From: Bradyrhizobium uaiense | GTDB lineage: Bacteria > Pseudomonadota > Alphaproteobacteria > Rhizobiales > Xanthobacteraceae | DNA length: 64,000 nucleotides | Assembly (NCBI RefSeq): GCF_010811875.1 | Contig: NZ_VKHP01000006.1 | Coordinates: 1-64,000 of the forward strand | Direction: 5' to 3' | Part shown: positions 1 to 64,000 of the stretch, one piece after another | How the letters are laid out: each line of letters starts with the position of its first letter | How positions within the stretch are numbered: the stretch's first letter is position 1 | Program-made: the position numbers and the translations under genes | The notes under the pieces: model-generated | Told to the model about the DNA's origin: nothing | The model's database searches: none | Seen by the model: the letters and a program-made list of their open reading frames with translations, nothing else

Positions 1-529
1 GCTCGGGCTGTTCCCCTTAATCGCCTCGTTCCTGTTCGAGCTCGGCGAGACCTCGCTGTCGATCGCCGGCATCGTGATCGCGGGCTTTGCGATCGGCGGC
101 CTGCTCTACACGCTGACGGTGGCGCGCCTTTTGCCGTTGATCGGGGTGAGGGGGATGATGATCGTTGGCGCGACGCTGGTCGCGATCCAACTCGTCGGCG
201 TCGCCTTCGGGCCGCACTGGAAGCTGCAGATGGCGGGCCTCCTGGTGATGGGCCTCGGCTTCTACATGATCCACGGCTGCCTGCAGGTGTTCGCCAGCGA
301 GCTGTCGGTCGAGGCGCGCGCCACCGCGCTGTCGCTGCACTCGTTCTTCTTCTTCATGGGCCAGACCGTCGGCCCGATCGCCTACGGTTTTGGGCTTCAA
401 CACGCCGGCAAGACGACGACGTTGGTCTCGGCCGCCGCCGTGATGGCGGTGCTCGGATTTATCTGCGCGAGATTTTTGAAGCAGACGCGGCCGGCGGATG
501 CTGCCGCGAGGCCGGACGTCGAGCCTTAG
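1..529 (+). CDS. MFS transporter, C-terminal part (5' end outside window)
   Basis: The reading frame is open from the left edge (frame starting at base 2) to TAG at 527-529, about 175 residues. It contains at least four hydrophobic membrane segments joined by short loops, including a run starting GLLYTLTVARLLPLIGVRG and a glycine-rich helix around GLGFYMIHGCLQ. This fits the C-terminal helices of a 12-TM major facilitator superfamily permease, probably an efflux-type drug/H+ antiporter in the inner membrane. The substrate cannot be told. The end overlaps by 4 nt the convergent gene at 526-1029. Confidence 0.8.
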   Translation, partial: LGLFPLIASFLFELGETSLSIAGIVIAGFAIGGLLYTLTVARLLPLIGVRGMMIVGATLVAIQLVGVAFGPHWKLQMAGLLVMGLGFYMIHGCLQVFASELSVEARATALSLHSFFFFMGQTVGPIAYGFGLQHAGKTTTLVSAAAVMAVLGFICARFLKQTRPADAAARPDVEP

Positions 530-1029
530 TGATCCGCCGAGGAAACGAGGTTGGATTGCGTCGGTTCGCTGCGCGTCCGTTGTGATGCCATCAGTTTCCT
601 GACGCTCCAGATCGTCAGGTCAACGACCAGCAGAACGTAGGAAACAGCGGCTGCGAAACCGAACCACAGTTCGAAACCGTCGACGCCTGAGGTGTGATCC
701 TCATACGTCCCAGCTTGCGTAAAACATTCGTATGGGGTGTTTGCCGCTATGTGCAGAATTGATCCGGCACCACAAACTGTGACCAAGCCTATGATGAGGT
801 TCGCCAGGATCAAGGCGTTGCTACGGGCCAAGAATAGCGGAACAGTGACAATGGCGAGCGCCATACAGAGGAAGTTGACCGACCATCCCTCACCGAAGGT
901 CATACCTTGGCTTGAACAGAGATCATTATAGGCCTTGGCGGCTATCGGATAAGCATAGCTGACAATAAAGACAGAAAGGCCGTAGAACAGCAGCGGCGCC
1001 AACCGGAACGACGTCTTGAGATTGCGCAT
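526..1029 (-). CDS. Hypothetical four-helix membrane protein
   Basis: A 167-residue protein with four predicted hydrophobic segments (about residues 12-32, 50-67, 73-93 and 120-142) and a basic, polar C-terminal tail. The start at 1029 is supported by an AGGAGA ribosome site about 9 nt upstream. No family is recognised. It is convergent with the MFS gene, and the two stops overlap. Likely an inner membrane protein of unknown role. Confidence 0.65.
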   Translation of the reverse strand: MRNLKTSFRLAPLLFYGLSVFIVSYAYPIAAKAYNDLCSSQGMTFGEGWSVNFLCMALAIVTVPLFLARSNALILANLIIGLVTVCGAGSILHIAANTPYECFTQAGTYEDHTSGVDGFELWFGFAAAVSYVLLVVDLTIWSVRKLMASQRTRSEPTQSNLVSSADH

Positions 1030-1111
1030 TGACGCGTGTTCTCCTGCTGACGCAGCCCAACTACGCTGGCTTAGGAGGATAAGCAGGCGCGGCGAATTTG
1101 CCAGAGCCCGC

Positions 1112-1588
1112 CTAACCCCGCCCGCGATACGTCGCGACGCCCTGATCGGGAACCCAGATGCCCTTCGGCAGCCGGCCGGTCTGGAAGAACACGTCGATCG
1201 GGATGCCGCCGCGCGGATACCAGTAGCCGCCGATGCGCAGCCATTTCGGCTTGATCTCGTCCGATATCCGCTTGCCGATCATGACTGTGCAGTCCTCATG
1301 GAAGGCGCCATGGTTGCGGAAGCTCGCCGCGAACAGTTTCAGCGATTTGGATTCCAGCAGCCAGCGGCCCGGCACATAGTCGATCACCAGATGCGCGAAA
1401 TCCGGTTGGCCCGTCACCGGGCAGATCGAGGTGAATTCCGGCACCGTGAAGCGGACCAGATAATCGGTACCAGCCTGCGGATTGGGCACGCGGTCGAGCT
1501 GCGCCTTTTCCGGCGTGTCGGGCCATTCCACCGCACGGCCGAGTTGCAGGCCGGGGGAGGTCGTTGATTTGCTGGATTTCTTTGCCAT
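1112..1588 (-). CDS. queF: NADPH-dependent 7-cyano-7-deazaguanine reductase (QueF, short type)
   Basis: A 158-residue protein reducing preQ0 to preQ1 in queuosine tRNA-modification biosynthesis (cytosol). The QueF signature is visible: the nucleophilic Cys56 in [11 protein letters not shown], the substrate-binding ESKSLK stretch at residues 79-84, and His/Glu in HGAFHEDC near residues 93-98. The length fits the unimodular (YkvM-like) class. The frame is open further upstream to 1753, but the start at 1588 (MAKKSSK) is preferred because the extra residues have no family match and overlap a repeat at 1614-1657. It is divergent from eno. Confidence 0.9.
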
Positions 1589-1613
1589 TGGGGTCTCCGT
1601 GCGGGTCTCATAG

Positions 1614-1657
1614 AGCATGATCCGGAAAAGTGGAAACCGGTTTTCCCGCAAAACAAC
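1614..1657. repeat. Interspersed short repeat (GAGCATGATCCGGAAAAGTGG type)
   Basis: The 44 bases between queF and eno carry GAGCATGATCCGGAAAAG followed by GGAAACCGGTTTTCC. I know this family as one scattered through intergenic regions of Rhizobiales chromosomes. The inner GGAAACCGGTTTTCC is partly palindromic. Assignment is from memory of the family and was not checked by search. Confidence 0.5.
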
Positions 1658-1755
1658 CCCATGCAAAGTACGGCAATGCGGGCCGTCAGGCGGCCTTTTC
1701 CCCCTCGATGCATTGCGGTAGAAGCACCGCCATCCGACCCCCTCACTGCCCATAA

Positions 1756-3048
<1,293 letters not shown>

Positions 3049-3096
3049 CGCCCCAACTGATCGGGACTGAATAAAACGCAAAAAAGGGAGGTCGGG

Positions 3097-4236
3097 ATGA
3101 GTGACGGCAAGAGCGGTCTGCAACTGCGTTCGCTGCTCAAGAAGAATGGTGAGCTGGAATTGTCGCTGGTCAATGTCCCGACCCCCGAGCCCGGACCCGA
3201 TGAGGTCGTGGTCCGGGTCGAGGCGACCCCGATCAATCCGTCGGATCTCGGTCTCCTGATCGGGCCGGCCGACATGTCGGCCGCAAAGGTCTCCGGCAGC
3301 AAGGACTTGCCTGTCGTGACCGCGCGCGTGCCGGACGCGGCGTTGGCCGGCATGGCCGCGCGGCTCGACGAGTCGATGCCGGTCGGCAATGAAGGTGCCG
3401 GCGTCGTGATCAGGACCGGTTCGTCGGACGCCGCGAAAGCGCTGATGGGCCGGACGGTCGCGATGATTGGTGGTGCGATGTATGCGCAATACCGTACGTT
3501 GCGGGTCAACGAATGCCTGCCGCTGCCCGAGGGCATCACACCGGCGGAAGGCGCCTCCTGCTTCGTCAATCCGCTGACTGCGCTTGGCATGACCGAGACG
3601 ATGCGGCGCGAGGGACACAAGGCGCTGGTGCACACCGCGGCGGCGTCCAATCTCGGCCAGATGCTCAACAAGATCTGCCTCAAGGACGGCATCGGCCTCG
3701 TCAACATCGTGCGCAACGAGGAGCAGGCCGGCATCCTGCACAAGATCGGCGCCAGGCATGTCGTCGATTCCAGCGCGCCCGATTTCATGGACAAGCTGAC
3801 CAACGCGCTGGTCGAGACCGGCGCGACCATTGCCTTCGATGCGATCGGCGGCGGCAAGCTCGCGGGCCAGATCCTGGTCGCGATGGAGACCGCGATCAAC
3901 AAGACCGCCAAGGCCTACAGCCGGTACGGCTCGAATGTGCACAAGCAGGTCTACGTCTACGGCAGCCTCGACAACCGCTCGATCGAGCTGCCGCGCGGCT
4001 TCGGCATGGCGTGGGGCGTCGGCGGCTGGCTGCTGTTCCCGTTCCTGATGAAGATCGGTCCGGAGGCGGGCAACAAGCTGCGCCAGCGCGTGGTGGCTGA
4101 GTTGAAGACGCCCTTCGCGAGCCACTACACCAAGGTGGTCTCGTTGCAGGAGACCTTGCAGCTCGACAACATCGCCGTCTACGGCAAGCGTGCGACCGGA
4201 GAAAAATTCCTGATCAACCCGAACAAGGGCGCGTAA
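3097..4236 (+). CDS. Zinc-binding-dehydrogenase/quinone oxidoreductase-like MDR protein
   Basis: A 379-residue medium-chain dehydrogenase/reductase fold protein. The N-terminal GroES-like domain has ATPINPSDLGLLIG and GNEGAGVV. A Rossmann domain starts near ALVHTAAASNLGQM and carries the quinone-reductase-like IAFDAIGGGKLAGQIL. The catalytic zinc cysteines of alcohol dehydrogenases are not evident, so it fits the zinc-free quinone/enoyl reductase branch using NADPH. A GGGAGG site sits a few bases before the ATG at 3097. The substrate is unknown. It lies 48 nt after eno and may be cotranscribed with it. Confidence 0.8.
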   Translation: MSDGKSGLQLRSLLKKNGELELSLVNVPTPEPGPDEVVVRVEATPINPSDLGLLIGPADMSAAKVSGSKDLPVVTARVPDAALAGMAARLDESMPVGNEGAGVVIRTGSSDAAKALMGRTVAMIGGAMYAQYRTLRVNECLPLPEGITPAEGASCFVNPLTALGMTETMRREGHKALVHTAAASNLGQMLNKICLKDGIGLVNIVRNEEQAGILHKIGARHVVDSSAPDFMDKLTNALVETGATIAFDAIGGGKLAGQILVAMETAINKTAKAYSRYGSNVHKQVYVYGSLDNRSIELPRGFGMAWGVGGWLLFPFLMKIGPEAGNKLRQRVVAELKTPFASHYTKVVSLQETLQLDNIAVYGKRATGEKFLINPNKGA

Positions 4237-4275
4237 CCGCGCGGCCACTTCGCTCGAAAGCGCTCTATTCGCGCT
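4237..4275. repeat. Fragment of an interspersed repeat (CACTTCGCTCGAAAGCGCTCT)
   Basis: The short gap between the oxidoreductase and ddl holds GGCCACTTCGCTCGAAAG followed by CGCTCT. It matches one end of the longer repeat at 6216-6312 (CCACTTCGCTCGAAAACGCTCT). The repeat also runs into the last bases of the convergent ddl gene, so it may form the shared 3' hairpin region. Confidence 0.45.
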
Positions 4276-5380
4276 CGAATGCCAGCTTCCTGGAGCGCTT
4301 GTGACGCTCCAGGGCATGGCGGATCAGGACATCCATCAGTTCGGATTGCGGCAGGCCGCTGGCCTCCCACAACCGCGGATACATGCTGATGTCAGTGAAG
4401 CCGGGCAGGGTGTTCGCCTCGTTGACGAACGCCTGCTCGCCATGGAGGAAGAAGTCGATCCGTGCCATCCCTTCGCAGCCGAGCACGGCGAATGTCTTGT
4501 TCGCCAGCTCCCGGATGCGGTCGGCGACGGCAGGCGCGACGTTGGCGGGCACCTGAAGCAGTGCGCCATCCGCGTCGAGATATTTTGCGTCGTAGGAGTA
4601 GAAGCCGTGCTTGTCGGACGGAACGATCTCGCCGAGCTGCGAGGCGCGGACGCGGCCCTCGGCATCCTCGAGCACGGAGCACTCGACCTCCCGGATCGGC
4701 GCGACGCAACGCTCGATCAGGATCTTGGTGTCGAAGCGGAACGCCAATCTGCAACCGGCCTCGAACTCCTCCGCATTGCGCGCCTTCGACACCCCGACCG
4801 ATGATCCCATGTTGGCGGGCTTGACGAAGACCTCTCGCGATCCGAGGGCGCCGGCCGCGTCGTCATAGCTGATCGGCGCTGTCGTCGACATCACGACAAA
4901 GGGGACGATCGGCAATCCCGCCTCGCGCAGCAGCCGCTTGGCGACGTCCTTGTCCATGCCGGCCGCCGAGCCCATCACGCGCGAGCCGACATAGGCGACG
5001 TCGGACAGCTCGAGTGCACCCTGGACCGTTCCGTCTTCGCCGTTCGGGCCATGCAGGACCGGGAAGACGACATCGAACGCCGGCAATTCCTGAACGCCTG
5101 TGGCGCCGCCGCCCAGCGCCAGCGTGCGGCCCTGGCCTCCCGGCAGCAGCGCGAGCTGCGGTCCGTCGGGGGAAATGGTCAATGCGCTGTCGCCGGTGCC
5201 AGCGCCGTTTCCCGCGCCAACCGCGATCCAGCGGCCATCCCGGGTGATGCCGATCGCCGTGGCGTCGTAGCGATCCGGGTCGAGCGAGCGAAGCACGTTG
5301 GCGGCCGATGCCCGCGAGACGTCGTGTTCGGCCGATCGTCCGCCGAACAGGATTGCAACCCGTATCTTGCGCTCTGCCAT
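4265..5380 (-). CDS. ddl: D-alanine--D-alanine ligase
   Basis: A 371-residue ATP-grasp enzyme joining two D-Ala for the peptidoglycan pentapeptide (cytosol). The start at 5380 gives the usual N-terminus MAERKIRVAILFGGRSAEHD. Visible motifs are VFPVLHGPNGEDGTVQG (substrate loop), KRLLREAGLPIVPFV, FVKPANMGSSVGVSKA (ATP grasp) and NEANTLPGFTDISMYPRLW (metal and D-Ala binding). The frame continues open upstream to 5662, but that extension has no family similarity. It stands apart from a dcw cluster, so it is probably a second or stand-alone Ddl. Confidence 0.95.
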   Translation of the reverse strand: MAERKIRVAILFGGRSAEHDVSRASAANVLRSLDPDRYDATAIGITRDGRWIAVGAGNGAGTGDSALTISPDGPQLALLPGGQGRTLALGGGATGVQELPAFDVVFPVLHGPNGEDGTVQGALELSDVAYVGSRVMGSAAGMDKDVAKRLLREAGLPIVPFVVMSTTAPISYDDAAGALGSREVFVKPANMGSSVGVSKARNAEEFEAGCRLAFRFDTKILIERCVAPIREVECSVLEDAEGRVRASQLGEIVPSDKHGFYSYDAKYLDADGALLQVPANVAPAVADRIRELANKTFAVLGCEGMARIDFFLHGEQAFVNEANTLPGFTDISMYPRLWEASGLPQSELMDVLIRHALERHKRSRKLAFERE

Positions 5381-5661
5381 CAGCTGCTCTTCAGTTGGCG
5401 CGATGCTTGCCTGGAATCGCGACAGTATGTTTCGAGGAACGTGTCGACAATTTGCCGCCGGTTGCGCCCGGCGCGGCTTTCGGGCGGAATGGCATTCTCC
5501 GGGGGCGAGCTGACGGGGCTTGAGCGGCGCAGCCTCGGCGCCGTTGGTGCAAAATTCGCAAACGCTGCGTTTCCGGAATTGGACGATCCATGCACTTGCA
5601 TCTTTCTCGGCGGGCCGGTAGGTGAAGTGCAGTGTTACGCGCAACCCGAGGGGAATATGCA

Positions 5662-6213
5662 ATGGCCTATAACATCGTCACCGTCGTCGGCAGCATTCGC
5701 AAGCAGAGCTTCTCGCTCAAGATCGCCAATGCGCTGGCCAAGCTCGCCCCGGCCTCGCTGAAGCTCGACGTGACGACCCTCGAGGGCATTTCCTTCTTCA
5801 ACCAGGACCTCGAGGCGGCCCCGCCGGCGGACTGGCTCGCCTTCCGCGAGAAGCTGCAGAAGTCGAACGGCGTCCTGTTCGTGACCCCCGAATACAACCG
5901 CTCGATCCCGGGCGTGCTGAAGAACGCGATCGACGTCGCCTCGCGGCCGTACGGCAAGAGCTCGTTCATCGGCAAGCCGGTCGGCATCATAGGCAACTCG
6001 CCCGGACCGCTCGGCGGCGTCAGCGCGGTGAAGCATCTGCAGAACATCCTGCCGGGTATCTCCGGCCCGATCCTCGGCCAGCCGGAAGCCTACCTCAACG
6101 GCGTCGGCGATGCCTTCGACGACAAGGGCGAGCTGACCAAGGAGTCGCTCAAGGGCGTGCTGCAGCAGTATCTCGATGCTTTCTCGGCCTTCATCGAAAA
6201 GCAGAACCGCTGA
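5662..6213 (+). CDS. NADPH-dependent FMN reductase family protein
   Basis: A 183-residue flavodoxin-like reductase of the FMN_red / chromate reductase family. It has the FMN phosphate loop GSIRKQSFSLKIAN near the N-terminus and the conserved PEYNRSIPGVLKNAIDVASRP around residues 75-95, followed by GNSPGPLGGVSAVKHL. The ATG at 5662 is chosen because GAGGGG lies about 8 nt upstream. An earlier in-frame ATG at 5632 lacks this. Likely a cytosolic flavin or quinone reductase; the natural substrate is unknown. Confidence 0.85.
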   Translation: MAYNIVTVVGSIRKQSFSLKIANALAKLAPASLKLDVTTLEGISFFNQDLEAAPPADWLAFREKLQKSNGVLFVTPEYNRSIPGVLKNAIDVASRPYGKSSFIGKPVGIIGNSPGPLGGVSAVKHLQNILPGISGPILGQPEAYLNGVGDAFDDKGELTKESLKGVLQQYLDAFSAFIEKQNR

Positions 6214-6215
6214 TC

Positions 6216-6312
6216 TTGTTTTGACGCGTTTTCTACCGCAGATAAGTCTACGCGATCTGCGTAAACTTGATTGCTACGCGAACCGGCATCCACTTCGCTC
6301 GAAAACGCTCTG
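6216..6312. repeat. Bradyrhizobium-type interspersed repeat
   Basis: The FMN reductase-ftsB gap contains TTGTTTTGACGCGTTTTCT at its left, ACGCGAACCGGCATCCACTT in the middle and TCGCTCGAAAACGCTCT at its right. I recognise this as a common intergenic repeat of Bradyrhizobium/Rhodopseudomonas genomes. This copy has an extra internal stretch around 6240-6275 (GATAAGTCTACGCGATCTGC). Partial relatives occur at 4237-4275 and 24549-24600. Confidence 0.55.
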
Positions 6313-6353
6313 GTTTAGCAGTCCGTTAACTCCATGGCCGCATCTTCGCGGCC

Positions 6354-6671
6354 ATGGTTTCTCGCACACGGCTCAAATCGATTCTGACCGGGCTCGCCCT
6401 CTACACGCTGGCGGCGCTGATGGTCGGCTATTTCGGCGTCAATGCCTACACCGGCAAATACGGCCTGAATGCGCGGCTGGAGCTCGACCAGGAAATCATC
6501 GCGCTGACCTCGGAGCTGGCGCGCTTGAAGAAGGAGCGGGCCGAGGGCGAGCAGCGGGTGTCGCTGCTGCGCTCGGACCGGGTCGACCCCGATATGCTGG
6601 ACGAGCGCGCGCGCTTCCAGCTCGACTACGCAAACCCGCGTGATCTCGTTCGGATCAACAAGACGAACTGA
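6354..6671 (+). CDS. ftsB: Septum formation initiator FtsB/DivIC family protein
   Basis: A 105-residue bitopic membrane protein. One transmembrane helix (about residues 9-29) is followed by a coiled coil (about 40-70, RLELDQEIIALTSELARLKKER) and a conserved short tail ending DYANPRDLVRINKTN. This matches the FtsB/DivIC family, which in the divisome bridges FtsL and FtsQ and helps activate septal peptidoglycan synthesis. The position between eno and pdhA is the usual one in alphaproteobacteria. A strong hairpin follows at 6678-6715. Confidence 0.88.
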   Translation: MVSRTRLKSILTGLALYTLAALMVGYFGVNAYTGKYGLNARLELDQEIIALTSELARLKKERAEGEQRVSLLRSDRVDPDMLDERARFQLDYANPRDLVRINKTN

Positions 6672-6677
6672 CGCCGG

Positions 6678-6715
6678 CAGTTATTTTAGGACAGCTGCAT
6701 GTCCGAAAATAACTG
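6678..6715. promoter_or_regulatory. Long hairpin/dyad between ftsB and pdhA
   Basis: Two 16-base arms pair with a single mismatch around the 6-base loop GCTGCA. The left arm starts CAGTTATTTT and the right arm ends AAAATAACTG. There is no T-run directly after it, so it could be a terminator of ftsB or a dyad operator for the pdh operon. It is much longer than ordinary host terminators nearby. Confidence 0.55.
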
Positions 6716-6878
6716 GCTGCTGTTCTTCAAATTTCAAAATCGATCGATCCGTATCACAAAAGTGTCGCGCCGCGCTGCACTGCGGCATAGCAAAATTCCG
6801 TCGAGCGAACGCAATCCTTCCAAGGTGATTTGAGTTGGGTTAGAGAGGGTTCTTCGACTTCTCTCACCCGGAATTGCC

Positions 6879-7898
6879 ATGGCCACACCCAAGAAAACCG
6901 TCGCAAAGGAATCAGGGCAGGAGAAGGCGGGCTCTCCCCCCGAATTCAGCAGGGAGCAGGAGCTCAAGGCCCTGCGGGACATGCTGCTGATCCGGCGCTT
7001 CGAGGAGAAGGCCGGCCAGCTCTACGGCATGGGTGCGATCGGCGGTTTCTGCCATCTCTATATCGGCCAGGAAGCGGTCGTGGTCGGCATGCAAATGGCG
7101 CTGAAGCAGGGCGACGAGGTCATAACCGGCTACCGTGACCACGGCCACATGCTGGCCTGCGGGATGGAATCCCGGGGCGTGATGGCCGAACTGACCGGCC
7201 GGCGCGGCGGATATTCCCGCGGCAAGGGCGGCTCCATGCACATGTTCAGCAAGGAGAAGCATTTCTACGGCGGCCACGGAATCGTGGGCGCGCAGGTGTC
7301 GCTCGGCACCGGCCTTGCCTTCGCCAATCGTTATCGCGGCAACGACAACGTCAGCGTGACCTATTTCGGCGACGGCGCGGCCAACCAGGGCCAGGTCTAC
7401 GAGAGCTTCAACATGGCCGAGCTGTGGAAGCTGCCGGTGATCTACGTGATCGAGAACAATCGGTATGCGATGGGCACCTCGGTGTCGCGCGCGTCGGCCC
7501 AGCAGGACTTCTCCAAGCGCGGCGTCTCCTTCAACATTCCCGGCAAGCAGGTCGACGGCATGGACGTGCGCGCGGTGAAGGCTGCCGCCGATGAGGCCAC
7601 GGCCTGGTGCCGCGGCGGCAACGGTCCGATCATCCTGGAGATGCAGACCTATCGTTACCGCGGCCACTCGATGTCCGATCCCGCGAAGTACCGCACGCGT
7701 GAGGAAGTCGAGAAGGTTCGCCACGACCAGGACCCGATCGAGCAGGTGCGCAACCGCCTGCTGGCCGACGGCGTGAGCGAGCAGGACCTCAAGGCGATCG
7801 ACGCCGAGGTGCGCGAGATCGTCAACGAAGCCGCCGACTTCGCGCAGCACGATCCCGAGCCCGATGCGTCCGAGCTCTACACCGACATCTACCGCTGA
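6879..7898 (+). CDS. pdhA: Pyruvate dehydrogenase E1 component, alpha subunit
   Basis: A 339-residue thiamine-diphosphate enzyme subunit of the pyruvate dehydrogenase complex, forming acetyl-CoA with PdhB, PdhC and LpdA in the cytosol. The TPP motif begins GDGAANQGQVYESFNMA and ends at ENNRYAMGTS (about residues 165-205). The phosphorylation-loop-like YRYRGHSMSDP lies near residue 265. The N-terminus (MATPKKTVAKE) is a short polar extension. It is the first gene of a plus-strand cluster 6879-12914 and is followed after 45 nt by pdhB. Confidence 0.97.
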   Translation: MATPKKTVAKESGQEKAGSPPEFSREQELKALRDMLLIRRFEEKAGQLYGMGAIGGFCHLYIGQEAVVVGMQMALKQGDEVITGYRDHGHMLACGMESRGVMAELTGRRGGYSRGKGGSMHMFSKEKHFYGGHGIVGAQVSLGTGLAFANRYRGNDNVSVTYFGDGAANQGQVYESFNMAELWKLPVIYVIENNRYAMGTSVSRASAQQDFSKRGVSFNIPGKQVDGMDVRAVKAAADEATAWCRGGNGPIILEMQTYRYRGHSMSDPAKYRTREEVEKVRHDQDPIEQVRNRLLADGVSEQDLKAIDAEVREIVNEAADFAQHDPEPDASELYTDIYR

Positions 7899-7943
7899 CC
7901 CCACCCGCGCAGACGAATTTCAAGACCGATTTCGGGAGCCGAT

Positions 7944-9350
7944 ATGCCCATTCAAGTGCTGATGCCTGCGCTGTCGCCCACCATGGAGAAGGGCAACCTC
8001 GCCAAATGGCTGAAAAAGGAAGGCGAGACCATCAAGTCCGGTGACGTCATCGCCGAGATCGAGACCGACAAGGCGACGATGGAGGTCGAGGCAACCGACG
8101 AGGGCACGCTCGGCAAGATCCTGATTCCGGAAGGCACCGCCGACGTCCTGGTGAACACGCCGATCGCCACCATCCTGGCCGACGGCGAAAGCGCCGCCGA
8201 CCTCGCCAAGGTGCCCGCCGCGCCGGCGCCGAAGGCTGCCGAGGCTGCGCCTGCTGCTGCCGAGGCCAAGGGAGATGCAAAGGCGGAAGCGCCGCAGCCT
8301 GCGGCGAAGGTGCCGGCCGCGCCGGTCAGCGAAGCGCTGCCCGATCCGGAAATCCCTGCGGGCACCGAGATGGTCACGCAGACCATTCGCGAGGCGCTGC
8401 GCGATGCGATGGCCGAGGAGATGCGCCGCGACGGCGACGTCTTCATCATGGGCGAGGAGGTCGCCGAGTATCAGGGCGCCTACAAGGTGACGCAGGGCTT
8501 GTTGCAGGAGTTCGGCGCCCGGCGCGTGATCGATACGCCGATCACCGAGCACGGCTTTGCCGGCGTCGGCGTCGGCGCGGCGATGGCCGGGCTGAAGCCG
8601 ATCGTCGAGTTCATGACCTGGAATTTCGCGATGCAGGCGATCGACCAGATCATCAATTCCGCCGCCAAGACGCTGTATATGTCCGGCGGCCAAATGGGAT
8701 GCTCGATCGTGTTCCGTGGTCCGAACGGCGCCGCCGCGCGCGTCGCGGCCCAGCACAGCCAGGACTACGCCGCCTGGTACTCGCAGGTGCCGGGCCTGAA
8801 GGTGGTCGCGCCGTATTCGGCCTCTGACTACAAGGGCCTGCTCAAGGCCGCGATCCGCGATCCCAATCCGGTGGTCTTCCTCGAGAACGAGATGCTGTAC
8901 GGCCACACCGGCGAGATACCGAAGCTCGACGATTTCGTGGTGCCGATCGGCAAGGCGCGCATTGCGCGGGCCGGCAAGGACGTCACCATCGTCTCCTGGG
9001 CGATGGGCATGTCTTATGCGCTGAAGGCTGCCGACGAGCTCGCCAAGGAAGGCGTCGAGGCCGAAGTGATCGATCTCCGCACCATCCGTCCGATGGATAC
9101 CGAGACCATCATCAACTCGGTGAAGAAGACCGGCCGTGCGGTGACGGTGGAGGAGGGCTGGCAGCAGAGCGGTGTCGGCTCGGAGGTCGCGGCGCGCATC
9201 ATGGAGCACGCCTTCGACTATCTCGATGCGCCGGTGGCGCGGGTCTCCGGCAAGGACGTGCCGATGCCTTACGCGGCCAACCTCGAAAAGCTCGCTCTGC
9301 CCTCCGTCGCCGAGGTGGTCGCAGCCGCCAAGGCCGTGTCCTACCGGTAA
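7944..9350 (+). CDS. pdhB: Pyruvate dehydrogenase E1 component, beta subunit with N-terminal lipoyl domain
   Basis: A 468-residue subunit. Residues 1-80 form a biotinyl/lipoyl domain with the lipoylation motif [11 protein letters not shown]. An Ala/Pro-rich linker (about 90-135) follows, then a full E1-beta domain beginning [18 protein letters not shown], with [18 protein letters not shown] and [17 protein letters not shown] lipoyl domain fused to E1 beta is an alphaproteobacterial feature. The lipoyl domain is nearly identical to that of pdhC, which suggests duplication. Preceded by GGGAGC before the ATG. Confidence 0.97.
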
Positions 9351-9355
9351 CGCCG

Positions 9356-9661
9356 ATGGCCGGTCCCAAGGAGCAGCCGCTGCCGCCTGACGTGATGGGC
9401 CGCGACGACGCCATCGAGGTGCTGCGCGCCTTTGTCGTCGACGGCGGCCTGTCGATCGCGTTCCAGCGCGCTTTCGAGGAGCCGGACATGTGGGGGCTGA
9501 TGCTCGTCGACATCGCCCGTCACGCTGCGCGCGCCTATTCGCGCGAGAGCGAATACACCGAAGACGAGGCGCTCGCGCGCATCGTCGAGATGTTCGAAGC
9601 CGAAATCGCCCGGCCGACCGACATGGGCCAAACCAAACCGCGGTCGCAACAAGGTCACTGA
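9356..9661 (+). CDS. DUF5076 domain protein in the pdh cluster
   Basis: A 101-residue acidic protein starting 6 nt after pdhB and ending 2 nt before pdhC. It resembles DUF5076, a family I know from this same locus in rhizobia. It has no signal or membrane segment. Its fixed position between E1 beta and E2 suggests a role linked to the complex, but the function is unknown. The codons look like those of its neighbours. Confidence 0.75.
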   Translation: MAGPKEQPLPPDVMGRDDAIEVLRAFVVDGGLSIAFQRAFEEPDMWGLMLVDIARHAARAYSRESEYTEDEALARIVEMFEAEIARPTDMGQTKPRSQQGH

Positions 9662-9663
9662 CA

Positions 9664-11043
9664 ATGCCGATCAATATTCTCATGCCCGCGCTGTCGCCGA
9701 CGATGGAAAAGGGCAACCTCGCCAAGTGGCTCAAGAAAGAGGGCGACAAGGTCAAGTCCGGCGACGTGATCGCGGAGATCGAGACCGACAAGGCGACGAT
9801 GGAAGTCGAGGCGGTCGATGAAGGCACGATCGCCAGGATCCTGGTGCCCGAGGGCACGCAGGACGTGCCGGTCAACGACATCATCGCGGTCATGGCCGGC
9901 GACGGCGAGGATGTGAAGGCGGCCGCCAGCGCCGGAGCGGGCGCGGCACCCGCAGCCAAGCCCGCCGAGGCACCGAAGCCCGCGGCCCCGGCTGCGCCTG
10001 CGGCAGCTCCCGCTGCGGCGGCAGCGCCGAAGCCGGCCGCAGCGCCCGCAGCCGCGCCTCAGGCGGCGGCACCGGCCGCGCAGGCCAATGGCCACGCCCG
10101 CGTGTTCTCCTCGCCCCTGGCGCGCCGGTTGGCAAAAGAGGCCGGCATCGATCTCGGCCGCATCACCGGCACCGGCCCGCACGGCCGCGTCATCGCGCGC
10201 GACGTCGACGATGCCAAGTCCGGCAAGGGCCTGAAGGCACCGGCGGCGGCACCCGCCGCAGCAGGACCGAGCATCGCTCCCCAGGGCGCAGTTGCGCCCG
10301 GGATGTCCGACAAGCAGATCCTGGCGCTGTTCGAGCCGGGCTCCTACGAAGTCGTGCCGCATGACGGCATGCGCCGCACCATCGCGCAGCGTCTCACCGC
10401 TTCGGTGCAGAACGTTCCGCACTTCTACCTGACGATCGACTGCGACATCGGCAAGCTGCTCGCCGCGCGCGAGGAGATCAACGCGTCGGCGCCGAAGGAC
10501 AAGGAGAAGAAGCCGCTCTACAAGATTTCGGTCAACGACTTCGTCATCAAGGCGATGGCGGTCGCGTTGCAGAAGATTCCGAACTGCAACGTCAGCTGGA
10601 CCGAAGGCGGCATGCTCAAGCACAAGCATTCCGACGTCGGCGTCGCGGTGGCGATGCCGGGCGGCCTGATCACGCCGATCATCCGCAAGGCCGAGACCAA
10701 GACGCTGTCGACCATCTCCAACGAGATGAAGGATTTTGCGGCGCGCGCCCGCGCCCGCAAGCTGAAGCCGGAAGAATATCAGGGCGGCACCACTGCGGTG
10801 TCCAACCTCGGCATGTACGGCATCAACCACTTCACCGCCGTGATCAATCCGCCGCACGCCTCGATCCTCGCGGTCGGCACCTCGGAGGAGCGTCCGGTGG
10901 TACGTGGCGGCAAGATCGAGATCGCGCAGATCATGAGTGTGACCTTGTCGTGCGATCACCGCGCCATCGACGGCGCGCTCGGCGCCGAGCTGATCGGCGC
11001 CTTCAAGCAGCTGATCGAAAACCCCGTGATGATGATGGTGTGA
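9664..11043 (+). CDS. pdhC: Dihydrolipoyllysine acetyltransferase (E2 of pyruvate dehydrogenase)
   Basis: 459 residues from the ATG at 9664. It has an N-terminal lipoyl domain ([11 protein letters not shown]), an Ala/Pro-rich flexible linker (about 85-135) and a peripheral subunit-binding domain (SSPLARRLAKEAGIDLGRI...GPHGRVIARDV). A catalytic acyltransferase domain follows, ending with the active-site motif SCDHRAIDGALGAELI. It transfers acetyl from lipoate to CoA and forms the core of the complex. The frame is open upstream into the previous gene, but this start gives the canonical [18 protein letters not shown]. Confidence 0.97.
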   Translation: MPINILMPALSPTMEKGNLAKWLKKEGDKVKSGDVIAEIETDKATMEVEAVDEGTIARILVPEGTQDVPVNDIIAVMAGDGEDVKAAASAGAGAAPAAKPAEAPKPAAPAAPAAAPAAAAAPKPAAAPAAAPQAAAPAAQANGHARVFSSPLARRLAKEAGIDLGRITGTGPHGRVIARDVDDAKSGKGLKAPAAAPAAAGPSIAPQGAVAPGMSDKQILALFEPGSYEVVPHDGMRRTIAQRLTASVQNVPHFYLTIDCDIGKLLAAREEINASAPKDKEKKPLYKISVNDFVIKAMAVALQKIPNCNVSWTEGGMLKHKHSDVGVAVAMPGGLITPIIRKAETKTLSTISNEMKDFAARARARKLKPEEYQGGTTAVSNLGMYGINHFTAVINPPHASILAVGTSEERPVVRGGKIEIAQIMSVTLSCDHRAIDGALGAELIGAFKQLIENPVMMMV

Positions 11044-11055
11044 CGGGCATCCGCC

Positions 11056-11232
11056 ATGTACGCGATGTCAGGTCCGTACGTTCTGCTCGCCGCCATCGCC
11101 GTTGCGCTGCTCGTCGCGGTCAACCGCGACCTGATATCGACGTTCCAGTTCCGGTTGATGATGATCGGCGCCGGTGTGCTGGCGCTGGTGTGGACCATAT
11201 TTCTTGGTGCGGTATGGCAGGAGTACCGATGA
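11056..11232 (+). CDS. Tiny membrane protein between pdhC and lpdA (first of two)
   Basis: A 58-residue ORF from the ATG at 11056. It has two hydrophobic helices (about residues 6-22 and 35-54) separated by the polar NRDLISTFQFR. It begins 12 nt after the pdhC stop and its own stop directly abuts the next small ORF, indicating cotranscription and probable coupling. No family is recognised. The size and topology suggest a small inner membrane protein. Confidence 0.6.
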   Translation: MYAMSGPYVLLAAIAVALLVAVNRDLISTFQFRLMMIGAGVLALVWTIFLGAVWQEYR

Positions 11233-11475
11233 ATGGCCGGCTTGGCCCGCTCGCGCTGGCCCTGGATCTCGCTGCTGCTGTCGGCCGTGCTGGTGTTCAA
11301 CCCGGTCGGGTTGAATCTCCTGCACTCCGCGTTCTTCGCCGGCGAGCAGCTGGCGCGGGACATCGCCCAGCCGATCGTGCTGACGGCCCTGGCCCTCACG
11401 GCCGTGGTGATCGGGCTCGAATGGCTGGTCAGGTCGTTGATCGCAAGAAGCCGCGCGCGCGGCGTCACACGTTGA
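11233..11475 (+). CDS. Tiny membrane protein between pdhC and lpdA (second of two)
   Basis: 80 residues, starting immediately after the preceding ORF (another ATG overlaps its stop in another frame). Two hydrophobic segments (about 10-28 and 47-68) and a basic end (RSLIARSRARGVTR) suggest a double-spanning inner membrane protein with a cytosolic basic tail. It ends 17 nt before lpdA. The family is unknown. Its place inside the pdh operon is its main functional clue. Confidence 0.6.
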   Translation: MAGLARSRWPWISLLLSAVLVFNPVGLNLLHSAFFAGEQLARDIAQPIVLTALALTAVVIGLEWLVRSLIARSRARGVTR

Positions 11476-11492
11476 GTTGAACGGGAGCCGCC

Positions 11493-12914
11493 ATGGCCGA
11501 CACATCCTTTGACGTCATCATCATCGGCTCCGGCCCCGGCGGCTATGTGACCGCGATCCGCGCCGCGCAGCTCGGCTTCAAGACCGCGATCGTCGAGAAA
11601 TCCTATCTCGGCGGCATCTGCCTGAACTGGGGCTGCATCCCGACCAAGGCCCTGCTGCGCTCGGCCGAGATCTACCACTACATGCAGCACGCCAAGGATT
11701 ACGGGCTGTCGGCCGACAATGTCAGCTTCGATCCGAAGGCTGTGGTGCAGCGCTCGCGCGGGGTCTCGAAGCGCCTCAATGACGGCGTCGGCTTCCTGAT
11801 GAAGAAGAACAAGATCACGGTGATCTGGGGCGACGCCACGATCGATGCGCCCGGCAAGATCACGGTGAAGAAGTCGGCGGTCGAGGCGCCGAAGGGCGCG
11901 AGCGGCGAGGGCAGCTACCAGGCCAAGCACATCGTCGTCGCGACCGGCGCGCGGCCGCGCGTGCTGCCAGGGCTCGAGCCGGACAAGAAGCTGATCTGGA
12001 CGTATTTCGAGGCGATGGTGCCGGAGCGGATGCCCAAGTCGCTGCTGGTGGTCGGCTCGGGCGCGATCGGCATCGAGTTCGCTTCGTTCTTCCACACCAT
12101 GGGAGCGGACGTCACCGTGGTCGAGGTGCTGCCGCAGATCCTTCCCGTGGAAGACGCGGAGATCGCCGGCCTGGCGCGCAAGCGGTTCGAGAAGCAGGGC
12201 ATCAAGATCATGTCCTCGACCAAGGTGACGAAACTGGAGAAGAAGGCCGACAGCGTTGTCGCGACCATCGACGACGGCAAGGGCCAGCCGCAGACCAAGG
12301 AATTCGAGCGCGTGATCTCGGCGGTCGGTGTGGTCGGCAATATCGAGAATCTCGGGCTGGAGAAGCTCGGCGTGAAAACCGACCGCGGCTGCATCGTGAT
12401 CGACGGTCTCGGCAAGACCAACGTCCCCGGCATCTATGCGATCGGCGACGTCGCAGGCCCGCCGATGCTCGCGCATAAGGCCGAGCATGAGGGCGTGATC
12501 TGCATCGAGGCGATCAAGGGCCTGCACCCGCATCCGATGGACAAGCTGATGATCCCGGGCTGCACCTACTGCAACCCGCAGGTCGCTTCCGTCGGCCTCA
12601 CCGAAGCCAAGGCCAAGGAAGGCGGCCGCGAGATCCGCGTCGGCCGCTTCCCGTTCGTCGGCAACGGCAAGGCGATCGCGCTCGGCGAGGACCAGGGCCT
12701 CGTCAAGGTGATCTTCGACAAGAAGACCGGGCAGTTGCTCGGTGCGCACATGATCGGCGCCGAGGTCACCGAGCTGATCCAGGGCTATGTCGTGGCGATG
12801 AATCTGGAGACCACGGAAGAGGAATTGATGCACACCGTATTCCCGCATCCGACCTTGTCGGAAATGATGAAGGAAGCGGTGCTCGACGCCTACGGGCGCG
12901 TGCTGAATATTTGA
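11493..12914 (+). CDS. lpdA: Dihydrolipoyl dehydrogenase (E3)
   Basis: A 473-residue FAD enzyme reoxidising dihydrolipoyl groups of the E2 subunit with NAD+. It has the N-terminal dinucleotide fold IIGSGPGGYVTAIRAAQLG and the redox disulfide in GGICLNWGCIPTKALL. The NAD fold is LLVVGSGAIGIEFASFF. The FAD-binding end is GIYAIGDVAGPPMLAHKAEHEG, and the C-terminal catalytic His/Glu are in FPHPTLSEMMKEA. It is the last gene of the pdh cluster. Confidence 0.97.
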   Translation: MADTSFDVIIIGSGPGGYVTAIRAAQLGFKTAIVEKSYLGGICLNWGCIPTKALLRSAEIYHYMQHAKDYGLSADNVSFDPKAVVQRSRGVSKRLNDGVGFLMKKNKITVIWGDATIDAPGKITVKKSAVEAPKGASGEGSYQAKHIVVATGARPRVLPGLEPDKKLIWTYFEAMVPERMPKSLLVVGSGAIGIEFASFFHTMGADVTVVEVLPQILPVEDAEIAGLARKRFEKQGIKIMSSTKVTKLEKKADSVVATIDDGKGQPQTKEFERVISAVGVVGNIENLGLEKLGVKTDRGCIVIDGLGKTNVPGIYAIGDVAGPPMLAHKAEHEGVICIEAIKGLHPHPMDKLMIPGCTYCNPQVASVGLTEAKAKEGGREIRVGRFPFVGNGKAIALGEDQGLVKVIFDKKTGQLLGAHMIGAEVTELIQGYVVAMNLETTEEELMHTVFPHPTLSEMMKEAVLDAYGRVLNI

Positions 12915-12950
12915 TTGGCGGGAGCGGAAGCTTCGCAACGTTAGCAGTTC

Positions 12951-13064
12951 CGTCATCCTGAGGTGCGAGCGCAGCGAGCCTCGAAGGATGCACGGCCAAG
13001 ACCTGGCAGCGGGGCCTGTCGCCCTTCGAGGGCCGCTGAAGAAGCGGCCACCTCAGGCTGACGG
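12951..13064. repeat. Palindromic intergenic repeat (CGTCATCCTGAGGTG type)
   Basis: A 114-base element whose left end CGTCATCCTGAGGTGCG and right end CCACCTCAGGCTGACGG are inverted relative to each other. In between are GCGCAGCGAGCCTCGAAGG and an inner hairpin around GGCCGCTGAAGAAGCGGCC. I know this family as a very common repeat of Bradyrhizobium and relatives. It fills the gap between lpdA and the threonine synthase gene. Confidence 0.65.
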
Positions 13065-13106
13065 GTCTCATATTGGTGAACCTAAAAACAAGAAAGAGCG
13101 CACCCC

Positions 13107-14348
<1,242 letters not shown>

Positions 14349-14358
14349 CGCCTCATCC

Positions 14359-14389
14359 GAAGGGCCATCTTGTCGAAAGGTGGCCCTTC
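14359..14389 (+). terminator. Hairpin downstream of threonine synthase
   Basis: A perfect 9-bp stem GAAGGGCCA / TGGCCCTTC with a 13-base loop lies 11 nt after the stop codon. It is followed by the A-rich AAAATAATCAG rather than a T-run, so it is a probable but not classical rho-independent terminator. Confidence 0.45.
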
Positions 14390-14425
14390 AAAATAATCAG
14401 AAACAAGAAAAGTCGGGAGAGCGTG

Positions 14426-15394
14426 ATGCGGAAACTGGTTCTGGCCGTGTTGGCGATGTTGGCGTTCACGGGGACCGTTGCCGCGGAAACCTGGCCGGCG
14501 CATCTGATCACCATCGTGGTGCCGTTCGCCGCCGGCGGCCCCTCGGATGCGATGGCGCGCATTCTCGGCGAGCACATGAAGCAATCGCTCGGCGAGGTGC
14601 TTCTGATCGAGAACGTGACCGGAGCGGGCGGCTCGATCGGTGTCGGCCGCGCGGTGCGTTCGGCGCCTGACGGCTACACCATCTCGTTCGGCCATCTCGG
14701 CACCCATGTCGCGAACGGCGCGATCTACAAGCTCGGCTACGACCTCGTCACCGATCTCGAGCCGGTGGTGCTGCTCCCGAGCAATCCGATGATCATCGTC
14801 AGCAAGAACGCGGTGCCGGCGACATCGCTGAAGGAGCTGTTGGCATGGCTGAAGTCGCGGCCGGCGCCGCCGACCGCAGGCACCGCGGGCGCCGGCAGCG
14901 GCAGCCACATCGCCGGGCTGTATTTCGAGAATGTCTCCGGCATCAAGCTGCAATACGTGCCGTATCGCGGCACCGGGCCGGCGCTGAACGACCTCGTTGC
15001 CGGCCAGATCGACATCATCGTCGACCAGACCTCGAACTCGATCAACCAGGTCCGCGCCGGCAACATCCGCGCCTATGCAGTGACCGATTCGAAGCGGGTC
15101 GCGAACGCGCCCGAGGTTCCGACGGTCGACGAGGCTGGCCTGCCGGGATTCCACATGACGCTGTGGTCCGGCCTTTGGGTGCCGAAGGGCACGCCGAAGG
15201 AGATCGTGGCCAAGCTCAACGCCGCCGCGGTCGCGGCGATGGCCGATCCGGCGGTGCAGAAGCAGCTCGAAAATCTCGGTTTGCAGATGCCGCCGAAGGA
15301 TCAGCTCACGCCGGAAGCGCTCGGCGCCTGGCAGAAGGCGGAAATCGCCAAATGGTGGCCGATGATCAAGGCGGCCAACGTGAAGGTGGATTGA
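14426..15394 (+). CDS. Bug/TctC-type solute-binding protein (tripartite tricarboxylate transporter family)
   Basis: 322 residues from the ATG at 14426 (a GTG just before it is possible). A signal peptide (MRKLVLAVLAMLAFTGTVAA) is followed by mature ETWPAHLITIVVPFAAGGPSD, the Bug-family ligand-loop signature. The repeated GxGS/YRG elements (GAGGSIGVGRAV, YVPYRGTGPALNDLVAGQID) are also typical. It should bind a carboxylate in the periplasm. No TctA/TctB membrane genes are adjacent, so it is an orphan binding protein. GGGAG lies 5-10 nt before the start. Confidence 0.88.
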   Translation: MRKLVLAVLAMLAFTGTVAAETWPAHLITIVVPFAAGGPSDAMARILGEHMKQSLGEVLLIENVTGAGGSIGVGRAVRSAPDGYTISFGHLGTHVANGAIYKLGYDLVTDLEPVVLLPSNPMIIVSKNAVPATSLKELLAWLKSRPAPPTAGTAGAGSGSHIAGLYFENVSGIKLQYVPYRGTGPALNDLVAGQIDIIVDQTSNSINQVRAGNIRAYAVTDSKRVANAPEVPTVDEAGLPGFHMTLWSGLWVPKGTPKEIVAKLNAAAVAAMADPAVQKQLENLGLQMPPKDQLTPEALGAWQKAEIAKWWPMIKAANVKVD

Positions 15395-15415
15395 AGGCGG
15401 CGCTCTTTCTTCCAC

Positions 15416-15532
15416 GTCGTCCCGGCGAAAGCCGGGACCCATACTCCGCGGCCTTGGTAAGGGGCATGCGGCCCGACGATTTTCAACCAATCGATGGCGG
15501 TGGTTATGGGTCCCGGCTTTCGCCGGGACGAC
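15416..15532. repeat. Inverted palindromic repeat pair (GTCGTCCCGGCGAAAGCCGGGAC type)
   Basis: Bases 15416-15442 begin GTCGTCCCGGCGAAAGCC, and bases 15506-15532 carry the exact reverse complement ending TTCGCCGGGACGAC. About 63 bases separate them, and each arm can itself fold (CCCGGCGAAAGCCGGG). This is a REP/BIME-like intergenic element common in Bradyrhizobium. It separates two convergent genes and may act as a bidirectional terminator. Confidence 0.7.
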
Positions 15533-15550
15533 GATTGAGGGGGCATCGTC

Positions 15551-17782
15551 TCACTGCGCCGGCGCTGCGTTGCTCTCCTGCGTCACGACGCGGTCGCCGC
15601 CCTTTGTCGCCACCGCCGTGCCTGCGTCCTCGAAGCGCGCGCGATAGACCGCGAAATTCTCCATCACGCGCTGGACGTAGTTGCGGGTTTCCGAGATCGG
15701 GATCCGCTCCACCCAGTCGACCGGATCGACTTTGGGATCGCGCGGATCGCCATAAGCCTTGATCCAGTCGCGGACACGGCCGCGGCCGGCGTTGTAGCCG
15801 GCAAACGTCATGATGTGGCAGTTGCGATATTCGGACAGCAGCGCGCTGAGCTCGGCCGCGCCCATCTGGGTGTTGTAGACCGGATCGGACACCATCCGGC
15901 TCCAGTCATAGCTGACGCCGAAGCGCTTTGCGGTGTCGCGGCCGGCTTCGGGTGTGACCTGCATCAGGCCGACGGCGTTGGCCGCCGATTTGTCGCGCTG
16001 GTCGAACGCGCTTTCGGTGCGCGCAATCGAGTAGGTCATGCTGCGCCCGATATCGGGAGCGATCGGGGTGTGCTTGGGAATGCCGATCACCGGGAAGGCG
16101 TAATGGTCGAAGGTGAAGCCGCGGCCGAGCGCGATCTTGCCGATCTGCAGCATTGCGCGGGCATCGCTGTGGCGCCCGGTGAGTTCGCCGAGCGCTTCGA
16201 GCATGCCGACATCGGTGCTTTCTTCGGCGAGGTCGGCGGCGAAATAGAGCACGATGTCGGGCTCGCCGATCGCGTAGAGCATATCGGCGGCACGCACCCG
16301 CTCGTCGGCGGCCATGCTGTCGGCGCCGGCGGCCGGCGAGGGCGCGCGCAGCTCGATGCCGTCGCGGCCGAGCTTGGCCAGCGCGAGCTGGCCGTAATAG
16401 GCGGTCGGGTACCTTGCGGCGGCCTGGTAGTCGGCCCGCATCGCTGCGCTGTTGCCGAGCGCCTCGGCGGCGCGGCCGCGCCAATAGGCGGCGCGCGCCA
16501 GCACCGTCGGGTTGGTCTGGCCTTCGTCGATGTGCGCGAAATGCGCCGCGGCGGTTTTTGCATCGTCGAGATAGCGCAGCGCGATCCAGCCGCGCATGAA
16601 GTGCATGTCGGAGCGGTAATAGGGATTGTCCGGCGCCGCCGCGCCCCTGATCACGTCAGAGGCTGCCTGGTATTCGCCCTGATCGAGCAGCTTTCGGGAC
16701 AGGATGCGGCGCTCGCGCCACCACTGGTCGGTGTCCTGCTGCGCCATCGTCTCGGGTGCGGCTGCAATCGTCACGCGCGCGGCGTCGTCGATCCTGTTCT
16801 TTGCGAGCAGAAACTGAATACGGCATAGCGTGTAGCCGAGATCGCTACGCGCATCGGCCGGCACATCGTTAAGCGTGTCCTCTGCCTTGCTTGATTGCCC
16901 GCGAACTGCACCGCAGGCTTTCACGATGGCGAGCTCGTCGCTGCCGAGATGCTGCGCCGCGCGCCGGGCGCCGGCGAGATCCTTGGCGCCGATCCGCTTG
17001 TCCATGCGCGCGCGGTGGTCGTCACGCGTGAGCAGGTCTTTGAATGCGTCGTAGGCGTCGCTCTCGGTCCGGTCCAGCAATTCGTCCGAGCGCCACGCAT
17101 CGCGAACCAGCCGTGCGGCGCCGTCGCGGTCGCCTTCGGCCAGCAGCGTGCGGGCGAGCGCGAACTTGCCTTTGGCGCTGATCGGTTGATCGAGGGTGAA
17201 GCCGTGCACCGTGGCCGGATCGCTGCGCTCCTGCCACATCCGCGCTTCGGCGCGCTTGCGCATCAGCGTGACGCTTGGCCAGTCCGGGTTGGCGGTGATG
17301 AATGCCGCATAGCGGCTGAATGGTGCATTGGATTCGGAGTGGCGCAGCAGATACCACTCGACGAGCTTGCGCCCGACCGGGTCGGCGATCTTGGCCTGAA
17401 TATCGGTAGCGTCGTTGGTCTTGCCTCGGCGCGCGGCGATGATCGCATCCCTGACCATGGCGAGATCGCCGGACAGCTGCGGCCCGGCGGGTTTCTCAGG
17501 CTCTGATGCTTTCGTGGTCTCAGCCGATTTGGACGGAACGGATTTGGCCTTTGCGGATTTGTGTTTGTCGGCGCTGTGCCGGGCGTGCCGGCGTTTGCCG
17601 GAGGCCTCGCGCGCAGATTTGCTGCTGGCCTTCGAGCTGGCCTTGGCGCCATGGATCTTCTTGTCGCCGTGGCCGCTCTTGGCCTGGTGCTGGTGATGCG
17701 GCTTGGCGTCTGCCTTGATTGGAAGCAGCGCGAGCGCGGCGGCGGTGGCGAAGCACGCCAGCGGACGTAGGCAACGGTTCAT
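15551..17782 (-). CDS. slt: Soluble lytic murein transglycosylase
   Basis: A 743-residue periplasmic enzyme. A signal peptide (LACFATAAALALLPIKADA) is followed by a Lys/Ser-rich basic linker (about 25-95) and a long alpha-helical superhelix with TPR-like repeats. The SLT catalytic domain occupies the last ~170 residues, with catalytic Glu in SIARTESAF, then VGLMQVTPEAG, FAGYNAGRGRV and ETRNYVQRVMENF. It cleaves peptidoglycan to 1,6-anhydroMurNAc products. The start at 17782 is supported by a GGGGGA site upstream. It is divergent from the SMP-30 gene across about 300 bases. Confidence 0.92.
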   Translation of the reverse strand: MNRCLRPLACFATAAALALLPIKADAKPHHQHQAKSGHGDKKIHGAKASSKASSKSAREASGKRRHARHSADKHKSAKAKSVPSKSAETTKASEPEKPAGPQLSGDLAMVRDAIIAARRGKTNDATDIQAKIADPVGRKLVEWYLLRHSESNAPFSRYAAFITANPDWPSVTLMRKRAEARMWQERSDPATVHGFTLDQPISAKGKFALARTLLAEGDRDGAARLVRDAWRSDELLDRTESDAYDAFKDLLTRDDHRARMDKRIGAKDLAGARRAAQHLGSDELAIVKACGAVRGQSSKAEDTLNDVPADARSDLGYTLCRIQFLLAKNRIDDAARVTIAAAPETMAQQDTDQWWRERRILSRKLLDQGEYQAASDVIRGAAAPDNPYYRSDMHFMRGWIALRYLDDAKTAAAHFAHIDEGQTNPTVLARAAYWRGRAAEALGNSAAMRADYQAAARYPTAYYGQLALAKLGRDGIELRAPSPAAGADSMAADERVRAADMLYAIGEPDIVLYFAADLAEESTDVGMLEALGELTGRHSDARAMLQIGKIALGRGFTFDHYAFPVIGIPKHTPIAPDIGRSMTYSIARTESAFDQRDKSAANAVGLMQVTPEAGRDTAKRFGVSYDWSRMVSDPVYNTQMGAAELSALLSEYRNCHIMTFAGYNAGRGRVRDWIKAYGDPRDPKVDPVDWVERIPISETRNYVQRVMENFAVYRARFEDAGTAVATKGGDRVVTQESNAAPAQ

Positions 17783-18087
17783 TCCCTGGTCCCCCCTGAG
17801 AAACCATGAGGCACAAACAGAACGCGTCATACGGCGGCACAACCGCCGCAGATTATCACTACCCTCGATTCTCGAGTGTTAACGCTGCTGCAACTCAACA
17901 GGGAAACGCGGCGAAATATAGAATAGCACCGGCGGAACCCGCGGGAACCGGGGTTTATACGGGTGAAGAGCGGACGGATGGCGCCCCACCTTGCACGGTT
18001 CCATCGGAGATGTACCCTCGTTGCAAGCGCGCCGCGGGGGTTGCCGATGTCACAGATAGATCACTTGTTGCTATTCGGGGCGTCGTG
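17783..18087. other. Divergent intergenic region, no gene seen
   Basis: About 305 bases between the starts of the lytic transglycosylase (minus) and the lactonase (plus). It includes CGGCGGCACAACCGCCG, a small inverted repeat at about 17832-17848, and a relatively AT-rich stretch at 17850-17930. It presumably holds both promoters. The lactonase frame is open through most of it, but the encoded residues do not look protein-like. Confidence 0.4.
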
Positions 18088-18933
18088 ATGCCCAGCCTCA
18101 CGACCATCCTTGACGGCGGCCGCTATTTCGAAGGCCCGCGCTGGCATCGTGGGCGGCTGTGGTTCGTCGACTGCATGGCACGGACGCTGCTCAGCATCAG
18201 CCCGTCGGGCGACTTGCAGGAACATGCAGGGGTGACCGACGACACGCCGTGCGGCCTCGGCGTGCTTCCTGATGGCGATATCGTCGTGCTGACGATGTTC
18301 AAGAAGCGGCTGCTGCGTTTTTCGGATGGGGGGCTGACGCTCTATGCCGACCTGTCAGAGGTCGCGACCGGCACGATCGACGACATGATCGTCGACGGGC
18401 AGGGGCGCGCCTATGTCGGCGATCTCGGCTTCAATCTGCCGCCGCCGGAGGGCCGCGGCGCCGTCGGGAGGATCATCCTCGTGATGCCCGACGGCAACGC
18501 CCGCGTCGTCGCGGACGGCCTGCGTTTCCCCAACGGCATTGCGGTCTCGTCCGACCATCGTCGGCTCGTTGTCGCCGAAATGGATGGTGCTACGCTCGCT
18601 GACTACGACATAGCGCCTGACGGCGGCCTGAGCCTTCGCGGGCGGCTCGGCAGCGTCAACGAACCAGACGGCATCTGCCTCGATCGCGACGGGGCGGTCT
18701 GGGTCGCGTCATTCACCGAAGATGCGTTTGTCCGGATCGATCGCAACGGTGTGGAGCGTGCGCGCATCACGGTACCCGGCCGTCGTGCGCTCGCCTGTGC
18801 GCTCGGCGGCACCGAGCGCAGCACGTTGTTCTGCCTGAATGCGGAGACGTCCTACGAGGAACTGCGGAAAGGCAAATCGGTGTCGCGGATCGATGTCGTC
18901 GAGGTCGACACGCCGGGTGATGGCTATCCCTGA
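18088..18933 (+). CDS. SMP-30/gluconolactonase/LRE-family protein
   Basis: 281 residues from the ATG at 18088, about the usual length for the family. It has a six-bladed beta-propeller with the metal ligand Glu in FEGPRWHRGRLWFVD, the Asn in RFPNGIAVS and Asp in NEPDGICLDRDGAVW. These are the conserved calcium/zinc-site positions of SMP-30 lactonases, which open sugar or other lactones. No signal peptide is seen, so it is cytosolic. The substrate is not predictable from context. Confidence 0.85.
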   Translation: MPSLTTILDGGRYFEGPRWHRGRLWFVDCMARTLLSISPSGDLQEHAGVTDDTPCGLGVLPDGDIVVLTMFKKRLLRFSDGGLTLYADLSEVATGTIDDMIVDGQGRAYVGDLGFNLPPPEGRGAVGRIILVMPDGNARVVADGLRFPNGIAVSSDHRRLVVAEMDGATLADYDIAPDGGLSLRGRLGSVNEPDGICLDRDGAVWVASFTEDAFVRIDRNGVERARITVPGRRALACALGGTERSTLFCLNAETSYEELRKGKSVSRIDVVEVDTPGDGYP

Positions 18934-18948
18934 GCCGTTGCCCGAGAG

Positions 18949-19116
18949 CTAGGACCGCTTCTTCTTTTTCTTCTCTTTCTTCTTCAGGATGTCCGCCTGG
19001 CTTCTGAAGGCGCGGGCCAGCGAGCGCATCTGATCGGCGACAATTGCGTCGGCCGTTGCCGACGCGACCCGTTCCGCGGTCTGGGCCTGCTTGCGAATTG
19101 CCTTGGCCATTTTCAT
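18949..19116 (-). CDS. Small basic protein with lysine-rich tail
   Basis: A 55-residue ORF (a second ATG two codons in is also possible). The first 40 residues form a probable amphipathic helix (AIRKQAQTAERVASATADAIVADQM) and the end is a run of lysines (DILKKKEKKKKKRS). No family is recognised. The charge pattern suggests nucleic-acid or membrane association. It is convergent with the lactonase gene. Confidence 0.45.
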   Translation of the reverse strand: MKMAKAIRKQAQTAERVASATADAIVADQMRSLARAFRSQADILKKKEKKKKKRS

Positions 19117-19228
19117 GAAGGACCCAATCGCGCCGCGGCCGTCTGGTTCCAGCCTTGCAGGATCGGGCCGCTTTGATGTTGAACTTTGTTCTTGTTTCGT
19201 TCATATTGAAGCGCCCCGGGAGAATGCC

Positions 19229-19366
19229 ATGGACGCCGAGCGAGACCGCGAAATCATCAGGCTATGGAACGAGCTCCGCCGGCTCCAGCGCGAGGGACGT
19301 CCGACGGCGCGGCTGGTGCGCCGGATCGAGCAGGCTATCGCTGCAAGGGAGCAGGAAGCGGCCTGA
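19229..19366 (+). CDS. Small hypothetical protein (helical, charged)
   Basis: 45 residues from the ATG at 19229, preceded by GGGAGA about 9 nt upstream. The sequence is entirely charged and helical (DREIIRLWNELRRLQREGR ... RRIEQAIAAREQEA). It may be a coiled-coil peptide. Unknown function. It lies between two minus-strand units. Confidence 0.5.
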   Translation: MDAERDREIIRLWNELRRLQREGRPTARLVRRIEQAIAAREQEAA

Positions 19367-19393
19367 CCGGTAGCCAGGTCGCTCACGAACGCG

Positions 19394-20752
19394 CTAGCGC
19401 CCGCCGTCCGGCCCCATCACCAGGTTCGGCAGCCAGGTCGATATCTCCGGGAAGAAGCAGAGCATCAGCACTGCGAACATCATCAGCAGCACGAACGGCA
19501 GCGTGCCCCAGATCACCTCGCTCAGCGGGATGTCGGGCGCGACGTTGCGGATGACGAAGATGTTGAGGCCGACCGGTGGGTGGATCAGGCCCATCTCCAT
19601 CACGATGGTCATGACGATGCCGAACCAGATGATGTCGAACTCTGCCGCGCGCAGCGGCGGCAGGATGATCGGCGCGGTCATCAGGATGATCGAGACCGGC
19701 GGCAGGAAGAAGCCGAGCACGATCACCATCACGAGGATCGCAAACAACAGCTCCCAGCGCGGCAGGTGCATCGCGACGATCGCCTCCGCAGCCGACTGCG
19801 AGATGTGCAAATAGCTCATCACGTAGGAGTACAGCAGCGACATGCCGATGATCAGCATCAGCATAGTCGACTCGCGGATGGTCGATTTCAGGATCGGCGA
19901 CAGGTCGCTCGGTTTCCACACGCTGTAGATCACGGCGATCAATCCGAGCGCCAGCAGGCCGCCGAGGCCGGCGGTTTCCGACGGCGTGGCGTAGCCGCCA
20001 TAGAGCGCGATCATCACGCCGGTCAACAGCAGCACGAACGGGATCACGCGCGGCAGCGCGCTGAAGCGCTCGGCCATGGTGAACTCGTCGCGTTGCAGGA
20101 TCGCGGCATCCTTGCCGGTCGCGTCATAGGCGGCCTTGGCCATGGCGTATTCCTTGCGGAAGCGGAACACGGCGTAGAGGCCGAACAGCGACACCAGCAG
20201 CAGTCCGGGGCCGATGCCGGCGAGAAACAACCGTCCCAGCGATTTCTCGGCGGCGACGGCGAACAGGATCATCGTGATCGAGGGCGGCAGCAGGATGCCG
20301 AGCGTGCCGCCGGCGGCGATGATCCCCGCGGCAAAGCCGCCGGAATAACCGCGCTTGCGCATCTCCGGAATGCCGGCCGAGCCGATCGCCGAGCAGGTCG
20401 CGGGCGAGGAGCCGGCCATCGCCGCAAACAGCGCGCAGGCGAACACATTGGCGACGCCGAGCCCGCCGGGCACGCGGTGCAGCCAGGCATGCAGCGCCGA
20501 GTAGAGATCCTGGCCGGCGCGCGATTTGCCGATCGCCGCGCCCTTCAGGATGAACAGCGGGATCGACAGCAGTGTGATCGAGGCCATCTCCTCGTAGACG
20601 TTCTGCGTCACCGTATCGAGCGAGGCCGCCGGCATGTAAATCGCCATGAACACGACCGCGACCGCACCGAGCGCGAATGCGATCGGCATGCCGGAGAACA
20701 TCGCAAGCAGGGTGGCAAGCCCGTAGGAGATGCCAATACCAAACACGGTCAT
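19394..20752 (-). CDS. TRAP transporter large permease (DctM type)
   Basis: A 452-residue inner membrane protein with about 12 hydrophobic segments. It carries the DctM motifs SGMPIAFALGAVAVVFMAIYMP at the N-terminus and GSSPATCSAIGSAGIPEMRKRGYS in the first half. In the second half are GGYATPSETAGLGGLLALGL and the end motif MGLIHPPVGLNIFVIRNV. It provides the sodium-driven translocation path. Its ATG overlaps the stop of the small permease gene by 4 nt (ATGA), and it is the last gene of the operon. Confidence 0.93.
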   Translation of the reverse strand: MTVFGIGISYGLATLLAMFSGMPIAFALGAVAVVFMAIYMPAASLDTVTQNVYEEMASITLLSIPLFILKGAAIGKSRAGQDLYSALHAWLHRVPGGLGVANVFACALFAAMAGSSPATCSAIGSAGIPEMRKRGYSGGFAAGIIAAGGTLGILLPPSITMILFAVAAEKSLGRLFLAGIGPGLLLVSLFGLYAVFRFRKEYAMAKAAYDATGKDAAILQRDEFTMAERFSALPRVIPFVLLLTGVMIALYGGYATPSETAGLGGLLALGLIAVIYSVWKPSDLSPILKSTIRESTMLMLIIGMSLLYSYVMSYLHISQSAAEAIVAMHLPRWELLFAILVMVIVLGFFLPPVSIILMTAPIILPPLRAAEFDIIWFGIVMTIVMEMGLIHPPVGLNIFVIRNVAPDIPLSEVIWGTLPFVLLMMFAVLMLCFFPEISTWLPNLVMGPDGGR

Positions 20753-21303
20753 CGACGCGCGCCACCGGTCAGCGGAATGAGGATTTGCAACAACAGCTGC
20801 ACGCAGAGCAGCGTCATGCCCAGCGCCATCAGCCCATAGGGGATGGCAAGCGGCGGTGACCACATCGAGTTCGACACTTGGCCGTCGACATAGGCCTCGT
20901 GCGCCAGGGTCCAGGACTTCCAGGCGAAGAAGGTGCAGAACGCGAAGCTCGCGACATCGACCAGCCACAGCCTGATGCTGTTGGCACGCGCCGAGAGTAG
21001 TCCGACGAACGCCTCGATGCTGACATGGCCACGCTGGCTCTGGACATAGGCCGAGGTCATGAAGGTGGCGCCGACCAGCAGGAACACGGCGGCCTCGTCC
21101 TGCCAGTAGTTCGGGCTATGGAACAGGGCGCGGCCGAGCACGCTGTAGCTCAGGATCACGCAGGCCGCGATCAATGCGAGCGCGGCGAACACCACGATGA
21201 TGTTGTTGCAGACGGACAGCGCGCGTCCAAGCATGGCCACGGGCGTACTGCCCGCCGCCGTGCTTGCGGCTTCAGCCTGATCCGCGACCGGACCATGCAT
21301 CAT
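20749..21303 (-). CDS. TRAP transporter small permease (DctQ type)
   Basis: A 184-residue membrane protein with four hydrophobic helices, DctQ-like, including YWQDEAAVFLLVGATFMTSAYVQ and the typical QRGHVSIEAF after helix 2. It binds and helps the large permease. The start at 21303 overlaps the binding-protein stop by ATGA, and its stop overlaps the large permease start the same way, so the three genes are translationally coupled. Confidence 0.9.
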   Translation of the reverse strand: MMHGPVADQAEAASTAAGSTPVAMLGRALSVCNNIIVVFAALALIAACVILSYSVLGRALFHSPNYWQDEAAVFLLVGATFMTSAYVQSQRGHVSIEAFVGLLSARANSIRLWLVDVASFAFCTFFAWKSWTLAHEAYVDGQVSNSMWSPPLAIPYGLMALGMTLLCVQLLLQILIPLTGGARR

Positions 21304-22322
21304 GCGGCGACGTCGCTTGCGAGCTTCAGCAGGTTGGCTGCCGTCGCCGTCTTGGCGCCGTAGTCCTTCCAGGCGGTGTCGCGCGCGATGTCGCGCCACT
21401 TGCCGACAACGGCAGCATCGAGCGCGCTGACTTTGGCGCCGGCCTTCTCATAGACCTTGGCCACTTCGGCATCGTCATCCTGCGCGCCCTTGCGGCCGAA
21501 CGCCTCGAGCTCGGTGCCGACAGCGAGGATGATGTCCTGCTGGTTCTTCGGCAGCTTGTCGAAGATCGCCTTCGACATCATCAACGGCTCCAGCATGAAC
21601 CAGTAGGAAGCGCCGGCACCCGAGGTCAGCGACTTCGCGACCTCCTCGAGGCGGAACGAGATCAGGCTGGTCGAGGAGGTGATACCGGCGTCGCAGGCAC
21701 CAGTCTGCATTGCGGCGTAGATCTCGTTGGACGGCACCGACAGCACGGCGGCGCCGGCGGTCTGCAGCACCATGTCCATCTCGCGCGAGCCGCCGCGCAC
21801 CTTGAGGCCCTTGGCGTCCTCGGGTGCCACGATCGCCTTGGAGCGGCTGGCGACGCCGCCGGCCTGCCAGACCCAGGAGATCAGCAGGATGCCCTTGTCG
21901 GCGAGGAAGTCGCTCAATGCTTTGCCGACCGGCTCCTTCTTCCAGCGCAGGCCCTGGTCGTAGGTCGTCACCAGGCCCGGCATCAGGCCGATATTGGTCT
22001 CCGGCAATTCGCCGCCGGCATAGGGCATCGGATAGAGGCTGAGGTCGAGCGCGCCCTTGCGCATCGCCGAGAACTGCGCGTTGGTCTTGATCAGCGACGA
22101 GTTCGGATAGACCTCTGCGGTGAGGTCGCCGCCCGAGCGCTTGGCGACCTCGGCCGCGAACATCCGGCACAACCTGTCGCGGAAGTCGCCCTTGTCGATA
22201 GTGCCGCCGGGAAACTGATGCGAGATCTTCAGCGTGGTCGCGGCATGCGCGGTCCCGACGCCCATCCGCAGGATCGCGGGTGCGGCGAGGGCGGAAGCGA
22301 GGACGTGGCGGCGTGTGAGCAT
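21300..22322 (-). CDS. TRAP transporter substrate-binding protein (DctP family)
   Basis: A 340-residue periplasmic binding protein. The N-terminus MLTRRHVLASALAAPAILRM has a twin-arginine-like leader with cleavage after AHA. The DctP fold is visible in LKISHQFPGGT, in MRKGALDLSLYPMPY and in VPSNEIYAAMQTGACDAGITSS. The last matches the ligand-carboxylate-binding segment of the family. The substrate is unknown but probably an organic acid. AGGGGAA precedes the ATG. First gene of the dctPQM-like operon on the minus strand. Confidence 0.92.
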   Translation of the reverse strand: MLTRRHVLASALAAPAILRMGVGTAHAATTLKISHQFPGGTIDKGDFRDRLCRMFAAEVAKRSGGDLTAEVYPNSSLIKTNAQFSAMRKGALDLSLYPMPYAGGELPETNIGLMPGLVTTYDQGLRWKKEPVGKALSDFLADKGILLISWVWQAGGVASRSKAIVAPEDAKGLKVRGGSREMDMVLQTAGAAVLSVPSNEIYAAMQTGACDAGITSSTSLISFRLEEVAKSLTSGAGASYWFMLEPLMMSKAIFDKLPKNQQDIILAVGTELEAFGRKGAQDDDAEVAKVYEKAGAKVSALDAAVVGKWRDIARDTAWKDYGAKTATAANLLKLASDVAA

Positions 22323-22657
22323 GGTTGTTCCCCTGAAGAGCTTCTTGAGTGGCTGTTAGGCTGGCGCGGAGCTTCAGCTTAGCCGGTCTTGGCGTGAATA
22401 TTCTCTAGTCTGATAGTTCGAGGCGCCGTGATAGTGCGAGCCGATGTGCGTCAGCAAGTCGTGCCGTTGCTGCGGCGCACACTGCCGCGCCATGGCACAG
22501 CGCCGCCACTCAACCCGCGCGCGACCAAACGTCCGGGCGTGCGTGCAGCGTTGCTTCAAGAAATCGTTATTGGAGGTAACAACGGGCGGTGCAAGTGCGT
22601 CGAGCAGAGAGCGGCAAGTCGTCGCGCTCACATTCGACCACACAAGGGATCATCGAC

Positions 22658-22891
22658 ATGACCACCAAGACCTCCCTCGGCCTTTCCGCCGCGCTGCTCG
22701 CGTTCAGCCTGGCGCTGGCGCCCGCCGCCTTCGCTCAGGACAAGATGGGCAAGGACGACGCGATGAAGAAGGAAGACACGATGTCCAAGGATGCCATGAA
22801 GAAGGACGGTGGCATGATGAAGAAGGACGACGCCGTGAAGAAGGACGGCGGCGCGATGATGAAGAAAGACGACGGCATGAAGAAGAACTGA
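22658..22891 (+). CDS. Pentapeptide MXKDX repeat protein
   Basis: A 77-residue exported protein. A signal peptide (LSAALLAFSLALAPAAFA) is cleaved before QDKMGKDDAM. The rest is repeats of the form M-x-K-D with many Met, Lys and Asp (KMGKDD, MSKDAM, MMKKDD, VKKDGGAMM). This pattern defines the small periplasmic MXKDX family. The function is unknown; binding of metal ions by the Met/Asp residues is a guess. A terminator hairpin follows at 22916-22938. Confidence 0.8.
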   Translation: MTTKTSLGLSAALLAFSLALAPAAFAQDKMGKDDAMKKEDTMSKDAMKKDGGMMKKDDAVKKDGGAMMKKDDGMKKN

Positions 22892-22915
22892 TTGCCGCCA
22901 TCGCTCATCGTCTAC

Positions 22916-22938
22916 AGGCCCGCCGTCGCGGCGGGCCT
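22916..22938. terminator. Bidirectional terminator hairpin
   Basis: A perfect 9-bp stem AGGCCCGCC / GGCGGGCCT with a 5-base loop sits between two convergent genes, 24 nt after the MXKDX stop and 10 nt from the DUF6481 stop. On the plus side it is followed by GGTTGTG, not a long T-run. Confidence 0.6.
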
Positions 22939-22947
22939 GGTTGTGCC

Positions 22948-23304
22948 TCAGCGCTTCTTCTTGCCGCGTTCCTTACGCGCCGCGTAGCGGGCGTCGCGCT
23001 TGGCCTTCTGGTCCGCGAGCAGCGCCTCCTCACGGGCGGCTTCCTCTTCCTTCTCGCGCGCGATCCGCGCGGCCTCGGCTGCGGCGGCCTCTTCCTCGCG
23101 CCGCTTCTGTTCAGCCTTCTCGGCCTCACGGGCTTCCTTGGCCTTGGCGCGGCGGTCGGCGATCGCCGCGCGCTCTTCGGCGCGGGCCTTCACGATCGGA
23201 TCGTCAGCCCCCGGTTGGGAGCGAAATTTGTTGAGGAGGTCTTGCCGCGCCTGCAGGGCCGCCTTTTGGCGGTCGGCAAAACCCGGTTCCTTGAAGCCAC
23301 TCAT
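22948..23304 (-). CDS. DUF6481-like charged helical protein
   Basis: A 118-residue protein, almost wholly helical and charged, with long Glu/Ala/Arg/Lys stretches (EARIAREKEEEAAREEALL in part) and a basic end (ARKERGKKKR). The N-terminus MSGFKEPGFADRQKAALQAR is typical of the DUF6481 family in Bradyrhizobium. It is probably a coiled-coil cytosolic protein of unknown function. The frame is open further upstream, but this ATG fits the family. Confidence 0.7.
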   Translation of the reverse strand: MSGFKEPGFADRQKAALQARQDLLNKFRSQPGADDPIVKARAEERAAIADRRAKAKEAREAEKAEQKRREEEAAAAEAARIAREKEEEAAREEALLADQKAKRDARYAARKERGKKKR

Positions 23305-23510
23305 AGAGGAAGCCTTGCTGCTTTCTGTTCGGGTGATGGATTGGGTTCGGTTCGGCGCTTCAATAAGTGAAAGGCGACGAAAATGCCAGTGGTGAACGGT
23401 GGGTTGTGGAGCAGGGGAGATATGATTGGACGGCAAATGGCCGATGGCAGCATTTGCGCCCGCCTGGCCGCCGGCGTGGTGAGTGGTTGGTCACCGAAGC
23501 TGCCGGCTGC

Positions 23511-23792
23511 CTAACCGCGCTGAAACTGCTCGCGCCGCCCGTTGCCCGAGACTTTGATGTCCAAGACCTTGATGTCCAGGACCTTGGTGCCCAACACCTT
23601 GGCGACGGTCTCGGCGGTCATCGCGCTCCGGTCCGAGACGCGCTGGGCTTCCAGCCTGTCGCGGGCCTTTTCGGTGATCAGAAGGCTGATCAGCCGCAGC
23701 CTGCTGGTCTCGTCGACAGCTTCCGAAAGCAGCTGCCTGTAACGCTGATAGTCGTAGGTCGCTTCTTGCTCGCTCACCGGCACGCCCCGCAC
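23511..23792 (-). CDS. Hypothetical protein with VLDIK repeats
   Basis: 93 residues. The first two thirds are helical (EATYDYQRYRQLLSEAVDET...ITEKARDRLEAQR). The C-terminal part has an imperfect repeat KVLGTKVLDIKVLDIKVSG encoded by tandem 15-base units at 23554-23600. The start is uncertain: ATG at 23792, or a GTG five codons later. Unknown function. Confidence 0.5.
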   Translation of the reverse strand: MRGVPVSEQEATYDYQRYRQLLSEAVDETSRLRLISLLITEKARDRLEAQRVSDRSAMTAETVAKVLGTKVLDIKVLDIKVSGNGRREQFQRG

Positions 23793-23963
23793 ACGCGCTC
23801 CACTTCAGCGCGTAGTTTTTCGCGAGTCGTGGCAGCCCGCAATGGAATTGCGGTGCCGACGGCGGCGTGTGCGCATTTCGTTGGGCGACTGTTGCAGAAT
23901 TGATCGCACGCAACCGTGCAAACGGTCATGATGCGGGCGACGGCAATTGGGAACCGAAGCGGC

Positions 23964-24140
23964 ATGAGCGAATCCGAGGACGGAGGCAATCGCCGCAGCG
24001 CGCTGATCGGACTGCTGGTCGCGGTCGTCATGCTCGCGGTCGGACTTTGGCTTGCGCGCAACCTGACGGCGGCGAGCAAGATGCAGGATTGCCTGATGTC
24101 GGGCCGGACCAACTGCAATGTGATCGAGCCGGCGCGCTGA
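23964..24140 (+). CDS. Small single-helix membrane protein
   Basis: 58 residues from the ATG at 23964. A polar N-terminus (SESEDGGNRRS) is followed by one transmembrane helix (ALIGLLVAVVMLAVGLWLA) and a tail with two cysteines (KMQDCLMSGRTNCNVIEPAR) that would face the periplasm. This resembles a small conserved Bradyrhizobium membrane protein type, but I cannot name a family. Confidence 0.6.
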   Translation: MSESEDGGNRRSALIGLLVAVVMLAVGLWLARNLTAASKMQDCLMSGRTNCNVIEPAR

Positions 24141-24282
24141 CCCAACCTTGCGGCAGTGCAATATCGATCCCACATCTCCCGTGAAGACTCGGGCTGAACT
24201 GTTTGGTCCCGGTTGTGATTCCAGTCACACGCGGACGGCGGGCTGCCTCATCTATTCCCAGAGATCGGCGGGAACCAAGGCC

Positions 24283-24546
24283 ATGATGTCAAAGCTGTGG
24301 TCCGGAAAGGGCGCGGCGCTGGCTGCCGCAGGCGCGGCGGGTGCCGTTTTGGTTGCGTATCTGTCCCTGGCGCTGGCGTCGCCCGAACCGGTGTCCAGCG
24401 CGGCGCTCGGGCCGGCGTGGCAATGCAGCCGGGTGGCTTTCGTGCTGACCACTTGCACCCGCACCGCCGGGACCGAGCGCGAGGCCGAGGGCGAGCTCAA
24501 GGCGATCCCGGTACGGGCGAAGGATGATTGTCCGCCGGAGCTCTAG
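24283..24546 (+). CDS. Small exported/membrane-anchored protein
   Basis: 87 residues from the ATG at 24283. An N-terminal hydrophobic segment (AALAAAGAAGAVLVAYLSLAL) acts as a signal or anchor. It is followed by a periplasmic part with three cysteines (WQCSRVAFVLTTCTRTAG ... DDCPPEL). GGGAACC precedes the ATG. Unknown function. Confidence 0.5.
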   Translation: MMSKLWSGKGAALAAAGAAGAVLVAYLSLALASPEPVSSAALGPAWQCSRVAFVLTTCTRTAGTEREAEGELKAIPVRAKDDCPPEL

Positions 24547-24548
24547 GT

Positions 24549-24600
24549 TTTTGCTTTCTGACGCGTCGTCTTCACGCGAACCGCTGCGCTCTTCGCTCGC
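24549..24600. repeat. Partial interspersed repeat
   Basis: The bases after the small exported protein read TTTTTGCTTTCTGACGCGTC, then GTCTTCACGCGAACCGCTGC and CTCTTCGCTCG. These are degenerate versions of the intergenic repeat at 6216-6312 (TTTGACGCGTTTTCT, ACGCGAACCGG, CACTTCGCTCG). Confidence 0.45.
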
Positions 24601-24644
24601 GGCAGCTGGCATGGGCCGGGTGGACGCTGCGGCCGTATTTAAAA

Positions 24645-24842
24645 TTATTTCTTGATGGAGCTACGCGGCTTGATCGAGAGGCCGAGGCGCATCGCCATCT
24701 TCTTGATTCGTTCCGGCGAGCGGCCGGTCGCTTTCACGACCTCCTCCAGCGACTTTGAGGAGCGTGCCAGTTCCATCAGTCGTCGGTCCTCCTTGAACGA
24801 CCACCGCGGCTTTCGGGCCATCTTGTTCGTATCCTTGTGCAT
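24645..24842 (-). CDS. Small helix-turn-helix-like basic protein
   Basis: 65 residues (a second start at MARKPRW, residue 8, is possible). The sequence WSFKEDRRLMELARSSKSLEEVVKATGRSPERIKKMAMRLGL reads like a compact Myb/SANT-like or HTH fold: an acidic first helix, then a turn and a basic recognition helix. It probably binds DNA. It stands alone on the minus strand. Confidence 0.6.
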   Translation of the reverse strand: MHKDTNKMARKPRWSFKEDRRLMELARSSKSLEEVVKATGRSPERIKKMAMRLGLSIKPRSSIKK

Positions 24843-25031
24843 TGCTGGGCAACAAAGCCGCCAGGCGGGGTCGCCTGACGGCCTTGCCGGTGTGGGCCCG
24901 GACCTTGGGGAAATGTCCGGTGGATAAGCAATACCGCTTCCGGATAAGGCCGCAATTGAAACCGGAATTTAACCTAACCTATCAAGGTTACTTGCAGGGT
25001 TACTTGGATTTCGAGCGTGGCAGGAGGCCTT

Positions 25032-25247
25032 ATGCGCAAGGTCGCCATTTTGAGTGCCGCAGCATTTTTACTGTCCGGTTGCTGGCCCGACCCCGAGGTC
25101 ACGGGATCGACCAACAGTTGCGCGGCCAATCTTTATAGTCAGTTCAATCCCAAGGTCATGGATCAGTGCGTGAACGCCTGCATCAAATGTGACCACGGCA
25201 ATGTCACGACCTGCACGACCTCCTGCACGCTGAAGGGCGCGCGGTAA
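25032..25247 (+). CDS. Small cysteine-rich lipoprotein
   Basis: 71 residues from the ATG at 25032, preceded by AGGAGG. The N-terminus MRKVAILSAAAFLLSGCWPD ends in the lipobox LSGC, so it should be lipidated at Cys17. The mature part contains six further cysteines (SCAANL, QCVNACIKC, TTCTTSC), which could form disulfides or bind metal. Unknown function. Confidence 0.7.
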   Translation: MRKVAILSAAAFLLSGCWPDPEVTGSTNSCAANLYSQFNPKVMDQCVNACIKCDHGNVTTCTTSCTLKGAR

Positions 25248-25393
25248 TCGATCTGCGAATTTGCCCTTGCGAGCGGCGGTGAGGCCCCGCGGCGCCACGC
25301 CAACGGCCGCCTTGCGCGGCGCAATGAACGCCGTTATCGCGTCTCGTAGCGGCGCCGTCATCGGGCCGGAAACTGAGGGCGTGGAACAGCGCG

Positions 25394-26308
25394 ATGAGCG
25401 GTCCTTCCTATGTCGCGGTCGATTGGGGCACCAGCAGCTTCCGGCTCTGGCTGATGAGCGCCGGTGGCCAGGTGCACGGCGAACGCCGCAGCGACCAAGG
25501 CATGACCGCGGCCGCCAGGACCGGCTTTGCGGGCGTGCTGCAATCGCATCTCGACGAGCTGGGTGTCGCGGCCGATTTGCCGGTCGTGATCTGCGGCATG
25601 GCGGGTGCGCGGCAGGGCTGGGTCGAGGCCGGCTATGTCGATACGCCCGCGCATCTCTCCGACATCCTTAAAGGCGCCGTCGTGGTCGCCGGGCAGCCGC
25701 GCGATATCCGCATCCTGCCCGGGATTGCACAGCGCGATGCCGCGGCACCTGACGTGATGCGTGGCGAGGAGACCCAGCTGCTCGGCGCGCTCGGTCTGGA
25801 CCCGGCACATGAGGCCGATGTCTGCATGCCGGGAACGCATTCCAAATGGGTGCGGGTGCGTGGCGGCACGGTCGAGCGCTTTGCGACCTTCATGACCGGA
25901 GAGCTGTTCAGTGCGGTCGCGCGCGACACCATCCTGTCGCACGCCGTTGCCGGCGCGGAGGAGGCGGTCGATGGTGATGCGTTCCGCGCGGCCGTCGCCG
26001 AGGCGTATGCCGCGCCGGCGCACTCAGCCAATCTGCTGTTTCGAGTGCGATCGCGGCAGCTGCTGTTCGGCGGCAGCGCGCAGGCCGCGCGAGAGACGAT
26101 CTCGGGCACATTGATCGGCGTCGAGCTGGCCGCGGGCCTTGCCGAGCGGGAGCGAGCAGTGCCGGTTACGCTGATTGCGTCAGGCCGGCTGCAGCGGCTC
26201 TATCAAATGGCGCTCGAACGCCTTTCGATTCCGCTCGATGTCGTGGATGCGGAGGAGGCGGTTCGCCGTGGCCTCGCCGGCGCCGCGGCGGCGATCTGGA
26301 ACAATTGA
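25394..26308 (+). CDS. dgoK: 2-dehydro-3-deoxygalactonokinase
   Basis: A 304-residue kinase phosphorylating 2-keto-3-deoxy-D-galactonate in the De Ley-Doudoroff pathway. The N-terminal phosphate-1 motif is VAVDWGTSSFRLWLMSAGG. Substrate-side segments GMAGARQGWVEAGYVDTPA and PGTHSKWVRVRGG are typical of DgoK. It lies 12 nt before dgoA, so the two form an operon. No galactonate dehydratase or regulator gene is adjacent in this window. Confidence 0.93.
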   Translation: MSGPSYVAVDWGTSSFRLWLMSAGGQVHGERRSDQGMTAAARTGFAGVLQSHLDELGVAADLPVVICGMAGARQGWVEAGYVDTPAHLSDILKGAVVVAGQPRDIRILPGIAQRDAAAPDVMRGEETQLLGALGLDPAHEADVCMPGTHSKWVRVRGGTVERFATFMTGELFSAVARDTILSHAVAGAEEAVDGDAFRAAVAEAYAAPAHSANLLFRVRSRQLLFGGSAQAARETISGTLIGVELAAGLAERERAVPVTLIASGRLQRLYQMALERLSIPLDVVDAEEAVRRGLAGAAAAIWNN

Positions 26309-26320
26309 GGGATCCAACGC

Positions 26321-26956
26321 ATGAGCATTCCATTTCCGCCGATGATGCGTCCGTTGGTCGCGATCCTGCGCGGCGTCAAGCCCGACGAAACCAGTGGCAT
26401 TGTGAGCACGCTGATCGACGCCGGCATGACGGCGATCGAGATTCCGCTGAACTCGCCCGAGCCGTTCCGTTCGATCGAGATCGCGGCAAAGCGCGCACCT
26501 GCCGACGTGCTGATCGGCGCGGGCACCGTGCTATCAGCGGCCGATGTCGATCGTCTCCATGACGCCGGCGGCCGGCTCATGGTGTCGCCCAATGTCGATG
26601 TCGACGTGCTGGCCCGTGCCCGGGATCACGCGATGGTCACGATGCCGGGCGTGTTCTCGCCGACCGAAGCCCTGCTCGCTGCACGCGCCGGCGCATCGAG
26701 CCTGAAATTCTTTCCGGCGAGTGTGCTCGGCGCAGCCGGCATCACTGCGATCCGCGCCGTGCTGCCGCCGGATGTGATGATCGCCGCCGTCGGCGGTGTC
26801 TCGGACCAGAATTTCGCCGAGTACGTGAAGGCAGGCATTCGCGCCTTCGGGCTCGGCAGCAGCCTCTACAAGCCGGGCATGACGGTCGCGGATATCGCCG
26901 TCAGGGCAAAGGTGACGATCGAGGCATATGACGCGGCGGTGCAGGGCGCAGGCTAG
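26321..26956 (+). CDS. dgoA: 2-dehydro-3-deoxy-6-phosphogalactonate aldolase
   Basis: A 211-residue class I aldolase splitting KDPGal to pyruvate and glyceraldehyde 3-phosphate. It has the KDPG/KDPGal TIM barrel with catalytic Glu in AIEIPLNSP (about residue 43) and the Schiff-base Lys in ASSLKFFPASVLG (about residue 128). GAGTVLSAADVDRLHDAGG and GVSDQNFAEYVKAG are typical of the DgoA subgroup. Downstream partner of dgoK, with the same expression expected. Confidence 0.94.
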   Translation: MSIPFPPMMRPLVAILRGVKPDETSGIVSTLIDAGMTAIEIPLNSPEPFRSIEIAAKRAPADVLIGAGTVLSAADVDRLHDAGGRLMVSPNVDVDVLARARDHAMVTMPGVFSPTEALLAARAGASSLKFFPASVLGAAGITAIRAVLPPDVMIAAVGGVSDQNFAEYVKAGIRAFGLGSSLYKPGMTVADIAVRAKVTIEAYDAAVQGAG

Positions 26957-26983
26957 ACTCGGCGTGTAACTTTTGGCGGCGCG

Positions 26984-27289
26984 CTAGTCGTCCCGCTTGC
27001 CGCCGTCGATGACCCTGAACAGCGGTGCTGCCTCGCGGGGATTCTCGAGCAGTTCCTCGACCATTGCGATCGCGGCGGCGACGTATTTTTCGGTCGCGGC
27101 GTCCAGCGGCCGTTCAGCTTCGTCTGATAGCGCCAGCTTGGCGCCTTCGAGCAGTTTGCGGGTGCGGACGGCGGACTCGTCGCCGGCGGTGAGGGCGGCC
27201 CGGGCGATCGATCGCAGCACGAACAGCTCGCCCTCCAGCCGCAGCAGGCGGTCGTTCAGCTTGCTCAGGACAGTGTTCAGGTTCCGCAT
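26984..27289 (-). CDS. Hypothetical helical protein
   Basis: 101 residues from the ATG at 27289, preceded by GAGAGGACGTC. The sequence is helical and acidic (LSKLNDRLLRLEGELFVLRSIARAAL ... YVAAAIAMVEELLENPRE). No family is recognised. It is convergent with dgoA. Confidence 0.65.
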   Translation of the reverse strand: MRNLNTVLSKLNDRLLRLEGELFVLRSIARAALTAGDESAVRTRKLLEGAKLALSDEAERPLDAATEKYVAAAIAMVEELLENPREAAPLFRVIDGGKRDD

Positions 27290-27496
27290 GACGTCCTCTC
27301 CGGGCGTTGGACCCATCTTCCATACACGGTCAATCCTGACGAAATTCTTGTGCCGGCCACACAGCAGGCGACGGCATCTGCCGGAGCCATTTGTGGATCA
27401 GGGCGAATGGCCCTAGTAGAATGACCAGCGCCGAGGCGCCCCAGGCGGGGCGCGATGGGAGCATCCGCTTCACGCCATTACGACGAAGGAATGCAC

Positions 27497-27910
27497 ATGA
27501 GGATTGCCGTCGAAACCACCGTTGCCGCGCCGGTTGCGGATGTCTGGCGCGCCTACACCACGCCCGACGATATCAAGCAGTGGAATGCCGCCTCCGAGGA
27601 TTGGCACACCACGGCCGCGACCGTCGACCTGCGCGCCGGCGGCGCCTTCTCGTCGCGTATGGAAGCCAAGGACGGCAGCATGGGTTTCGATTTTGTCGGC
27701 ACCTACACCAAGGTCGAGGAGCCCCGGCTGCTCGAATATGCATTCGGCGACCGCACAGCGCAGGTTGCATTCACGCCGGAGGCCGCCGGCGTCAAGGTGC
27801 AGGTCAGCTTCGACGGCGAGGACACCCATTCGGCGGAGCAGCAGCGCGGCGGCTGGCAGGCGATCCTGGATAACTTCAAACGCTACGTCGAAGCAAAGCA
27901 GCGGTCCTGA
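27497..27910 (+). CDS. SRPBCC (AHSA1/START-like) family protein
   Basis: 137 residues from the ATG at 27497 (GAAGGA lies 6 nt upstream; another ATG at 27491 is possible). It shows the AHSA1 helix-grip pattern: VETTVAAPVADVWRAYTTPDDIKQWNAAS at the start, GGAFSSRMEAKDGSMGFDF in the middle and QRGGWQAILDNFKRYVE as the long C-terminal helix. It probably binds a hydrophobic ligand. The function is unknown. Confidence 0.88.
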   Translation: MRIAVETTVAAPVADVWRAYTTPDDIKQWNAASEDWHTTAATVDLRAGGAFSSRMEAKDGSMGFDFVGTYTKVEEPRLLEYAFGDRTAQVAFTPEAAGVKVQVSFDGEDTHSAEQQRGGWQAILDNFKRYVEAKQRS

Positions 27911-28071
27911 TCCGCGGCGACCGGAGGACGACGTGACGTTGAAGCGACCGCGCGCGACGATGCCGGCGAGCCTGATGCGGGCGTTCAAGCGGCGATGGTG
28001 CATCGGCCGAGCACGCGGGTGAGGTGACAGGTCGCTCGGCGCGATCGCGATACTGGGCCGGAGCGAATGCG

Positions 28072-28284
28072 ATGCGTTTTATCTTGGCACTCGGTCTGCT
28101 GGTCATCCTGTGCGTGTCTGCGAGCGCCGCACCGCTGCGCCACTCCCACGCACGCCAACCCGGAGCCGTTCGCGCGCCCGCGGCAGTGACGCCGCCGTCG
28201 CGCTTCGCCGTTCCTGGCTGGAGTGACGAGGCGACACGGCAATGGCTTGACCGCGCCTCGTCCTACGTCGGCTTGGGCGGTTAG
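28072..28284 (+). CDS. Small secreted protein
   Basis: 70 residues from the ATG at 28072. A clear signal peptide (MRFILALGLLVILCVSASA) is followed by a His/Pro/Ala-rich stretch and a C-terminal amphipathic part (WSDEATRQWLDRASSYVGLG). Unknown family. It is convergent with the zinc-ribbon gene 24 nt away. Confidence 0.6.
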   Translation: MRFILALGLLVILCVSASAAPLRHSHARQPGAVRAPAAVTPPSRFAVPGWSDEATRQWLDRASSYVGLGG

Positions 28285-28307
28285 TCGCGCAGCCGCCTGC
28301 GCCGAAC

Positions 28308-28604
28308 TTAATCGTCGTCCTCGGCTTCAGTCCTCCGTGAGTTCGGTGCCGAGCGGCCGCCGTACTGCCGGGGAACGGCGGCGGCCTTTCGCGCGCTCAC
28401 ACCTTCGCTCTCACGCATTTCCTCCCGTGCACGCCGCGCCGTTCGCATCGCGCGCTTGATGTTTGGATCGTGCGAGTCCTCGTCGAAGAAAAGGACGGTC
28501 TCACAGCTCGGGCACTGGCGCGAATACCCGTTCTGCAGCCGCTTGGCTCGGTCGCGAAAGACGTTCTTGCAGCGTGTGCAACGGACCTGGACGGAATCTT
28601 CCAT
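28308..28604 (-). CDS. Zinc-ribbon protein
   Basis: 98 residues from the ATG at 28604. The first 40 residues form a four-cysteine zinc ribbon (VRCTRCKNVFRDRAKRLQNG followed by CPSC). The rest is charged and low complexity, ending EAEDDD. It may bind nucleic acid or protein. The frame is open further upstream without family-like sequence. Confidence 0.7.
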   Translation of the reverse strand: MEDSVQVRCTRCKNVFRDRAKRLQNGYSRQCPSCETVLFFDEDSHDPNIKRAMRTARRAREEMRESEGVSARKAAAVPRQYGGRSAPNSRRTEAEDDD

Positions 28605-28933
28605 AGTGCTCCTGAAATACCGGCGAGCAGCGCGAGCGTTTGCAATCTGCTTGAGGAAGCAATTCCGGATTAAGAAATTACCAAGCGCGTCGTGTGCAAT
28701 CGGGGCGGAACTTTGTTCACGCACGGAGAACTACGGAAGCGTTTCGTGCGCTGAATGATAAGAACAAGACGCGATTTCAGAGCAGACCGTGAACATCAAA
28801 AGAAAGGCCCCAGCGCGTGGGCCACGCTGAGGCCAAGTTGACACTTTGGTCGTGAGGCACCGTCACCGGCGCCTCGGTGCCTAACCTATCTTCGTTTCGC
28901 TCCAGCCAAATAGCCCATATGGGCCATGATCGC
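28605..28933. other. Intergenic stretch without recognisable gene
   Basis: No convincing coding sequence. It contains the spaced inverted repeat GGCACC...GGTGCC at 28857-28882, upstream of the sigma-54-like promoter at 28934. This repeat could be an activator-binding site for that promoter. Another imperfect dyad (GGCCCCAGCGCGTGGGCC) lies near 28805. Confidence 0.35.
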
Positions 28934-28949
28934 TGGCACAAGGTGTGCA
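28934..28949 (+). promoter_or_regulatory. Sigma-54-type promoter, copy A
   Basis: TGGCACAAGGTGTGCA has the invariant GG and GC dinucleotides exactly 10 bases apart (28935-36 and 28947-48), as in RpoN -24/-12 promoters. Only the T of TTGC is replaced by G. The same arrangement is conserved in copy B at 29604, with flanking sequence also conserved. This would place the transcription start near 28960. Confidence 0.55.
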
Positions 28950-28959
28950 GACTTCGGAC

Positions 28960-29036
28960 CATCAGGATGTTGCACGACCTGGGGCTGGAGCCAACGCCGT
29001 CCGCAAGCATTTCAAGCGGACGGCGTTGTGTATTCA
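28960..29036 (+). ncRNA. Candidate small RNA, copy A
   Basis: A probable transcript of about 75 nt from the sigma-54-like promoter to a perfect 13-bp hairpin (28992-29004 with 29016-29028; arm CAACGCCGTCCGC, loop with ATTTCA). The segment TCAGGAT.TTGCA..ACCT and GGGGCT.G.GCCAACGCCG are shared with copy B 670 bases downstream. No SD-ATG pair opens a plausible protein. No known RNA family is assigned. Confidence 0.45.
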
Positions 29037-29209
29037 TCTGCGTCTCTCTTTGATTGCGGCACGACGAACCTCATTGCGTTGCGCACAAGCTCGGTTCGTT
29101 GACGCTGCCGATCTCGCCATTGCTCGATCTCATGGAAGGCCGAGACGAGACAAGCGCCAAGGCAGCTGGACAGCAGCATAAAGCAGAATGCTTGTTCGGC
29201 ACCGCTCAT
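29012..29209 (-). CDS. Doubtful small membrane protein ORF
   Basis: 65 residues from a possible ATG at 29209. A hydrophobic stretch with cysteines (AFCFMLLSSCLGACLVSAF) is followed by a charged part (EIEQWRDRQRQRTELVRNAM). It reads like a small membrane protein. However, no ribosome site is visible and its 3' end runs antisense through the hairpin of small RNA copy A, so it may be a remnant. Confidence 0.3.
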   Translation of the reverse strand: MSGAEQAFCFMLLSSCLGACLVSAFHEIEQWRDRQRQRTELVRNAMRFVVPQSKRDADEYTTPSA

Positions 29210-29603
29210 GACATCATGGAACGAGAACACCAGGCATCGGCTTTGTCGGGAGCGGAACGAATGCACTGGGCTGGCTCCGCACCATCGTCAGCACAGCAAA
29301 CACCGCTACGGTGACCGTCAAAAGCTTCGTCATGAAATTCGTCAGCAAAGAATGTCTGTAAGAATTCTAGCAGTGTAGCACTCGGCTCGCGAAGCCTTTG
29401 TGAACCCTCTCACATGCGCAGAACGGGCACCGATCCGGCCGCTCCATTGGATGTCGATCAAGCTGCAATTCCGGGCAACCTGACGCCAGATTGTGCTCGC
29501 GGTCCGCTTGCGACCAGGTGCCTCGCCACGCTTCATTGTGGGGCCGACGAGTTCCAATGCGGGCAGGCCGCCTCCGTGATAGCCAATTTGGGACATGCGC
29601 CGT
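29210..29603. other. Intergenic stretch between the two small RNA units
   Basis: No convincing gene. Several ORFs exist on both strands, but they have no SD and no protein-like pattern. The last ~25 bases (from about 29579) are the conserved upstream flank of the second sigma-54-like promoter. Confidence 0.35.
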
Positions 29604-29619
29604 TGGCACGAAGTGTGCA
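29604..29619 (+). promoter_or_regulatory. Sigma-54-type promoter, copy B
   Basis: TGGCACGAAGTGTGCA matches the -24/-12 consensus at TGGCACG and at GC, with GG (29605-06) and GC (29617-18) exactly 10 bases apart. It is paralogous to the promoter at 28934. The predicted start is near 29630. Confidence 0.6.
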
Positions 29620-29629
29620 GACTTGGAGC

Positions 29630-29711
29630 TGTCAGGATTTTGCATCACCTTCCTGGGGCTAGGGCCAACGCCGTCCGCATGTATTTCAAGCGGGCGGCGT
29701 TGTGCATTTTG
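29630..29711 (+). ncRNA. Candidate small RNA, copy B
   Basis: Second copy of the unit at 28960. The hairpin is kept (29666-29678 with 29690-29702) although one arm base changed A to G, giving a G-U pair, so pairing is conserved. It is followed by TGCATTTTGG. The insert CCTTCCTGGGG upstream of the hairpin is pyrimidine-rich and could pair with ribosome sites. No RNA family is assigned. Confidence 0.45.
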
Positions 29712-29745
29712 GCGACGACGGGCTTCCCGCCAGGCTGCGCTCATG

Positions 29746-30201
29746 TCAGGGATCGACCGGCCGAAGTTCGAGGTTCTCGATTTTCACCGACGGAGAGGGA
29801 GCGTCCTGCTCGTTCGGCGGACGCAACGTGATCGGAGCATTCGATCCGCCGATCAGAACGTTGACGCCGGCGCCGTCGGCGTGGGTGTAAACACCGGCAA
29901 TATCGTCGCGTCCGAGCCACGGCACCGACGCCATCACCTTCCAGGTCACGGAGACGTCTTGATCGCCGATGAAAGCGTCGAGGTTGCGGATGGCCGCGAC
30001 GTAGCGACGGTCCGGCGCGCTATCGACATGCAACACGCAGTCGAGATTGGTCACCGGGCCTAAAATGAACCCGGTATCGGGGCCACCGCGACACTCAAGC
30101 GTCCCGGCCTCCACCTGCTGCGCGTCGGCCGGTCCGACGGGCGTGACAAGAACTGCCGCAGCACATGCGGCAGAGACGATCGAATGGTTCGTTGGACGCA
30201 T
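29746..30201 (-). CDS. DUF992 family exported protein
   Basis: 151 residues from the ATG at 30201. A signal peptide (SIVSAACAAAVLVTPVGPADA) precedes VEAGTLECRGGPDTGFILG, the typical start of DUF992 proteins of rhizobia. Further conserved parts are VSVTWKVMASV, GDIAG-like VYTHADGAGVNVLIGGSN and APITLRP. The predicted fold is a beta-sandwich in the periplasm. The function is unknown. Confidence 0.85.
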   Translation of the reverse strand: MRPTNHSIVSAACAAAVLVTPVGPADAQQVEAGTLECRGGPDTGFILGPVTNLDCVLHVDSAPDRRYVAAIRNLDAFIGDQDVSVTWKVMASVPWLGRDDIAGVYTHADGAGVNVLIGGSNAPITLRPPNEQDAPSPSVKIENLELRPVDP

Positions 30202-30663
30202 GGTGGTGTACAACGCGAATGGACGCGCAATCGGCCCATGACCTCTGATGCGGCCTTCGCTTGTGGTTAAGAGAGCCTTAGAGATTGGGGGCTGCCGCAG
30301 CGGGAAGGAAACGTATGCGAGCGACCCAAGACGCGAACGCAAGACGCGACGCAAGGTCGCGACGTCGAAGCAGCCTGATCAGGCAAGGCCGGTATCGGCG
30401 CGGCAGAGGCAGCAGGAAAAAGCACAACGAGCGGCCCTGGCGCCGACGCCAGACCGTTCCGATCCACGCTCAGCCTGTCCTGCGAAACTACGCCGCCGGG
30501 CTCGAAATTCAATGTCCCGGCGGCGCCCTGTTCCAATCTGGGCCCGCAATCCCAGTGATTGTCTGTCTGCAAGACTGGCGCCAAGGTTCGAAGCCACCGT
30601 AATCATACGGGGCTTAGGATGGCGCCGGCCAAGGTCTGGTCGATGTCCATGCTCCGCCCGACT
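30202..30663. other. Region without confidently assigned gene
   Basis: About 460 bases with several overlapping Arg-rich ORFs. A plus-strand ORF from the ATG at 30315 (end 30602, preceded by GGGAAGGAA) is possible, but its composition is strongly basic and unlike known proteins. I do not call a gene here. Confidence 0.3.
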
Positions 30664-30747
30664 TCAGCCGCGGTGCTCGAGCTTCCGCATTTCCTGCAAG
30701 CGAGCCAGGCAAAAATCCCGATACAACTCGTTGATGAAATCCCACAT
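30664..30747 (-). CDS. 27-residue conserved-looking microprotein
   Basis: A tiny ORF with a good ribosome site (AAGGGG, 7 nt before the ATG at 30747). The product is an amphipathic helix, MWDFINELYRDFCLARLQEM plus RKLEHRG. The mix of aromatic, acidic and basic residues and the SD spacing suggest a real microprotein similar to those seen beside Bradyrhizobium genes. The function is unknown. Confidence 0.45.
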   Translation of the reverse strand: MWDFINELYRDFCLARLQEMRKLEHRG

Positions 30748-30882
30748 GACCGAATCCCCTTGGTCCAATGCTGGGACGCTAGGCCGGGTTTGTTTCCGGC
30801 CGGCTTCGCGGCTTGCGGAAAATGGTTTCATCGAGGGGGAGGTGAGTGGCGGTTCTGGCCGGTGATCTCGCAGCACAACATG

Positions 30883-32100
30883 TCATGCGCGTTGCGGGAA
30901 GGGAGGCATTGCAGCCTTCGCCTGCCGGTATCTCATCAAGATGATCGCGATCACGGCAGCGCACATGAACGGACCAACGGGCACGAACACGAACGGGAAG
31001 GCGTATCCCAAGACGAATATGACACTGACGCCGATCCGGAAGGTGCGCCGGTTCGAAGGCGGCGAGATCTGCTCGTCCATGGTTGCGTTCATGAGAAAGA
31101 CCAACGCGATCGCCAGGATCGGCATATCGTAGATGGCGAAGTAAGGAGAAATGAGAGGCGTCACCGCAAGCAGGCTTGCGGCCTGGACGGAAAAGCTGAC
31201 CTTGCGGCGCCATATGGTCAGCACCCAAACCGCGGCTGCCAGCGCGGTGGCCACGTGCAACGTCATGGCCAATCCGTAACCAAACCCGGCATACCGAAGA
31301 AGACCATAGACACTCTGCAATTTAGGCCAGGGCAGCGCCCCGCTGAGGTGAAATTGCGTCGTCGCGAACGTTGCCGCCGCACGAAACCCCTCGAATGTAT
31401 CCCAACCGAAGATAATTCCGCTGATGAGCAGGAGCGCCGGCACCACCAGAGACGCCGTGATGAAGGCACTCCAGCGCTTGGTCGCGATCAACACAAGGGG
31501 GAGAAGAACTCCGTATTGAGGCTTGAAGATCAGCAGCGCGAGCAAGAAGCCGCTGAGCAGCGGGCGCCGATCCAGTGTCAGGAGAACTCCGCCGAGCAGC
31601 GAAGCCGCCAGCAGAGAGCTTTGACCGGCAATGAAATCGTAGAAGACGGGCGGAGCGGCGAGTGCCAGCAGCAGCGCAGCGGAGCGCGGCCGGATCGCAT
31701 GCACCACGAGAACCCAACAGAGCAGCTTTGCCGCACTCCAAACCGCGAATGCTATCGGGAACGGCAGCAGCGCCAGGGGGGCTACAACCAGGAAAAACAC
31801 CGGCGGATAAAAAAACGGCACGGGAATTTCATCGTAAGGATAGGGCGCGTGATCCATCGGCTGCATGCGCAGAACAAGTTGCTGATGCAGTTGTTGCCAA
31901 TCGTAGGCGGTCGCCGCATGGCCTTCGAGTGCCATCGTGCCCGCGCCCCAAAAGCATGAAAAGTCGATCCCGGCGTTGCTTCCGCCACTGACAAACATCA
32001 GCACCGCCGCAACGATCGTCATGCCGAGCAGGACAGCGCAAGCCAATGCTTGCGCCGGGTCGTCTCCCGCAGAAACGTCCCAGTCCAGCATTTGCTTCAT
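30883..32100 (-). CDS. GT87/DUF2029-type membrane glycosyltransferase, paralogue 2
   Basis: A 405-residue polytopic inner membrane protein with roughly 10 hydrophobic segments. It carries the family start FSCFWGAGTMALEGHAATAY and the periplasmic-loop segment YPYDEIPVPFFYPPVFFLVV. These proteins use polyprenyl-phosphate sugars on the periplasmic face (GT-C fold). It is a clear paralogue of the gene upstream. Its ATG overlaps that gene's stop by 4 nt (ATGA), so they are coupled. Confidence 0.85.
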   Translation of the reverse strand: MKQMLDWDVSAGDDPAQALACAVLLGMTIVAAVLMFVSGGSNAGIDFSCFWGAGTMALEGHAATAYDWQQLHQQLVLRMQPMDHAPYPYDEIPVPFFYPPVFFLVVAPLALLPFPIAFAVWSAAKLLCWVLVVHAIRPRSAALLLALAAPPVFYDFIAGQSSLLAASLLGGVLLTLDRRPLLSGFLLALLIFKPQYGVLLPLVLIATKRWSAFITASLVVPALLLISGIIFGWDTFEGFRAAATFATTQFHLSGALPWPKLQSVYGLLRYAGFGYGLAMTLHVATALAAAVWVLTIWRRKVSFSVQAASLLAVTPLISPYFAIYDMPILAIALVFLMNATMDEQISPPSNRRTFRIGVSVIFVLGYAFPFVFVPVGPFMCAAVIAIILMRYRQAKAAMPPFPQRA

Positions 32101-33323
32101 CGGCGCGCGTCCCCGGACTGCAGCGACATCGCCGGTTGCCGGCATTGCAGCCAGATGATCGCGATGATGGTCGCGCACATCAACGGACCAACGGGCGCAA
32201 GTGCGATCGGGTAGGCAAACCCCAGCAGGACAAGCACGGCGTACCCGATCCGGAGTGCGGAGCGCTTCGAGAGAAGGGAGCCCTGTTCGGCCGCCGGCGC
32301 ATTCATGAGAAAGACGAGAGCGACAGTCAGCAGCACCGTGTCGTAGATCGCGAAGTAGGGAGAGACGAGCAGCGTTCCGGCGAGCAGGCTCGCGGCCTTG
32401 ATGGCGAAGCTGACGTTGCGGCGCCATATGATCAGCACCCAGATTGCGACTGCGCCGGCAACGGCGATGTGCAATGCCATGGCCAATTCGTAACCAACGC
32501 CGGCAAACCGAAGCGCGCCGTAAATGCTCTGCAGCTTGAACCAGGCCAGCCCGCCAGTGAGGTGAAACTGTGTCGTCGCGAAGGTTGCCGCCGCGCGGAA
32601 TCCCTCAAAGGTGTCCCAGCCGAAGGTCAACCCGGTAAGCAGCATGAGGATCGGTATGGCCAAGCTGGCCGTGATGAAGACGCGCCAGCGCCCAGTGGCT
32701 ATCAGCACGAGGGGAAGCAGGACGCCATATTGCGGCTTGAAGATCAGCAGCGCGATCAGCAAGCCGCTGATGATCGGTCGCCTGTCCAGCGTCAGCAGGA
32801 TGACGCCAAGCAGGGATGCCGCGGGCAGTGAGCTTTGGCCGACGATGAAATCGTACAGCACGGGCGGCGTAGCGAATGCCAGCAGCACCGCGGCGAAGCG
32901 TGGCCGGATGGCGAAAGTAACGAGCGCCCAGCACAGCAGCTTTGCCGAGCTCCAGATCCAGAACGCAGTCGGAAACGGCAGCAACGCCACCAGCGCTGCC
33001 ACAAAGAAAAACACCGGCGGGTAGAAGAACGGGACAGGATTCTGATCAAGGGGATACGGAGCCTGGTTCACGATCGGATGAACCCGGAGGATCAGTTGCC
33101 GCAGCTGCTGCCAATCGTAGGCGGCGGCCGCGTGGCCATCGAGGGCCATGGTCCCCGCGCTCCAGAAACACGAAAAGTCGATCCCGGTTGCGCCGCTCCC
33201 GTCAACGGTTTTCGGTACAAACAAGAGGAGGGTGAGGCTCAGTACGATCAGGCAGGCAATGGCTAACGCGCGGTCGTATCCGCTGTGCTCCGCGCGGGCG
33301 TGCGCCACTGCAATTCCATTCAT
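32097..33323 (-). CDS. GT87/DUF2029-type membrane glycosyltransferase, paralogue 1
   Basis: 408 residues with the same architecture and long identical blocks as the downstream paralogue (IDFSCFWSAGTMALDGHAA, GLTFGWDTFEGFRAAATFAT, VSPYFAIYDTVLL). It probably arose by tandem duplication. The membrane topology and the Asp in IDFSCFW near the first periplasmic loop fit a GT-C catalytic carboxylate. The acceptor (cell envelope polysaccharide or lipid) is unknown. Confidence 0.85.
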   Translation of the reverse strand: MNGIAVAHARAEHSGYDRALAIACLIVLSLTLLLFVPKTVDGSGATGIDFSCFWSAGTMALDGHAAAAYDWQQLRQLILRVHPIVNQAPYPLDQNPVPFFYPPVFFFVAALVALLPFPTAFWIWSSAKLLCWALVTFAIRPRFAAVLLAFATPPVLYDFIVGQSSLPAASLLGVILLTLDRRPIISGLLIALLIFKPQYGVLLPLVLIATGRWRVFITASLAIPILMLLTGLTFGWDTFEGFRAAATFATTQFHLTGGLAWFKLQSIYGALRFAGVGYELAMALHIAVAGAVAIWVLIIWRRNVSFAIKAASLLAGTLLVSPYFAIYDTVLLTVALVFLMNAPAAEQGSLLSKRSALRIGYAVLVLLGFAYPIALAPVGPLMCATIIAIIWLQCRQPAMSLQSGDARR

Positions 33324-33475
33324 GAAAATTCTGCCGGAGCATTAAAATATAAGGTGTTCTAGACCGCAGCCAGCGGTGGCGCAAGCAAGTGACCAGCCGC
33401 CTGCTATCGCGATTCAGCTGGCAATTGGTCCATTGCACGAAGACCCAACGGATATGGAGTTGGTCGAAGATCGAA

Positions 33476-34027
33476 CTATGCCGCCTCGCTGAAGACCTTG
33501 TGCTGAATTTTCTTCGTGAGACGCTGTTCGAGTGTAGCAATGGTTCCCTTGAGATTGTCGTGCCGCTCATTGAGCGACTTCGCCAAAATCGGATATCTCG
33601 CGTCCGATTGGTCGAAAATCCCCGTACGCCCTTCTTCGGCTGCGATATCGGCTTCGATCAGTTGGCAGGCGAGGACGAGTTCGGTGAGTATCTTGCTAAC
33701 CGTCGAATCCGGTACCGTGTTGTTGCGAGCTGTCACATAACGGGGATGCATATTCACCTGCGTGCTCCGAATGTCTGAGTTCGGCACATCGAGAACAGCC
33801 GGCGCCGAACGATTGAAACACGCATCGCAAATTGCCTGCCAGTAGCGGGTCCGTAAGAATACGGTCGGGGAAGTCTGACACCGGACTCGCTCCCTGAAAC
33901 CAGGCAGGTCGAACAGAAGCGAGATCGCTGTCTGCGTCACCACACTGAAATCGATCGCGTCCGACCGCCGTTTTCGATCGACCGCCGGGAACGGCCCCGA
34001 CTCGGTTGGCACGTCGAACTCTCTCAC
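33476..34027 (-). CDS. Hypothetical protein near the prophage edge
   Basis: 183 residues, soluble, without a recognised family. The C-terminal 90 residues are helical (TVSKILTELVLACQLIEADIAAEE ... NLKGTIATLEQRLTKKIQHKVF). It has a lower GC look than its left neighbours. It may be host or the outermost prophage-carried gene. Confidence 0.55.
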   Translation of the reverse strand: MREFDVPTESGPFPAVDRKRRSDAIDFSVVTQTAISLLFDLPGFRERVRCQTSPTVFLRTRYWQAICDACFNRSAPAVLDVPNSDIRSTQVNMHPRYVTARNNTVPDSTVSKILTELVLACQLIEADIAAEEGRTGIFDQSDARYPILAKSLNERHDNLKGTIATLEQRLTKKIQHKVFSEAA

Positions 34028-34250
34028 CTGGAGCGGGCCGCGTCTCCTGTCTCGGCCTTGCCGGCTGGTCTTGGTGTACGATCCGCGCCAAACCGACTCA
34101 GCAGACTAAGCGGGAAGGCCCGAAATCAACGGGATTCCGTCAACCAGCGCCGAGGCGCGGCACTTCGATGGACGGAACATGTATCGTGTTGAAATGGCTG
34201 GCGATCCCGGCAGGACCTCCGGCAGCAAGCAATTTCAGGCTCTTGCGGGG

Positions 34251-34311
34251 AAGTGGGTCACATCAGCGCTCCACTGATTTCCCAGTCGTTTTGGGCGCGT
34301 GTGACCCACTT
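34251..34311. repeat. 12-bp inverted repeat next to the integrase block
   Basis: AAGTGGGTCACA (34251-34262) and its exact reverse complement TGTGACCCACTT (34300-34311) flank 37 bases. It lies just beyond the end of the last leftward prophage gene, in a candidate attL/terminator region. No tRNA gene or second att copy is visible in the window to define the core. Confidence 0.5.
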
Positions 34312-34647
34312 TTACGCAGGGTTCTCCCCCGTCCGATCAATCCCCGACACGACCACGATGAACTGATCGGTCTTGTCGGTGATCTCCAGCCAATCCACCG
34401 ACGGGTCGCCAGGGAGCAATTGAAGGAACACCCGCACATTGCCGGCCTTGTCCTCGGCTCGGTAGCCGGCATAGTCAGCGGCCTCGCTGATCGCGCCGTT
34501 GGGGTATTCGATACGTCGAAGGCCAATCAGGTTCAGCTTCCTTAGAGCGCAGTTTGCAAGGTCCGGACGCACGGCAATCTCCAAATGATTACGGATTGCC
34601 GAAATGTGGGCATGCCATATCTGATTGCCACGCGGGCGCACAAACAT
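34312..34647 (-). CDS. Hypothetical protein downstream of the integrase
   Basis: 111 residues, starting 10 nt after the integrase stop, so it belongs to the same leftward unit. The sequence ends with a well-formed beta-strand/helix pattern (YRAEDKAGNVRVFLQLLPGD, WLEITDKTDQFIVVVSGIDR). No family is recognised. Confidence 0.55.
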   Translation of the reverse strand: MFVRPRGNQIWHAHISAIRNHLEIAVRPDLANCALRKLNLIGLRRIEYPNGAISEAADYAGYRAEDKAGNVRVFLQLLPGDPSVDWLEITDKTDQFIVVVSGIDRTGENPA

Positions 34648-34656
34648 TTGAAGGCT

Positions 34657-35850
34657 TTACGGCTGGCCGCCCGGCGTGAACACCAGCAGGTTCATCGCGC
34701 CGCCGGCCATCAGTTGCTGCTGCACGGCCTTGGTGTAGAGCTCGGCCTGCGCCAGCGTCTTCCAGCCGAAAATCGCCATCAGTTGGTGCGGCGTCGCCCC
34801 GTTCTGCGCAGAGATGGTCGCGCCAGCCTTGCGGAGGCCGTGGGCGCGGCCGGGGACCTTGGCCTCGCTACAACGGTCACCGAACCAGTTGCCGAGCCCC
34901 TTGACCGTGAACGGCTTGCCGTACTCGGTCTCGAGGAAGGTCATGTCGCCGAGCACGCCGGCCTGCTTAGAGATCGCCAGCACTTCCTCGAGCTGCGGCA
35001 GGATCGGGATCACGAGGTCGACCGGGCTGCGGTTGCGGTTCTTGTGCTGACGGAAGGCCAACCAGCGCCCCGGATGGATCTCGCGCAGCTTCGCAGCGAC
35101 GTGGTCCGGCCGGCGGATGTGCTGCTTGCCGAACTTGGCGACGTCGGAGATCCGCTGGCCGAACAGCAGGAACAGGTGCAGCGCCAGCCACGCCTTGGTG
35201 CCGGGCGGATGCCGCTCGCAGTACTGCTCGATCTCGGCGACGTCGAAGGTGTGGTGGCCGCCGGTCCTCGGTGCCTTCAGCAGATCGATGCCCTTGGCGA
35301 CGTTTTTCACCATCAGGGGCGGCTTCTCGGCAACTGCCCATTCCGACAGCTTGCGGATCGCCTTTAGCCGGGCATTGGCGCTGTTGATCGAGCTCTCGGC
35401 CTTGCGCCTGACCATGACCACGATCGCGGCCTCGGGCATGTCGCAGGGCAGGTCGCCGATTTCGCGCTTATCGTCCTCGCTGACGGGTTCCTTGCAGAGC
35501 GATTTCAGGATGTTGCGGCGGACTTTCTTTGTCTCTTCATCGTAGGCCCGGAATTCAAGGCTGTCCTTGTAGTAACGCTGCACGAGCCAGCGCAGCGATC
35601 GCTCGACGACCTTAGGAGGCGGAGGCGTCGGCGGCTTCTCGCCGGTCCGGATAAAGGGCCGCCCGGCCAGCGCCGCAGCGAACTCCTCGTGAAACTCGGG
35701 GGTATCGGGCTTCTCTCGCAGTCGGACCTTGCGGAATTTGGCGGAGCCGGGGATGCGTCGGCGGAAATAGCGGCGGGTGTTACCGTGGCGGTCCTGGTCC
35801 TCGTAATAGTAGCGGACGTCGATCGGAGGCATGGACCCGTCTGTGGTCAT
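34657..35850 (-). CDS. int: Phage tyrosine integrase
   Basis: A 397-residue site-specific recombinase inserting and excising the prophage. Catalytic residues are Arg233 (FGQRISDV), Lys270 (RQHKNR), His337 and Arg340 (HGLRKAG), Trp363 at the usual second-His position (FGWKT) and the nucleophile Tyr372 (AELYTKA). The N-terminal ~170 residues hold an arm-type domain (YYEDQDRHGNTRRYFRRR) and a helical core-binding domain. Its ATG overlaps the stop of the upstream excisionase-like gene by 4 nt. Confidence 0.93.
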   Translation of the reverse strand: MTTDGSMPPIDVRYYYEDQDRHGNTRRYFRRRIPGSAKFRKVRLREKPDTPEFHEEFAAALAGRPFIRTGEKPPTPPPPKVVERSLRWLVQRYYKDSLEFRAYDEETKKVRRNILKSLCKEPVSEDDKREIGDLPCDMPEAAIVVMVRRKAESSINSANARLKAIRKLSEWAVAEKPPLMVKNVAKGIDLLKAPRTGGHHTFDVAEIEQYCERHPPGTKAWLALHLFLLFGQRISDVAKFGKQHIRRPDHVAAKLREIHPGRWLAFRQHKNRNRSPVDLVIPILPQLEEVLAISKQAGVLGDMTFLETEYGKPFTVKGLGNWFGDRCSEAKVPGRAHGLRKAGATISAQNGATPHQLMAIFGWKTLAQAELYTKAVQQQLMAGGAMNLLVFTPGGQP

Positions 35851-36185
35851 TTCACCCCGCTCCAGGCATCGGCGGCGGTGTCCGGGGTCAGCCCCGGCGC
35901 GGCCCGGCCATCGAGGGCATGTTCGAACTCAATGTCAAGCTGGTAGCGGTCCCAGACCCGGCAGCCGAGCACCATTTTACCCTCATGATAGTGTCCGGCC
36001 GCTACGGCCTCGTCGAATTTGGTCGGCGACAGGCCGACCCAATAGGCCGCCGCCTCGCGTCGCAGGCCGCGAGGCGCGTAGACCCGGTCACGGTGGGCGC
36101 CGGCCGGTCCCCTCGGATCACGGCTCCCGGAACTCGCCATGCCGTGCTCGGGTAGCCCTGGCTCAATGGTTTGTGTTCGTCCCAC
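35847..36185 (-). CDS. Excisionase-like DNA-binding protein
   Basis: 112 residues. The segment RGLRREAAAYWVGLSPTKFDEAVAAGHY followed by KMVLGCRVWDRYQLDIEFEH matches the winged-helix layout of MerR/Xis-like excisionases (helix-turn-helix then a wing). ATGA overlap with int implies translational coupling, as common for xis-int pairs. Confidence 0.7.
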   Translation of the reverse strand: MGRTQTIEPGLPEHGMASSGSRDPRGPAGAHRDRVYAPRGLRREAAAYWVGLSPTKFDEAVAAGHYHEGKMVLGCRVWDRYQLDIEFEHALDGRAAPGLTPDTAADAWSGVK

Positions 36186-36225
36186 TAAACAATAGTCTCC
36201 ACAATTGCCGTTCTATTGATTTGTG

Positions 36226-37167
36226 TCATGCAGACTCGAAAGCCGTAGCTTTTCGGCCATCTGGGGCGAGCCCGTATTTCGCGAGCAGTTCGGCGGGGAC
36301 CTTGCAGCCGGTAAGCCCAGGCTCGGGCCCCGCGTGCCGAGACCACACCCGCGTCCGCGCGTAGAACTTGACCGCGCTCTCGAGCTGCAATTCGCTCACG
36401 GTGGTTCCCGCTGCATCGGCGAGCGCCGCGACAGCGGCGTGGTCAGACCAGCGTTGTTGATTGAGCCAGGTGACGGCCTGCGGGATGAACCGCGTTCCAA
36501 TGTTGCCGCGGCCGTTTTCGTCCATGGCGAGTTTCTTCGCCGCGTTGATGAGCATTTCCGGATCCAGCCCGGTCTTCACCAGCGCGTTGAACTTCGATTC
36601 GGCCGGCTTGCGCGGGTTCGGTCCCTCGCGGCGAGGGTATGCCGTCCAGAATTCCTCAAACCGTGAGGTCTCGGGCTTCACCTTCGCTGCTATCGCTTCT
36701 TCAAGGTCAATCTGCGCGCTCGCCGGGCGATCGACTTCGATCGACCGAGAGAGTTCTTTCTTTAATGGTTGTGGTTGTGGTTGTGATTGGTAGAGCAATG
36801 CGTCAGCATTGCTAGTAGCAATGCTAGAGTTTTGCTTGTTCTTTGCTTTGGCTTCGCCACCTGCTTTGCCAGCGGTTACGCGCTTTTCGTGCTTTTCGGC
36901 GGCGATTTGCCGCTCTTTCTCGATTCGCTTGTGTGTCCATCGACCATCAGTGATCGAGAAGAATGGAACGAGCTTAGAGCGAAGCTTAAGCCACGCCTCA
37001 AGCGAAAGCCTAGCAATGCTAGCCAAGATCTCGTCATCGTCGGGCGGAGCGCCGTTCGCCCAATAGTCGAGCATCAGCAGCAGATAGGCGCCGTGCCCCT
37101 CGGTGGTGAGCCGCCCAGTATCACGAACGTAGTCGCCGACGTAGAAGGGAAACCAAGGTTGGCTCAA
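36226..37167 (-). CDS. DUF1376 (YdaU-like) phage replication protein
   Basis: 313 residues from a TTG at 37167 that overlaps the upstream stop (TTGA). The N-terminal DUF1376 domain is WFPFYVGDYVRDTGRLTTEG plus AYLLLMLDYWANGAPPDDDE. A charged linker with SRSIEVDRP follows, then a C-terminal DnaD-like part (FEEFWTAYPRREGPNPRKPA). Such proteins act in phage DNA replication initiation or helicase loading. The linker DNA (36724-36750) is repeated in inverted orientation at 38336-38362. Confidence 0.8.
   Translation of the reverse strand: MSQPWFPFYVGDYVRDTGRLTTEGHGAYLLLMLDYWANGAPPDDDEILASIARLSLEAWLKLRSKLVPFFSITDGRWTHKRIEKERQIAAEKHEKRVTAGKAGGEAKAKNKQNSSIATSNADALLYQSQPQPQPLKKELSRSIEVDRPASAQIDLEEAIAAKVKPETSRFEEFWTAYPRREGPNPRKPAESKFNALVKTGLDPEMLINAAKKLAMDENGRGNIGTRFIPQAVTWLNQQRWSDHAAVAALADAAGTTVSELQLESAVKFYARTRVWSRHAGPEPGLTGCKVPAELLAKYGLAPDGRKATAFESA
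36724..36750 (-). repeat. 27-bp palindromic repeat, copy 1
   Basis: Read on the minus strand this is TCTCGGTCGATCGAAGT then CGATCGCCCG. It differs by one base from the plus-strand copy at 38336-38362. It can fold as CTCGG.CGATC with GATCG.CCGAG. In both places it encodes SRSIEVDRP inside a replication-region protein. Confidence 0.7.
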
Positions 37168-37475
37168 GCCGTTGCCCTCTCGCTGCTGCGCTTGATCTTG
37201 GTCCAGCAGACGCCAGCGAAGTAACGGAAAGCCCTTTCGCGGCTCCATGGCATCTTAGTAGTCGCCAATTCCATAGCTTCCTGAACTTCGTAAACGCTTA
37301 GCTGGTCCAGGAAGGAGCGAATGCTTGTTAAGCGGGTCCCATGGATCGAACTATCGCGAAACGTCGTCATGAAGATCTTCGCAACGAACATACTCTCGTC
37401 GTCTCGCTGCTGTTTGCGCGTTTCCAGCTCTTCGCGACGAGAGCGCGTCGAATCGACAGGCGGTTTAATGGTCAT
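37164..37475 (-). CDS. Hypothetical phage protein
   Basis: 103 residues, basic and helical (FLDQLSVYEVQEAMELATTK, SRERAFRYFAGVCWTKIKR). It starts at a stop/start overlap with the AlpA-type gene (TGATG) and ends overlapping the DUF1376 gene, so all three are cotranscribed leftward. The family is unknown. A role in early phage functions is inferred from position. Confidence 0.6.
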   Translation of the reverse strand: MTIKPPVDSTRSRREELETRKQQRDDESMFVAKIFMTTFRDSSIHGTRLTSIRSFLDQLSVYEVQEAMELATTKMPWSRERAFRYFAGVCWTKIKRSSERATA

Positions 37476-37678
37476 CAGGCGGTCGCCTCGGTGGCGCTCA
37501 CTGCAGCTCTTTGAAACGCCTCGACTTCATCTTCAAACCAGACGATCGCGCGTGCGTCGGGATCTAGCTTTCTTCCGGCGGGGAATTTCCCTTCGGAAAT
37601 TTTCCGATAGAGGGTTGGCTTTGCCCATCCGGTGGCATCTAGCACCGCCGGCAACCGCAACACTTTTCTAATCGCCAT
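37475..37678 (-). CDS. AlpA-family phage transcriptional regulator
   Basis: 67 residues with the AlpA pattern: RLPAVLDATGWAKPTLYRKI (helix-turn-helix) then GKFPAGRKLDPDARAIVWFEDEV (wing with the W-x-E motif). AlpA proteins regulate prophage excision or early genes. It is the first gene of the leftward block and is read away from the repeat-rich control region. Confidence 0.85.
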   Translation of the reverse strand: MAIRKVLRLPAVLDATGWAKPTLYRKISEGKFPAGRKLDPDARAIVWFEDEVEAFQRAAVSATEATA

Positions 37679-37760
37679 CTTGTCTCCTGCTTCCTAACTA
37701 TTGGAGGTGATTGAACGGAACGGAACATCGTTCAAGTCTCATAAGTCGTCATGGGGTGTC

Positions 37761-37790
37761 GTTACTCATGCACAGGAACCGCACAGGTTT
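37761..37790 (-). repeat. 30-bp control element, family A, copy 1
   Basis: On the minus strand it reads AAACCTGTGCGGTTCCTGTG then CATGAGTAAC. It matches 27 of 30 bases of the plus-strand copy at 39095-39124. Two CCTGTG words lie 11 bases apart in each copy. Confidence 0.7.
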
Positions 37791-37828
37791 TCGTACGCCT
37801 GCGCTAATCACTGCGGCAACTCAGTGAA

Positions 37829-37861
37829 GCTCTCGCGAGCATGAGCAGTCAGTGATTTGAC
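37829..37861 (-). repeat. Control element family B, copy 1
   Basis: On the minus strand it reads GTCAAATCACTGACTGCTCA then TGCTCGCGAGAGC. It is related to the leaders at 38425-38455 and 39145-39175, which share CAAATCACTGCT and TCGCG and then lead into a start codon. Here it faces alpA. Confidence 0.6.
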
Positions 37862-37941
37862 ATCAAAAGGGCAACGTGAAATGGGGCAAATCCACACAAC
37901 CCACAGGCATGTTTGCTTCTATTGCCCCTCACGCAGAGGGC

Positions 37942-37969
37942 GCTAGCAAGCCGCTAGCGGCGAGCTAGC
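37942..37969. repeat. GCTAGC array, three units at 11-bp spacing
   Basis: GCTAGC occurs at 37942, 37953 and 37964 with 5-base spacers (AAGCC, GGCGA). The same hexamer and 11-bp period recur at 41217, 44157, 58181 and 63732. It lies at the end of the control region, just upstream of the truncated replication gene. Confidence 0.75.
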
Positions 37970-38053
37970 GACGCACCCGAACGATCGGACGCTCGCTTGC
38001 TTTTTATCCAGCTTTGGACGATCGCCGATGATGCGGGGAGGGCTCGCGCATCC

Positions 38054-38283
38054 TCGCGAATGCTCGCGAGCCTTCTTTACCCATACGACGACGATGCGGC
38101 AGCCCTGATGGATGGGTGGCTCGACGAGCTTGAGGCGCGTCGTATGATCAGGCGTTATGACGTCGATGGCTCCGCATATCTCGAAATCGTTAAGTGGTTG
38201 GAACACCAGAAGATTGATCGCCCATCTAAGTCGAGATTGCCTGAATTCGTTGAGAATTCGCGAGCCCTCGCGAATGTTCGCGA
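38054..38283. repeat. TCGCGA repeats at 10-bp spacing
   Basis: TCGCGA lies at 38054 and 38064, and again at 38258, 38268 and 38278. Within each group the spacing is exactly 10 bases. A single further copy is at 37833. The clusters lie inside the decayed replication gene and resemble iterons. Confidence 0.6.
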
Positions 38284-38335
38284 GCCCTCGACGACGGACC
38301 TAGGACCTAGGACCAGGACCAAGGAAGAGGACCAT

Positions 38336-38362
38336 TCTCGGTCGATCGAAGTTGATCGCCCG
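38336..38362 (+). repeat. 27-bp palindromic repeat, copy 2
   Basis: Plus-strand copy of the element at 36724-36750 (26 of 27 bases identical), in opposite orientation and about 1.6 kb away. It again encodes SRSIEVDRP, here in the truncated replication gene. Confidence 0.7.
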
Positions 38363-38424
38363 AGAGCGTCTGTGTGTTCTGTGCATTCGCGGGCATGTTG
38401 TGGCATCTCGCATTGTTAGCTTAA

Positions 38425-38455
38425 GCCAAATCACTGCTCATGTTCGCGTATGAGC
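38425..38455 (+). repeat. Control element family B, copy 2 (gene leader)
   Basis: GCCAAATCACTGCTCATGTT followed by CGCGTATGAGC. Together with the next codons it matches 29 of 34 bases of the leader at 39145. The ATG inside it starts the 30-residue ORF at 38450. It contains the dyad CTCAT...ATGAG. Confidence 0.65.
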
Positions 38456-38542
38456 ATTGAGCAATCTCTCAGCTACGATCCGAGCACCAACGCATTCGTC
38501 CGGAGCGTTAAGTCGTTCTTTGCGGCGCGAGGCGCGCAATGA
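38450..38542 (+). CDS. 30-residue phage microprotein
   Basis: The ORF starts in the family B leader and reads [30 protein letters not shown]. Its stop overlaps the ATG of the DnaA-like gene (ATGA), so it may serve as a coupling leader. It also shares the start MSI with the gene at 39170, which has the same leader. Confidence 0.5.
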
Positions 38543-39072
38543 ACGCGCACTTCCCAACACCGACCCAGGCGCTCGCTATTGGACGGCGCCGGGCCTTCCA
38601 TCAAACCATCGCCGACGGCGCGGCCAAGCTCGCCACCGGTCGAGCAGCCCCAGCGGGGCTCGCATTCCCTGCGCGCCCTGTTCCGCGCATTAACGAGATT
38701 GCGCAAGGGCTCACCATTGGACTGCCGGATTGGTATTTCGTCATTCCGAAGCCATGCGGTGACGAGTATGACCCGGCGGGACGCCCCCGCGTGTCGTTCA
38801 TCCAGTCGACTGTTGCGAAGCATTTCCATATTCCGCTCGCCGAACTGCTCTCGGACTCGCGCACCAAGGAAGTCGTACGGCCGCGGCAAATCGCGATGTA
38901 CTTCGCAAAAGAGCTCGCGGCGAAGTCAATGCCCGAGATTGGCCGCCGTTTCGGCGGCAAGGATCACACCACGGCGCTTCATGCTCACCGGAAAATCTCG
39001 CGCCTGGTCGCCGAGGGTGGGGAGGTTGCGCGAACGGTCGCCATCCTGAAAACCGTGATGACAGAGCGTTGA
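38539..39072 (+). CDS. Phage protein with DnaA domain IV (DNA-binding domain only)
   Basis: 177 residues. Residues 85-170 match the C-terminal DnaA domain: [20 protein letters not shown], then [20 protein letters not shown] and the box-recognition signature [20 protein letters not shown] (about 134-153). The AAA+ ATPase domain is absent. The first 80 residues are unrelated and Ala/Pro-rich. It could bind DnaA boxes in the phage or host origin and act as a replication initiator helper or regulator. It lies next to the repeat-rich region. Confidence 0.82.
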
Positions 39073-39094
39073 GCAGCGAGCACATATGCGCGCG

Positions 39095-39124
39095 AAACCT
39101 GTGCGCTTCCTGTGTATGAGCAAC
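39095..39124 (+). repeat. 30-bp control element, family A, copy 2
   Basis: AAACCTGTGCGCTTCCTGTG then TATGAGCAAC. It is inverted relative to the copy at 37761-37790. It lies between the DnaA-like gene and the next gene's leader. Confidence 0.7.
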
Positions 39125-39144
39125 GCTCCGCAGTGACGTCGTAA

Positions 39145-39175
39145 GTCAAATCACTGCTGATAGTCGCGCATGAGC
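39145..39175 (+). repeat. Control element family B, copy 3 (gene leader)
   Basis: GTCAAATCACTGCTGATAGT then CGCGCATGAGC. It directly leads into the ATG at 39170, like the copy at 38425. Probable shared promoter/operator and ribosome-site region. Confidence 0.65.
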
Positions 39176-39910
39176 ATTCGATATCTCAAAGAGCGGCTTC
39201 GCGACGTACCGGGCATCGAGACGTTGACGATGCAGATGCTGGCGGGTCGGCAAATCTACAGCTTCGTCGGTAGGGTTGTTGCGGTCGACGCCGCTGCATC
39301 TGACGCCGAAGTGATGACCGCAATTCGCGCGGCCGTTTCGAGCGACGCGATTGCACAGATACCAGCTGGCACCCCAGTAGCGACCGCAAACAGCGAAGGC
39401 GCGCCAGCAGCGGAGGATTTTGTAAACCCTCCGCAAGCGGGAGAGGCCAGCCCTGTAAGCGGAACCTCTCCCGCATCAATACCCGCAGCGAGCACAGAAG
39501 GGACGGCGGGGGAGGCGACATTGATGGCCTCTCCCGCTGGCGCTGCGACTAACACCGTGCAGGGAGGGACGGCGACCGCGGATGTAACGGCGCCGTCCCA
39601 GTCTGCCTCTCTCATCCCGCCCGTCAACGTCCCGGCCTCTGCGCCGGTGACTATCCAGCCTCAGGCTCCCGCCATGACAACTCCCACCAAGCCAGGCGCT
39701 CATGCGCTTACGGTCAAGGACGTGCTGGCGAGCCATGGACAGAAGCTTGATCAGATCCTGCAGGCGCAGATCGCCAAGCTCCAAGCGACGCTGAACAGCC
39801 AGGTGGACACAGTCGTGGCTGGTACTGACGCGGTCATTGCTCACGCTGAGAGCCAGACCGCCGAATTCCAAGCGATCCTTGGTCAGATCTCGAACATCCC
39901 CACCGAGTAA
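39170..39910 (+). CDS. Hypothetical phage protein with Pro/Ala/Thr-rich middle
   Basis: 246 residues. The N-terminal 60 residues look folded (RYLKERLRDVPGIETLTMQM). A long low-complexity region rich in Ala, Pro, Ser and Thr follows (about 65-175), then a C-terminal helical segment (ASHGQKLDQILQAQIAKLQA). It may be a structural or DNA-associated protein. No family is recognised. Confidence 0.6.
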   Translation: MSIRYLKERLRDVPGIETLTMQMLAGRQIYSFVGRVVAVDAAASDAEVMTAIRAAVSSDAIAQIPAGTPVATANSEGAPAAEDFVNPPQAGEASPVSGTSPASIPAASTEGTAGEATLMASPAGAATNTVQGGTATADVTAPSQSASLIPPVNVPASAPVTIQPQAPAMTTPTKPGAHALTVKDVLASHGQKLDQILQAQIAKLQATLNSQVDTVVAGTDAVIAHAESQTAEFQAILGQISNIPTE

Positions 39911-39946
39911 TCCCGAAACGTATCAAAGCGGTACTAATTCAGAACA

Positions 39947-40258
39947 ATGGCTTTCGAGAAGGGCAAATCTGGGAACCCCGGGGGCAGGCCAAAGGCCAAG
40001 CCGTTCCGTGACGCGCTCAACATGGAGCTGGCCGCGATCGGTGAGGATCACAAGGCTTTGCGCGCCATGGCGAAGAAGCTGATCGACCGCGGCATGAAGG
40101 GCGATCTCGCGGCCATCAACGTGGTCGCCGACCGGCTCGATGGGAAGCCGGCGCAGGCGATCGAGAATGCCGAGGGTGAGGCCTTCAACGTCGTCAGCCG
40201 GATTGAGCGCGTGATTGTCCGGGCTGAGAATGCCAGCAGCGAGGCGCCGACTGAATGA
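39947..40258 (+). CDS. DUF5681-type phage protein
   Basis: 103 residues with the N-terminal GKSGNPGGRPK signature of DUF5681, followed by a helical part. Such genes often lie near terminases, and the role may be that of a small terminase-like DNA-binding protein. Its stop overlaps the next start (ATGA). Confidence 0.75.
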   Translation: MAFEKGKSGNPGGRPKAKPFRDALNMELAAIGEDHKALRAMAKKLIDRGMKGDLAAINVVADRLDGKPAQAIENAEGEAFNVVSRIERVIVRAENASSEAPTE

Positions 40259-40893
40259 CGCTTCCGGCAACCATCAGTGAGCGGCGCCCGCGACCGCCGG
40301 CTGACCTGGCCGAGGGAGCCGGCACGGCTATTCCATTCTGGCCGGCGCCGGACTTCGCCGCGTGGATCTTCGACACGTTCATCAACGAGGGCGCGCCGCT
40401 GGAGAATGCCGAGCATGCACACCTGCGTGAGGCGTCCATTGGCGTGCTCTGGACCGGCGTTGAGAACTCCAAGCGGCAACGGACCATCGTGGGCCGCGCC
40501 GAGCTCGGCGAAACCATCGGCGGCTCAGACCCGTGGTCGAAAGGCCGCGCCGTTCAACAGCTTGAGGGATGGTTCGGCCTCGTGCCGGATTTCATCCTGA
40601 CGTTCTCGGCTCCCTACGCAGACCAGGCGGATGACGCGACGTTCTGCGCTCTGGTTGAGCATGAGCTTTCGCACTGCGCGCAAGAGCGCGACGCCTACGG
40701 CATGCCGAAGTTCCGGAAGTTCGGCGCCCCGTCGTTCTGTATGCGCGGGCATGACATTGAGGAATTCGTGGGTGTGGTCGCGCGCTACGGCGCAGATGCA
40801 TCTGGCGTGCGCGCTCTGGTCGACGCGGCCAATGCGGGCCCGACGATCGCCGCCGCTGACATCACTTTCGCTTGTGGCAACTGCCAACGATAG
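40255..40893 (+). CDS. Putative phage metallopeptidase
   Basis: 212 residues with a zinc-peptidase motif HELSH at 136-140 (LVEHELSHCAQERDAYG) inside a domain like the phage metallopeptidase family (PhageMetallopep). The preceding ILTFSAPYADQADDATF is also typical. There is no signal peptide, so it acts in the cytosol. The target is unknown; a role in attacking host proteins or in virion maturation is possible. Confidence 0.75.
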   Translation: MTLPATISERRPRPPADLAEGAGTAIPFWPAPDFAAWIFDTFINEGAPLENAEHAHLREASIGVLWTGVENSKRQRTIVGRAELGETIGGSDPWSKGRAVQQLEGWFGLVPDFILTFSAPYADQADDATFCALVEHELSHCAQERDAYGMPKFRKFGAPSFCMRGHDIEEFVGVVARYGADASGVRALVDAANAGPTIAAADITFACGNCQR

Positions 40894-40904
40894 GAGAGAC
40901 CTGA

Positions 40905-41123
40905 ATGGCACCCACGCAACCCGCCGCGCCCGAGCCCGATTCGCTCGCCGAGGCTATCGCGAAGATAGCCGGCGGTTTCGACCGCCTGCAAAAGAGCGGC
41001 CTCAACCGCAAGGCCATCGTCATCCTGCTCAACGATTGGACCGGCGTCGGTAAGCGCGACATTGAGCGCGTCCTGTCCGGGCTCGCCGATCTGCCCAAGG
41101 TCTATTGCAGGCCGCAGCGATGA
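40905..41123 (+). CDS. Small hypothetical phage protein
   Basis: 72 residues, helical with a basic C-terminus (GLNRKAIVILLNDWTGVGKR, VLSGLADLPKVYCRPQR). GGAGAG precedes the ATG by about 8 nt. Its stop overlaps the next ATG. Unknown function. Confidence 0.6.
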   Translation: MAPTQPAAPEPDSLAEAIAKIAGGFDRLQKSGLNRKAIVILLNDWTGVGKRDIERVLSGLADLPKVYCRPQR

Positions 41124-41212
41124 GCGTTGGACCTCACGCCGGCGGCCTTCTGATCTTGGCCTATTTGATTTTGATCGGCATCGCGGTGGGCGCGGTGCTG
41201 CTGTTCACGTAA
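41120..41212 (+). CDS. 30-residue single-helix membrane microprotein
   Basis: It starts with an ATGA overlap on the preceding gene and reads MSVGPHAGG followed by one transmembrane helix (LLILAYLILIGIAVGAVLLFT) to the end. The size and position in a coupled string of phage genes support it. It could be an antiholin or host-membrane effector; this is not resolvable. Confidence 0.5.
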   Translation: MSVGPHAGGLLILAYLILIGIAVGAVLLFT

Positions 41213-41216
41213 CGCC

Positions 41217-41255
41217 GCTAGCGCGTTGCTAGCAACATGAAAGCAGGGGGATAGC
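41217..41255. repeat. GNTAGC array at 11-bp spacing in a gene leader
   Basis: Units GCTAGC (41217), GCTAGC (41228), GAAAGC (41239) and GATAGC (41250) follow each other every 11 bases, ending one base before the ATG at 41257. The last spacer AGGGG supplies the ribosome site. Same architecture as at 44157. Confidence 0.75.
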
Positions 41256-41256
41256 A

Positions 41257-41415
41257 ATGAGCTCCAACCGTCACACCGTATCCATCACGCTCGCCGTGGC
41301 TGCCACTGTGCTCGCGCTTGCCGATAAGGCATCTGCCAGCGTCTCGTTCTACCTCCTGGCTGGCGCGATCGAGATCGTTGACGCGCTGTTGGTCGCCCGC
41401 GCGCAGGATCGGTGA
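41257..41415 (+). CDS. Small phage membrane protein
   Basis: 52 residues from the ATG at 41257, directly after the phased repeat array with AGGGG as ribosome site. A hydrophobic first half (TVSITLAVAATVLALADKA) and a second helix (FYLLAGAIEIVDALLVARA) suggest one or two membrane passes. It could be holin-like, but the evidence is only size and hydrophobicity. Confidence 0.55.
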   Translation: MSSNRHTVSITLAVAATVLALADKASASVSFYLLAGAIEIVDALLVARAQDR

Positions 41416-41419
41416 GTGC

Positions 41420-41536
41420 GTGAGCTGGCTGATTGACCACGCGATTGCAATCGCGGTCGTGGTCGCTCTGTTCGACCTCGCGAGAGGTGTGTGGGGCGTC
41501 GCCGAGGCGCTGCGGAAGCTCGGGGACGAAGACTAA
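41420..41536 (+). CDS. 38-residue phage membrane microprotein
   Basis: GTG start at 41420, a few bases after the preceding stop. SWLIDHAIAIAVVVALFDLA forms one hydrophobic helix followed by a charged amphipathic end (GVAEALRKLGDED). It belongs to the compact run of small genes. Confidence 0.5.
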   Translation: MSWLIDHAIAIAVVVALFDLARGVWGVAEALRKLGDED

Positions 41537-41563
41537 CCGGCGCGGGCGCGCCATCGGGGGACT

Positions 41564-41773
41564 ATGAAGGCCAATGCAGAGACTGTGATCTACACGCCGG
41601 GGGCTGAGGGCGGCTGGATGGCTACTGGCCATTCACGGCCAGAAGCTGAATTCAACTATGCCAAGGCCGTCATCAGCGAGGTAGTGAGGCCTGCGCTTTA
41701 TCGCGTCGTCGCTCAGTTGAAGGTGGACCAACACGATTGCGGCGAGCATCAGCGCTCGTTCGCGGTCCATTGA
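41564..41773 (+). CDS. Small hypothetical phage protein
   Basis: 69 residues, ATG after GGGGGACT. Soluble, mixed strand/helix pattern (VIYTPGAEGGWMATGHSRPE, AVISEVVRPALYRVVAQL). Unknown function. Confidence 0.5.
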   Translation: MKANAETVIYTPGAEGGWMATGHSRPEAEFNYAKAVISEVVRPALYRVVAQLKVDQHDCGEHQRSFAVH

Positions 41774-41781
41774 GGGCGCCG

Positions 41782-42252
41782 ATGCATGATCGCCATGCCC
41801 TTCTAGATCGAATCGAGCAGCTCGAGGGCGTGCTCGGCGTCGACCGCAGCGCCACCGGCCGCATCCGCGAGGCCTTCGGCATTGAGCCGATGCTCGCCCA
41901 GGTGCTCGGGATGCTGCTCGCCCGCGAATTCGTCACGCGGGATGGCCTGTACACCGTGCTCTATGAGGATCGGCCCGAATGCGAATGGCCGGATGAGAAG
42001 ATCCTCGACGTCCAGATTTGCAAGCTGCGCGCGCAGCTTAAGAAGCGCGGCCACAAAATCAGCATCGTCACGAAGTTCGGCGAGGGTTGGTCCATCCCTG
42101 CTGTCGACAAGATGAAGATCCGCGCCGCGATCACGCGCAAACCGGATGCTGACGGCCTTCCGGCTGTCACGGACGCGCCGCCGCTCGCTCCCGCGGGAGC
42201 TCAAGGCAAATCATTGAAAGAGCGCCGCATGGCGTTCCTGGAGGGCGCGTGA
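41782..42252 (+). CDS. Winged-helix (OmpR/PhoB-like) DNA-binding phage protein
   Basis: 156 residues from the ATG at 41782. An N-terminal coil (LLDRIEQLEGVLGVD) is followed by a domain whose end, DEKILDVQICKLRAQLKKRG then ISIVTKFGEGWSI, has the layout of the response-regulator C-terminal winged helix (recognition helix then beta hairpin). No receiver domain is present. It is a candidate regulator of late phage genes. Its stop overlaps the next ATG. Confidence 0.7.
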   Translation: MHDRHALLDRIEQLEGVLGVDRSATGRIREAFGIEPMLAQVLGMLLAREFVTRDGLYTVLYEDRPECEWPDEKILDVQICKLRAQLKKRGHKISIVTKFGEGWSIPAVDKMKIRAAITRKPDADGLPAVTDAPPLAPAGAQGKSLKERRMAFLEGA

Positions 42253-42470
42253 TGTTCTTCCGCGATTTCATCCGGCCGTTCTTCGACGCGCGCGCGCTCA
42301 AGCGCTATCCCGTGGAGGATCTTAGATCGGGCCGGCGCGCTATCGACTTTGATGAATTCGAGCGTCGGCGCGCGGCCGACAAGCGCATTCCCGCCGACGT
42401 CTGCGAGCTCAAGCGGGACGATGAGCCAACGCCCTGTTGGTGGCCTTACTGCAATTGCGGGGAACGATGA
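42252..42470 (+). CDS. Small hypothetical phage protein
   Basis: 72 residues from the ATG at 42252. Basic N-terminal half (FRDFIRPFFDARALKRYPVE) and a Cys/Trp-rich end (CWWPYCNCGER). Overlaps its neighbours by 1 and 4 nt. Unknown function. Confidence 0.5.
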   Translation: MFFRDFIRPFFDARALKRYPVEDLRSGRRAIDFDEFERRRAADKRIPADVCELKRDDEPTPCWWPYCNCGER

Positions 42471-42652
42471 CACCGCGCTGCACCACCTGCCACGGCCACG
42501 GCGAAGTGGTCATCAGCATCACCGGGGAAGTCCGCCCGCCGAAGCTCGGCGAGGCCACCACGGACGATTGCCCGACATGCGGCGGTACCGGCGCGGCGCC
42601 TGGCGCCCGTGATGAGCTGGTAGCGCTCGATGGCGTGACGGAGACCGCTTGA
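42467..42652 (+). CDS. DnaJ-type zinc-finger-like small protein
   Basis: 61 residues from the ATG at 42467. Two CxxCxGxG motifs (CTTCHGHGE and CPTCGGTGA) resemble half of the DnaJ cysteine-rich zinc-binding region. No J domain is present. Start and stop both overlap neighbours (ATGA; TTGA with the terminase gene), so it is tightly coupled to the large terminase. Confidence 0.65.
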   Translation: MTPRCTTCHGHGEVVISITGEVRPPKLGEATTDDCPTCGGTGAAPGARDELVALDGVTETA

Positions 42653-43968
42653 CCACACTTCGCCTGCCCACCGCTGAGGTATTCGAGCCGCTGTTGAAGC
42701 CGGCGCGCTACAAGGGCGCGTATGGCGGCCGTGGCTCGGGCAAATCCCATTTCTATGCGGAGCTTGCGGTTGACCAGGCGCTTGGCTTCCCGGGCGAGAA
42801 CGCCGGCGAGGGGCTGCGCATTGTCTGCGTCCGCGAGGTGCAGAAGGACCTTTCGCAGTCATCCAAGCTCATCATTGAGGACAAGATCCGCAAGATGGGC
42901 CTTGGCGCGGCCGATGGCTTCAAGATCTGGAAAGACCGGATCGAGTTTCCGGGCGACGGCATCGCCATTTTCAAGGGCATGAACGACTACACCGCCGAGT
43001 CGGCCAAGTCGCTCGAGCGGTTCAAACGGGCGTGGATTGACGAGGCGCAGACCCTTTCGGCGCGATCGCTCTCGCTGCTGCGGCCGACCATTCACCGCTG
43101 GGCCGGCTCCGAGATTTGGGCGAGTTGGAACCCGACGCGGAAGAGCGACGCGATTGATGAGTTTCTCCGCAATCCGGCTGGGCTGCCGTCCGGCGCCGTT
43201 GTGGTGCAAGCTAACTGGCGCGACAACCCGTTCTGGAACGCCAGCGCCGAGGAAGAGCGCCTCACCGAGCTGCGGCTCTACCCCGAGCGCTATCCGCACA
43301 CCTATGAGGGCGAGTACGCCAAGGCATTTGAAGGCGCCTATTACGCCAAGATGCTGGCGGAGGCCGCGATGCAGAAGCGCATCGTTGCGAACCTCTCGGT
43401 TGAGCCGCTACTCCCGATCCGCGCCTATGTCGACATCGGCGGCGCCGGCGCGAACGCTGACGCCTTCACCATCTGGATTGTGCAGTTCGTCGGCGATGAA
43501 ATCCGGGTTCTCGACTACTACGAAGCCCGCGGGCAGGTGCTCGCCTATCACGTCGACTGGCTGCGCAAGCATGGTTGGGAAAAGGCTCACATCTATCTGC
43601 CGCACGATGGCGTGAATTCCAACGCCGTCACCGGCAAGCGGTATGAGGACCATCTCCGCGAGGCCAACTTTCAGGTGACCGTCATTCCCAACCAGGGGAA
43701 GGGCGCCGCCGCGCAGCGCATCGAGGCTGTCCGCCGCCTCGGCCCGAAATACCGCTTCCATGAAGCCAACACCGAGGCCGGCCGCGCCGCGCTCGGCTTC
43801 TACCACGAACGAAAAGACGAAGTCCGCAACGTCGGCTTGGGACCGGAACACGACTGGTCCAGCCATGGTGCGGACAGCTTTGGCTTGATGGCCGTTTGTT
43901 ACGAGCCGCCGGCGACCTCAGCCAATTTCAACAGGCCGCTCAACTATGTGGGTAAGGGATGGCGATGA
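42649..43968 (+). CDS. terL: Phage terminase large subunit
   Basis: A 439-residue DNA-packaging motor with a TTG start overlapping the previous stop. Walker A is GGRGSGKS (residues 26-33). Walker B ends in Asp-Glu at 131-132 (RFKRAWIDEAQTL). The C-terminal RNase H-like nuclease has an acidic residue in IRAYVDIGGAGANADAF (about 260) and the late SSHGADSFGLMAVCYE. It belongs to the PBSX-type terminase group. It cuts concatemers and pumps DNA through the portal. Confidence 0.92.
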   Translation: MTTLRLPTAEVFEPLLKPARYKGAYGGRGSGKSHFYAELAVDQALGFPGENAGEGLRIVCVREVQKDLSQSSKLIIEDKIRKMGLGAADGFKIWKDRIEFPGDGIAIFKGMNDYTAESAKSLERFKRAWIDEAQTLSARSLSLLRPTIHRWAGSEIWASWNPTRKSDAIDEFLRNPAGLPSGAVVVQANWRDNPFWNASAEEERLTELRLYPERYPHTYEGEYAKAFEGAYYAKMLAEAAMQKRIVANLSVEPLLPIRAYVDIGGAGANADAFTIWIVQFVGDEIRVLDYYEARGQVLAYHVDWLRKHGWEKAHIYLPHDGVNSNAVTGKRYEDHLREANFQVTVIPNQGKGAAAQRIEAVRRLGPKYRFHEANTEAGRAALGFYHERKDEVRNVGLGPEHDWSSHGADSFGLMAVCYEPPATSANFNRPLNYVGKGWR

Positions 43969-44180
43969 CCGCAGAGCAAGTACGCATGTGGCTCGAGTTC
44001 GAGAAGACGAAACGGGAAATCAAAGAGGCGCTCTGGCAGGTGCCGGCCGATATAGACCGCGCCAAGGTGCTGATTTCCAAGAAAATGGGCATCCTGATCG
44101 CGCTCGATGAGCGCCCGGTGAAGCTCAAGACGCCGGTCATTCACATCATTGAGCCCGATAGCGACGCGCTAGCGGCTTGA
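43965..44180 (+). CDS. Small hypothetical phage protein
   Basis: 71 residues; ATG overlaps the terminase stop (ATGA). Helical N-terminal half (EQVRMWLEFEKTKREIKEAL), then ISKKMGILIALDE. Its last codons are within the phased repeat array at 44157. Unknown function. Confidence 0.55.
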   Translation: MTAEQVRMWLEFEKTKREIKEALWQVPADIDRAKVLISKKMGILIALDERPVKLKTPVIHIIEPDSDALAA

Positions 44181-44184
44181 TAGC
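44157..44184. repeat. GNTAGC array at 11-bp spacing before a start codon
   Basis: GATAGC (44157), GCTAGC (44168) and GATAGC (44179), then a decayed AGCAGC (44190), spaced exactly 11 bases. The array straddles the 3' end of one gene, and the ATG of the next follows at 44199. The spacer GGGAG is the ribosome site, as AGGGG is at 41245-41249. Confidence 0.75.
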
Positions 44185-44198
44185 GGGAGAGCAGCAAT

Positions 44199-44447
44199 AT
44201 GAAGCCAATCCAAACGGAACACACGAATGCGGTTCTCGGTGCCCCGCCAAACTGGGACGCCGAGGCGAATGGTCCATGCGGTGGCCTTCCGGTGCTTGTG
44301 CAGGATGAGGGCGGTTTGCCCGCGTTCTATTCGTACTGGCGCCCGACATGGCGCGAGCGCTTCGAAATTCTGTTCGGGCGACTGATTCGACTTTGTGTCG
44401 TCGGCCGCACGCATGCGCCGGTCCATCTCGATACCGAGCTGATTTAA
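44199..44447 (+). CDS. Hypothetical phage protein
   Basis: 82 residues, ATG right after the phased array. Includes PPNWDAEANGPCGGLPVLVQ and a Trp/Arg-rich WRPTWRERFEILFGRLIRL. The family is known only as hypothetical proteins in rhizobial prophages, from memory. A hairpin follows at 44455-44471. Confidence 0.55.
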   Translation: MKPIQTEHTNAVLGAPPNWDAEANGPCGGLPVLVQDEGGLPAFYSYWRPTWRERFEILFGRLIRLCVVGRTHAPVHLDTELI

Positions 44448-44454
44448 CAACCGC

Positions 44455-44471
44455 GCTGGCCGGACGCCAGC
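44455..44471 (+). terminator. Small hairpin between phage genes
   Basis: GCTGGC / GCCAGC stem with 5-base loop, followed by ACCCTTCAATCT. A similar hairpin sits before the gene at 44809. Possibly an attenuator. Confidence 0.35.
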
Positions 44472-44497
44472 ACCCTTCAATCTAAGAGGAATATTCA

Positions 44498-44737
44498 ATG
44501 GTACACGCATCGCAGCAGTCTGTTGGCTTTACGAAATACTCGCCGTCTGAGACCGAACAGAAGAGCTTGGAGAACCGCGCCTGCGGCGCCTCCCGCGAAT
44601 GGACCGTCGCCGAGCTGATTGAGAGCCGCATCGCCGATCACAGCGCAAGACTGGCGGCGTTGAGGAGCCTCTCCGATTCGCTGCCCGCCTCCTTCCTGAA
44701 TAGTGGCTCGTCCCGCATCAGCGCCCTCCTCAAGTAG
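44498..44737 (+). CDS. Small hypothetical phage protein
   Basis: 79 residues, preceded by AAGAGGAAT. Soluble and helical (EWTVAELIESRIADHSARLA). Unknown function. Confidence 0.5.
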   Translation: MVHASQQSVGFTKYSPSETEQKSLENRACGASREWTVAELIESRIADHSARLAALRSLSDSLPASFLNSGSSRISALLK

Positions 44738-44766
44738 GTATCGATCCAAACGATCGATCCAACCGC

Positions 44767-44783
44767 GCCGGGCGGCTCCCGGC
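44767..44783 (+). terminator. Hairpin with pyrimidine tail
   Basis: GCCGGG / CCCGGC stem with loop CGGCT, followed by ATTCTCTCTAAT. It is placed between two small genes and is terminator-like. It may reduce or attenuate transcription into the genes that follow. Confidence 0.45.
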
Positions 44784-44808
44784 ATTCTCTCTAATATTGG
44801 AAGTGAAT

Positions 44809-45054
44809 ATGACGACACACGTCACAGTCAGCGTGAACGGCCGCTACAAGGCCATCGTTCATCAGGTCTACGGCAATGGCGCCACGTCCGGCCCGACCGT
44901 CGTTCATGGCCGTTACGAAGGATCGCCGAACCCGTCCGGGGAGCACACCTTCTATCTGTCTCACCCGGCGCATTCGACCTTCGTGGTGCACGAAGAGTAT
45001 CTGCGCGAGGAAGCCGTGCAGGCCTCAAAGAATGAGGTGCCCGCGAATGGCTAA
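44809..45054 (+). CDS. Hypothetical phage protein
   Basis: 81 residues from the ATG at 44809 (GGAAG upstream). Beta-rich sequence (HVTVSVNGRYKAIVHQVYGN, HTFYLSHPAHSTFVVHEEY). Unknown function; overlaps the next gene by 8 nt. Confidence 0.6.
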   Translation: MTTHVTVSVNGRYKAIVHQVYGNGATSGPTVVHGRYEGSPNPSGEHTFYLSHPAHSTFVVHEEYLREEAVQASKNEVPANG

Positions 45055-45415
45055 CGTCATCATCCCACCGACCGTGGGTCGCGTCGTCTGGTTTCGTCCC
45101 AGCGAGTTTGACCCGATCACTCGCTGTGACCAGCCGCTTGCGGCGCAAATCGCTTACGTCTGGAACGATCGTCTGGTCAATCTCGGCGTTCTCGATTCGA
45201 ACGGCGCGCCGCACGGCCGCACTTCGATAACGCTGATCCAGGCGGGCGAAACTGCGCCCGAGGGCGCCAGCTACGCCGAATGGATGCCCTATCAGCAGGG
45301 GCAGGCAGCGAAGACGGAAGCCGCGGAGGCCAAGGCCGCTGCCGTCGCGACCGATACCGCAACTCAGGGCGCTGGCGCGTCCGGTGCAGAGAGCACCGAG
45401 GACGCCAATGCATAG
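45047..45415 (+). CDS. Hypothetical phage protein
   Basis: 122 residues from the ATG at 45047. An N-terminal beta-rich part (GRVVWFRPSEFDPITRCDQP, RTSITLIQAGE) is followed by an Ala/Glu/Thr-rich tail. It resembles common small rhizobial phage proteins located near a DUF2829 gene. Unknown function. Confidence 0.6.
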   Translation: MANVIIPPTVGRVVWFRPSEFDPITRCDQPLAAQIAYVWNDRLVNLGVLDSNGAPHGRTSITLIQAGETAPEGASYAEWMPYQQGQAAKTEAAEAKAAAVATDTATQGAGASGAESTEDANA

Positions 45416-45707
45416 CTTTGGCATCGGCCGCGCCGTCAAGGAGATGCAGGAGGGGCGGGCGGTGCGCCGGGCCGGGTGGAATGGCAAGGGCATGTTCATC
45501 GTGCTCATGCCGGCGCTCCAACTGCCGCCCTACAATACGCAGGGCACCGAGCGAAAGGTCAACGATCGCACCGCGAAGTGGATCGGCGAAGATCAGCCGC
45601 TCGACTGTCAGCCCTATATCGCGATGTACACCGCGGCGAAGCAGTGGCAGCCCGGTTGGTTGTGCTCGCAGGCCGACTTGCTCGCGACCGATTGGGAAGT
45701 GGTCTAG
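45408..45707 (+). CDS. DUF2829 / Tad2-like anti-defence protein
   Basis: 99 residues from the ATG at 45408. The pattern FGIGRAVKEMQEGRAVRRAG followed by WNGKGMFIVLM, then PYIAMYTAAKQWQPGWLCSQ and ADLLATDWEVV, matches the DUF2829 family. The Tad2 members of this family bind cyclic ADP-ribose-type signals and block the Thoeris immune system. Whether this member binds such signals is inference; the overall pattern is complete. Confidence 0.82.
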   Translation: MHSFGIGRAVKEMQEGRAVRRAGWNGKGMFIVLMPALQLPPYNTQGTERKVNDRTAKWIGEDQPLDCQPYIAMYTAAKQWQPGWLCSQADLLATDWEVV

Positions 45708-45713
45708 CCAGCC

Positions 45714-45917
45714 ATGAAGCCCGTCAAATCCTCCACCATCGAAGCGGTCGGGCATGATCCCGACCGCAAGGTGTTGACCGTCCGTTTCAACAGCGGCGCG
45801 ACCTACACCTATGAAGGCGTATCCGCCGATCAGCACTCCGCACTTATGGGTGCAAAGAGCGTCGGTACGCACTTCTCGCAACACATCCGCAACCGCTTCA
45901 AGGCCACCAAAGCCTGA
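45714..45917 (+). CDS. KTSC domain protein
   Basis: 67 residues: VKSSTIEAVGHDPDRKVLTV then FNSGATYTYEGV and SVGTHFSQHIRNRFKATK, the full KTSC domain. KTSC proteins are small beta-rich domains common in phages and near nucleic-acid enzymes. The function is not known. It lies between the Tad2-like gene and the portal. Confidence 0.85.
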   Translation: MKPVKSSTIEAVGHDPDRKVLTVRFNSGATYTYEGVSADQHSALMGAKSVGTHFSQHIRNRFKATKA

Positions 45918-45919
45918 CA

Positions 45920-46495
45920 ATGGCGAAAATGGACACCTTGACGGTTCAGTCGCTCGTCGGCTCCCAGCGAGCCGACGCGCTGGCTGCCATGAGCGCGGCG
46001 CAGCTCGCTGAAGAGCGCGCCCGCGCCATGGATTACTACCTCGGCAACATGGACGAGGACATGCCGCCGGAAGATGGGCGGTCGCAGGCGGTGTCAACCG
46101 ACGTTTCCGACACGATTGAGGGGCTGCTGCCGCAGCTCATGGATATTTTCGCCGGCTCTGATGAGGTGGTGGTTTTCGAGCCAGTTGGGCCCGACGACGA
46201 AGACGCCGCCGCACAGGAGACTGATTACGTCAATCACGTCTTCATGCAGCAGAATTCTGGCTTCATGGTGCTGTATTCGCTCTTGAAGGACGCGCTCCTC
46301 TCAAAAGTCGGCATCGTCAAGGTTTGGTGGGACGAGCGCGAGGAAGAGCAGCAGGATACGTTTTACGACCTGTCCGAGGATCAATTCGCGCTGCTCGCGC
46401 AAACCGTCGCCGAGTCGGATGGCCAGCTCGAGATAGTCGAGCACACCGCACATGACGGCAGCGGCAACCCGATCAAGAGCGAGGCCACATCTTGA
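45920..46495 (+). CDS. Phage portal protein, N-terminal part (split gene)
   Basis: 191 residues matching the first part of P22-type portal proteins: helical N-terminus (RARAMDYYLGNMDEDMPPED), DVSDTIEGLLPQLMDIFAGS, then KVGIVKVWWDEREEEQQDTF and the end of the first wing region (EIVEHTAHDGSGNP). It stops at TGA 46493-46495, where an intact portal would continue. The rest is at 46818-48530 in another frame. The next gene starts on the overlapping TTG. Confidence 0.8.
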   Translation: MAKMDTLTVQSLVGSQRADALAAMSAAQLAEERARAMDYYLGNMDEDMPPEDGRSQAVSTDVSDTIEGLLPQLMDIFAGSDEVVVFEPVGPDDEDAAAQETDYVNHVFMQQNSGFMVLYSLLKDALLSKVGIVKVWWDEREEEQQDTFYDLSEDQFALLAQTVAESDGQLEIVEHTAHDGSGNPIKSEATS

Positions 46496-46818
46496 GCGAA
46501 ATCAGGGGCGCTGTTCGCCCATTCTGCGTTGCCATCGACTATGACGATACGTTTTCAACGTGTCCGGAGACGTGGGGCAAGGTCATTGAGGTGTTGCGCC
46601 AAGCTGGCGCGCGCGTGTTCTGTGTGACCTTCCGGCGCCCGGATATGGTTGTCACCGACTTCCCCGGCGAAGTGTTCTACACGGCCGGCCGCCTCAAGGC
46701 GGACTTCATGCATGACCTCAAGCAGGATGTGCATGTGTGGGTTGACGATCGGCCCGAGCTCATCGGCGAAAACCCGGAGCGCCGCCGGTTCCGGGAAATC
46801 CTTAACGAGGCTGTCTGA
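46492..46818 (+). CDS. HAD-superfamily-like protein inserted in the portal
   Basis: 108 residues from a TTG overlapping the stop of the portal N-part. The HAD motif I is VAIDYDDTFSTCPETW (DxDDT), motif II-like VTFRRP and motif IV-like VHVWVDDRPELIGENPERRR. It is probably a small phosphatase or a nucleotide-handling enzyme. Its stop overlaps the ATG of the portal C-part (TGATG), so the three ORFs form one coupled unit. Confidence 0.7.
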   Translation: MSEIRGAVRPFCVAIDYDDTFSTCPETWGKVIEVLRQAGARVFCVTFRRPDMVVTDFPGEVFYTAGRLKADFMHDLKQDVHVWVDDRPELIGENPERRRFREILNEAV

Positions 46819-48530
46819 TGGCTGCCAATCCAGCACAATTGCCCGTTCCTGCCGCGTCCGGGGTTCCGATCCCGCCGATGGCAGCCCCATTGCAGGGGCA
46901 AATTCTCCCCCCGGCGCCGACGTTTCATGACGTCACAGTGCGCTCTACGCGCAAGCTTGCCCGCGTCAAGGTGATGGGCGTTCCGCCGGAAGAATTCGGC
47001 ATTGAGCGGGGCGCGCGCACCATCCAGGAGAGCAATTACTGCTTCCATGACGTTGTGACGAAGACTGAGGCCGAGCTCATCGGCGAGGGCTTCGACGCCG
47101 AGCAGGTCAAAGGCCTTTCGTCTTACACCGGTCAGACCGATATCGAGACGCTCGAGCGCGACACGGTCCAGGAACACATGTTCCAGACCAACGATACCAA
47201 CAGCGCAGCGCGCCTCATCAAGATCACCGAGCATTATGTTCGGCTGGACTATGAGGGGAACGGGCGCCCCGGCCTCTATCAGGTCGTGACTGGCGGCGAT
47301 CAGGGCGAGATCCTCAGAAAGGACGGTAAGCCGTCCATCGAGCGATTCGACGCGATGCCGTTTGCCGCCACGTCGCCTATTCCGATGACCCACCGCTTTA
47401 TCGGCCGATCGGTGGCCGATGTGGTGATGCCGGTCCAGCGTGAAAAGACCGCCATGAAGCGCGGCGCGCTGGACAACCTCTATCTGCACAACAACCCGCG
47501 TGTTGAGGTGTCAGAGCAGCACGCCGGCCCGAACACGCTGGATGACCTGTTGGTGTCGCGCTCGGGCGGTGTGGTGCGCGTCAAACAGCCTGGCGGCATC
47601 AATTGGCAGGTGGTCCCTGACATCACGGGGTCAATCTTCCCGGCGATGCAATATCTGGACGCCGAGCTTGAGACCCGGACAGGCCTGACGAAGCAGGCGC
47701 AGGGCATAGACGCCAACGCGCTGCAAAATCAGTCGGCGACGGCGACGGCGCAGGTATTCTCGGCATCGCAGATGCGCATCAAGCTGATGGCGCGCATCAT
47801 CGCCGAGGGTGTCCGGGACATGTTTTCGCTCGTGCACGCCACCATTCGCAAGCACGGCCAGCAATCCGAGACGGTGAAGCTGCGCCGGCAGTGGGTCGCT
47901 GTCGACCCGCGCGAGTGGAAAGAGCGCGACCACATGACCATCAACGTCGGGCTCGGGACCGGCGGCAAGGCGCAGCAGTTCGCGCAGACCATGGCAATCG
48001 CCAACGTCCAAAAGGAGATGGTTGCGGCTGGCAAGGTCAATATTGTTGGCGATACCGAGCTCTACAATACGGCCTGCGAGCTCACCAAGATCATGGGCCA
48101 CAAGAACGCGAATCGGTTCTTCAAGGATCCTGCAGCGAAAGACCCGCAGACCGGGCAGCTCCTCAACCCGCCACCGCCACCGCAGCCGGACCCCAAGACG
48201 CAGGCCATTCAGGCGCAGTCCCAGGCGACAATGCAGGAGCAGCAGCAGCGTTCCCAGCTCTCGCAGCAGGAAACGCAGCTCGAGGCCCAGTTGGCGCAGA
48301 TGAAGGCCGAAATTGACGCGAAGCTCAAGCTGCTAGATGCGGCGATAAACGCGCGGGCGGCCGATCGTACCCACCAACATGACCACGAACGCCATCAAAT
48401 CGGCGTGGCGCATGACGTGCTGGGCATCATCGCCCACGCGCACGCCCACGATACGTCGATGGCGCAAAAGCATGCCGACCATGAGGCGAGGCAGGCTCAA
48501 ATGGAGAGCAGTGCAGCCAATGCAGATTGA
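46818..48530 (+). CDS. Phage portal protein, C-terminal part (split gene)
   Basis: 570 residues. The first ~35 are Pro/Ala-rich linker (PAQLPVPAASGVPIPPMAAP), then the portal continues at FHDVTVRSTRKLARVKVMGV. Typical portal features follow: PPEEFGIERGARTIQESNYC, HRFIGRSVADVVMPVQREKT and ALQNQSATATAQVFSASQMR. The end is a long Gln-rich and His-rich helical barrel (LSQQETQLEAQLAQMKAEID). Together with the N-part (191) it totals 761 residues, close to P22-type portals. Confidence 0.85.
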   Translation: MAANPAQLPVPAASGVPIPPMAAPLQGQILPPAPTFHDVTVRSTRKLARVKVMGVPPEEFGIERGARTIQESNYCFHDVVTKTEAELIGEGFDAEQVKGLSSYTGQTDIETLERDTVQEHMFQTNDTNSAARLIKITEHYVRLDYEGNGRPGLYQVVTGGDQGEILRKDGKPSIERFDAMPFAATSPIPMTHRFIGRSVADVVMPVQREKTAMKRGALDNLYLHNNPRVEVSEQHAGPNTLDDLLVSRSGGVVRVKQPGGINWQVVPDITGSIFPAMQYLDAELETRTGLTKQAQGIDANALQNQSATATAQVFSASQMRIKLMARIIAEGVRDMFSLVHATIRKHGQQSETVKLRRQWVAVDPREWKERDHMTINVGLGTGGKAQQFAQTMAIANVQKEMVAAGKVNIVGDTELYNTACELTKIMGHKNANRFFKDPAAKDPQTGQLLNPPPPPQPDPKTQAIQAQSQATMQEQQQRSQLSQQETQLEAQLAQMKAEIDAKLKLLDAAINARAADRTHQHDHERHQIGVAHDVLGIIAHAHAHDTSMAQKHADHEARQAQMESSAANAD

Positions 48531-48825
48531 CGAACATAAGGCCCTGCGCGACGCCGCGCGCGCAGCCAAGGCCGCAGCAGTCCTCAATGACGAATTGATT
48601 TCCGAGGCGTTCAAGACGCTGGAAGACGCTTACGTCGCGGCCTGGCGCTCCACCACCATCGAGAACGTGTCAGGCCGGGAAAAGCTCTTCCTCGCCATCA
48701 ACGTCATTGGGAAGGTCAAAGAGCACCTTTCCCGGGTCGTCGCCGACGGCAAGCTTGCGGAAGCGGACCTCCGCGCCCTGGCTCAAGTCGGCGAGCGCAA
48801 AAAGGCCTGGCACGAAGTCAGGTAG
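48520..48825 (+). CDS. Hypothetical phage protein after the portal
   Basis: 101 residues from the ATG at 48520, overlapping the portal end by 11 nt. Entirely helical (EHKALRDAARAAKAAAVLND ... LFLAINVIGKVKEHLSRVVA). The position between portal and scaffold suggests a head-assembly accessory protein. Confidence 0.65.
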   Translation: MQIDEHKALRDAARAAKAAAVLNDELISEAFKTLEDAYVAAWRSTTIENVSGREKLFLAINVIGKVKEHLSRVVADGKLAEADLRALAQVGERKKAWHEVR

Positions 48826-48867
48826 CCCGAAACTTTTTCACAAGCCGAACACAGGACAGTCCGAACC

Positions 48868-50076
48868 ATGACCGACGCAACCCGCCTTAACGCAAGCGTG
48901 AGCCACATCTCCATGATGCAGCGGCCCTTTGGCGCGCCGCGCATTCACATGGATGAGGGCGCTTCCGGCGGTGCGCCCGCTGGCGGCTCTGCGCCTGCTG
49001 CCGGTGGCGATTCGGCCACCGCGATGCCGGAAAGCTTCGATTCGGTCGATGGGGCGATGCGCTTCCTGTCGTCGCGCCCCAAGCGCGAGCAGGCTGCCGC
49101 ATCTGACACCGGCACCAACGATAATTCGTCCGCAGAGCACGCCGATGCCGGCGCCGCGGATGACAATGCATTGTCCGATGAGGGCAACGCCGCCCCGGGT
49201 GAGAACCCGGCTCTCGGCGAAGATCAGGACGTCGACCCGGCCGCCAATCAGCCGCCGCCCATCGAGCGTCCGAAGTCTTGGGCCAAAGACGAGCAAGCCG
49301 AATGGGATGGTCTCCCGCGCTCCCTGCAAGAGAAGATTGCAGCCCGCGAGGACGCCCGCGACAAGGCCGTTCGGAAAGGCCAGAACGACGCCGCTGAAAA
49401 GCTCAAGGGCCTCACGGCCAAAGAGCAGGCGGCGGAACAGGCGCGTACTACCTATGAGCAGAACGCCCGCGCCGCGCTGGACATTCTCGCAAGGGAACAG
49501 CAGCGCGATTTTGCCGACATCAAGAGCGTTGAAGACGTCACCAAGCTCGCACAGACGGACCCGCTGCGGTACATCCAGTGGCAGGCCCATCAGTCGCAGA
49601 TTGCTGCCGTCAAGAACGCTGTCGACGATGCCGACAAGCGCAAGGCTGACGAGACTGCCAATGCGTGGAAAACCTTCCGGCAGACGGAAGACGCAAAGGC
49701 AGCCGAGCATATCCCCGATCTGGCGGATAAGGCCAAGGCGCCGAAGCTCATGGAAAAGGCCGTCTCGCTTCTGCAAAAGATTGGTTTCACGCCGGAAGAG
49801 CTCGGCAAGTACGACGGCGGCGAAAAGCTCTCGCTTTTTGACCACCGCGTGCAACGACTTCTCTTCGACGCGATCCGCTATAGCGACTTGCAGGCAGCGC
49901 GAACGGCCGCCGTCACCAAGGCCGTGCCGCCTGTTCAGCGCCCCGGAGTGAAGCAGCCGACCGGCAACGCCAACTCCGAGCGCGTCCAAGCCCTCAACAC
50001 TCGTCTCAACAATTCCGGCGACATCATGGACGCGGTGAGCCTGCTCCAGGCCCGTCGCTCCTCGAATCGCCGGTAA
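48868..50076 (+). CDS. Probable scaffolding protein
   Basis: 402 residues, highly charged and helical with disordered Ala/Gly/Asp-rich N-terminal third. The segment PKSWAKDEQAEWDGLPRSLQ and long coiled coils (ARTTYEQNARAALDILAREQ) fit scaffold proteins that precede the capsid gene. A long antisense ORF over this region is a shadow. It assists procapsid assembly with the portal. Confidence 0.75.
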   Translation: MTDATRLNASVSHISMMQRPFGAPRIHMDEGASGGAPAGGSAPAAGGDSATAMPESFDSVDGAMRFLSSRPKREQAAASDTGTNDNSSAEHADAGAADDNALSDEGNAAPGENPALGEDQDVDPAANQPPPIERPKSWAKDEQAEWDGLPRSLQEKIAAREDARDKAVRKGQNDAAEKLKGLTAKEQAAEQARTTYEQNARAALDILAREQQRDFADIKSVEDVTKLAQTDPLRYIQWQAHQSQIAAVKNAVDDADKRKADETANAWKTFRQTEDAKAAEHIPDLADKAKAPKLMEKAVSLLQKIGFTPEELGKYDGGEKLSLFDHRVQRLLFDAIRYSDLQAARTAAVTKAVPPVQRPGVKQPTGNANSERVQALNTRLNNSGDIMDAVSLLQARRSSNRR

Positions 50077-50097
50077 TCGCAAGCCAAAGGGACCGTT

Positions 50098-51108
50098 ATG
50101 TCCACTCCTACCAACACTTTCGGAACGGGCACTGCCGTCGGCAACCGCGAAGACCTGTCGGATATGATCTATCGTATCGATCCGACCGATACGCCGTTCA
50201 TGAGCGCGATCGACAAAACGAAGGCGTCCGCAGTCAACCATGAATGGCAGACGCAGGCTCTGTCTCAGCCCGACAACAACAACGCGCAGCTCGAGGGCGA
50301 CGATCCGGAGACCAACAACGCGCCGCCGACCGTGCGCCTGTCGAACGTCGCCCAGATTTCGTACAAGGTGGCGCGCGTCTCGGGTACCCAGCAGGCGGTT
50401 GACCACGCTGGCCGTGACAACGAGCTTGCGTATCAGGAAATGCTGCGCGGCCTCGAGCTCAAGCGTGACCTTGAGTACATCCTGCTCGGCAACCAGGCGA
50501 AGTCCACCGGCAACTATGTCGGCGCGATCCCCACGCCCGGCTCGCCGAATGCTCCGCGCTACACGGCCTCGGTGCTGTCGTGGATCATGACCAACACCTG
50601 GAAGAACTCGGCCGCTGGCGGCGCCGATCCCACGGCGGCTGACGGCACCGGCACGCGCACCGACGGTACGCAGGTCGCGTTCCGCGAAAACCAGCTCAAG
50701 GGCGTTCTGGCCTCGATCTGGACCAACGGTGGCAAGCCGAACATCATCATGACCGGCTCGTTCAACAAGCAGGTGTTTTCGACCTTCACCGGCCGCGCCA
50801 CGACCGTGCAGGAGAGCAAGAACAAGACCATTCAGGCGTCGGTTGACGCCTACGAGTCGGACTTCGGCAAGCTCAAGGTGGTCGCCAACCGCTTCCTGCG
50901 GAAGGACGCCAACAACAACGTTGGCCGTGACACGTTGGTGCTGGAAACCGGCAAGTGGGCCGTAGCCTACCTGAATGGCCGAAACATGATTTCGATCCCG
51001 CTGGCGAAAACCGGCGATTCGGATCGTCGTCAGATCCTCGCCGAATATGCGCTGGAGGCCCGCAACGAGAAGGCTTCCGGCGGCGTGTTCGATCTCACCG
51101 CAGCCTAA
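50098..51108 (+). CDS. Major capsid protein (DUF5309, SU10 type)
   Basis: 336 residues with the DUF5309 start TNTFGTGTAVGNREDLSDMI then YRIDPTDTPFMSAIDKTKA. Further family parts are QISYKVARVSGTQQAVDHAG and GLELKRDLEYILLGNQAKST. HK97-like fold expected. It follows the scaffold gene by 21 nt. Confidence 0.92.
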   Translation: MSTPTNTFGTGTAVGNREDLSDMIYRIDPTDTPFMSAIDKTKASAVNHEWQTQALSQPDNNNAQLEGDDPETNNAPPTVRLSNVAQISYKVARVSGTQQAVDHAGRDNELAYQEMLRGLELKRDLEYILLGNQAKSTGNYVGAIPTPGSPNAPRYTASVLSWIMTNTWKNSAAGGADPTAADGTGTRTDGTQVAFRENQLKGVLASIWTNGGKPNIIMTGSFNKQVFSTFTGRATTVQESKNKTIQASVDAYESDFGKLKVVANRFLRKDANNNVGRDTLVLETGKWAVAYLNGRNMISIPLAKTGDSDRRQILAEYALEARNEKASGGVFDLTAA

Positions 51109-51144
51109 TAGCCAGCCATACGACATCGAGAGGGGAACACACCT

Positions 51145-52182
51145 ATGACGAACTACTATGGCTATGGCTTTCCGGCCAACTTCCGCAACCTGATTGACGG
51201 TGGAGATTTCACCGTCAATCCGTGGCAGCGCGGTACGGCGTTCACCGGCATCGCGAACACTCTGACCTATACCGCCGATCGCTGGTTTGCGGTCGGTGGC
51301 GCGGCCTCGTCCATCAGCGTTTCGCGGGCGGCCGTGAGCGCTGTGCTGGGCTTCGCGCAGGCGCTCCAGTTCGGTCGAGCTGCGGCCAATACCAACACGG
51401 CCGTCATCTCGCTCGGTCAGGTGCTCGAATCGGCGGACGTCTACCGCCTGCAGGGCAAGCAGGTAACGCTGTCGTTCTGGGCTCTTGCCGGCGCGAATTG
51501 GTCGCCCGTCAACGGCAACCTCAACGTCCAGCTCAACACGGGCACCGGCGTAAACGAGGGGTCGGCGAGCATGATTGCCGGTACCTGGGCTGGCTACCAG
51601 TCGCGTCAGCTGCTCCCGAACCAGTCGGTGGCGCCGGCGGCGGGCTCGAACATCGCTCAGCCGATCGCGGCGACCTGGAAGCAGTATTCGTTCACTGGCG
51701 TGGTCCCGACCAACGCCAGCGAACTCGGCATCCAGCTCAACGCAACCCCGGTGGGCACCGCAGGCGCGGCCGATTACATCCAGATCATGGGTGTCCAGCT
51801 CGAGCTTGGTTCGGCGGCCTCGGTTTTCGAGGCGCGCGATATCCAAGTTGAGACGGAAATCTGCCAGCGCTATGCGTGGGTCACTCCCGAACCCGCAGCC
51901 GGCGTCATCGTCGGTTCGGGCATGAACACGGGCGCGGCCACGCAAGTGTTCTATATGGCGACGCCGGTGCAGATGTTCAAAGCGCCGACCGTTACCGTGA
52001 CTGCCGGTACCTTCAAGACCAACCAGGCCGGCACCGCGACCGCGACCGCCATCACCGCGGGCACCACCCACACCGTCAATGCCATCAGCATCAACGGCAA
52101 CTCGGCCGGCACTGCCGGGCAGGGCACGTTGCTGCAGGGTGGCGGCGGCGCGGGCTCCATCGTCGCAAGCGCTGATCTGTAA
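51145..52182 (+). CDS. Phage structural protein with carbohydrate-binding-like fold
   Basis: 345 residues, beta-rich: LIDGGDFTVNPWQRGTAFTG, then TADRWFAVGGAASSISVSRA and VTLSFWALAGANW. The middle resembles the jelly-roll CBM of phage tail/decoration proteins (SQVLESADVYRL-like, AADYIQIMGVQLELGSAAS). The C-terminal ~110 residues are a Thr/Gly-rich extension. It lies between the capsid and head-completion genes, so it may be a capsid decoration or fibre. Confidence 0.7.
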   Translation: MTNYYGYGFPANFRNLIDGGDFTVNPWQRGTAFTGIANTLTYTADRWFAVGGAASSISVSRAAVSAVLGFAQALQFGRAAANTNTAVISLGQVLESADVYRLQGKQVTLSFWALAGANWSPVNGNLNVQLNTGTGVNEGSASMIAGTWAGYQSRQLLPNQSVAPAAGSNIAQPIAATWKQYSFTGVVPTNASELGIQLNATPVGTAGAADYIQIMGVQLELGSAASVFEARDIQVETEICQRYAWVTPEPAAGVIVGSGMNTGAATQVFYMATPVQMFKAPTVTVTAGTFKTNQAGTATATAITAGTTHTVNAISINGNSAGTAGQGTLLQGGGGAGSIVASADL

Positions 52183-52192
52183 GGGGGACTGA

Positions 52193-52570
52193 ATGCCGCT
52201 TCCTGTTGATCGTCCGTTTTATGATGTTCCAGCCTACGCGGCCTCGGCATCGATCGGCGCTTCGCCGGTCGCTGCCGTCGCGGTCGCGCCGGTGGCTGGA
52301 TACATTCAGCGCGTCGTCGCGGCGCCCGGTGGCACCACCACGGGCACCATTACCGTGGCTGTCGGCGTGAACGGTGGCGCGGATATCGCCGCCGGCGCGT
52401 TGCAGCTTGCCCCCGGTGCTGGCTCTCGAAATGGTGCCGTCACCGAGATCCCGCTTGTCGGCAACTCTTCCGTCTACGTGAGTGAGGGTGATCTTATCAC
52501 CTTCACGCCGTCTGGCGGCGGTGGCGCCAACATTCCGGGTGCGTTCTTGGCCGTGATCCGGGCGATTTGA
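52193..52570 (+). CDS. Hypothetical phage structural protein
   Basis: 125 residues, Gly/Ala/Val-rich beta pattern (VAGYIQRVVAAPGGTTTGTI, GNSSVYVSEGDLITFTPSGG). Possibly a decoration protein or small fibre. Starts 10 nt after the previous gene. Confidence 0.65.
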   Translation: MPLPVDRPFYDVPAYAASASIGASPVAAVAVAPVAGYIQRVVAAPGGTTTGTITVAVGVNGGADIAAGALQLAPGAGSRNGAVTEIPLVGNSSVYVSEGDLITFTPSGGGGANIPGAFLAVIRAI

Positions 52571-52573
52571 CGC

Positions 52574-52876
52574 ATGTCGTTTTTCCCGAAACAGCCCGCA
52601 TCCCGCCAAGGCGTCGTTCAAAACGTCGCCTTCGGCGCGGCTTCAGCCCAGCTGCCGAACAAGTTCGGCAGCGAGACCTATCAGGTGCGCTTGGCCGCCA
52701 CCGGCGCCTGCTACTACGTCATCACCGAGTCGGCGTCGCCGACGGCGGCCACCGCGGCCAATGGCGCCTATCTTCCGGGCGGCGTCATTGAATATGTGAT
52801 CGTTAGCCCTGGCGAAACGCTGACCGTGATCCAGGCTTCTGCCGGGGGCACCCTCTCAGTGTGTGAGGTGTCCTGA
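52574..52876 (+). CDS. Hypothetical phage structural protein
   Basis: 100 residues, beta-rich with the stretch TGACYYVITESASPTAATAA and VIEYVIVSPGETLTVIQASA. This composition is usual in small head-decoration proteins of Rhizobiales phages. Starts 3 nt after the previous stop. Confidence 0.65.
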   Translation: MSFFPKQPASRQGVVQNVAFGAASAQLPNKFGSETYQVRLAATGACYYVITESASPTAATAANGAYLPGGVIEYVIVSPGETLTVIQASAGGTLSVCEVS

Positions 52877-52879
52877 CGC

Positions 52880-53197
52880 ATGAGCGAGCTCCGCACCCGC
52901 TTTCATCTGGATAGCAACGGCCAGGATCTGGCCATCGAGAGCATCCAGGACGTCGAGCCCATCTTGCAGTGGAACCAGGAAGCGCGCCGCGATGAGCAGC
53001 GCAGCGATTGGGGCCGTCACGTCGCGCGCATCCCGAATGTGATCTACGTGAAGTGGCTCAACGAAGAGCATGCTCGGGGAAACATCAACCTTCGGCTCTT
53101 TACCGAAGAATTTGACCAGATCGTGCAGAAGAAGCTCCAGGATCCGGAGTGGATCTACCTACGCACCGATCGGCCAGCTTTGCAGGTTGGTTGGTAG
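52880..53197 (+). CDS. Hypothetical phage protein
   Basis: 105 residues: RTRFHLDSNGQDLAIESIQD then ILQWNQEARRDEQRSDWGRH and a charged end. It contains a short HxxRRxxxQ-like helix. Similar proteins sit before the adaptor gene in podoviruses. Its stop overlaps the GTG of the adaptor gene (TAGTG). Confidence 0.65.
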   Translation: MSELRTRFHLDSNGQDLAIESIQDVEPILQWNQEARRDEQRSDWGRHVARIPNVIYVKWLNEEHARGNINLRLFTEEFDQIVQKKLQDPEWIYLRTDRPALQVGW

Positions 53198-53859
53198 TGG
53201 CCCTGATCGTCGACAATCCATCACTACAATCGGCCGTCACCGAGTATCTTGCGCGCGATCAGGACGCCATCCTGATTGCGCGCATACCCACGTTCATCCA
53301 GCTCTTCGAAGCGAAGATGAACCGCAGCTTGTTTGTGCGGCAAATGGAGTCGCGCGTCACGGCGGTCACCAACCCGACACAGACCGAGCCTGAATTTATC
53401 GCTCTGCCCGCCGATTTTCAGTCAATGCGACGCATGCGCCTGACTGTAGGCGCGGCCGTTGGTAAGCCGTTCCTCGAGTACAAATCCAACCAGCAAATGG
53501 ATGAGTACAAATTGAGTATCGCTGGAACGCCAGCACAGCCGCAATTCTTCACGATCTTCGGTAACGAAATCGAGCTCGGGCCGGGGCCGGACGCCGTTTA
53601 CACCGTCGAGATGGTTTACCGGCAGAACATTCCAGCCTTGGCGACAAACAATACGAATTGGCTGCTGACGCTCGCGCCGGACATCTACCTCTATGGCGCC
53701 CTCATGGAAGCCGCGCCGTACATCAAGGAAGACGCGCGCATTCAAACGTGGGGCGCAGGCCTGGCGTCGGCGCTCGGTGACCTTAACCAGCTCGGCCTAA
53801 CCTCGGCGTTCAACGCCGGGCCACTCACTGTGCGGCCCGCTGGTCTCAAGATTTGGTGA
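53197..53859 (+). CDS. Head-tail adaptor protein
   Basis: 220 residues from a GTG at 53197. The pattern SLQSAVTEYLARDQDAILIA, RIPTFIQLFEAKMNRSLFVR, then ALPADFQSMRRMRL and IELGPGPDAVYTVEMVYRQ is the phage adaptor (gp4/gp6-like) form seen in podoviruses. It connects the portal with the tail. The C-terminus ends with an alpha-helical segment (GLASALGDLNQLGL). Confidence 0.8.
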   Translation: MALIVDNPSLQSAVTEYLARDQDAILIARIPTFIQLFEAKMNRSLFVRQMESRVTAVTNPTQTEPEFIALPADFQSMRRMRLTVGAAVGKPFLEYKSNQQMDEYKLSIAGTPAQPQFFTIFGNEIELGPGPDAVYTVEMVYRQNIPALATNNTNWLLTLAPDIYLYGALMEAAPYIKEDARIQTWGAGLASALGDLNQLGLTSAFNAGPLTVRPAGLKIW

Positions 53860-53862
53860 AGC

Positions 53863-54282
53863 ATGGCGGCATTTAACAAATTCAACCAGTTTGTGGCTGA
53901 CGTCGCGACCGGCGTCCACAACCTCAATTCGAACGCCCTCAAGATCTTGCTGAGCAACACGTTGCCGGTCGCAACCAACACGGTGAAGGCGAACATCACC
54001 GAGATTGCGGCCGGCAACGGCTATGTTGCAGGCGGCGGGGCGGCGGCCTTCGTGTCCGGCGCCCAGACGAGCGGTCTCTACAAGCTTGTTCTTTCGCCGG
54101 TAGCGTGGACGGCGGCGGGCGGTTCGATCGGCCCGTTTGAGTACGCCGTTCTCTACAACTCGACGCCCGCGAACGGCAACCTCATCGGTTGGTGGGACTA
54201 TGGGACCGCCATCACGCTCACCAATGGCAACACCTTCACGGTGGCGCTCGATCAGACCAACGGCGTTCTGACGCTGCAATAG
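53863..54282 (+). CDS. Phage structural protein, hypothetical
   Basis: 139 residues, beta-rich: NKFNQFVADVATGVHNLNSN, then AGNGYVAGGGAAAFVSGAQT and GPFEYAVLYNSTPANGNLIG. Such proteins are commonly found in tail modules of rhizobial phages, often annotated only as hypothetical. Four bases separate it from the preceding gene. Confidence 0.7.
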   Translation: MAAFNKFNQFVADVATGVHNLNSNALKILLSNTLPVATNTVKANITEIAAGNGYVAGGGAAAFVSGAQTSGLYKLVLSPVAWTAAGGSIGPFEYAVLYNSTPANGNLIGWWDYGTAITLTNGNTFTVALDQTNGVLTLQ

Positions 54283-54289
54283 GTGTAAG

Positions 54290-55093
54290 ATGGCTGCTTG
54301 GCTCGATGCTTGCCGTTTCGTTCCGGCCGCTGGCGGAACGACGGATTGGACCTATTCAACGACTGTGCAGGGCTATCAGAGCCCTGCGGCGGCCGGCGTC
54401 GTCAATGGACGCGCGTACAAATATCGCGCGGAAAGCTCAGATCTGACGCAGTGGGAGATGGGTGAGGGGACGTATAACACGTCCACCGGGGTTCTCTCGC
54501 GAACGACGGTGCTGTTTAACTCGCTTGGGACTACAGCAAAGGTGAACTTCACGGCGGCGCCGCAGGTGGCGGTGATCGCGCTCAAGGAAGATTTGATCTC
54601 GATCGAAGAGGCGAATTCCTTCACCACAGCGCAGCAGAAGCAGGCAAGGCAGAACATCGGCGCCGACAGTGGCGTTTTTGTAGCTGATCGGAACGGCACC
54701 AATCAGACCGGTTTGACCGCAGGCGCGAACAACAAGGTCGCGTTCAACAACAAGGTAAAGGACGCAAACGGCTGGTTCGATGCCGTCACCAACTACCGCT
54801 ATACGCCGCTGATCGCGGGAACGTACCTGGTGGCGCTCAACGTGGCTACGACGAATGGCACCAGCGGAGAAACGTGCCAAGCCGTGATCTACAAGAACGG
54901 CGCATCCGTGAAGGTTGGCCCGTATATGAGCGCGACGAGCGCGGCTGGCTATCAGTCGCAGATTGTCGCGGCTGTCGCGATGAACGGTTCAACCGACTAC
55001 CTTGAATTCTATGTGTACGCGCCAGCGGCCATCACGACGTTGACCGGTGCCACGACGGTCACCAACGTTCAAGCTTACCGCATCGGGGATTGA
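54290..55093 (+). CDS. Phage tail/fibre-like protein
   Basis: 267 residues. The first 90 residues (QGYQSPAAAGVVNGRAYKYR, TQWEMGEGTYNTSTGVLSRT) are a tail-spike-type N-terminal domain; then a helical link (TTAQQKQARQNIGADSGVFV); then a C1q/TNF-like beta domain (YRYTPLIAGTYLVALNVATT, SGETCQAVIYKNGASVKVGP). This layout suits a receptor-binding or fibre component. Confidence 0.7.
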   Translation: MAAWLDACRFVPAAGGTTDWTYSTTVQGYQSPAAAGVVNGRAYKYRAESSDLTQWEMGEGTYNTSTGVLSRTTVLFNSLGTTAKVNFTAAPQVAVIALKEDLISIEEANSFTTAQQKQARQNIGADSGVFVADRNGTNQTGLTAGANNKVAFNNKVKDANGWFDAVTNYRYTPLIAGTYLVALNVATTNGTSGETCQAVIYKNGASVKVGPYMSATSAAGYQSQIVAAVAMNGSTDYLEFYVYAPAAITTLTGATTVTNVQAYRIGD

Positions 55094-55094
55094 T

Positions 55095-55520
55095 ATGGCC
55101 TTCCAGCCAGAGCAGTTCGTTGCGGCGGTTCAAAGCCTCCGCCCTGGCCTCATGCCGCGCGTTGATTTCGACGTCTCCAATGACGGTTCTGGCCCGGTAA
55201 TTTCCGGGTGGTATCGCGCCGACGTGGCGCAGCCGACGCAAGCTCAGATCGAGGCTGTAGACACCGATGCGCTGAAGGCGCCGGAGAGCGTGCTGCCGCA
55301 AGACCTGATGGCGCAGTTTACCGCGGATGACATGGGAAAAATTCAGACGGCGATCGCGTCGAGCCCGGCAAACTCACTGTTGTGGTATGCGATGGTGGCC
55401 CAACGTGACCCGATGTGGGTGACGAACGCGCGCTTTCTGGCTGGCTGGACTGCTCTGGTCAACATCCTCGGATCCCCCCGCATGTCGCAGATTGCATCGG
55501 CGTTGAACGTGACGGTGTAG
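55095..55520 (+). CDS. Phage tail-associated protein, hypothetical
   Basis: 141 residues from the ATG at 55095, adjacent to the fibre-like gene. It has an N-terminal domain (FVAAVQSLRPGLMPRVDFDV, SGWYRADVAQPTQAQIEAVD), reminiscent of XkdW/tail-assembly proteins, and a helical end. The exact role is unknown. Confidence 0.55.
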   Translation: MAFQPEQFVAAVQSLRPGLMPRVDFDVSNDGSGPVISGWYRADVAQPTQAQIEAVDTDALKAPESVLPQDLMAQFTADDMGKIQTAIASSPANSLLWYAMVAQRDPMWVTNARFLAGWTALVNILGSPRMSQIASALNVTV

Positions 55521-55521
55521 A

Positions 55522-56190
55522 ATGTCGCTGCTCGGCTTTGACGCGGTCGGAAGGCGGGCTCTCGGACAGCTGCCGGCCTCGTCCTATGTCTACCTTCCTG
55601 CGATCTCAGGGGCGTTTACCGAGGGCGGCGTAGCCGCGCTATTCAGCACGAGCGTTCCAGCGATCGGACAGGCATTCACTTTTAATGGCATCGCGGCACC
55701 ATTTCAGATCGGTGAGGCCGCGAACGTTGGCGCGTTCGCTTTTACTGGCATCGTTGCGGCCTTCACGGTTTCCGAGGCCGCAATCACGGGTGGTTTTGTC
55801 CTTACCGGCGTTCCGGCAAATGACATCACGATGGAGCCGACGCTCCCCGCCGTTTTTTCTTTCGGGTCTCCTGCGGCGCCACTCGTAGTCGCGGTCACGC
55901 CAGCGGCCGGCGCATACGCGCTTTCTGGCATCTCGGCGGGCTATACGAGAGATTTCATCAACTGGCTTCCGTCCGGAAAGCCGAGTGGGCCATGGGCGAC
56001 ACAAGCGCAACCAGCAGGGTCTAAACTAGCCCCGGACACCCGACAATTCTTCACCACGGATGTGGGGATGCTCGGCGTCGGCGCGCGACGGGGGCCGCAA
56101 ACCGTGAGCATGTGGACTGCATCCGCTCAGCCCTCTAACCGTTGGACGGTTGATCCCGCTCAACAGATCTTGCCGCCGGTGACTGGATAA
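55522..56190 (+). CDS. Repeat-containing phage structural protein
   Basis: 222 residues. Residues 30-145 comprise about six repeats of some 20 residues with the pattern GxFxFxGxxAxF (GQAFTFNGIAAPF, GAFAFTGIVAAF, GGFVLTGVPAND, GAYALSGISAGY). The C-terminus is different (QTVSMWTASAQPSNRWTVDP). It is probably a beta-structured tail or fibre component. Coupled with the next gene (1-nt overlap). Confidence 0.6.
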   Translation: MSLLGFDAVGRRALGQLPASSYVYLPAISGAFTEGGVAALFSTSVPAIGQAFTFNGIAAPFQIGEAANVGAFAFTGIVAAFTVSEAAITGGFVLTGVPANDITMEPTLPAVFSFGSPAAPLVVAVTPAAGAYALSGISAGYTRDFINWLPSGKPSGPWATQAQPAGSKLAPDTRQFFTTDVGMLGVGARRGPQTVSMWTASAQPSNRWTVDPAQQILPPVTG

Positions 56191-57920
56191 TGTCCATCGT
56201 TCGCGCTGCCGAGTATCGCCCTGACGTCAGCGACTTCGGCGGCATGTCAACGAAGAACATCCGCAACGTGACGCCGCAGGGCGACGGCTACGGGCCGTTC
56301 CCGGCCTTTGTGCCGTATGCGAGCAAGCTCCCGGGGCCATGTCGGGGTGCCTTCTATGCGCTGAAATTCGACGGGAGCGTGGTGACGTTCGCCGCGACCG
56401 CGACGAAGCTCTACCAGCTCAACAACACGAATTTCACCTGGACGGACGTGTCCGCAGGCGGCTCGAGCTATGCCTCGGTCGGGACCACGGCGCAGTGGCA
56501 GTTTGCACAGACCGGGAGCCTGGTTTTCGCGACGCAGGCCAATGTGGTGTTGCAGGTATTCGACCTTTCGTCCGCGACGCAGTTTAGCGCGGCGCTCGGC
56601 TCGCCGCCGCAGGCCGCCTATGTGACGGTCATCGGCGGCTTCCTCGTGCTGTCAGGGCTACTCTCGACCCCCTACCGCATCATGTGGTCCGGGCTCTACA
56701 GCTTCAATGCGGCGCAGAGCTGGACCGCCGGCGTCAATTCATCCGACTTCCAGGACTTCACGGACGGCGGCATTGTGCGCGGCGTCGCCGGCGGCGATCA
56801 GTCCGGTGTCATCTTCCAGGATCAGATCATCCGCTCGATGGCCTACGTGGCGGGGTCTCCGCTCATCTTTCAAATCGAGAAGATCGCGGAGGGGCTCGGC
56901 CTGTTCGCGCCGTATTCGATCATCAAGCACAGCGGCAGCATTTATTTTTACGCGACGCAGGGCTTCTACAAGATTTCGCCTGGCGGCCCGCCGCTGCCGA
57001 TCGGCCGCGAGCGCGTCAACCGGACCTTTCTCGCCAATCTCGACGCGAGCAACTTGCAATTGTTCATGGGAACGGCTGACCCGCGCAGCTCGCGCATCTA
57101 TTGGGCCTATCGGTCCACGTCCGGATCCGCTGGCCTATACGACATGCTTCTGGGCTATGATGAGGTGCTTGACCGATTTTTCCCGGTCGCATCGTCTGGC
57201 GAATTCCTGCTCGGGATCTCGCAATCGGGTGTCACGCTCGAGCAGCTCGACGCGCTCGCGCCGACGCCGCTGACCATCACGGGCGCGGCGAACAACGGCT
57301 CTGGCGCGATCCGGCTGACGCTGAGCGCCGAGAGCAACGCGAGCTTCTCAATTCTCGGTCAGCCGTTTATCCGAGTTTACAACGTGGTGGGAACCACGGA
57401 AGCCAACAATACGACCGCAAATCCGAATTGGGCATTCACCGTCATCGATTCGACCCATATCGACCTCGTCGGGTCGACCTTCACTAACGCTTATGTCAGC
57501 GGGGGCCAGATCGGCGGTTCGGTGGACGCCATGACGCTCTCGCTTGACGATTATCCGTCGTCACTTGAGCCGCAGCTCGGGCAATTCGACGCGACCAACG
57601 CGCTCGGGTTCTTCTCAGGCGTGCCGCTGGAGGCAACGATTGACAGCGCCGAGGAGAGCGGAGACGGCACGCGGCTCACGGCGTGCGGCTTTGTGCCGGT
57701 CACCGATGCGGCCAACGTGTTCTGCCGCTATGTGTACCGGGACACGCTGCAGGCTACGCCGATCGTCGGGACAGAGCAGGCCCTCAGCACGCGAACTGGC
57801 CGATTCGACCAAATGCGAGACGCGCGGTTTATCCGCTTCCGCGGGCGCATCCCTGCGGGCGCGAACTGGACCTATTACGCCGGCGTCACCCCTGACGTGA
57901 TTGCGGGGGGCGCCATTTGA
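56190..57920 (+). CDS. Tail-hub/DNA-stabilisation protein (P22 gp10-like)
   Basis: 576 residues, beta-propeller-like: VRAAEYRPDVSDFGGMSTKN then NVTPQGDGYGPFPAFVPYAS and VIFQDQIIRSMAYVAGSPLI. The C-terminal third is beta-rich with an Ig-like insertion (TPLTITGAANNGSGAIRLTL). The pattern fits packaged-DNA stabilisation proteins of podoviruses, which plug the portal. The assignment is by resemblance and position. Confidence 0.65.
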   Translation: MSIVRAAEYRPDVSDFGGMSTKNIRNVTPQGDGYGPFPAFVPYASKLPGPCRGAFYALKFDGSVVTFAATATKLYQLNNTNFTWTDVSAGGSSYASVGTTAQWQFAQTGSLVFATQANVVLQVFDLSSATQFSAALGSPPQAAYVTVIGGFLVLSGLLSTPYRIMWSGLYSFNAAQSWTAGVNSSDFQDFTDGGIVRGVAGGDQSGVIFQDQIIRSMAYVAGSPLIFQIEKIAEGLGLFAPYSIIKHSGSIYFYATQGFYKISPGGPPLPIGRERVNRTFLANLDASNLQLFMGTADPRSSRIYWAYRSTSGSAGLYDMLLGYDEVLDRFFPVASSGEFLLGISQSGVTLEQLDALAPTPLTITGAANNGSGAIRLTLSAESNASFSILGQPFIRVYNVVGTTEANNTTANPNWAFTVIDSTHIDLVGSTFTNAYVSGGQIGGSVDAMTLSLDDYPSSLEPQLGQFDATNALGFFSGVPLEATIDSAEESGDGTRLTACGFVPVTDAANVFCRYVYRDTLQATPIVGTEQALSTRTGRFDQMRDARFIRFRGRIPAGANWTYYAGVTPDVIAGGAI

Positions 57921-58231
57921 CCGTCTATCTGCCAGGTCTCAACGAGACGGACCTGAAGAAAATCATTCGCGCGGTGCACGAGCTCGGCTCGGGGCGCTCC
58001 AACGCGATCGGGACTGTTACGCTCGCGGTCAGTGCGACTTCCACAACCGTTCTGGATCAGAATTGCGCCGCCGGATCGGCCATCATCTTGATGCCGCAGA
58101 CCAGCGACGCCGCAGCGGCTATCTCCACCACCTATATTCCAGCTGCCACGGTGCAGAATGGAAGCTTTGTGGTGCAACACGCTAGCAACACGCTAGCGGA
58201 TCGGACGTTCACCTATGCCATCCAGGGCTAG
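57917..58231 (+). CDS. Hypothetical phage structural protein
   Basis: 104 residues, overlapping the previous gene by 4 nt. The N-terminal helix TDLKKIIRAVHELGSGRSNA and the beta-rich rest (AGSAIILMPQTSDAAAAIST) suggest a small fibre or head-closure protein. It contains the GCTAGC pair at 58181, which encodes ASNTLA. Confidence 0.65.
   Translation: MTVYLPGLNETDLKKIIRAVHELGSGRSNAIGTVTLAVSATSTTVLDQNCAAGSAIILMPQTSDAAAAISTTYIPAATVQNGSFVVQHASNTLADRTFTYAIQG
58181..58197. repeat. GCTAGC pair at 11-bp spacing inside a gene
   Basis: GCTAGC at 58181 and 58192 with spacer AACAC. The same bases AACAC also precede the first unit. It encodes ASNTLA near the end of the protein at 57917-58231. A similar pair at 63732 encodes ASTTLA. 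Confidence 0.75.
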
Positions 58232-58625
58232 GCTGGCCTGCGTCGCGCCGTCGATGGTCTCCGACGTGTGGCCCCTCGCGCGGGCCCTCATCAAGAGCGC
58301 GTCCGAAAAAACCGGTCTAGGCGATTTCGAGCGCACCGAGCGTGAGGTGCTGGCTGGGCTGCAATTGCTCTGGCTCGCCCATGACGGCAGCAAGATCGAG
58401 GCCGCTGCCGTGACGCAGCTCGTTGTTGAGGCCGGCCGCAAGCTATGCGTTTTGGTTGCCTGCGGTGGTGACGGGCGAGATCGCTGGTTGCCGCTCATCG
58501 AAGGGATCGAGAGTTACGCCCGCGATGAGGGTTGTGCAGCGATGCTGATCGGAGGGCGCCCGGGCTGGCAACGTGTCCTCAGTGGCTATGCCGTAAAGTC
58601 TGTCGTGCTGGAAAAGGGGCTTTAA
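58215..58625 (+). CDS. GNAT-like/T7 gp13-type internal virion protein
   Basis: 136 residues, overlapping the preceding gene by 17 nt. The C-terminal part, KLCVLVACGGDGRDRWLPLI, YARDEGCAAMLIGGRPGWQR and VLSGYAVKSVVLEKGL, looks like the GNAT acetyltransferase fold shared with podovirus gp13-like proteins. Whether it is catalytic is unclear. Ends at a taATG junction with the next gene. Confidence 0.65.
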   Translation: MPSRARLACVAPSMVSDVWPLARALIKSASEKTGLGDFERTEREVLAGLQLLWLAHDGSKIEAAAVTQLVVEAGRKLCVLVACGGDGRDRWLPLIEGIESYARDEGCAAMLIGGRPGWQRVLSGYAVKSVVLEKGL

Positions 58626-59473
58626 TGACGCAATCTTCGCAAAAGACCACAACGCAGAGCCAGACGAGCCCATGGGCCGCGGCGATGCCGACGGTCAATG
58701 GGCTGTTGAGCGGCGTCAACAATCTTCTTCCGAATACCGGCGTTACCTCAAATGAGCGGGGCGCTATTGACCAACTGACGAGCATGGGGAATGCGGGCAA
58801 TCCCTACGCAAGCGGCACCTCCGGAGCTGTGAACAACCTGCTATCGGGCGGCAACGCGACAGCCCAGAACGGCGCGTTGACCGACAATCTGGCCAGCTAC
58901 CGAGCCGGCATGACGCCGTACACCGACCCGAACTATTCGACGATCAACACGCCTGCAGTGCAGGCCGCTCTCCATCAGGTGCAGGATGACGTCACCAACC
59001 AGGTGAACGGCCAGTTCGCCGCGGCCGGCCGATTTGGCTCGGGCATGAACACGCAAACGCTGGGGCGCGGCATCGCCCAGGGAGAGGCGCCGATCATCCT
59101 GAACCAGGCCAATCTCGACACCGCGACGCGGACAGGAGCGCTCAACTCGCTCTATGGCGCGGGCAACACCACATCCAACGCGATCTCTGGCAACAACCAG
59201 ACCGCCAACGCCAACACCCAGGCCGGCGTCAATTCGGTCGGGACGGCGCTCACTAACAGCACGTGGGGGCCTCAAACGGCGCTGTCCGCGTCCGAACTCG
59301 AGCAGAGCTTGCCGGCCTCCAATCTCGGGCTGCTCGCGCAGATGGGCATTCCACTGGCGGGCCTTGGCACGACCTCTAACGGAACGTCAAACACCACGGC
59401 CAATATGAGCCCCATGCAGGCAACAATCGGGCTACTTGGTGGTCTCGGCAAACTGTTCGGTGGCGGTGCTTAA
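58625..59473 (+). CDS. Internal virion / DNA-ejection protein
   Basis: 282 residues from the ATG at 58625. Asn/Gly/Ser/Thr-rich N-terminal part with repeated NLL and GNA motifs (GLLSGVNNLLPNTGVTSNER), then VQDDVTNQVNGQFAAAGRFG and hydrophobic end (LGLLAQMGIPLAGLG, GLLGGLGKLFGGGA). The arrangement fits ejection proteins placed before the large internal virion proteins of podoviruses. Confidence 0.65.
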   Translation: MTQSSQKTTTQSQTSPWAAAMPTVNGLLSGVNNLLPNTGVTSNERGAIDQLTSMGNAGNPYASGTSGAVNNLLSGGNATAQNGALTDNLASYRAGMTPYTDPNYSTINTPAVQAALHQVQDDVTNQVNGQFAAAGRFGSGMNTQTLGRGIAQGEAPIILNQANLDTATRTGALNSLYGAGNTTSNAISGNNQTANANTQAGVNSVGTALTNSTWGPQTALSASELEQSLPASNLGLLAQMGIPLAGLGTTSNGTSNTTANMSPMQATIGLLGGLGKLFGGGA

Positions 59474-61006
59474 ATGGGACTTCTTGACGCGATCTTTCCG
59501 GCTTCCGACGGCGGCGGTCTCCTCGATTTCTTGAAGCGCAGCGCCGACATGCAACCGATGAATTCGGGCCTCGCCTCCGATCAGGCGCAGTATGGCGCGC
59601 CGCAGATACCTGCCGCGGCGGCAATGCCCCCGTCTTTTACGCAGCCGCAAGCACCAATCTCTGCGACATCTCAGCCTCCGATTGTTGGGCCGAGCCCTGT
59701 TATCCCAGCCGCAGCGCCTGCGGCTTCCTCAGCGATGCCGTCCCCGCCTACTATAGCGCCGATGCAGTCGCAGACTTCGTCGCCCCTCTCAGGGTTCGGC
59801 GGGAACCTTGTCGCAGGGTTGCAGAACTTTGCGCACGCAAAGGGCTTGTTGCCGGCGCTGGCCGACGGCGCGACGGGTCTTATCACCGGGCAGCGCACGG
59901 ACCCGGTTGGCATTTTGGCGCAGTCGTCAAATCTAACGGCGCGCGCGCTGATCGCGAAGAACGTTGACCCGCAAGTGGCATATGCAGCCGTGCAGCCGGG
60001 TAACACCGAGCTGCTGAAGCAGCTTGTCGATTCGAACTTCGGGCCGGGCCAGTTTTCATCCGCCGGCGAAGGGCACGTTCTTAACAACAAGACGGGCGCG
60101 ATCACGAAGGGCTATGAACCCGACGATAAGACGCCTCAGAGCGTGCTGGAGTATCAGTATTACCTCAAGAGCCTCCCGCAAGGGCAGGCGCCGATGGACT
60201 ATGCGACGTTCTCGACGCAGAAGGCGCGCGCCGGCGCGACCAACATCAATAACAGCGTCGATATGAACAGCGGTCAGACCTATGACCATCAGCTCGTCGA
60301 GGGGCTCGGCAAGGCGCATGCCGGCCTGGCGAACGGCGTTGAAGAGGCGCAGGCCCGCGCGCGCGACGTCGCCGCGATGCAGGGTGCGCTTGACGCGATC
60401 CAGCGCAACGGTGGCTCCACGGGCGGCCTCGGGCAACAGCAGGTGCTCGACCTCAAGAAGACCATCAATGCGGGCGCCAGCGCGCTCGGGCTCCAGCCGT
60501 TCAGCGAAGGCGATATTTCCGACAAGGAATTTCTCACCAAGTTCAACCGGCAGATGGCCGGCAACATGGCGAAGAGCTCGGTTGGCGGCCGCGTCACGAA
60601 TTTCGAGATGGGCAACTATCTCAAGGCAAACCCCGGTCTTGATATGAGCACGACCGGCAACCAGCGCTTGCTAGGCATCCAGGCTCAGATTGAGCAGCGG
60701 AACATTGCGGTCGGCAACGCCATCCGCGATGCGACGGCGCAGGCCATTTCGGGGGGCAAGAAAATTAACCCGGTTGAGGTGCAGAAGATCATCACCGATT
60801 ACGATGAGGCGCACCACATCAAGGACCCGGTCACGGGGCAGGATCTGACGCAAAGCTACGCGCTGCCGGAATTCCAGGGCTCGCCGACCAACAAGAGCAT
60901 GGCCGACGATCACGCGAAAAACCTCTCCAAGATGCATAAATCCGTCGGCGGCAAGACCTACTACACCGATGACGGCGGCAAGAGCTGGTATGTCGGGGAC
61001 AAGTGA
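59474..61006 (+). CDS. Internal virion / ejection-type protein
   Basis: 510 residues. A disordered Pro/Ala/Ser-rich region (residues 30-130) is followed by a long helical body (VEEAQARARDVAAMQGALDA, KSSVGGRVTNFEMGNYLKAN) and a basic end. Position and pattern suggest an internal virion protein that is ejected with the DNA. Abuts the previous gene. Confidence 0.6.
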   Translation: MGLLDAIFPASDGGGLLDFLKRSADMQPMNSGLASDQAQYGAPQIPAAAAMPPSFTQPQAPISATSQPPIVGPSPVIPAAAPAASSAMPSPPTIAPMQSQTSSPLSGFGGNLVAGLQNFAHAKGLLPALADGATGLITGQRTDPVGILAQSSNLTARALIAKNVDPQVAYAAVQPGNTELLKQLVDSNFGPGQFSSAGEGHVLNNKTGAITKGYEPDDKTPQSVLEYQYYLKSLPQGQAPMDYATFSTQKARAGATNINNSVDMNSGQTYDHQLVEGLGKAHAGLANGVEEAQARARDVAAMQGALDAIQRNGGSTGGLGQQQVLDLKKTINAGASALGLQPFSEGDISDKEFLTKFNRQMAGNMAKSSVGGRVTNFEMGNYLKANPGLDMSTTGNQRLLGIQAQIEQRNIAVGNAIRDATAQAISGGKKINPVEVQKIITDYDEAHHIKDPVTGQDLTQSYALPEFQGSPTNKSMADDHAKNLSKMHKSVGGKTYYTDDGGKSWYVGDK

Positions 61007-63084
61007 TGGCTGAGAGAGTTACCGATCCCGCCATCCTCGCGCAGCTCAACGGCGACACGGCGCAGCCGCAGAAGGTCACCGACCCGGAGACGCTCGCCGC
61101 GCTCAACTCCGACATGCATCCGGATGACGTCGGGCTGCTGCACTCGATTCGCTCGGCGCTCCAGACGGCGGACCCGTATGTGCGAGCAATCGCCAATGGC
61201 GCGACGCTTGGTCTCGCCGATCGCTTCGCCGCCAAGATGGATGACCTCACCGGCCGCAAGTCGGGTGGCTACGGCGCCAACCTCGCGGGTGAGCAGGCGC
61301 AGACCGAACATTTCGCCGAAGAGCATCCGATCGGCAACGCCGTCGCGAACGCCGGCGGCGCGATTGCTACGCTGCCGCTGATGCCGGTCGCGCGTGGCCT
61401 CCAAGGTGCAACGCTGGGTGCAAAGTCGCTTGTCGGCATGGCCGCTGGCGCGGGTATAGGGGGCCTTCAGGGCGCCTTCAGTTCAAAGGATCTGACTGAC
61501 ATCCCCCAAACCGTCGAAGGTGCTGGCTTTGGCGCGGTCGCGGGTGGCCTACTCGGCGGAGCAGTTCCTTCCGTTGGTCGCGGTGTTGGCGCCGGACTGA
61601 ATTGGTTAGCGGATACGGCGCGCTCGGTGCCGGGTATCTCGCGCAGCGCTGCGTCACATTTGCTTGAGGCAGTAGAGGCAGATGGCTTGCCGGCGCTCCA
61701 CGCGCGGTTGGATAGGCTTGGGCCCGATGCCACCTTGGCGGATGCCGGGCCGGCACTGCTCGGCAAAGCGCAGGGTGCATCCCTCAACAGCGACGAAGGG
61801 CGCTCGATCCTGCAAACCGCTCTCACGCGCCGCAATGAGGGCACCAACGCGCGCGTCATGTCCGACGTCAACCGGACGCTCGGGCCTGCGGAGGACCCTC
61901 AGACGGTCACCAACGCCATCCGTGCGCACCGAACGCAGGTTGACAACGCGGCCTATCCCGCGGCGCTCGGAAACGCGCCGGATGTGCAGACGGCGCCGAT
62001 CCTGACGCAGCTTGATCATGCCATTCCCCGGGCGGTCGGCATGGAGCGCCGCGCGCTGGAGAACCTGCGCGAAATGATGATGACGACCGAGCAGCGCCCG
62101 CGGCTCGACCCGTTTGGCCACCAGGAAGTCAACCCGCGCACCGGGCAACCGGTCTTTGACGAGGTGCCGGTTTCGCAGAATGACGCCGAGGTGCTGCACA
62201 AGGTCAAGCAGGAGCTGGATAACGTCATCCAATATGACGCCCCTGGCCTCGGCGTTCCGGCCGGCGCGCTCTCGCGCCAACAGGGTGTCTTGAGGTGGAT
62301 GCGCGGCCAGCTCAACCAGACGCTTGAAAACCAAGTGCCGGGCTATGCTGCAGCGAATCGAGCCTCTGCCGCACTCGCGAACCGCGCCGACGCGGTCGAG
62401 GCCGGAACGCAGTATCTTGGCTCGGGGAAAACTACGCCTTCACCGGAGCGCTTCGCGGCCGAGTTTGACCCGCTATCTCCGGGCGAAAAGATCGCCTTTG
62501 CGAAGGGCAGCCGTGGCAACATCGAGCGCGTTCTCGGTACCAAGGCGAACGATCTCGAGGCGCTCCGTGGTGAGCTCCAGGGCGAGGGCGGCTGGAATAC
62601 GGCGAAAATCGCGACCGTTCACGGGCAAGATGCTGCGGACGAACTCATGCAGTCCGTCGAGCGCAACCGCAAATTCCGGGACACCTATAACAAGGTGGTC
62701 GAAAACTCGCAGACCGCACAGCGCACCGCGGCGGCGCGCGCCATGAAGCCAGACCCGTCGAGCGAAACGCCCATTGTCAATCCGAACATGACAGTAGTGG
62801 GAGCTTTAGGTGCGGCTGGCAAGAAGTACGTGGCAGTCCCGCTCTGGAACGCGCTTACGCATACCGATCCGACGAAAAGCTACGGTGAGGTCGCGCGCAT
62901 CCTCTCGGCGCAAGGTCCTGAGGCGCGTGCTTATCTCAACGCGCTTGCGAACTACATCAACCGGCGTGCCGCCCTCTCTCCGAGCCTAAATCGGCTTGGA
63001 GATCAGGCGTCGTTGGCGTCGATGATTGCGGCCGGGCGCGGACTTCGTCAGCTCGGTCAATCGCCCGGGCAACAAGATAGATGA
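61006..63084 (+). CDS. Large internal virion / ejection protein
   Basis: 692 residues from the ATG at 61006 (overlaps the previous stop). It has an N-terminal part typical of such proteins (SIRSALQTADPYVRAIANGA, TLGLADRFAAKMDDLTG) and hydrophobic glycine-rich segments (GAGIGGLQGAFSS, GFGAVAGGLLGGAV) that could insert in a membrane. A long helical C-terminal half follows. Probably forms part of the trans-envelope channel during DNA ejection. Its 3' end is overlapped by an antisense small membrane gene. Confidence 0.65.
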   Translation: MAERVTDPAILAQLNGDTAQPQKVTDPETLAALNSDMHPDDVGLLHSIRSALQTADPYVRAIANGATLGLADRFAAKMDDLTGRKSGGYGANLAGEQAQTEHFAEEHPIGNAVANAGGAIATLPLMPVARGLQGATLGAKSLVGMAAGAGIGGLQGAFSSKDLTDIPQTVEGAGFGAVAGGLLGGAVPSVGRGVGAGLNWLADTARSVPGISRSAASHLLEAVEADGLPALHARLDRLGPDATLADAGPALLGKAQGASLNSDEGRSILQTALTRRNEGTNARVMSDVNRTLGPAEDPQTVTNAIRAHRTQVDNAAYPAALGNAPDVQTAPILTQLDHAIPRAVGMERRALENLREMMMTTEQRPRLDPFGHQEVNPRTGQPVFDEVPVSQNDAEVLHKVKQELDNVIQYDAPGLGVPAGALSRQQGVLRWMRGQLNQTLENQVPGYAAANRASAALANRADAVEAGTQYLGSGKTTPSPERFAAEFDPLSPGEKIAFAKGSRGNIERVLGTKANDLEALRGELQGEGGWNTAKIATVHGQDAADELMQSVERNRKFRDTYNKVVENSQTAQRTAAARAMKPDPSSETPIVNPNMTVVGALGAAGKKYVAVPLWNALTHTDPTKSYGEVARILSAQGPEARAYLNALANYINRRAALSPSLNRLGDQASLASMIAAGRGLRQLGQSPGQQDR

Positions 63085-63238
63085 TTGTGCATCCCATTGC
63101 GCCGATCAGGCCGAATACGGCGAGGCCGGACCATCCTAATGGTCGGAGCACGTCCTCAATCGAATGCAGGGCAGTCTTTAGCCCGAACATGATGGCGCCG
63201 AATATGACTATAGCTGCAACTTGAAGTAGGCGGACCAT
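62957..63238 (-). CDS. Antisense holin-like two-helix membrane protein
   Basis: 93 residues on the minus strand, from 63238. It has two hydrophobic helices (LLQVAAIVIFGAIMFGL, then LAVFGLIGAMGCTIIYLVA) and a basic, disordered C-terminus. Its first ~50 residues use the otherwise empty gap between the ejection protein and the lysozyme, where the sequence makes sense only on this strand. Its ATG overlaps the lysozyme ATG in CCATGG. Membrane topology and position beside the lysozyme suggest a class II holin, expressed from an opposite promoter. Confidence 0.5.
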   Translation of the reverse strand: MVRLLQVAAIVIFGAIMFGLKTALHSIEDVLRPLGWSGLAVFGLIGAMGCTIIYLVARAIDRADEVRARPQSSTPTTPDLQADLGSERGRHAG

Positions 63239-63977
63239 GGCAGCTACTTACCAGACCGATGATACCGCTGGCAATGTCCCGGCCGCCCCGCAGGACAACG
63301 GGCGCGCGGCATACACCTATTTCGTCAATCAGGGCCTGACGCCGGCCCAGGCCGCCGGCATCGTCGGCAATCTGCAGGGCGAATCGGGCCAGGGCTTGGA
63401 CCCGAATGCGATCAGCCGGGGTGACGGCCGCGACGGTAGCGATTCGATTGGTATAGGGCAGTGGAATAGCGGCCGGGCCGATGCGCTGCGGGCTTACGCG
63501 GCCTCGAAAGGCACGCCCTGGAACGATCTCAACACGCAATTGGAATTCCTGCACTCCGAGCTGAAGGGCCCCGAGAGCGCGGCCTATGCCGGGCTGACGG
63601 CCGCGCAGACGCCGGAACAGGCCGGCCAGGCCATGCTGGCCTTTGAGCGCCCGAAGGACTGGAACGTCCCCGGCGCCCATCCCGAGCGCGCCAGATATGC
63701 CGCGCGCGCCTTCGCCGCCTACGGGCCATCTGCTAGCACGACGCTAGCGCCACCATCCGCAACCCAACCGTCGCCGCAGCAGGCTCCCGTTCCTCCCGCG
63801 CCAGCGGCGCCGATTTTTGCTGGCGGCTCACCCGGCGCGAGCGTGCCGCAGCCTGCGCCGTTCGTCGACCCGCAGGTACAGGCGCCTCCGATCTTCTTCG
63901 CGCAGCGAAAACCAATCGATCTATCCGGCCTTCGCGCGGCTCTCGCGCGGGCTCCGATTTTCGCTAGCTCTCAGTGA
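63237..63977 (+). CDS. Phage tail-lysozyme-type endolysin
   Basis: 246 residues. The N-terminal ~155 residues match the phage tail lysozyme domain: AAYTYFVNQGLTPAQAAGIV, NLQGESGQGLDPNAISRGD with the catalytic-type Glu, and SIGIGQWNSGRADALRAYAA. The C-terminal 90 residues are Pro/Ala-rich and unstructured. No signal peptide. It would degrade host peptidoglycan during entry or lysis. A GCTAGC pair lies at 63732-63748 at the start of the disordered tail. Confidence 0.8.
   Translation: MAATYQTDDTAGNVPAAPQDNGRAAYTYFVNQGLTPAQAAGIVGNLQGESGQGLDPNAISRGDGRDGSDSIGIGQWNSGRADALRAYAASKGTPWNDLNTQLEFLHSELKGPESAAYAGLTAAQTPEQAGQAMLAFERPKDWNVPGAHPERARYAARAFAAYGPSASTTLAPPSATQPSPQQAPVPPAPAAPIFAGGSPGASVPQPAPFVDPQVQAPPIFFAQRKPIDLSGLRAALARAPIFASSQ
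63732..63748. repeat. GCTAGC pair at 11-bp spacing inside the lysozyme gene
   Basis: GCTAGC at 63732 and 63743, spacer ACGAC; encodes ASTTLA at the junction of the lysozyme domain and its Pro-rich tail. One further single GCTAGC lies at 63963 near the stop. Confidence 0.75.
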
Positions 63978-64000
63978 GGGTGCCGGCACGAAGGCCGCGC

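Follow-up and report, generated by a model that had tools for sequence, protein, structure and literature searches.

Can a phage portal be built from two separately translated polypeptides, with the gene of an unrelated protein lying between their two genes? This question is raised by a locus of Bradyrhizobium uaiense, in which the frame coding for the first part of a portal ends at a stop codon, is followed by a HAD-like ORF and then continues in another frame. The window, which is the whole stretch of DNA that was analysed, has a length of 64,000 nucleotides (contig NZ_VKHP01000006.1, positions 1 to 64,000 of the forward strand) and contains a prophage head-gene block consisting of terminase, small ORFs, portal N-part, HAD-like ORF, portal C-part, scaffold and capsid (Table 1). 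The gene order terminase - portal - scaffold - SU10-type capsid is present, and what is interposed are small accessory ORFs only. The genes immediately 5' of the portal N-part are a Tad2-like gene and a KTSC gene.

Table 1. Features of the window and of related loci (positions refer to the window unless a locus is named)
Feature	Position	Strand	Match or description
Terminase large subunit	42649..43968	+	PF04466, 7.1e-18
Small accessory ORFs, terminase-portal interval	43959..45917	+	
Tad2-like ORF (Thoeris anti-defence)	45384-45707	+	PF11195, 6e-22
KTSC-domain ORF	45714-45917	+	PF13619, 2.1e-20
Portal N-part, 191 aa, putative first part of wing domain	45920..46495	+	PF23899 positions 3-163, E 2.4e-55
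Junction 1	46481..46495	+	GAGG 46481-46484, 7 nt, TTG of HAD-like ORF over N-part TGA
HAD-like small protein, 108 aa, TTG start; cargo gene	46492..46818	+	phrog_4256, 1e-21
Junction 2	46807..46820	+	GAGG 46807-46810, 7 nt, C-part ATG 46818 within TGATG
Portal C-part, 570 aa	46818..48530	+	PF23899 positions 170-592, E 1.1e-126
Head scaffolding protein	48868..50076	+	phrog_3927, 2.5e-22
Major capsid protein, SU10 type	50098..51108	+	PF17236, 4e-90
Tailed proteins, examples	L062:2837-3586, L074:3077-4384, L075:4244-5395, L150:2783-3679		
Nuclease/immunity-like ORFs	L106:8884-10440, 17184-18179, 18194-18646; L108:14928-15800; L152:5138-5983		

The sequence and the ORF calls agree with the sequence-only reading on the three ORFs, their coordinates and their overlaps: N-part, HAD-like ORF and C-part are in frames 2, 1 and 0, respectively, and are joined by TTGA (46492-46495) and TGATG (46816-46820), with a GAGG exactly 7 nt 5' of the start codon at both joints. 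Together, the two portal ORFs cover the profile SU10_portal (PF23899, Pfam) nearly end to end (positions 3-163 and 170-592 of 593), and a profile search of the window's own genome found no further match. As this portal is encoded by two ORFs in different frames rather than being one polypeptide, it is classed as a split variant derived from SU10_portal and not as an ordinary member. The summed length of 191 + 570 = 761 aa is normal for a portal, as had been claimed, the chains of PaP3, Pa223 and SU10 having 705, 706 and 747 aa.

The portals of PaP3, Pa223 and SU10 (PDB 7sxk, 9nwm and 7z44) are related in sequence to both parts, which they match in the same order and over almost their entire length, but each of them is one polypeptide, whereas the portal of the window is encoded by two genes, with the cut apparently in the wing loop. 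Residues 20-168 of the N-part align to residues 27-169 of the Pa223 portal, and the family profile of the C-part aligns to residues 180-677 of PaP3 and 179-678 of Pa223. In P22, the trigger loop of the wing spans residues 226-277 and holds KRRR (272-275), the strand pairing with residues 226-229; the counterpart of KRRR in Pa223 is KKKR (190-193) (PMC13386823). Pa223 KKKR is aligned to RKLA in the first strand of the C-part, with two of the four residues being basic and the position counted by eye. The ends of the alignments, together with the position of KKKR and RKLA, place the cut in the loop between two strands that are paired in P22: judged by alignment, the portal would be cut in the wing loop, which is the trigger loop of P22. 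With a cut at this position, each portal subunit is probably a non-covalent pair of one N-part and one C-part.

Residues 8-44 of the SU10 portal form a helix along the capsid (PMC9509320). The wing would begin with the N-part, on the side facing the capsid; alignment of the C-part to whole portals assigns it the remaining wing together with stem, clip, crown and barrel. The AF2 model of the C-part alone is poor (pLDDT 57.5, pTM 0.27); its best fold matches are portals, with the P22 portal among them, and given the low confidence of the model they serve as agreement only. It is only in these fold-level matches that the P22 portal appears, and the initial description as a 'P22-type' portal has been replaced by SU10/PaP3-type, the family of PF23899.

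Relatives of the C-part, some close and some remote, occur in 45 of 265 genus genomes, on 23 viral contigs and on two GTDB contigs (one of the latter with a match of 17 residues only), and relatives of the N-part are encoded by 261 viral stretches, from which 80 loci were retained. Both parts are present at 120 non-redundant loci, 113 of them split and seven fused; only exact duplicates were removed, so that close relatives are counted several times. Loci L127-L205 (n = 79) comprise 75 split loci, one fused locus and three without a C-part before the end of the stretch. Among the seven fused loci, five are remote relatives with a C-part identity of 24-50%, the two close ones being L079 (68%) and L169 (61%); with a C-part identity of at least 55%, 110 of 112 loci are split at the same site and two are fused. 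A split site recurring at 113 non-redundant loci is more than chance, and the split arose long ago in a lineage of Bradyrhizobium phages and has been retained there. The sequence-only reading had proposed to search for the same split in other Bradyrhizobium prophages, where it indeed recurs, ppUSDA76Be-2 included; with 110 of the 112 non-redundant relatives split, the window does not hold a rare broken variant, which had been named as a possible refutation. The identical break in these 110 relatives also rules out a sequencing error or a recent frameshift. Second, partial copies of the C-part, mostly corresponding to about residues 325-517 of the query, are present on the contig of the main copy in four genomes (G064, G240, G127 and G098) and on another contig in G204.

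The portal could still be a decaying pseudogene of a defective prophage, its overlaps being accidental. An internal stop in one of the parts is indeed present at three of the 113 split loci (L066, L150 and L197, all of the wide-spacing subgroup), indicating that some copies decay, and some loci have extra partial portal copies. However, the best match of either part is free of internal stops at the other 110 split loci, the site is the same in 110 of 112 close relatives, and both portal parts are under strong purifying selection: dN/dS of the N- and C-parts is 0.01-0.19 in 26 hand-picked pairs (three of them with the fused L079, one N-part value undefined; many dS values are high). As a prophage with a split portal is moreover reported to produce particles (see below), decay is a highly improbable explanation.

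The two parts are also inherited together. Distances between N-parts are correlated with distances between C-parts (Mantel r 0.84, n 98, p 0.001; best of 999 permutations 0.30; the set being the 98 of 113 split loci that passed the coverage cut-offs), and N- and C-part co-occur on all 22 viral contigs L005-L026 and at 31 of 35 genome loci (L057-L091), these 31 including two fused ones. At the four genome loci without N-part (L058, L061, L069 and L091), a contig end is no more than about 2.4 kb away from the C-part. This bears on the idea that the portal works with the C-part alone and that the N-part has been repurposed, for example as an assembly factor or regulator, a new role that separate translation would permit. 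Against it stand the co-occurrence of the parts, the equally low dN/dS of N- and C-part, the fused locus L079, where both parts have been joined again, and the C-part itself, which lacks the first 169 profile positions. At the level of sequence, the latter contradicts the possibility, raised earlier as a second refutation, that the 570-residue part is a whole portal, to which its poor fold model adds nothing; we consider a portal without N-part improbable.

In its compact form, the joint between N- and C-part consists of overlapping stop and start codons, mostly with a GAGG-like sequence closely preceding them. Less than 100 nt separate the N-part stop from the C-part match at 31 loci, and at 29 of these, TGATG or TAATG overlaps join the N-part directly to the C-part. 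An SD-like tetramer is found at positions -20 to -5 at 26 of these 31 loci, compared with 13.8% of random 15-mers, a count that is partly confounded by the coding for the EATS residues; given this signal, the frequent SEATS-stop ending of the N-part is at least partly the reading of GAGGC...TGATG. In the entire set of 113 split loci, 30 have a stop-start overlap between N- and C-part and 62 have an SD-like tetramer. The spacing between the halves varies widely, from an overlap to 5580 nt: 31 loci have less than 100 nt, 23 have 100-500 nt and 59 have at least 500 nt, many of the latter with separate ORFs between the parts.

At the 30 loci where the N-part stop lies over the C-part ATG, the C-part is in the -1 frame, which would permit frameshifting, and an intron, an intein or programmed frameshifting could in principle restore one chain. 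This is scarcely credible: the final 45 nt of the N frame contain no X-XXY-YYZ heptamer at any of these 30 loci, neither the window nor ten related loci has any Rfam match at gathering scores, and with that no group I/II intron core, and neither part carries an additional domain, the N-part stopping shortly beyond its portal homology. Restoration is also at odds with the inserts of at least 500 nt at 59 of the 113 loci, many of which have their own ORFs. Introns and inteins, as well as programmed frameshifting, were thus rejected, and the two-piece reading is retained.

Phage ppUSDA76Be-2 (OP596614, ppBeUSDA76-2) provides a split portal in a prophage for which particles are reported. Its portal (N-part 72% and C-part 67% identical to the window) has the same split with a direct TGATG joint and no gene between the parts, whereas the window has the HAD-like gene there. 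ppUSDA76Be-2 is described as a podophage that B. elkanii USDA 76 produces spontaneously, with a 57-nm capsid in TEM, and the prophage region is strongly read-enriched in DNase-treated particle preparations; the link from the genome to the podophage seen in TEM is a capsid phylogeny, the data of which are not displayed there, and the word 'portal' does not occur in the paper (mBio 2023, PMC10127595). A figure of a USDA 76 prophage elsewhere has one gene labelled as portal without specifying which. In the GenBank record OP596614.1, the portal C-part (L002:6001-7608) has no CDS and the N-part is named hypothetical. We infer that ppUSDA76Be-2 uses its split portal, while its genome might hold another portal gene. 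Together with the conserved split in 110 of 112 loci, the low dN/dS and the co-inheritance of N- and C-part, this particle-producing prophage supports the earlier claim that the tidy overlaps reflect a working two-piece portal and not a simple frameshift.

Outside the genus, 14 genomes of a 397-genome sample of the order have matches: eleven have a full-length single portal ORF and the other three have partial matches only, inside long open frames of 721-826 codons. The portal open frames of the family genomes G382 and G482 have 737 and 739 codons. In six phages of other hosts the portal is a single CDS of 706-743 aa, which in five of them covers the C-part match and extends well upstream; in the sixth, Microcystis phage Mvi-Yong1342-1, the 726-aa CDS begins two codons inside the N-part match, and the record also has a 56-aa CDS just 5' that is named portal protein. 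Portals of the other genera and phages examined are hence intact.

Two trees were constructed from the C-parts, the first with 66 rows (without the short L094 and L096) and the second with 78 rows (without L092, L093, L095, L101 and L119, and with 17 chosen rows added); alignment A1 has 35 chosen rows. In these trees, which both have long outgroup branches, the split rows form one group beside the intact L090 and L100, which L169 joins in the second tree, with L079 and L122 as exceptions. In both trees, the fused L079 is nested among the split loci. At its junction, an N-part-like tail and the proline-rich leader of the C-part have been kept, while the SEATS-stop/TGATG stretch of its split relative L145 is missing; L079 looks like a re-fusion by deletion of the joint. 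L122, which is split and has a HAD-like ORF, branches outside the fused L090 and L169 in the second tree, which would require the portal to have been split twice or re-fused more often, unless this long branch is misplaced.

What is the HAD-like ORF between the two halves? It has no match in Pfam or PADLOC, a single NCBIfam match far below cut-off, and a match to phrog_4256, a family of unknown function. HAD superfamily phosphatases are marked by a DxDxT nucleophile motif, a lysine and an acidic pair; all three are present, and D16xD18xT20, K69 and D85-D86 are invariant in six of six aligned HAD-like sequences. The AF2 model has a pLDDT of 87; no Foldseek match was found at E <= 0.001, and the top VIA-align matches are mainly HAD enzymes with Z of up to 7.0, where unrelated proteins reach 6. 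The best one, the T4 Pnkp 3' phosphatase, is middling (Z 7.0, rmsd 3.7, 91 residues aligned). From motif and model, the protein is probably a small capless HAD phosphatase that acts alone, its activity being predicted.

The HAD-like ORF is found in one of the 265 genus genomes, namely that of the window itself. Among its relatives, one lies between N- and C-part (L122) and one 3' of the C-part (L123), and in the stretches fetched for three more (L124-L126) no portal part was found. At L122 (L122:2063-5078), the split portal is diverged (N 58%, C 51%) and the HAD-like ORF is 74% identical to that of the window, hinting at exchange of cargo genes between phages. Translation of the HAD-like ORF between the two parts, and its relative at the same place in L122, could indicate that the enzyme has a function within the portal or the packaging machinery. 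This is very unlikely, as the gene is restricted to one genus genome, other relatives than that of L122 lie 3' of the C-part or in stretches where no portal part was found, and other split loci have different inserts or none. As the spacing between the halves can be anything from an overlap to about 5.6 kb, the HAD-like gene counts as optional cargo rather than as part of the portal. The earlier reading of an embedded enzyme is amended accordingly, the HAD-like ORF being an optional passenger.

At 49 of the 113 split loci, many of them on Bradyrhizobium chromosomes, the parts are at least 1 kb apart. L128 and L200 share the same IMG genome number (IMG/VR 2908756301), the one having a compact and the other a wide-spacing split portal. 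A C-terminal tail of the PAGGLLGMIQDYMRNN type closes 40 of 366 ORFs between the parts, at 30 of the 113 loci, and elsewhere is found in four of 1141 ORFs upstream, in none of 835 downstream and in none of 2493 on the other strand; these counts refer to ORFs of at least 90 codons, stop to stop, with a pattern composed after viewing the sequences, plus-strand ORFs being non-redundant, the minus-strand control not, and related loci being counted several times. The N-terminal regions of the tailed proteins differ. Ten tailed proteins were scanned with Pfam: two have an M23 peptidase domain (L137, 1.1e-11; L152, 3.7e-4, under cut-off) and one a sub-threshold DUF6973, the L137 protein lying 5' of the N-part and not between the parts. 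Cluster ORFs include WHH and AHH nucleases and a SUKH immunity protein (L106), NucA/NucB (L108) and an Ivy-like protein (L152), of which the latter alone sits between portal parts; those cargo ORFs that were compared with Pfam include no homing endonuclease. That the tail serves to sort polymorphic effectors is a lead and not a result. The larger scenario is speculative and rather unlikely: the portal cut would be a cargo-loading locus, the PAGGLLGMIQDYMRNN-like tail would dock cargo to the portal or head, particles would be effector-delivery devices of Bradyrhizobium, and splitting would have enabled the uptake of cassettes.

We conclude, with a probability of roughly 0.86, that this SU10/PaP3-like prophage portal is made as two separately translated polypeptides, with a joint that tolerates inserts and a HAD-like passenger. 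Ribosomes finishing the N-part would immediately start again on the C-part, the two chains would meet via the strands flanking the wing loop that holds the cut, and twelve such pairs would form the ring, with the N-part as its capsid-facing wing part and the C-part as the rest of the channel. The joint would accept extra genes that bring the same kind of start and stop signals: in the window, the HAD-like gene would start at the old upstream signal and supply a new GAGG...TGATG for the C-part, its product being a passenger that probably acts alone in the infected cell. The portal would thus be naturally split, long kept and with cargo between its parts, its two-chain state being read from the genes.

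Portal subunits are one chain in those relatives outside the split lineage that were compared, and a lineage keeping a two-gene portal would show that assembly survives a cut in a wing loop; a natural two-component portal is a test case for ring assembly. Stop/start overlaps may let phage operons admit new genes inside a former single gene. The GenBank record of ppUSDA76Be-2 is a warning for annotation, as both parts of such a portal can be overlooked.

A description of a split portal was not found in searches of open-licence PMC papers, some on Bradyrhizobium phages included. There are known parallels among other phage genes: NrdA of Aeromonas phage Aeh1 is interrupted by the mobE gene and consists of two working chains. 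The OM43 phages MEP401/402 have a split DNA polymerase (PMC10580990). In both cases, as in the window, the two pieces of an essential phage gene are separated by another gene. However, NrdA and the polymerase are enzymes, whereas the split portal is a structural protein that forms a ring, and its inserts are many and diverse.
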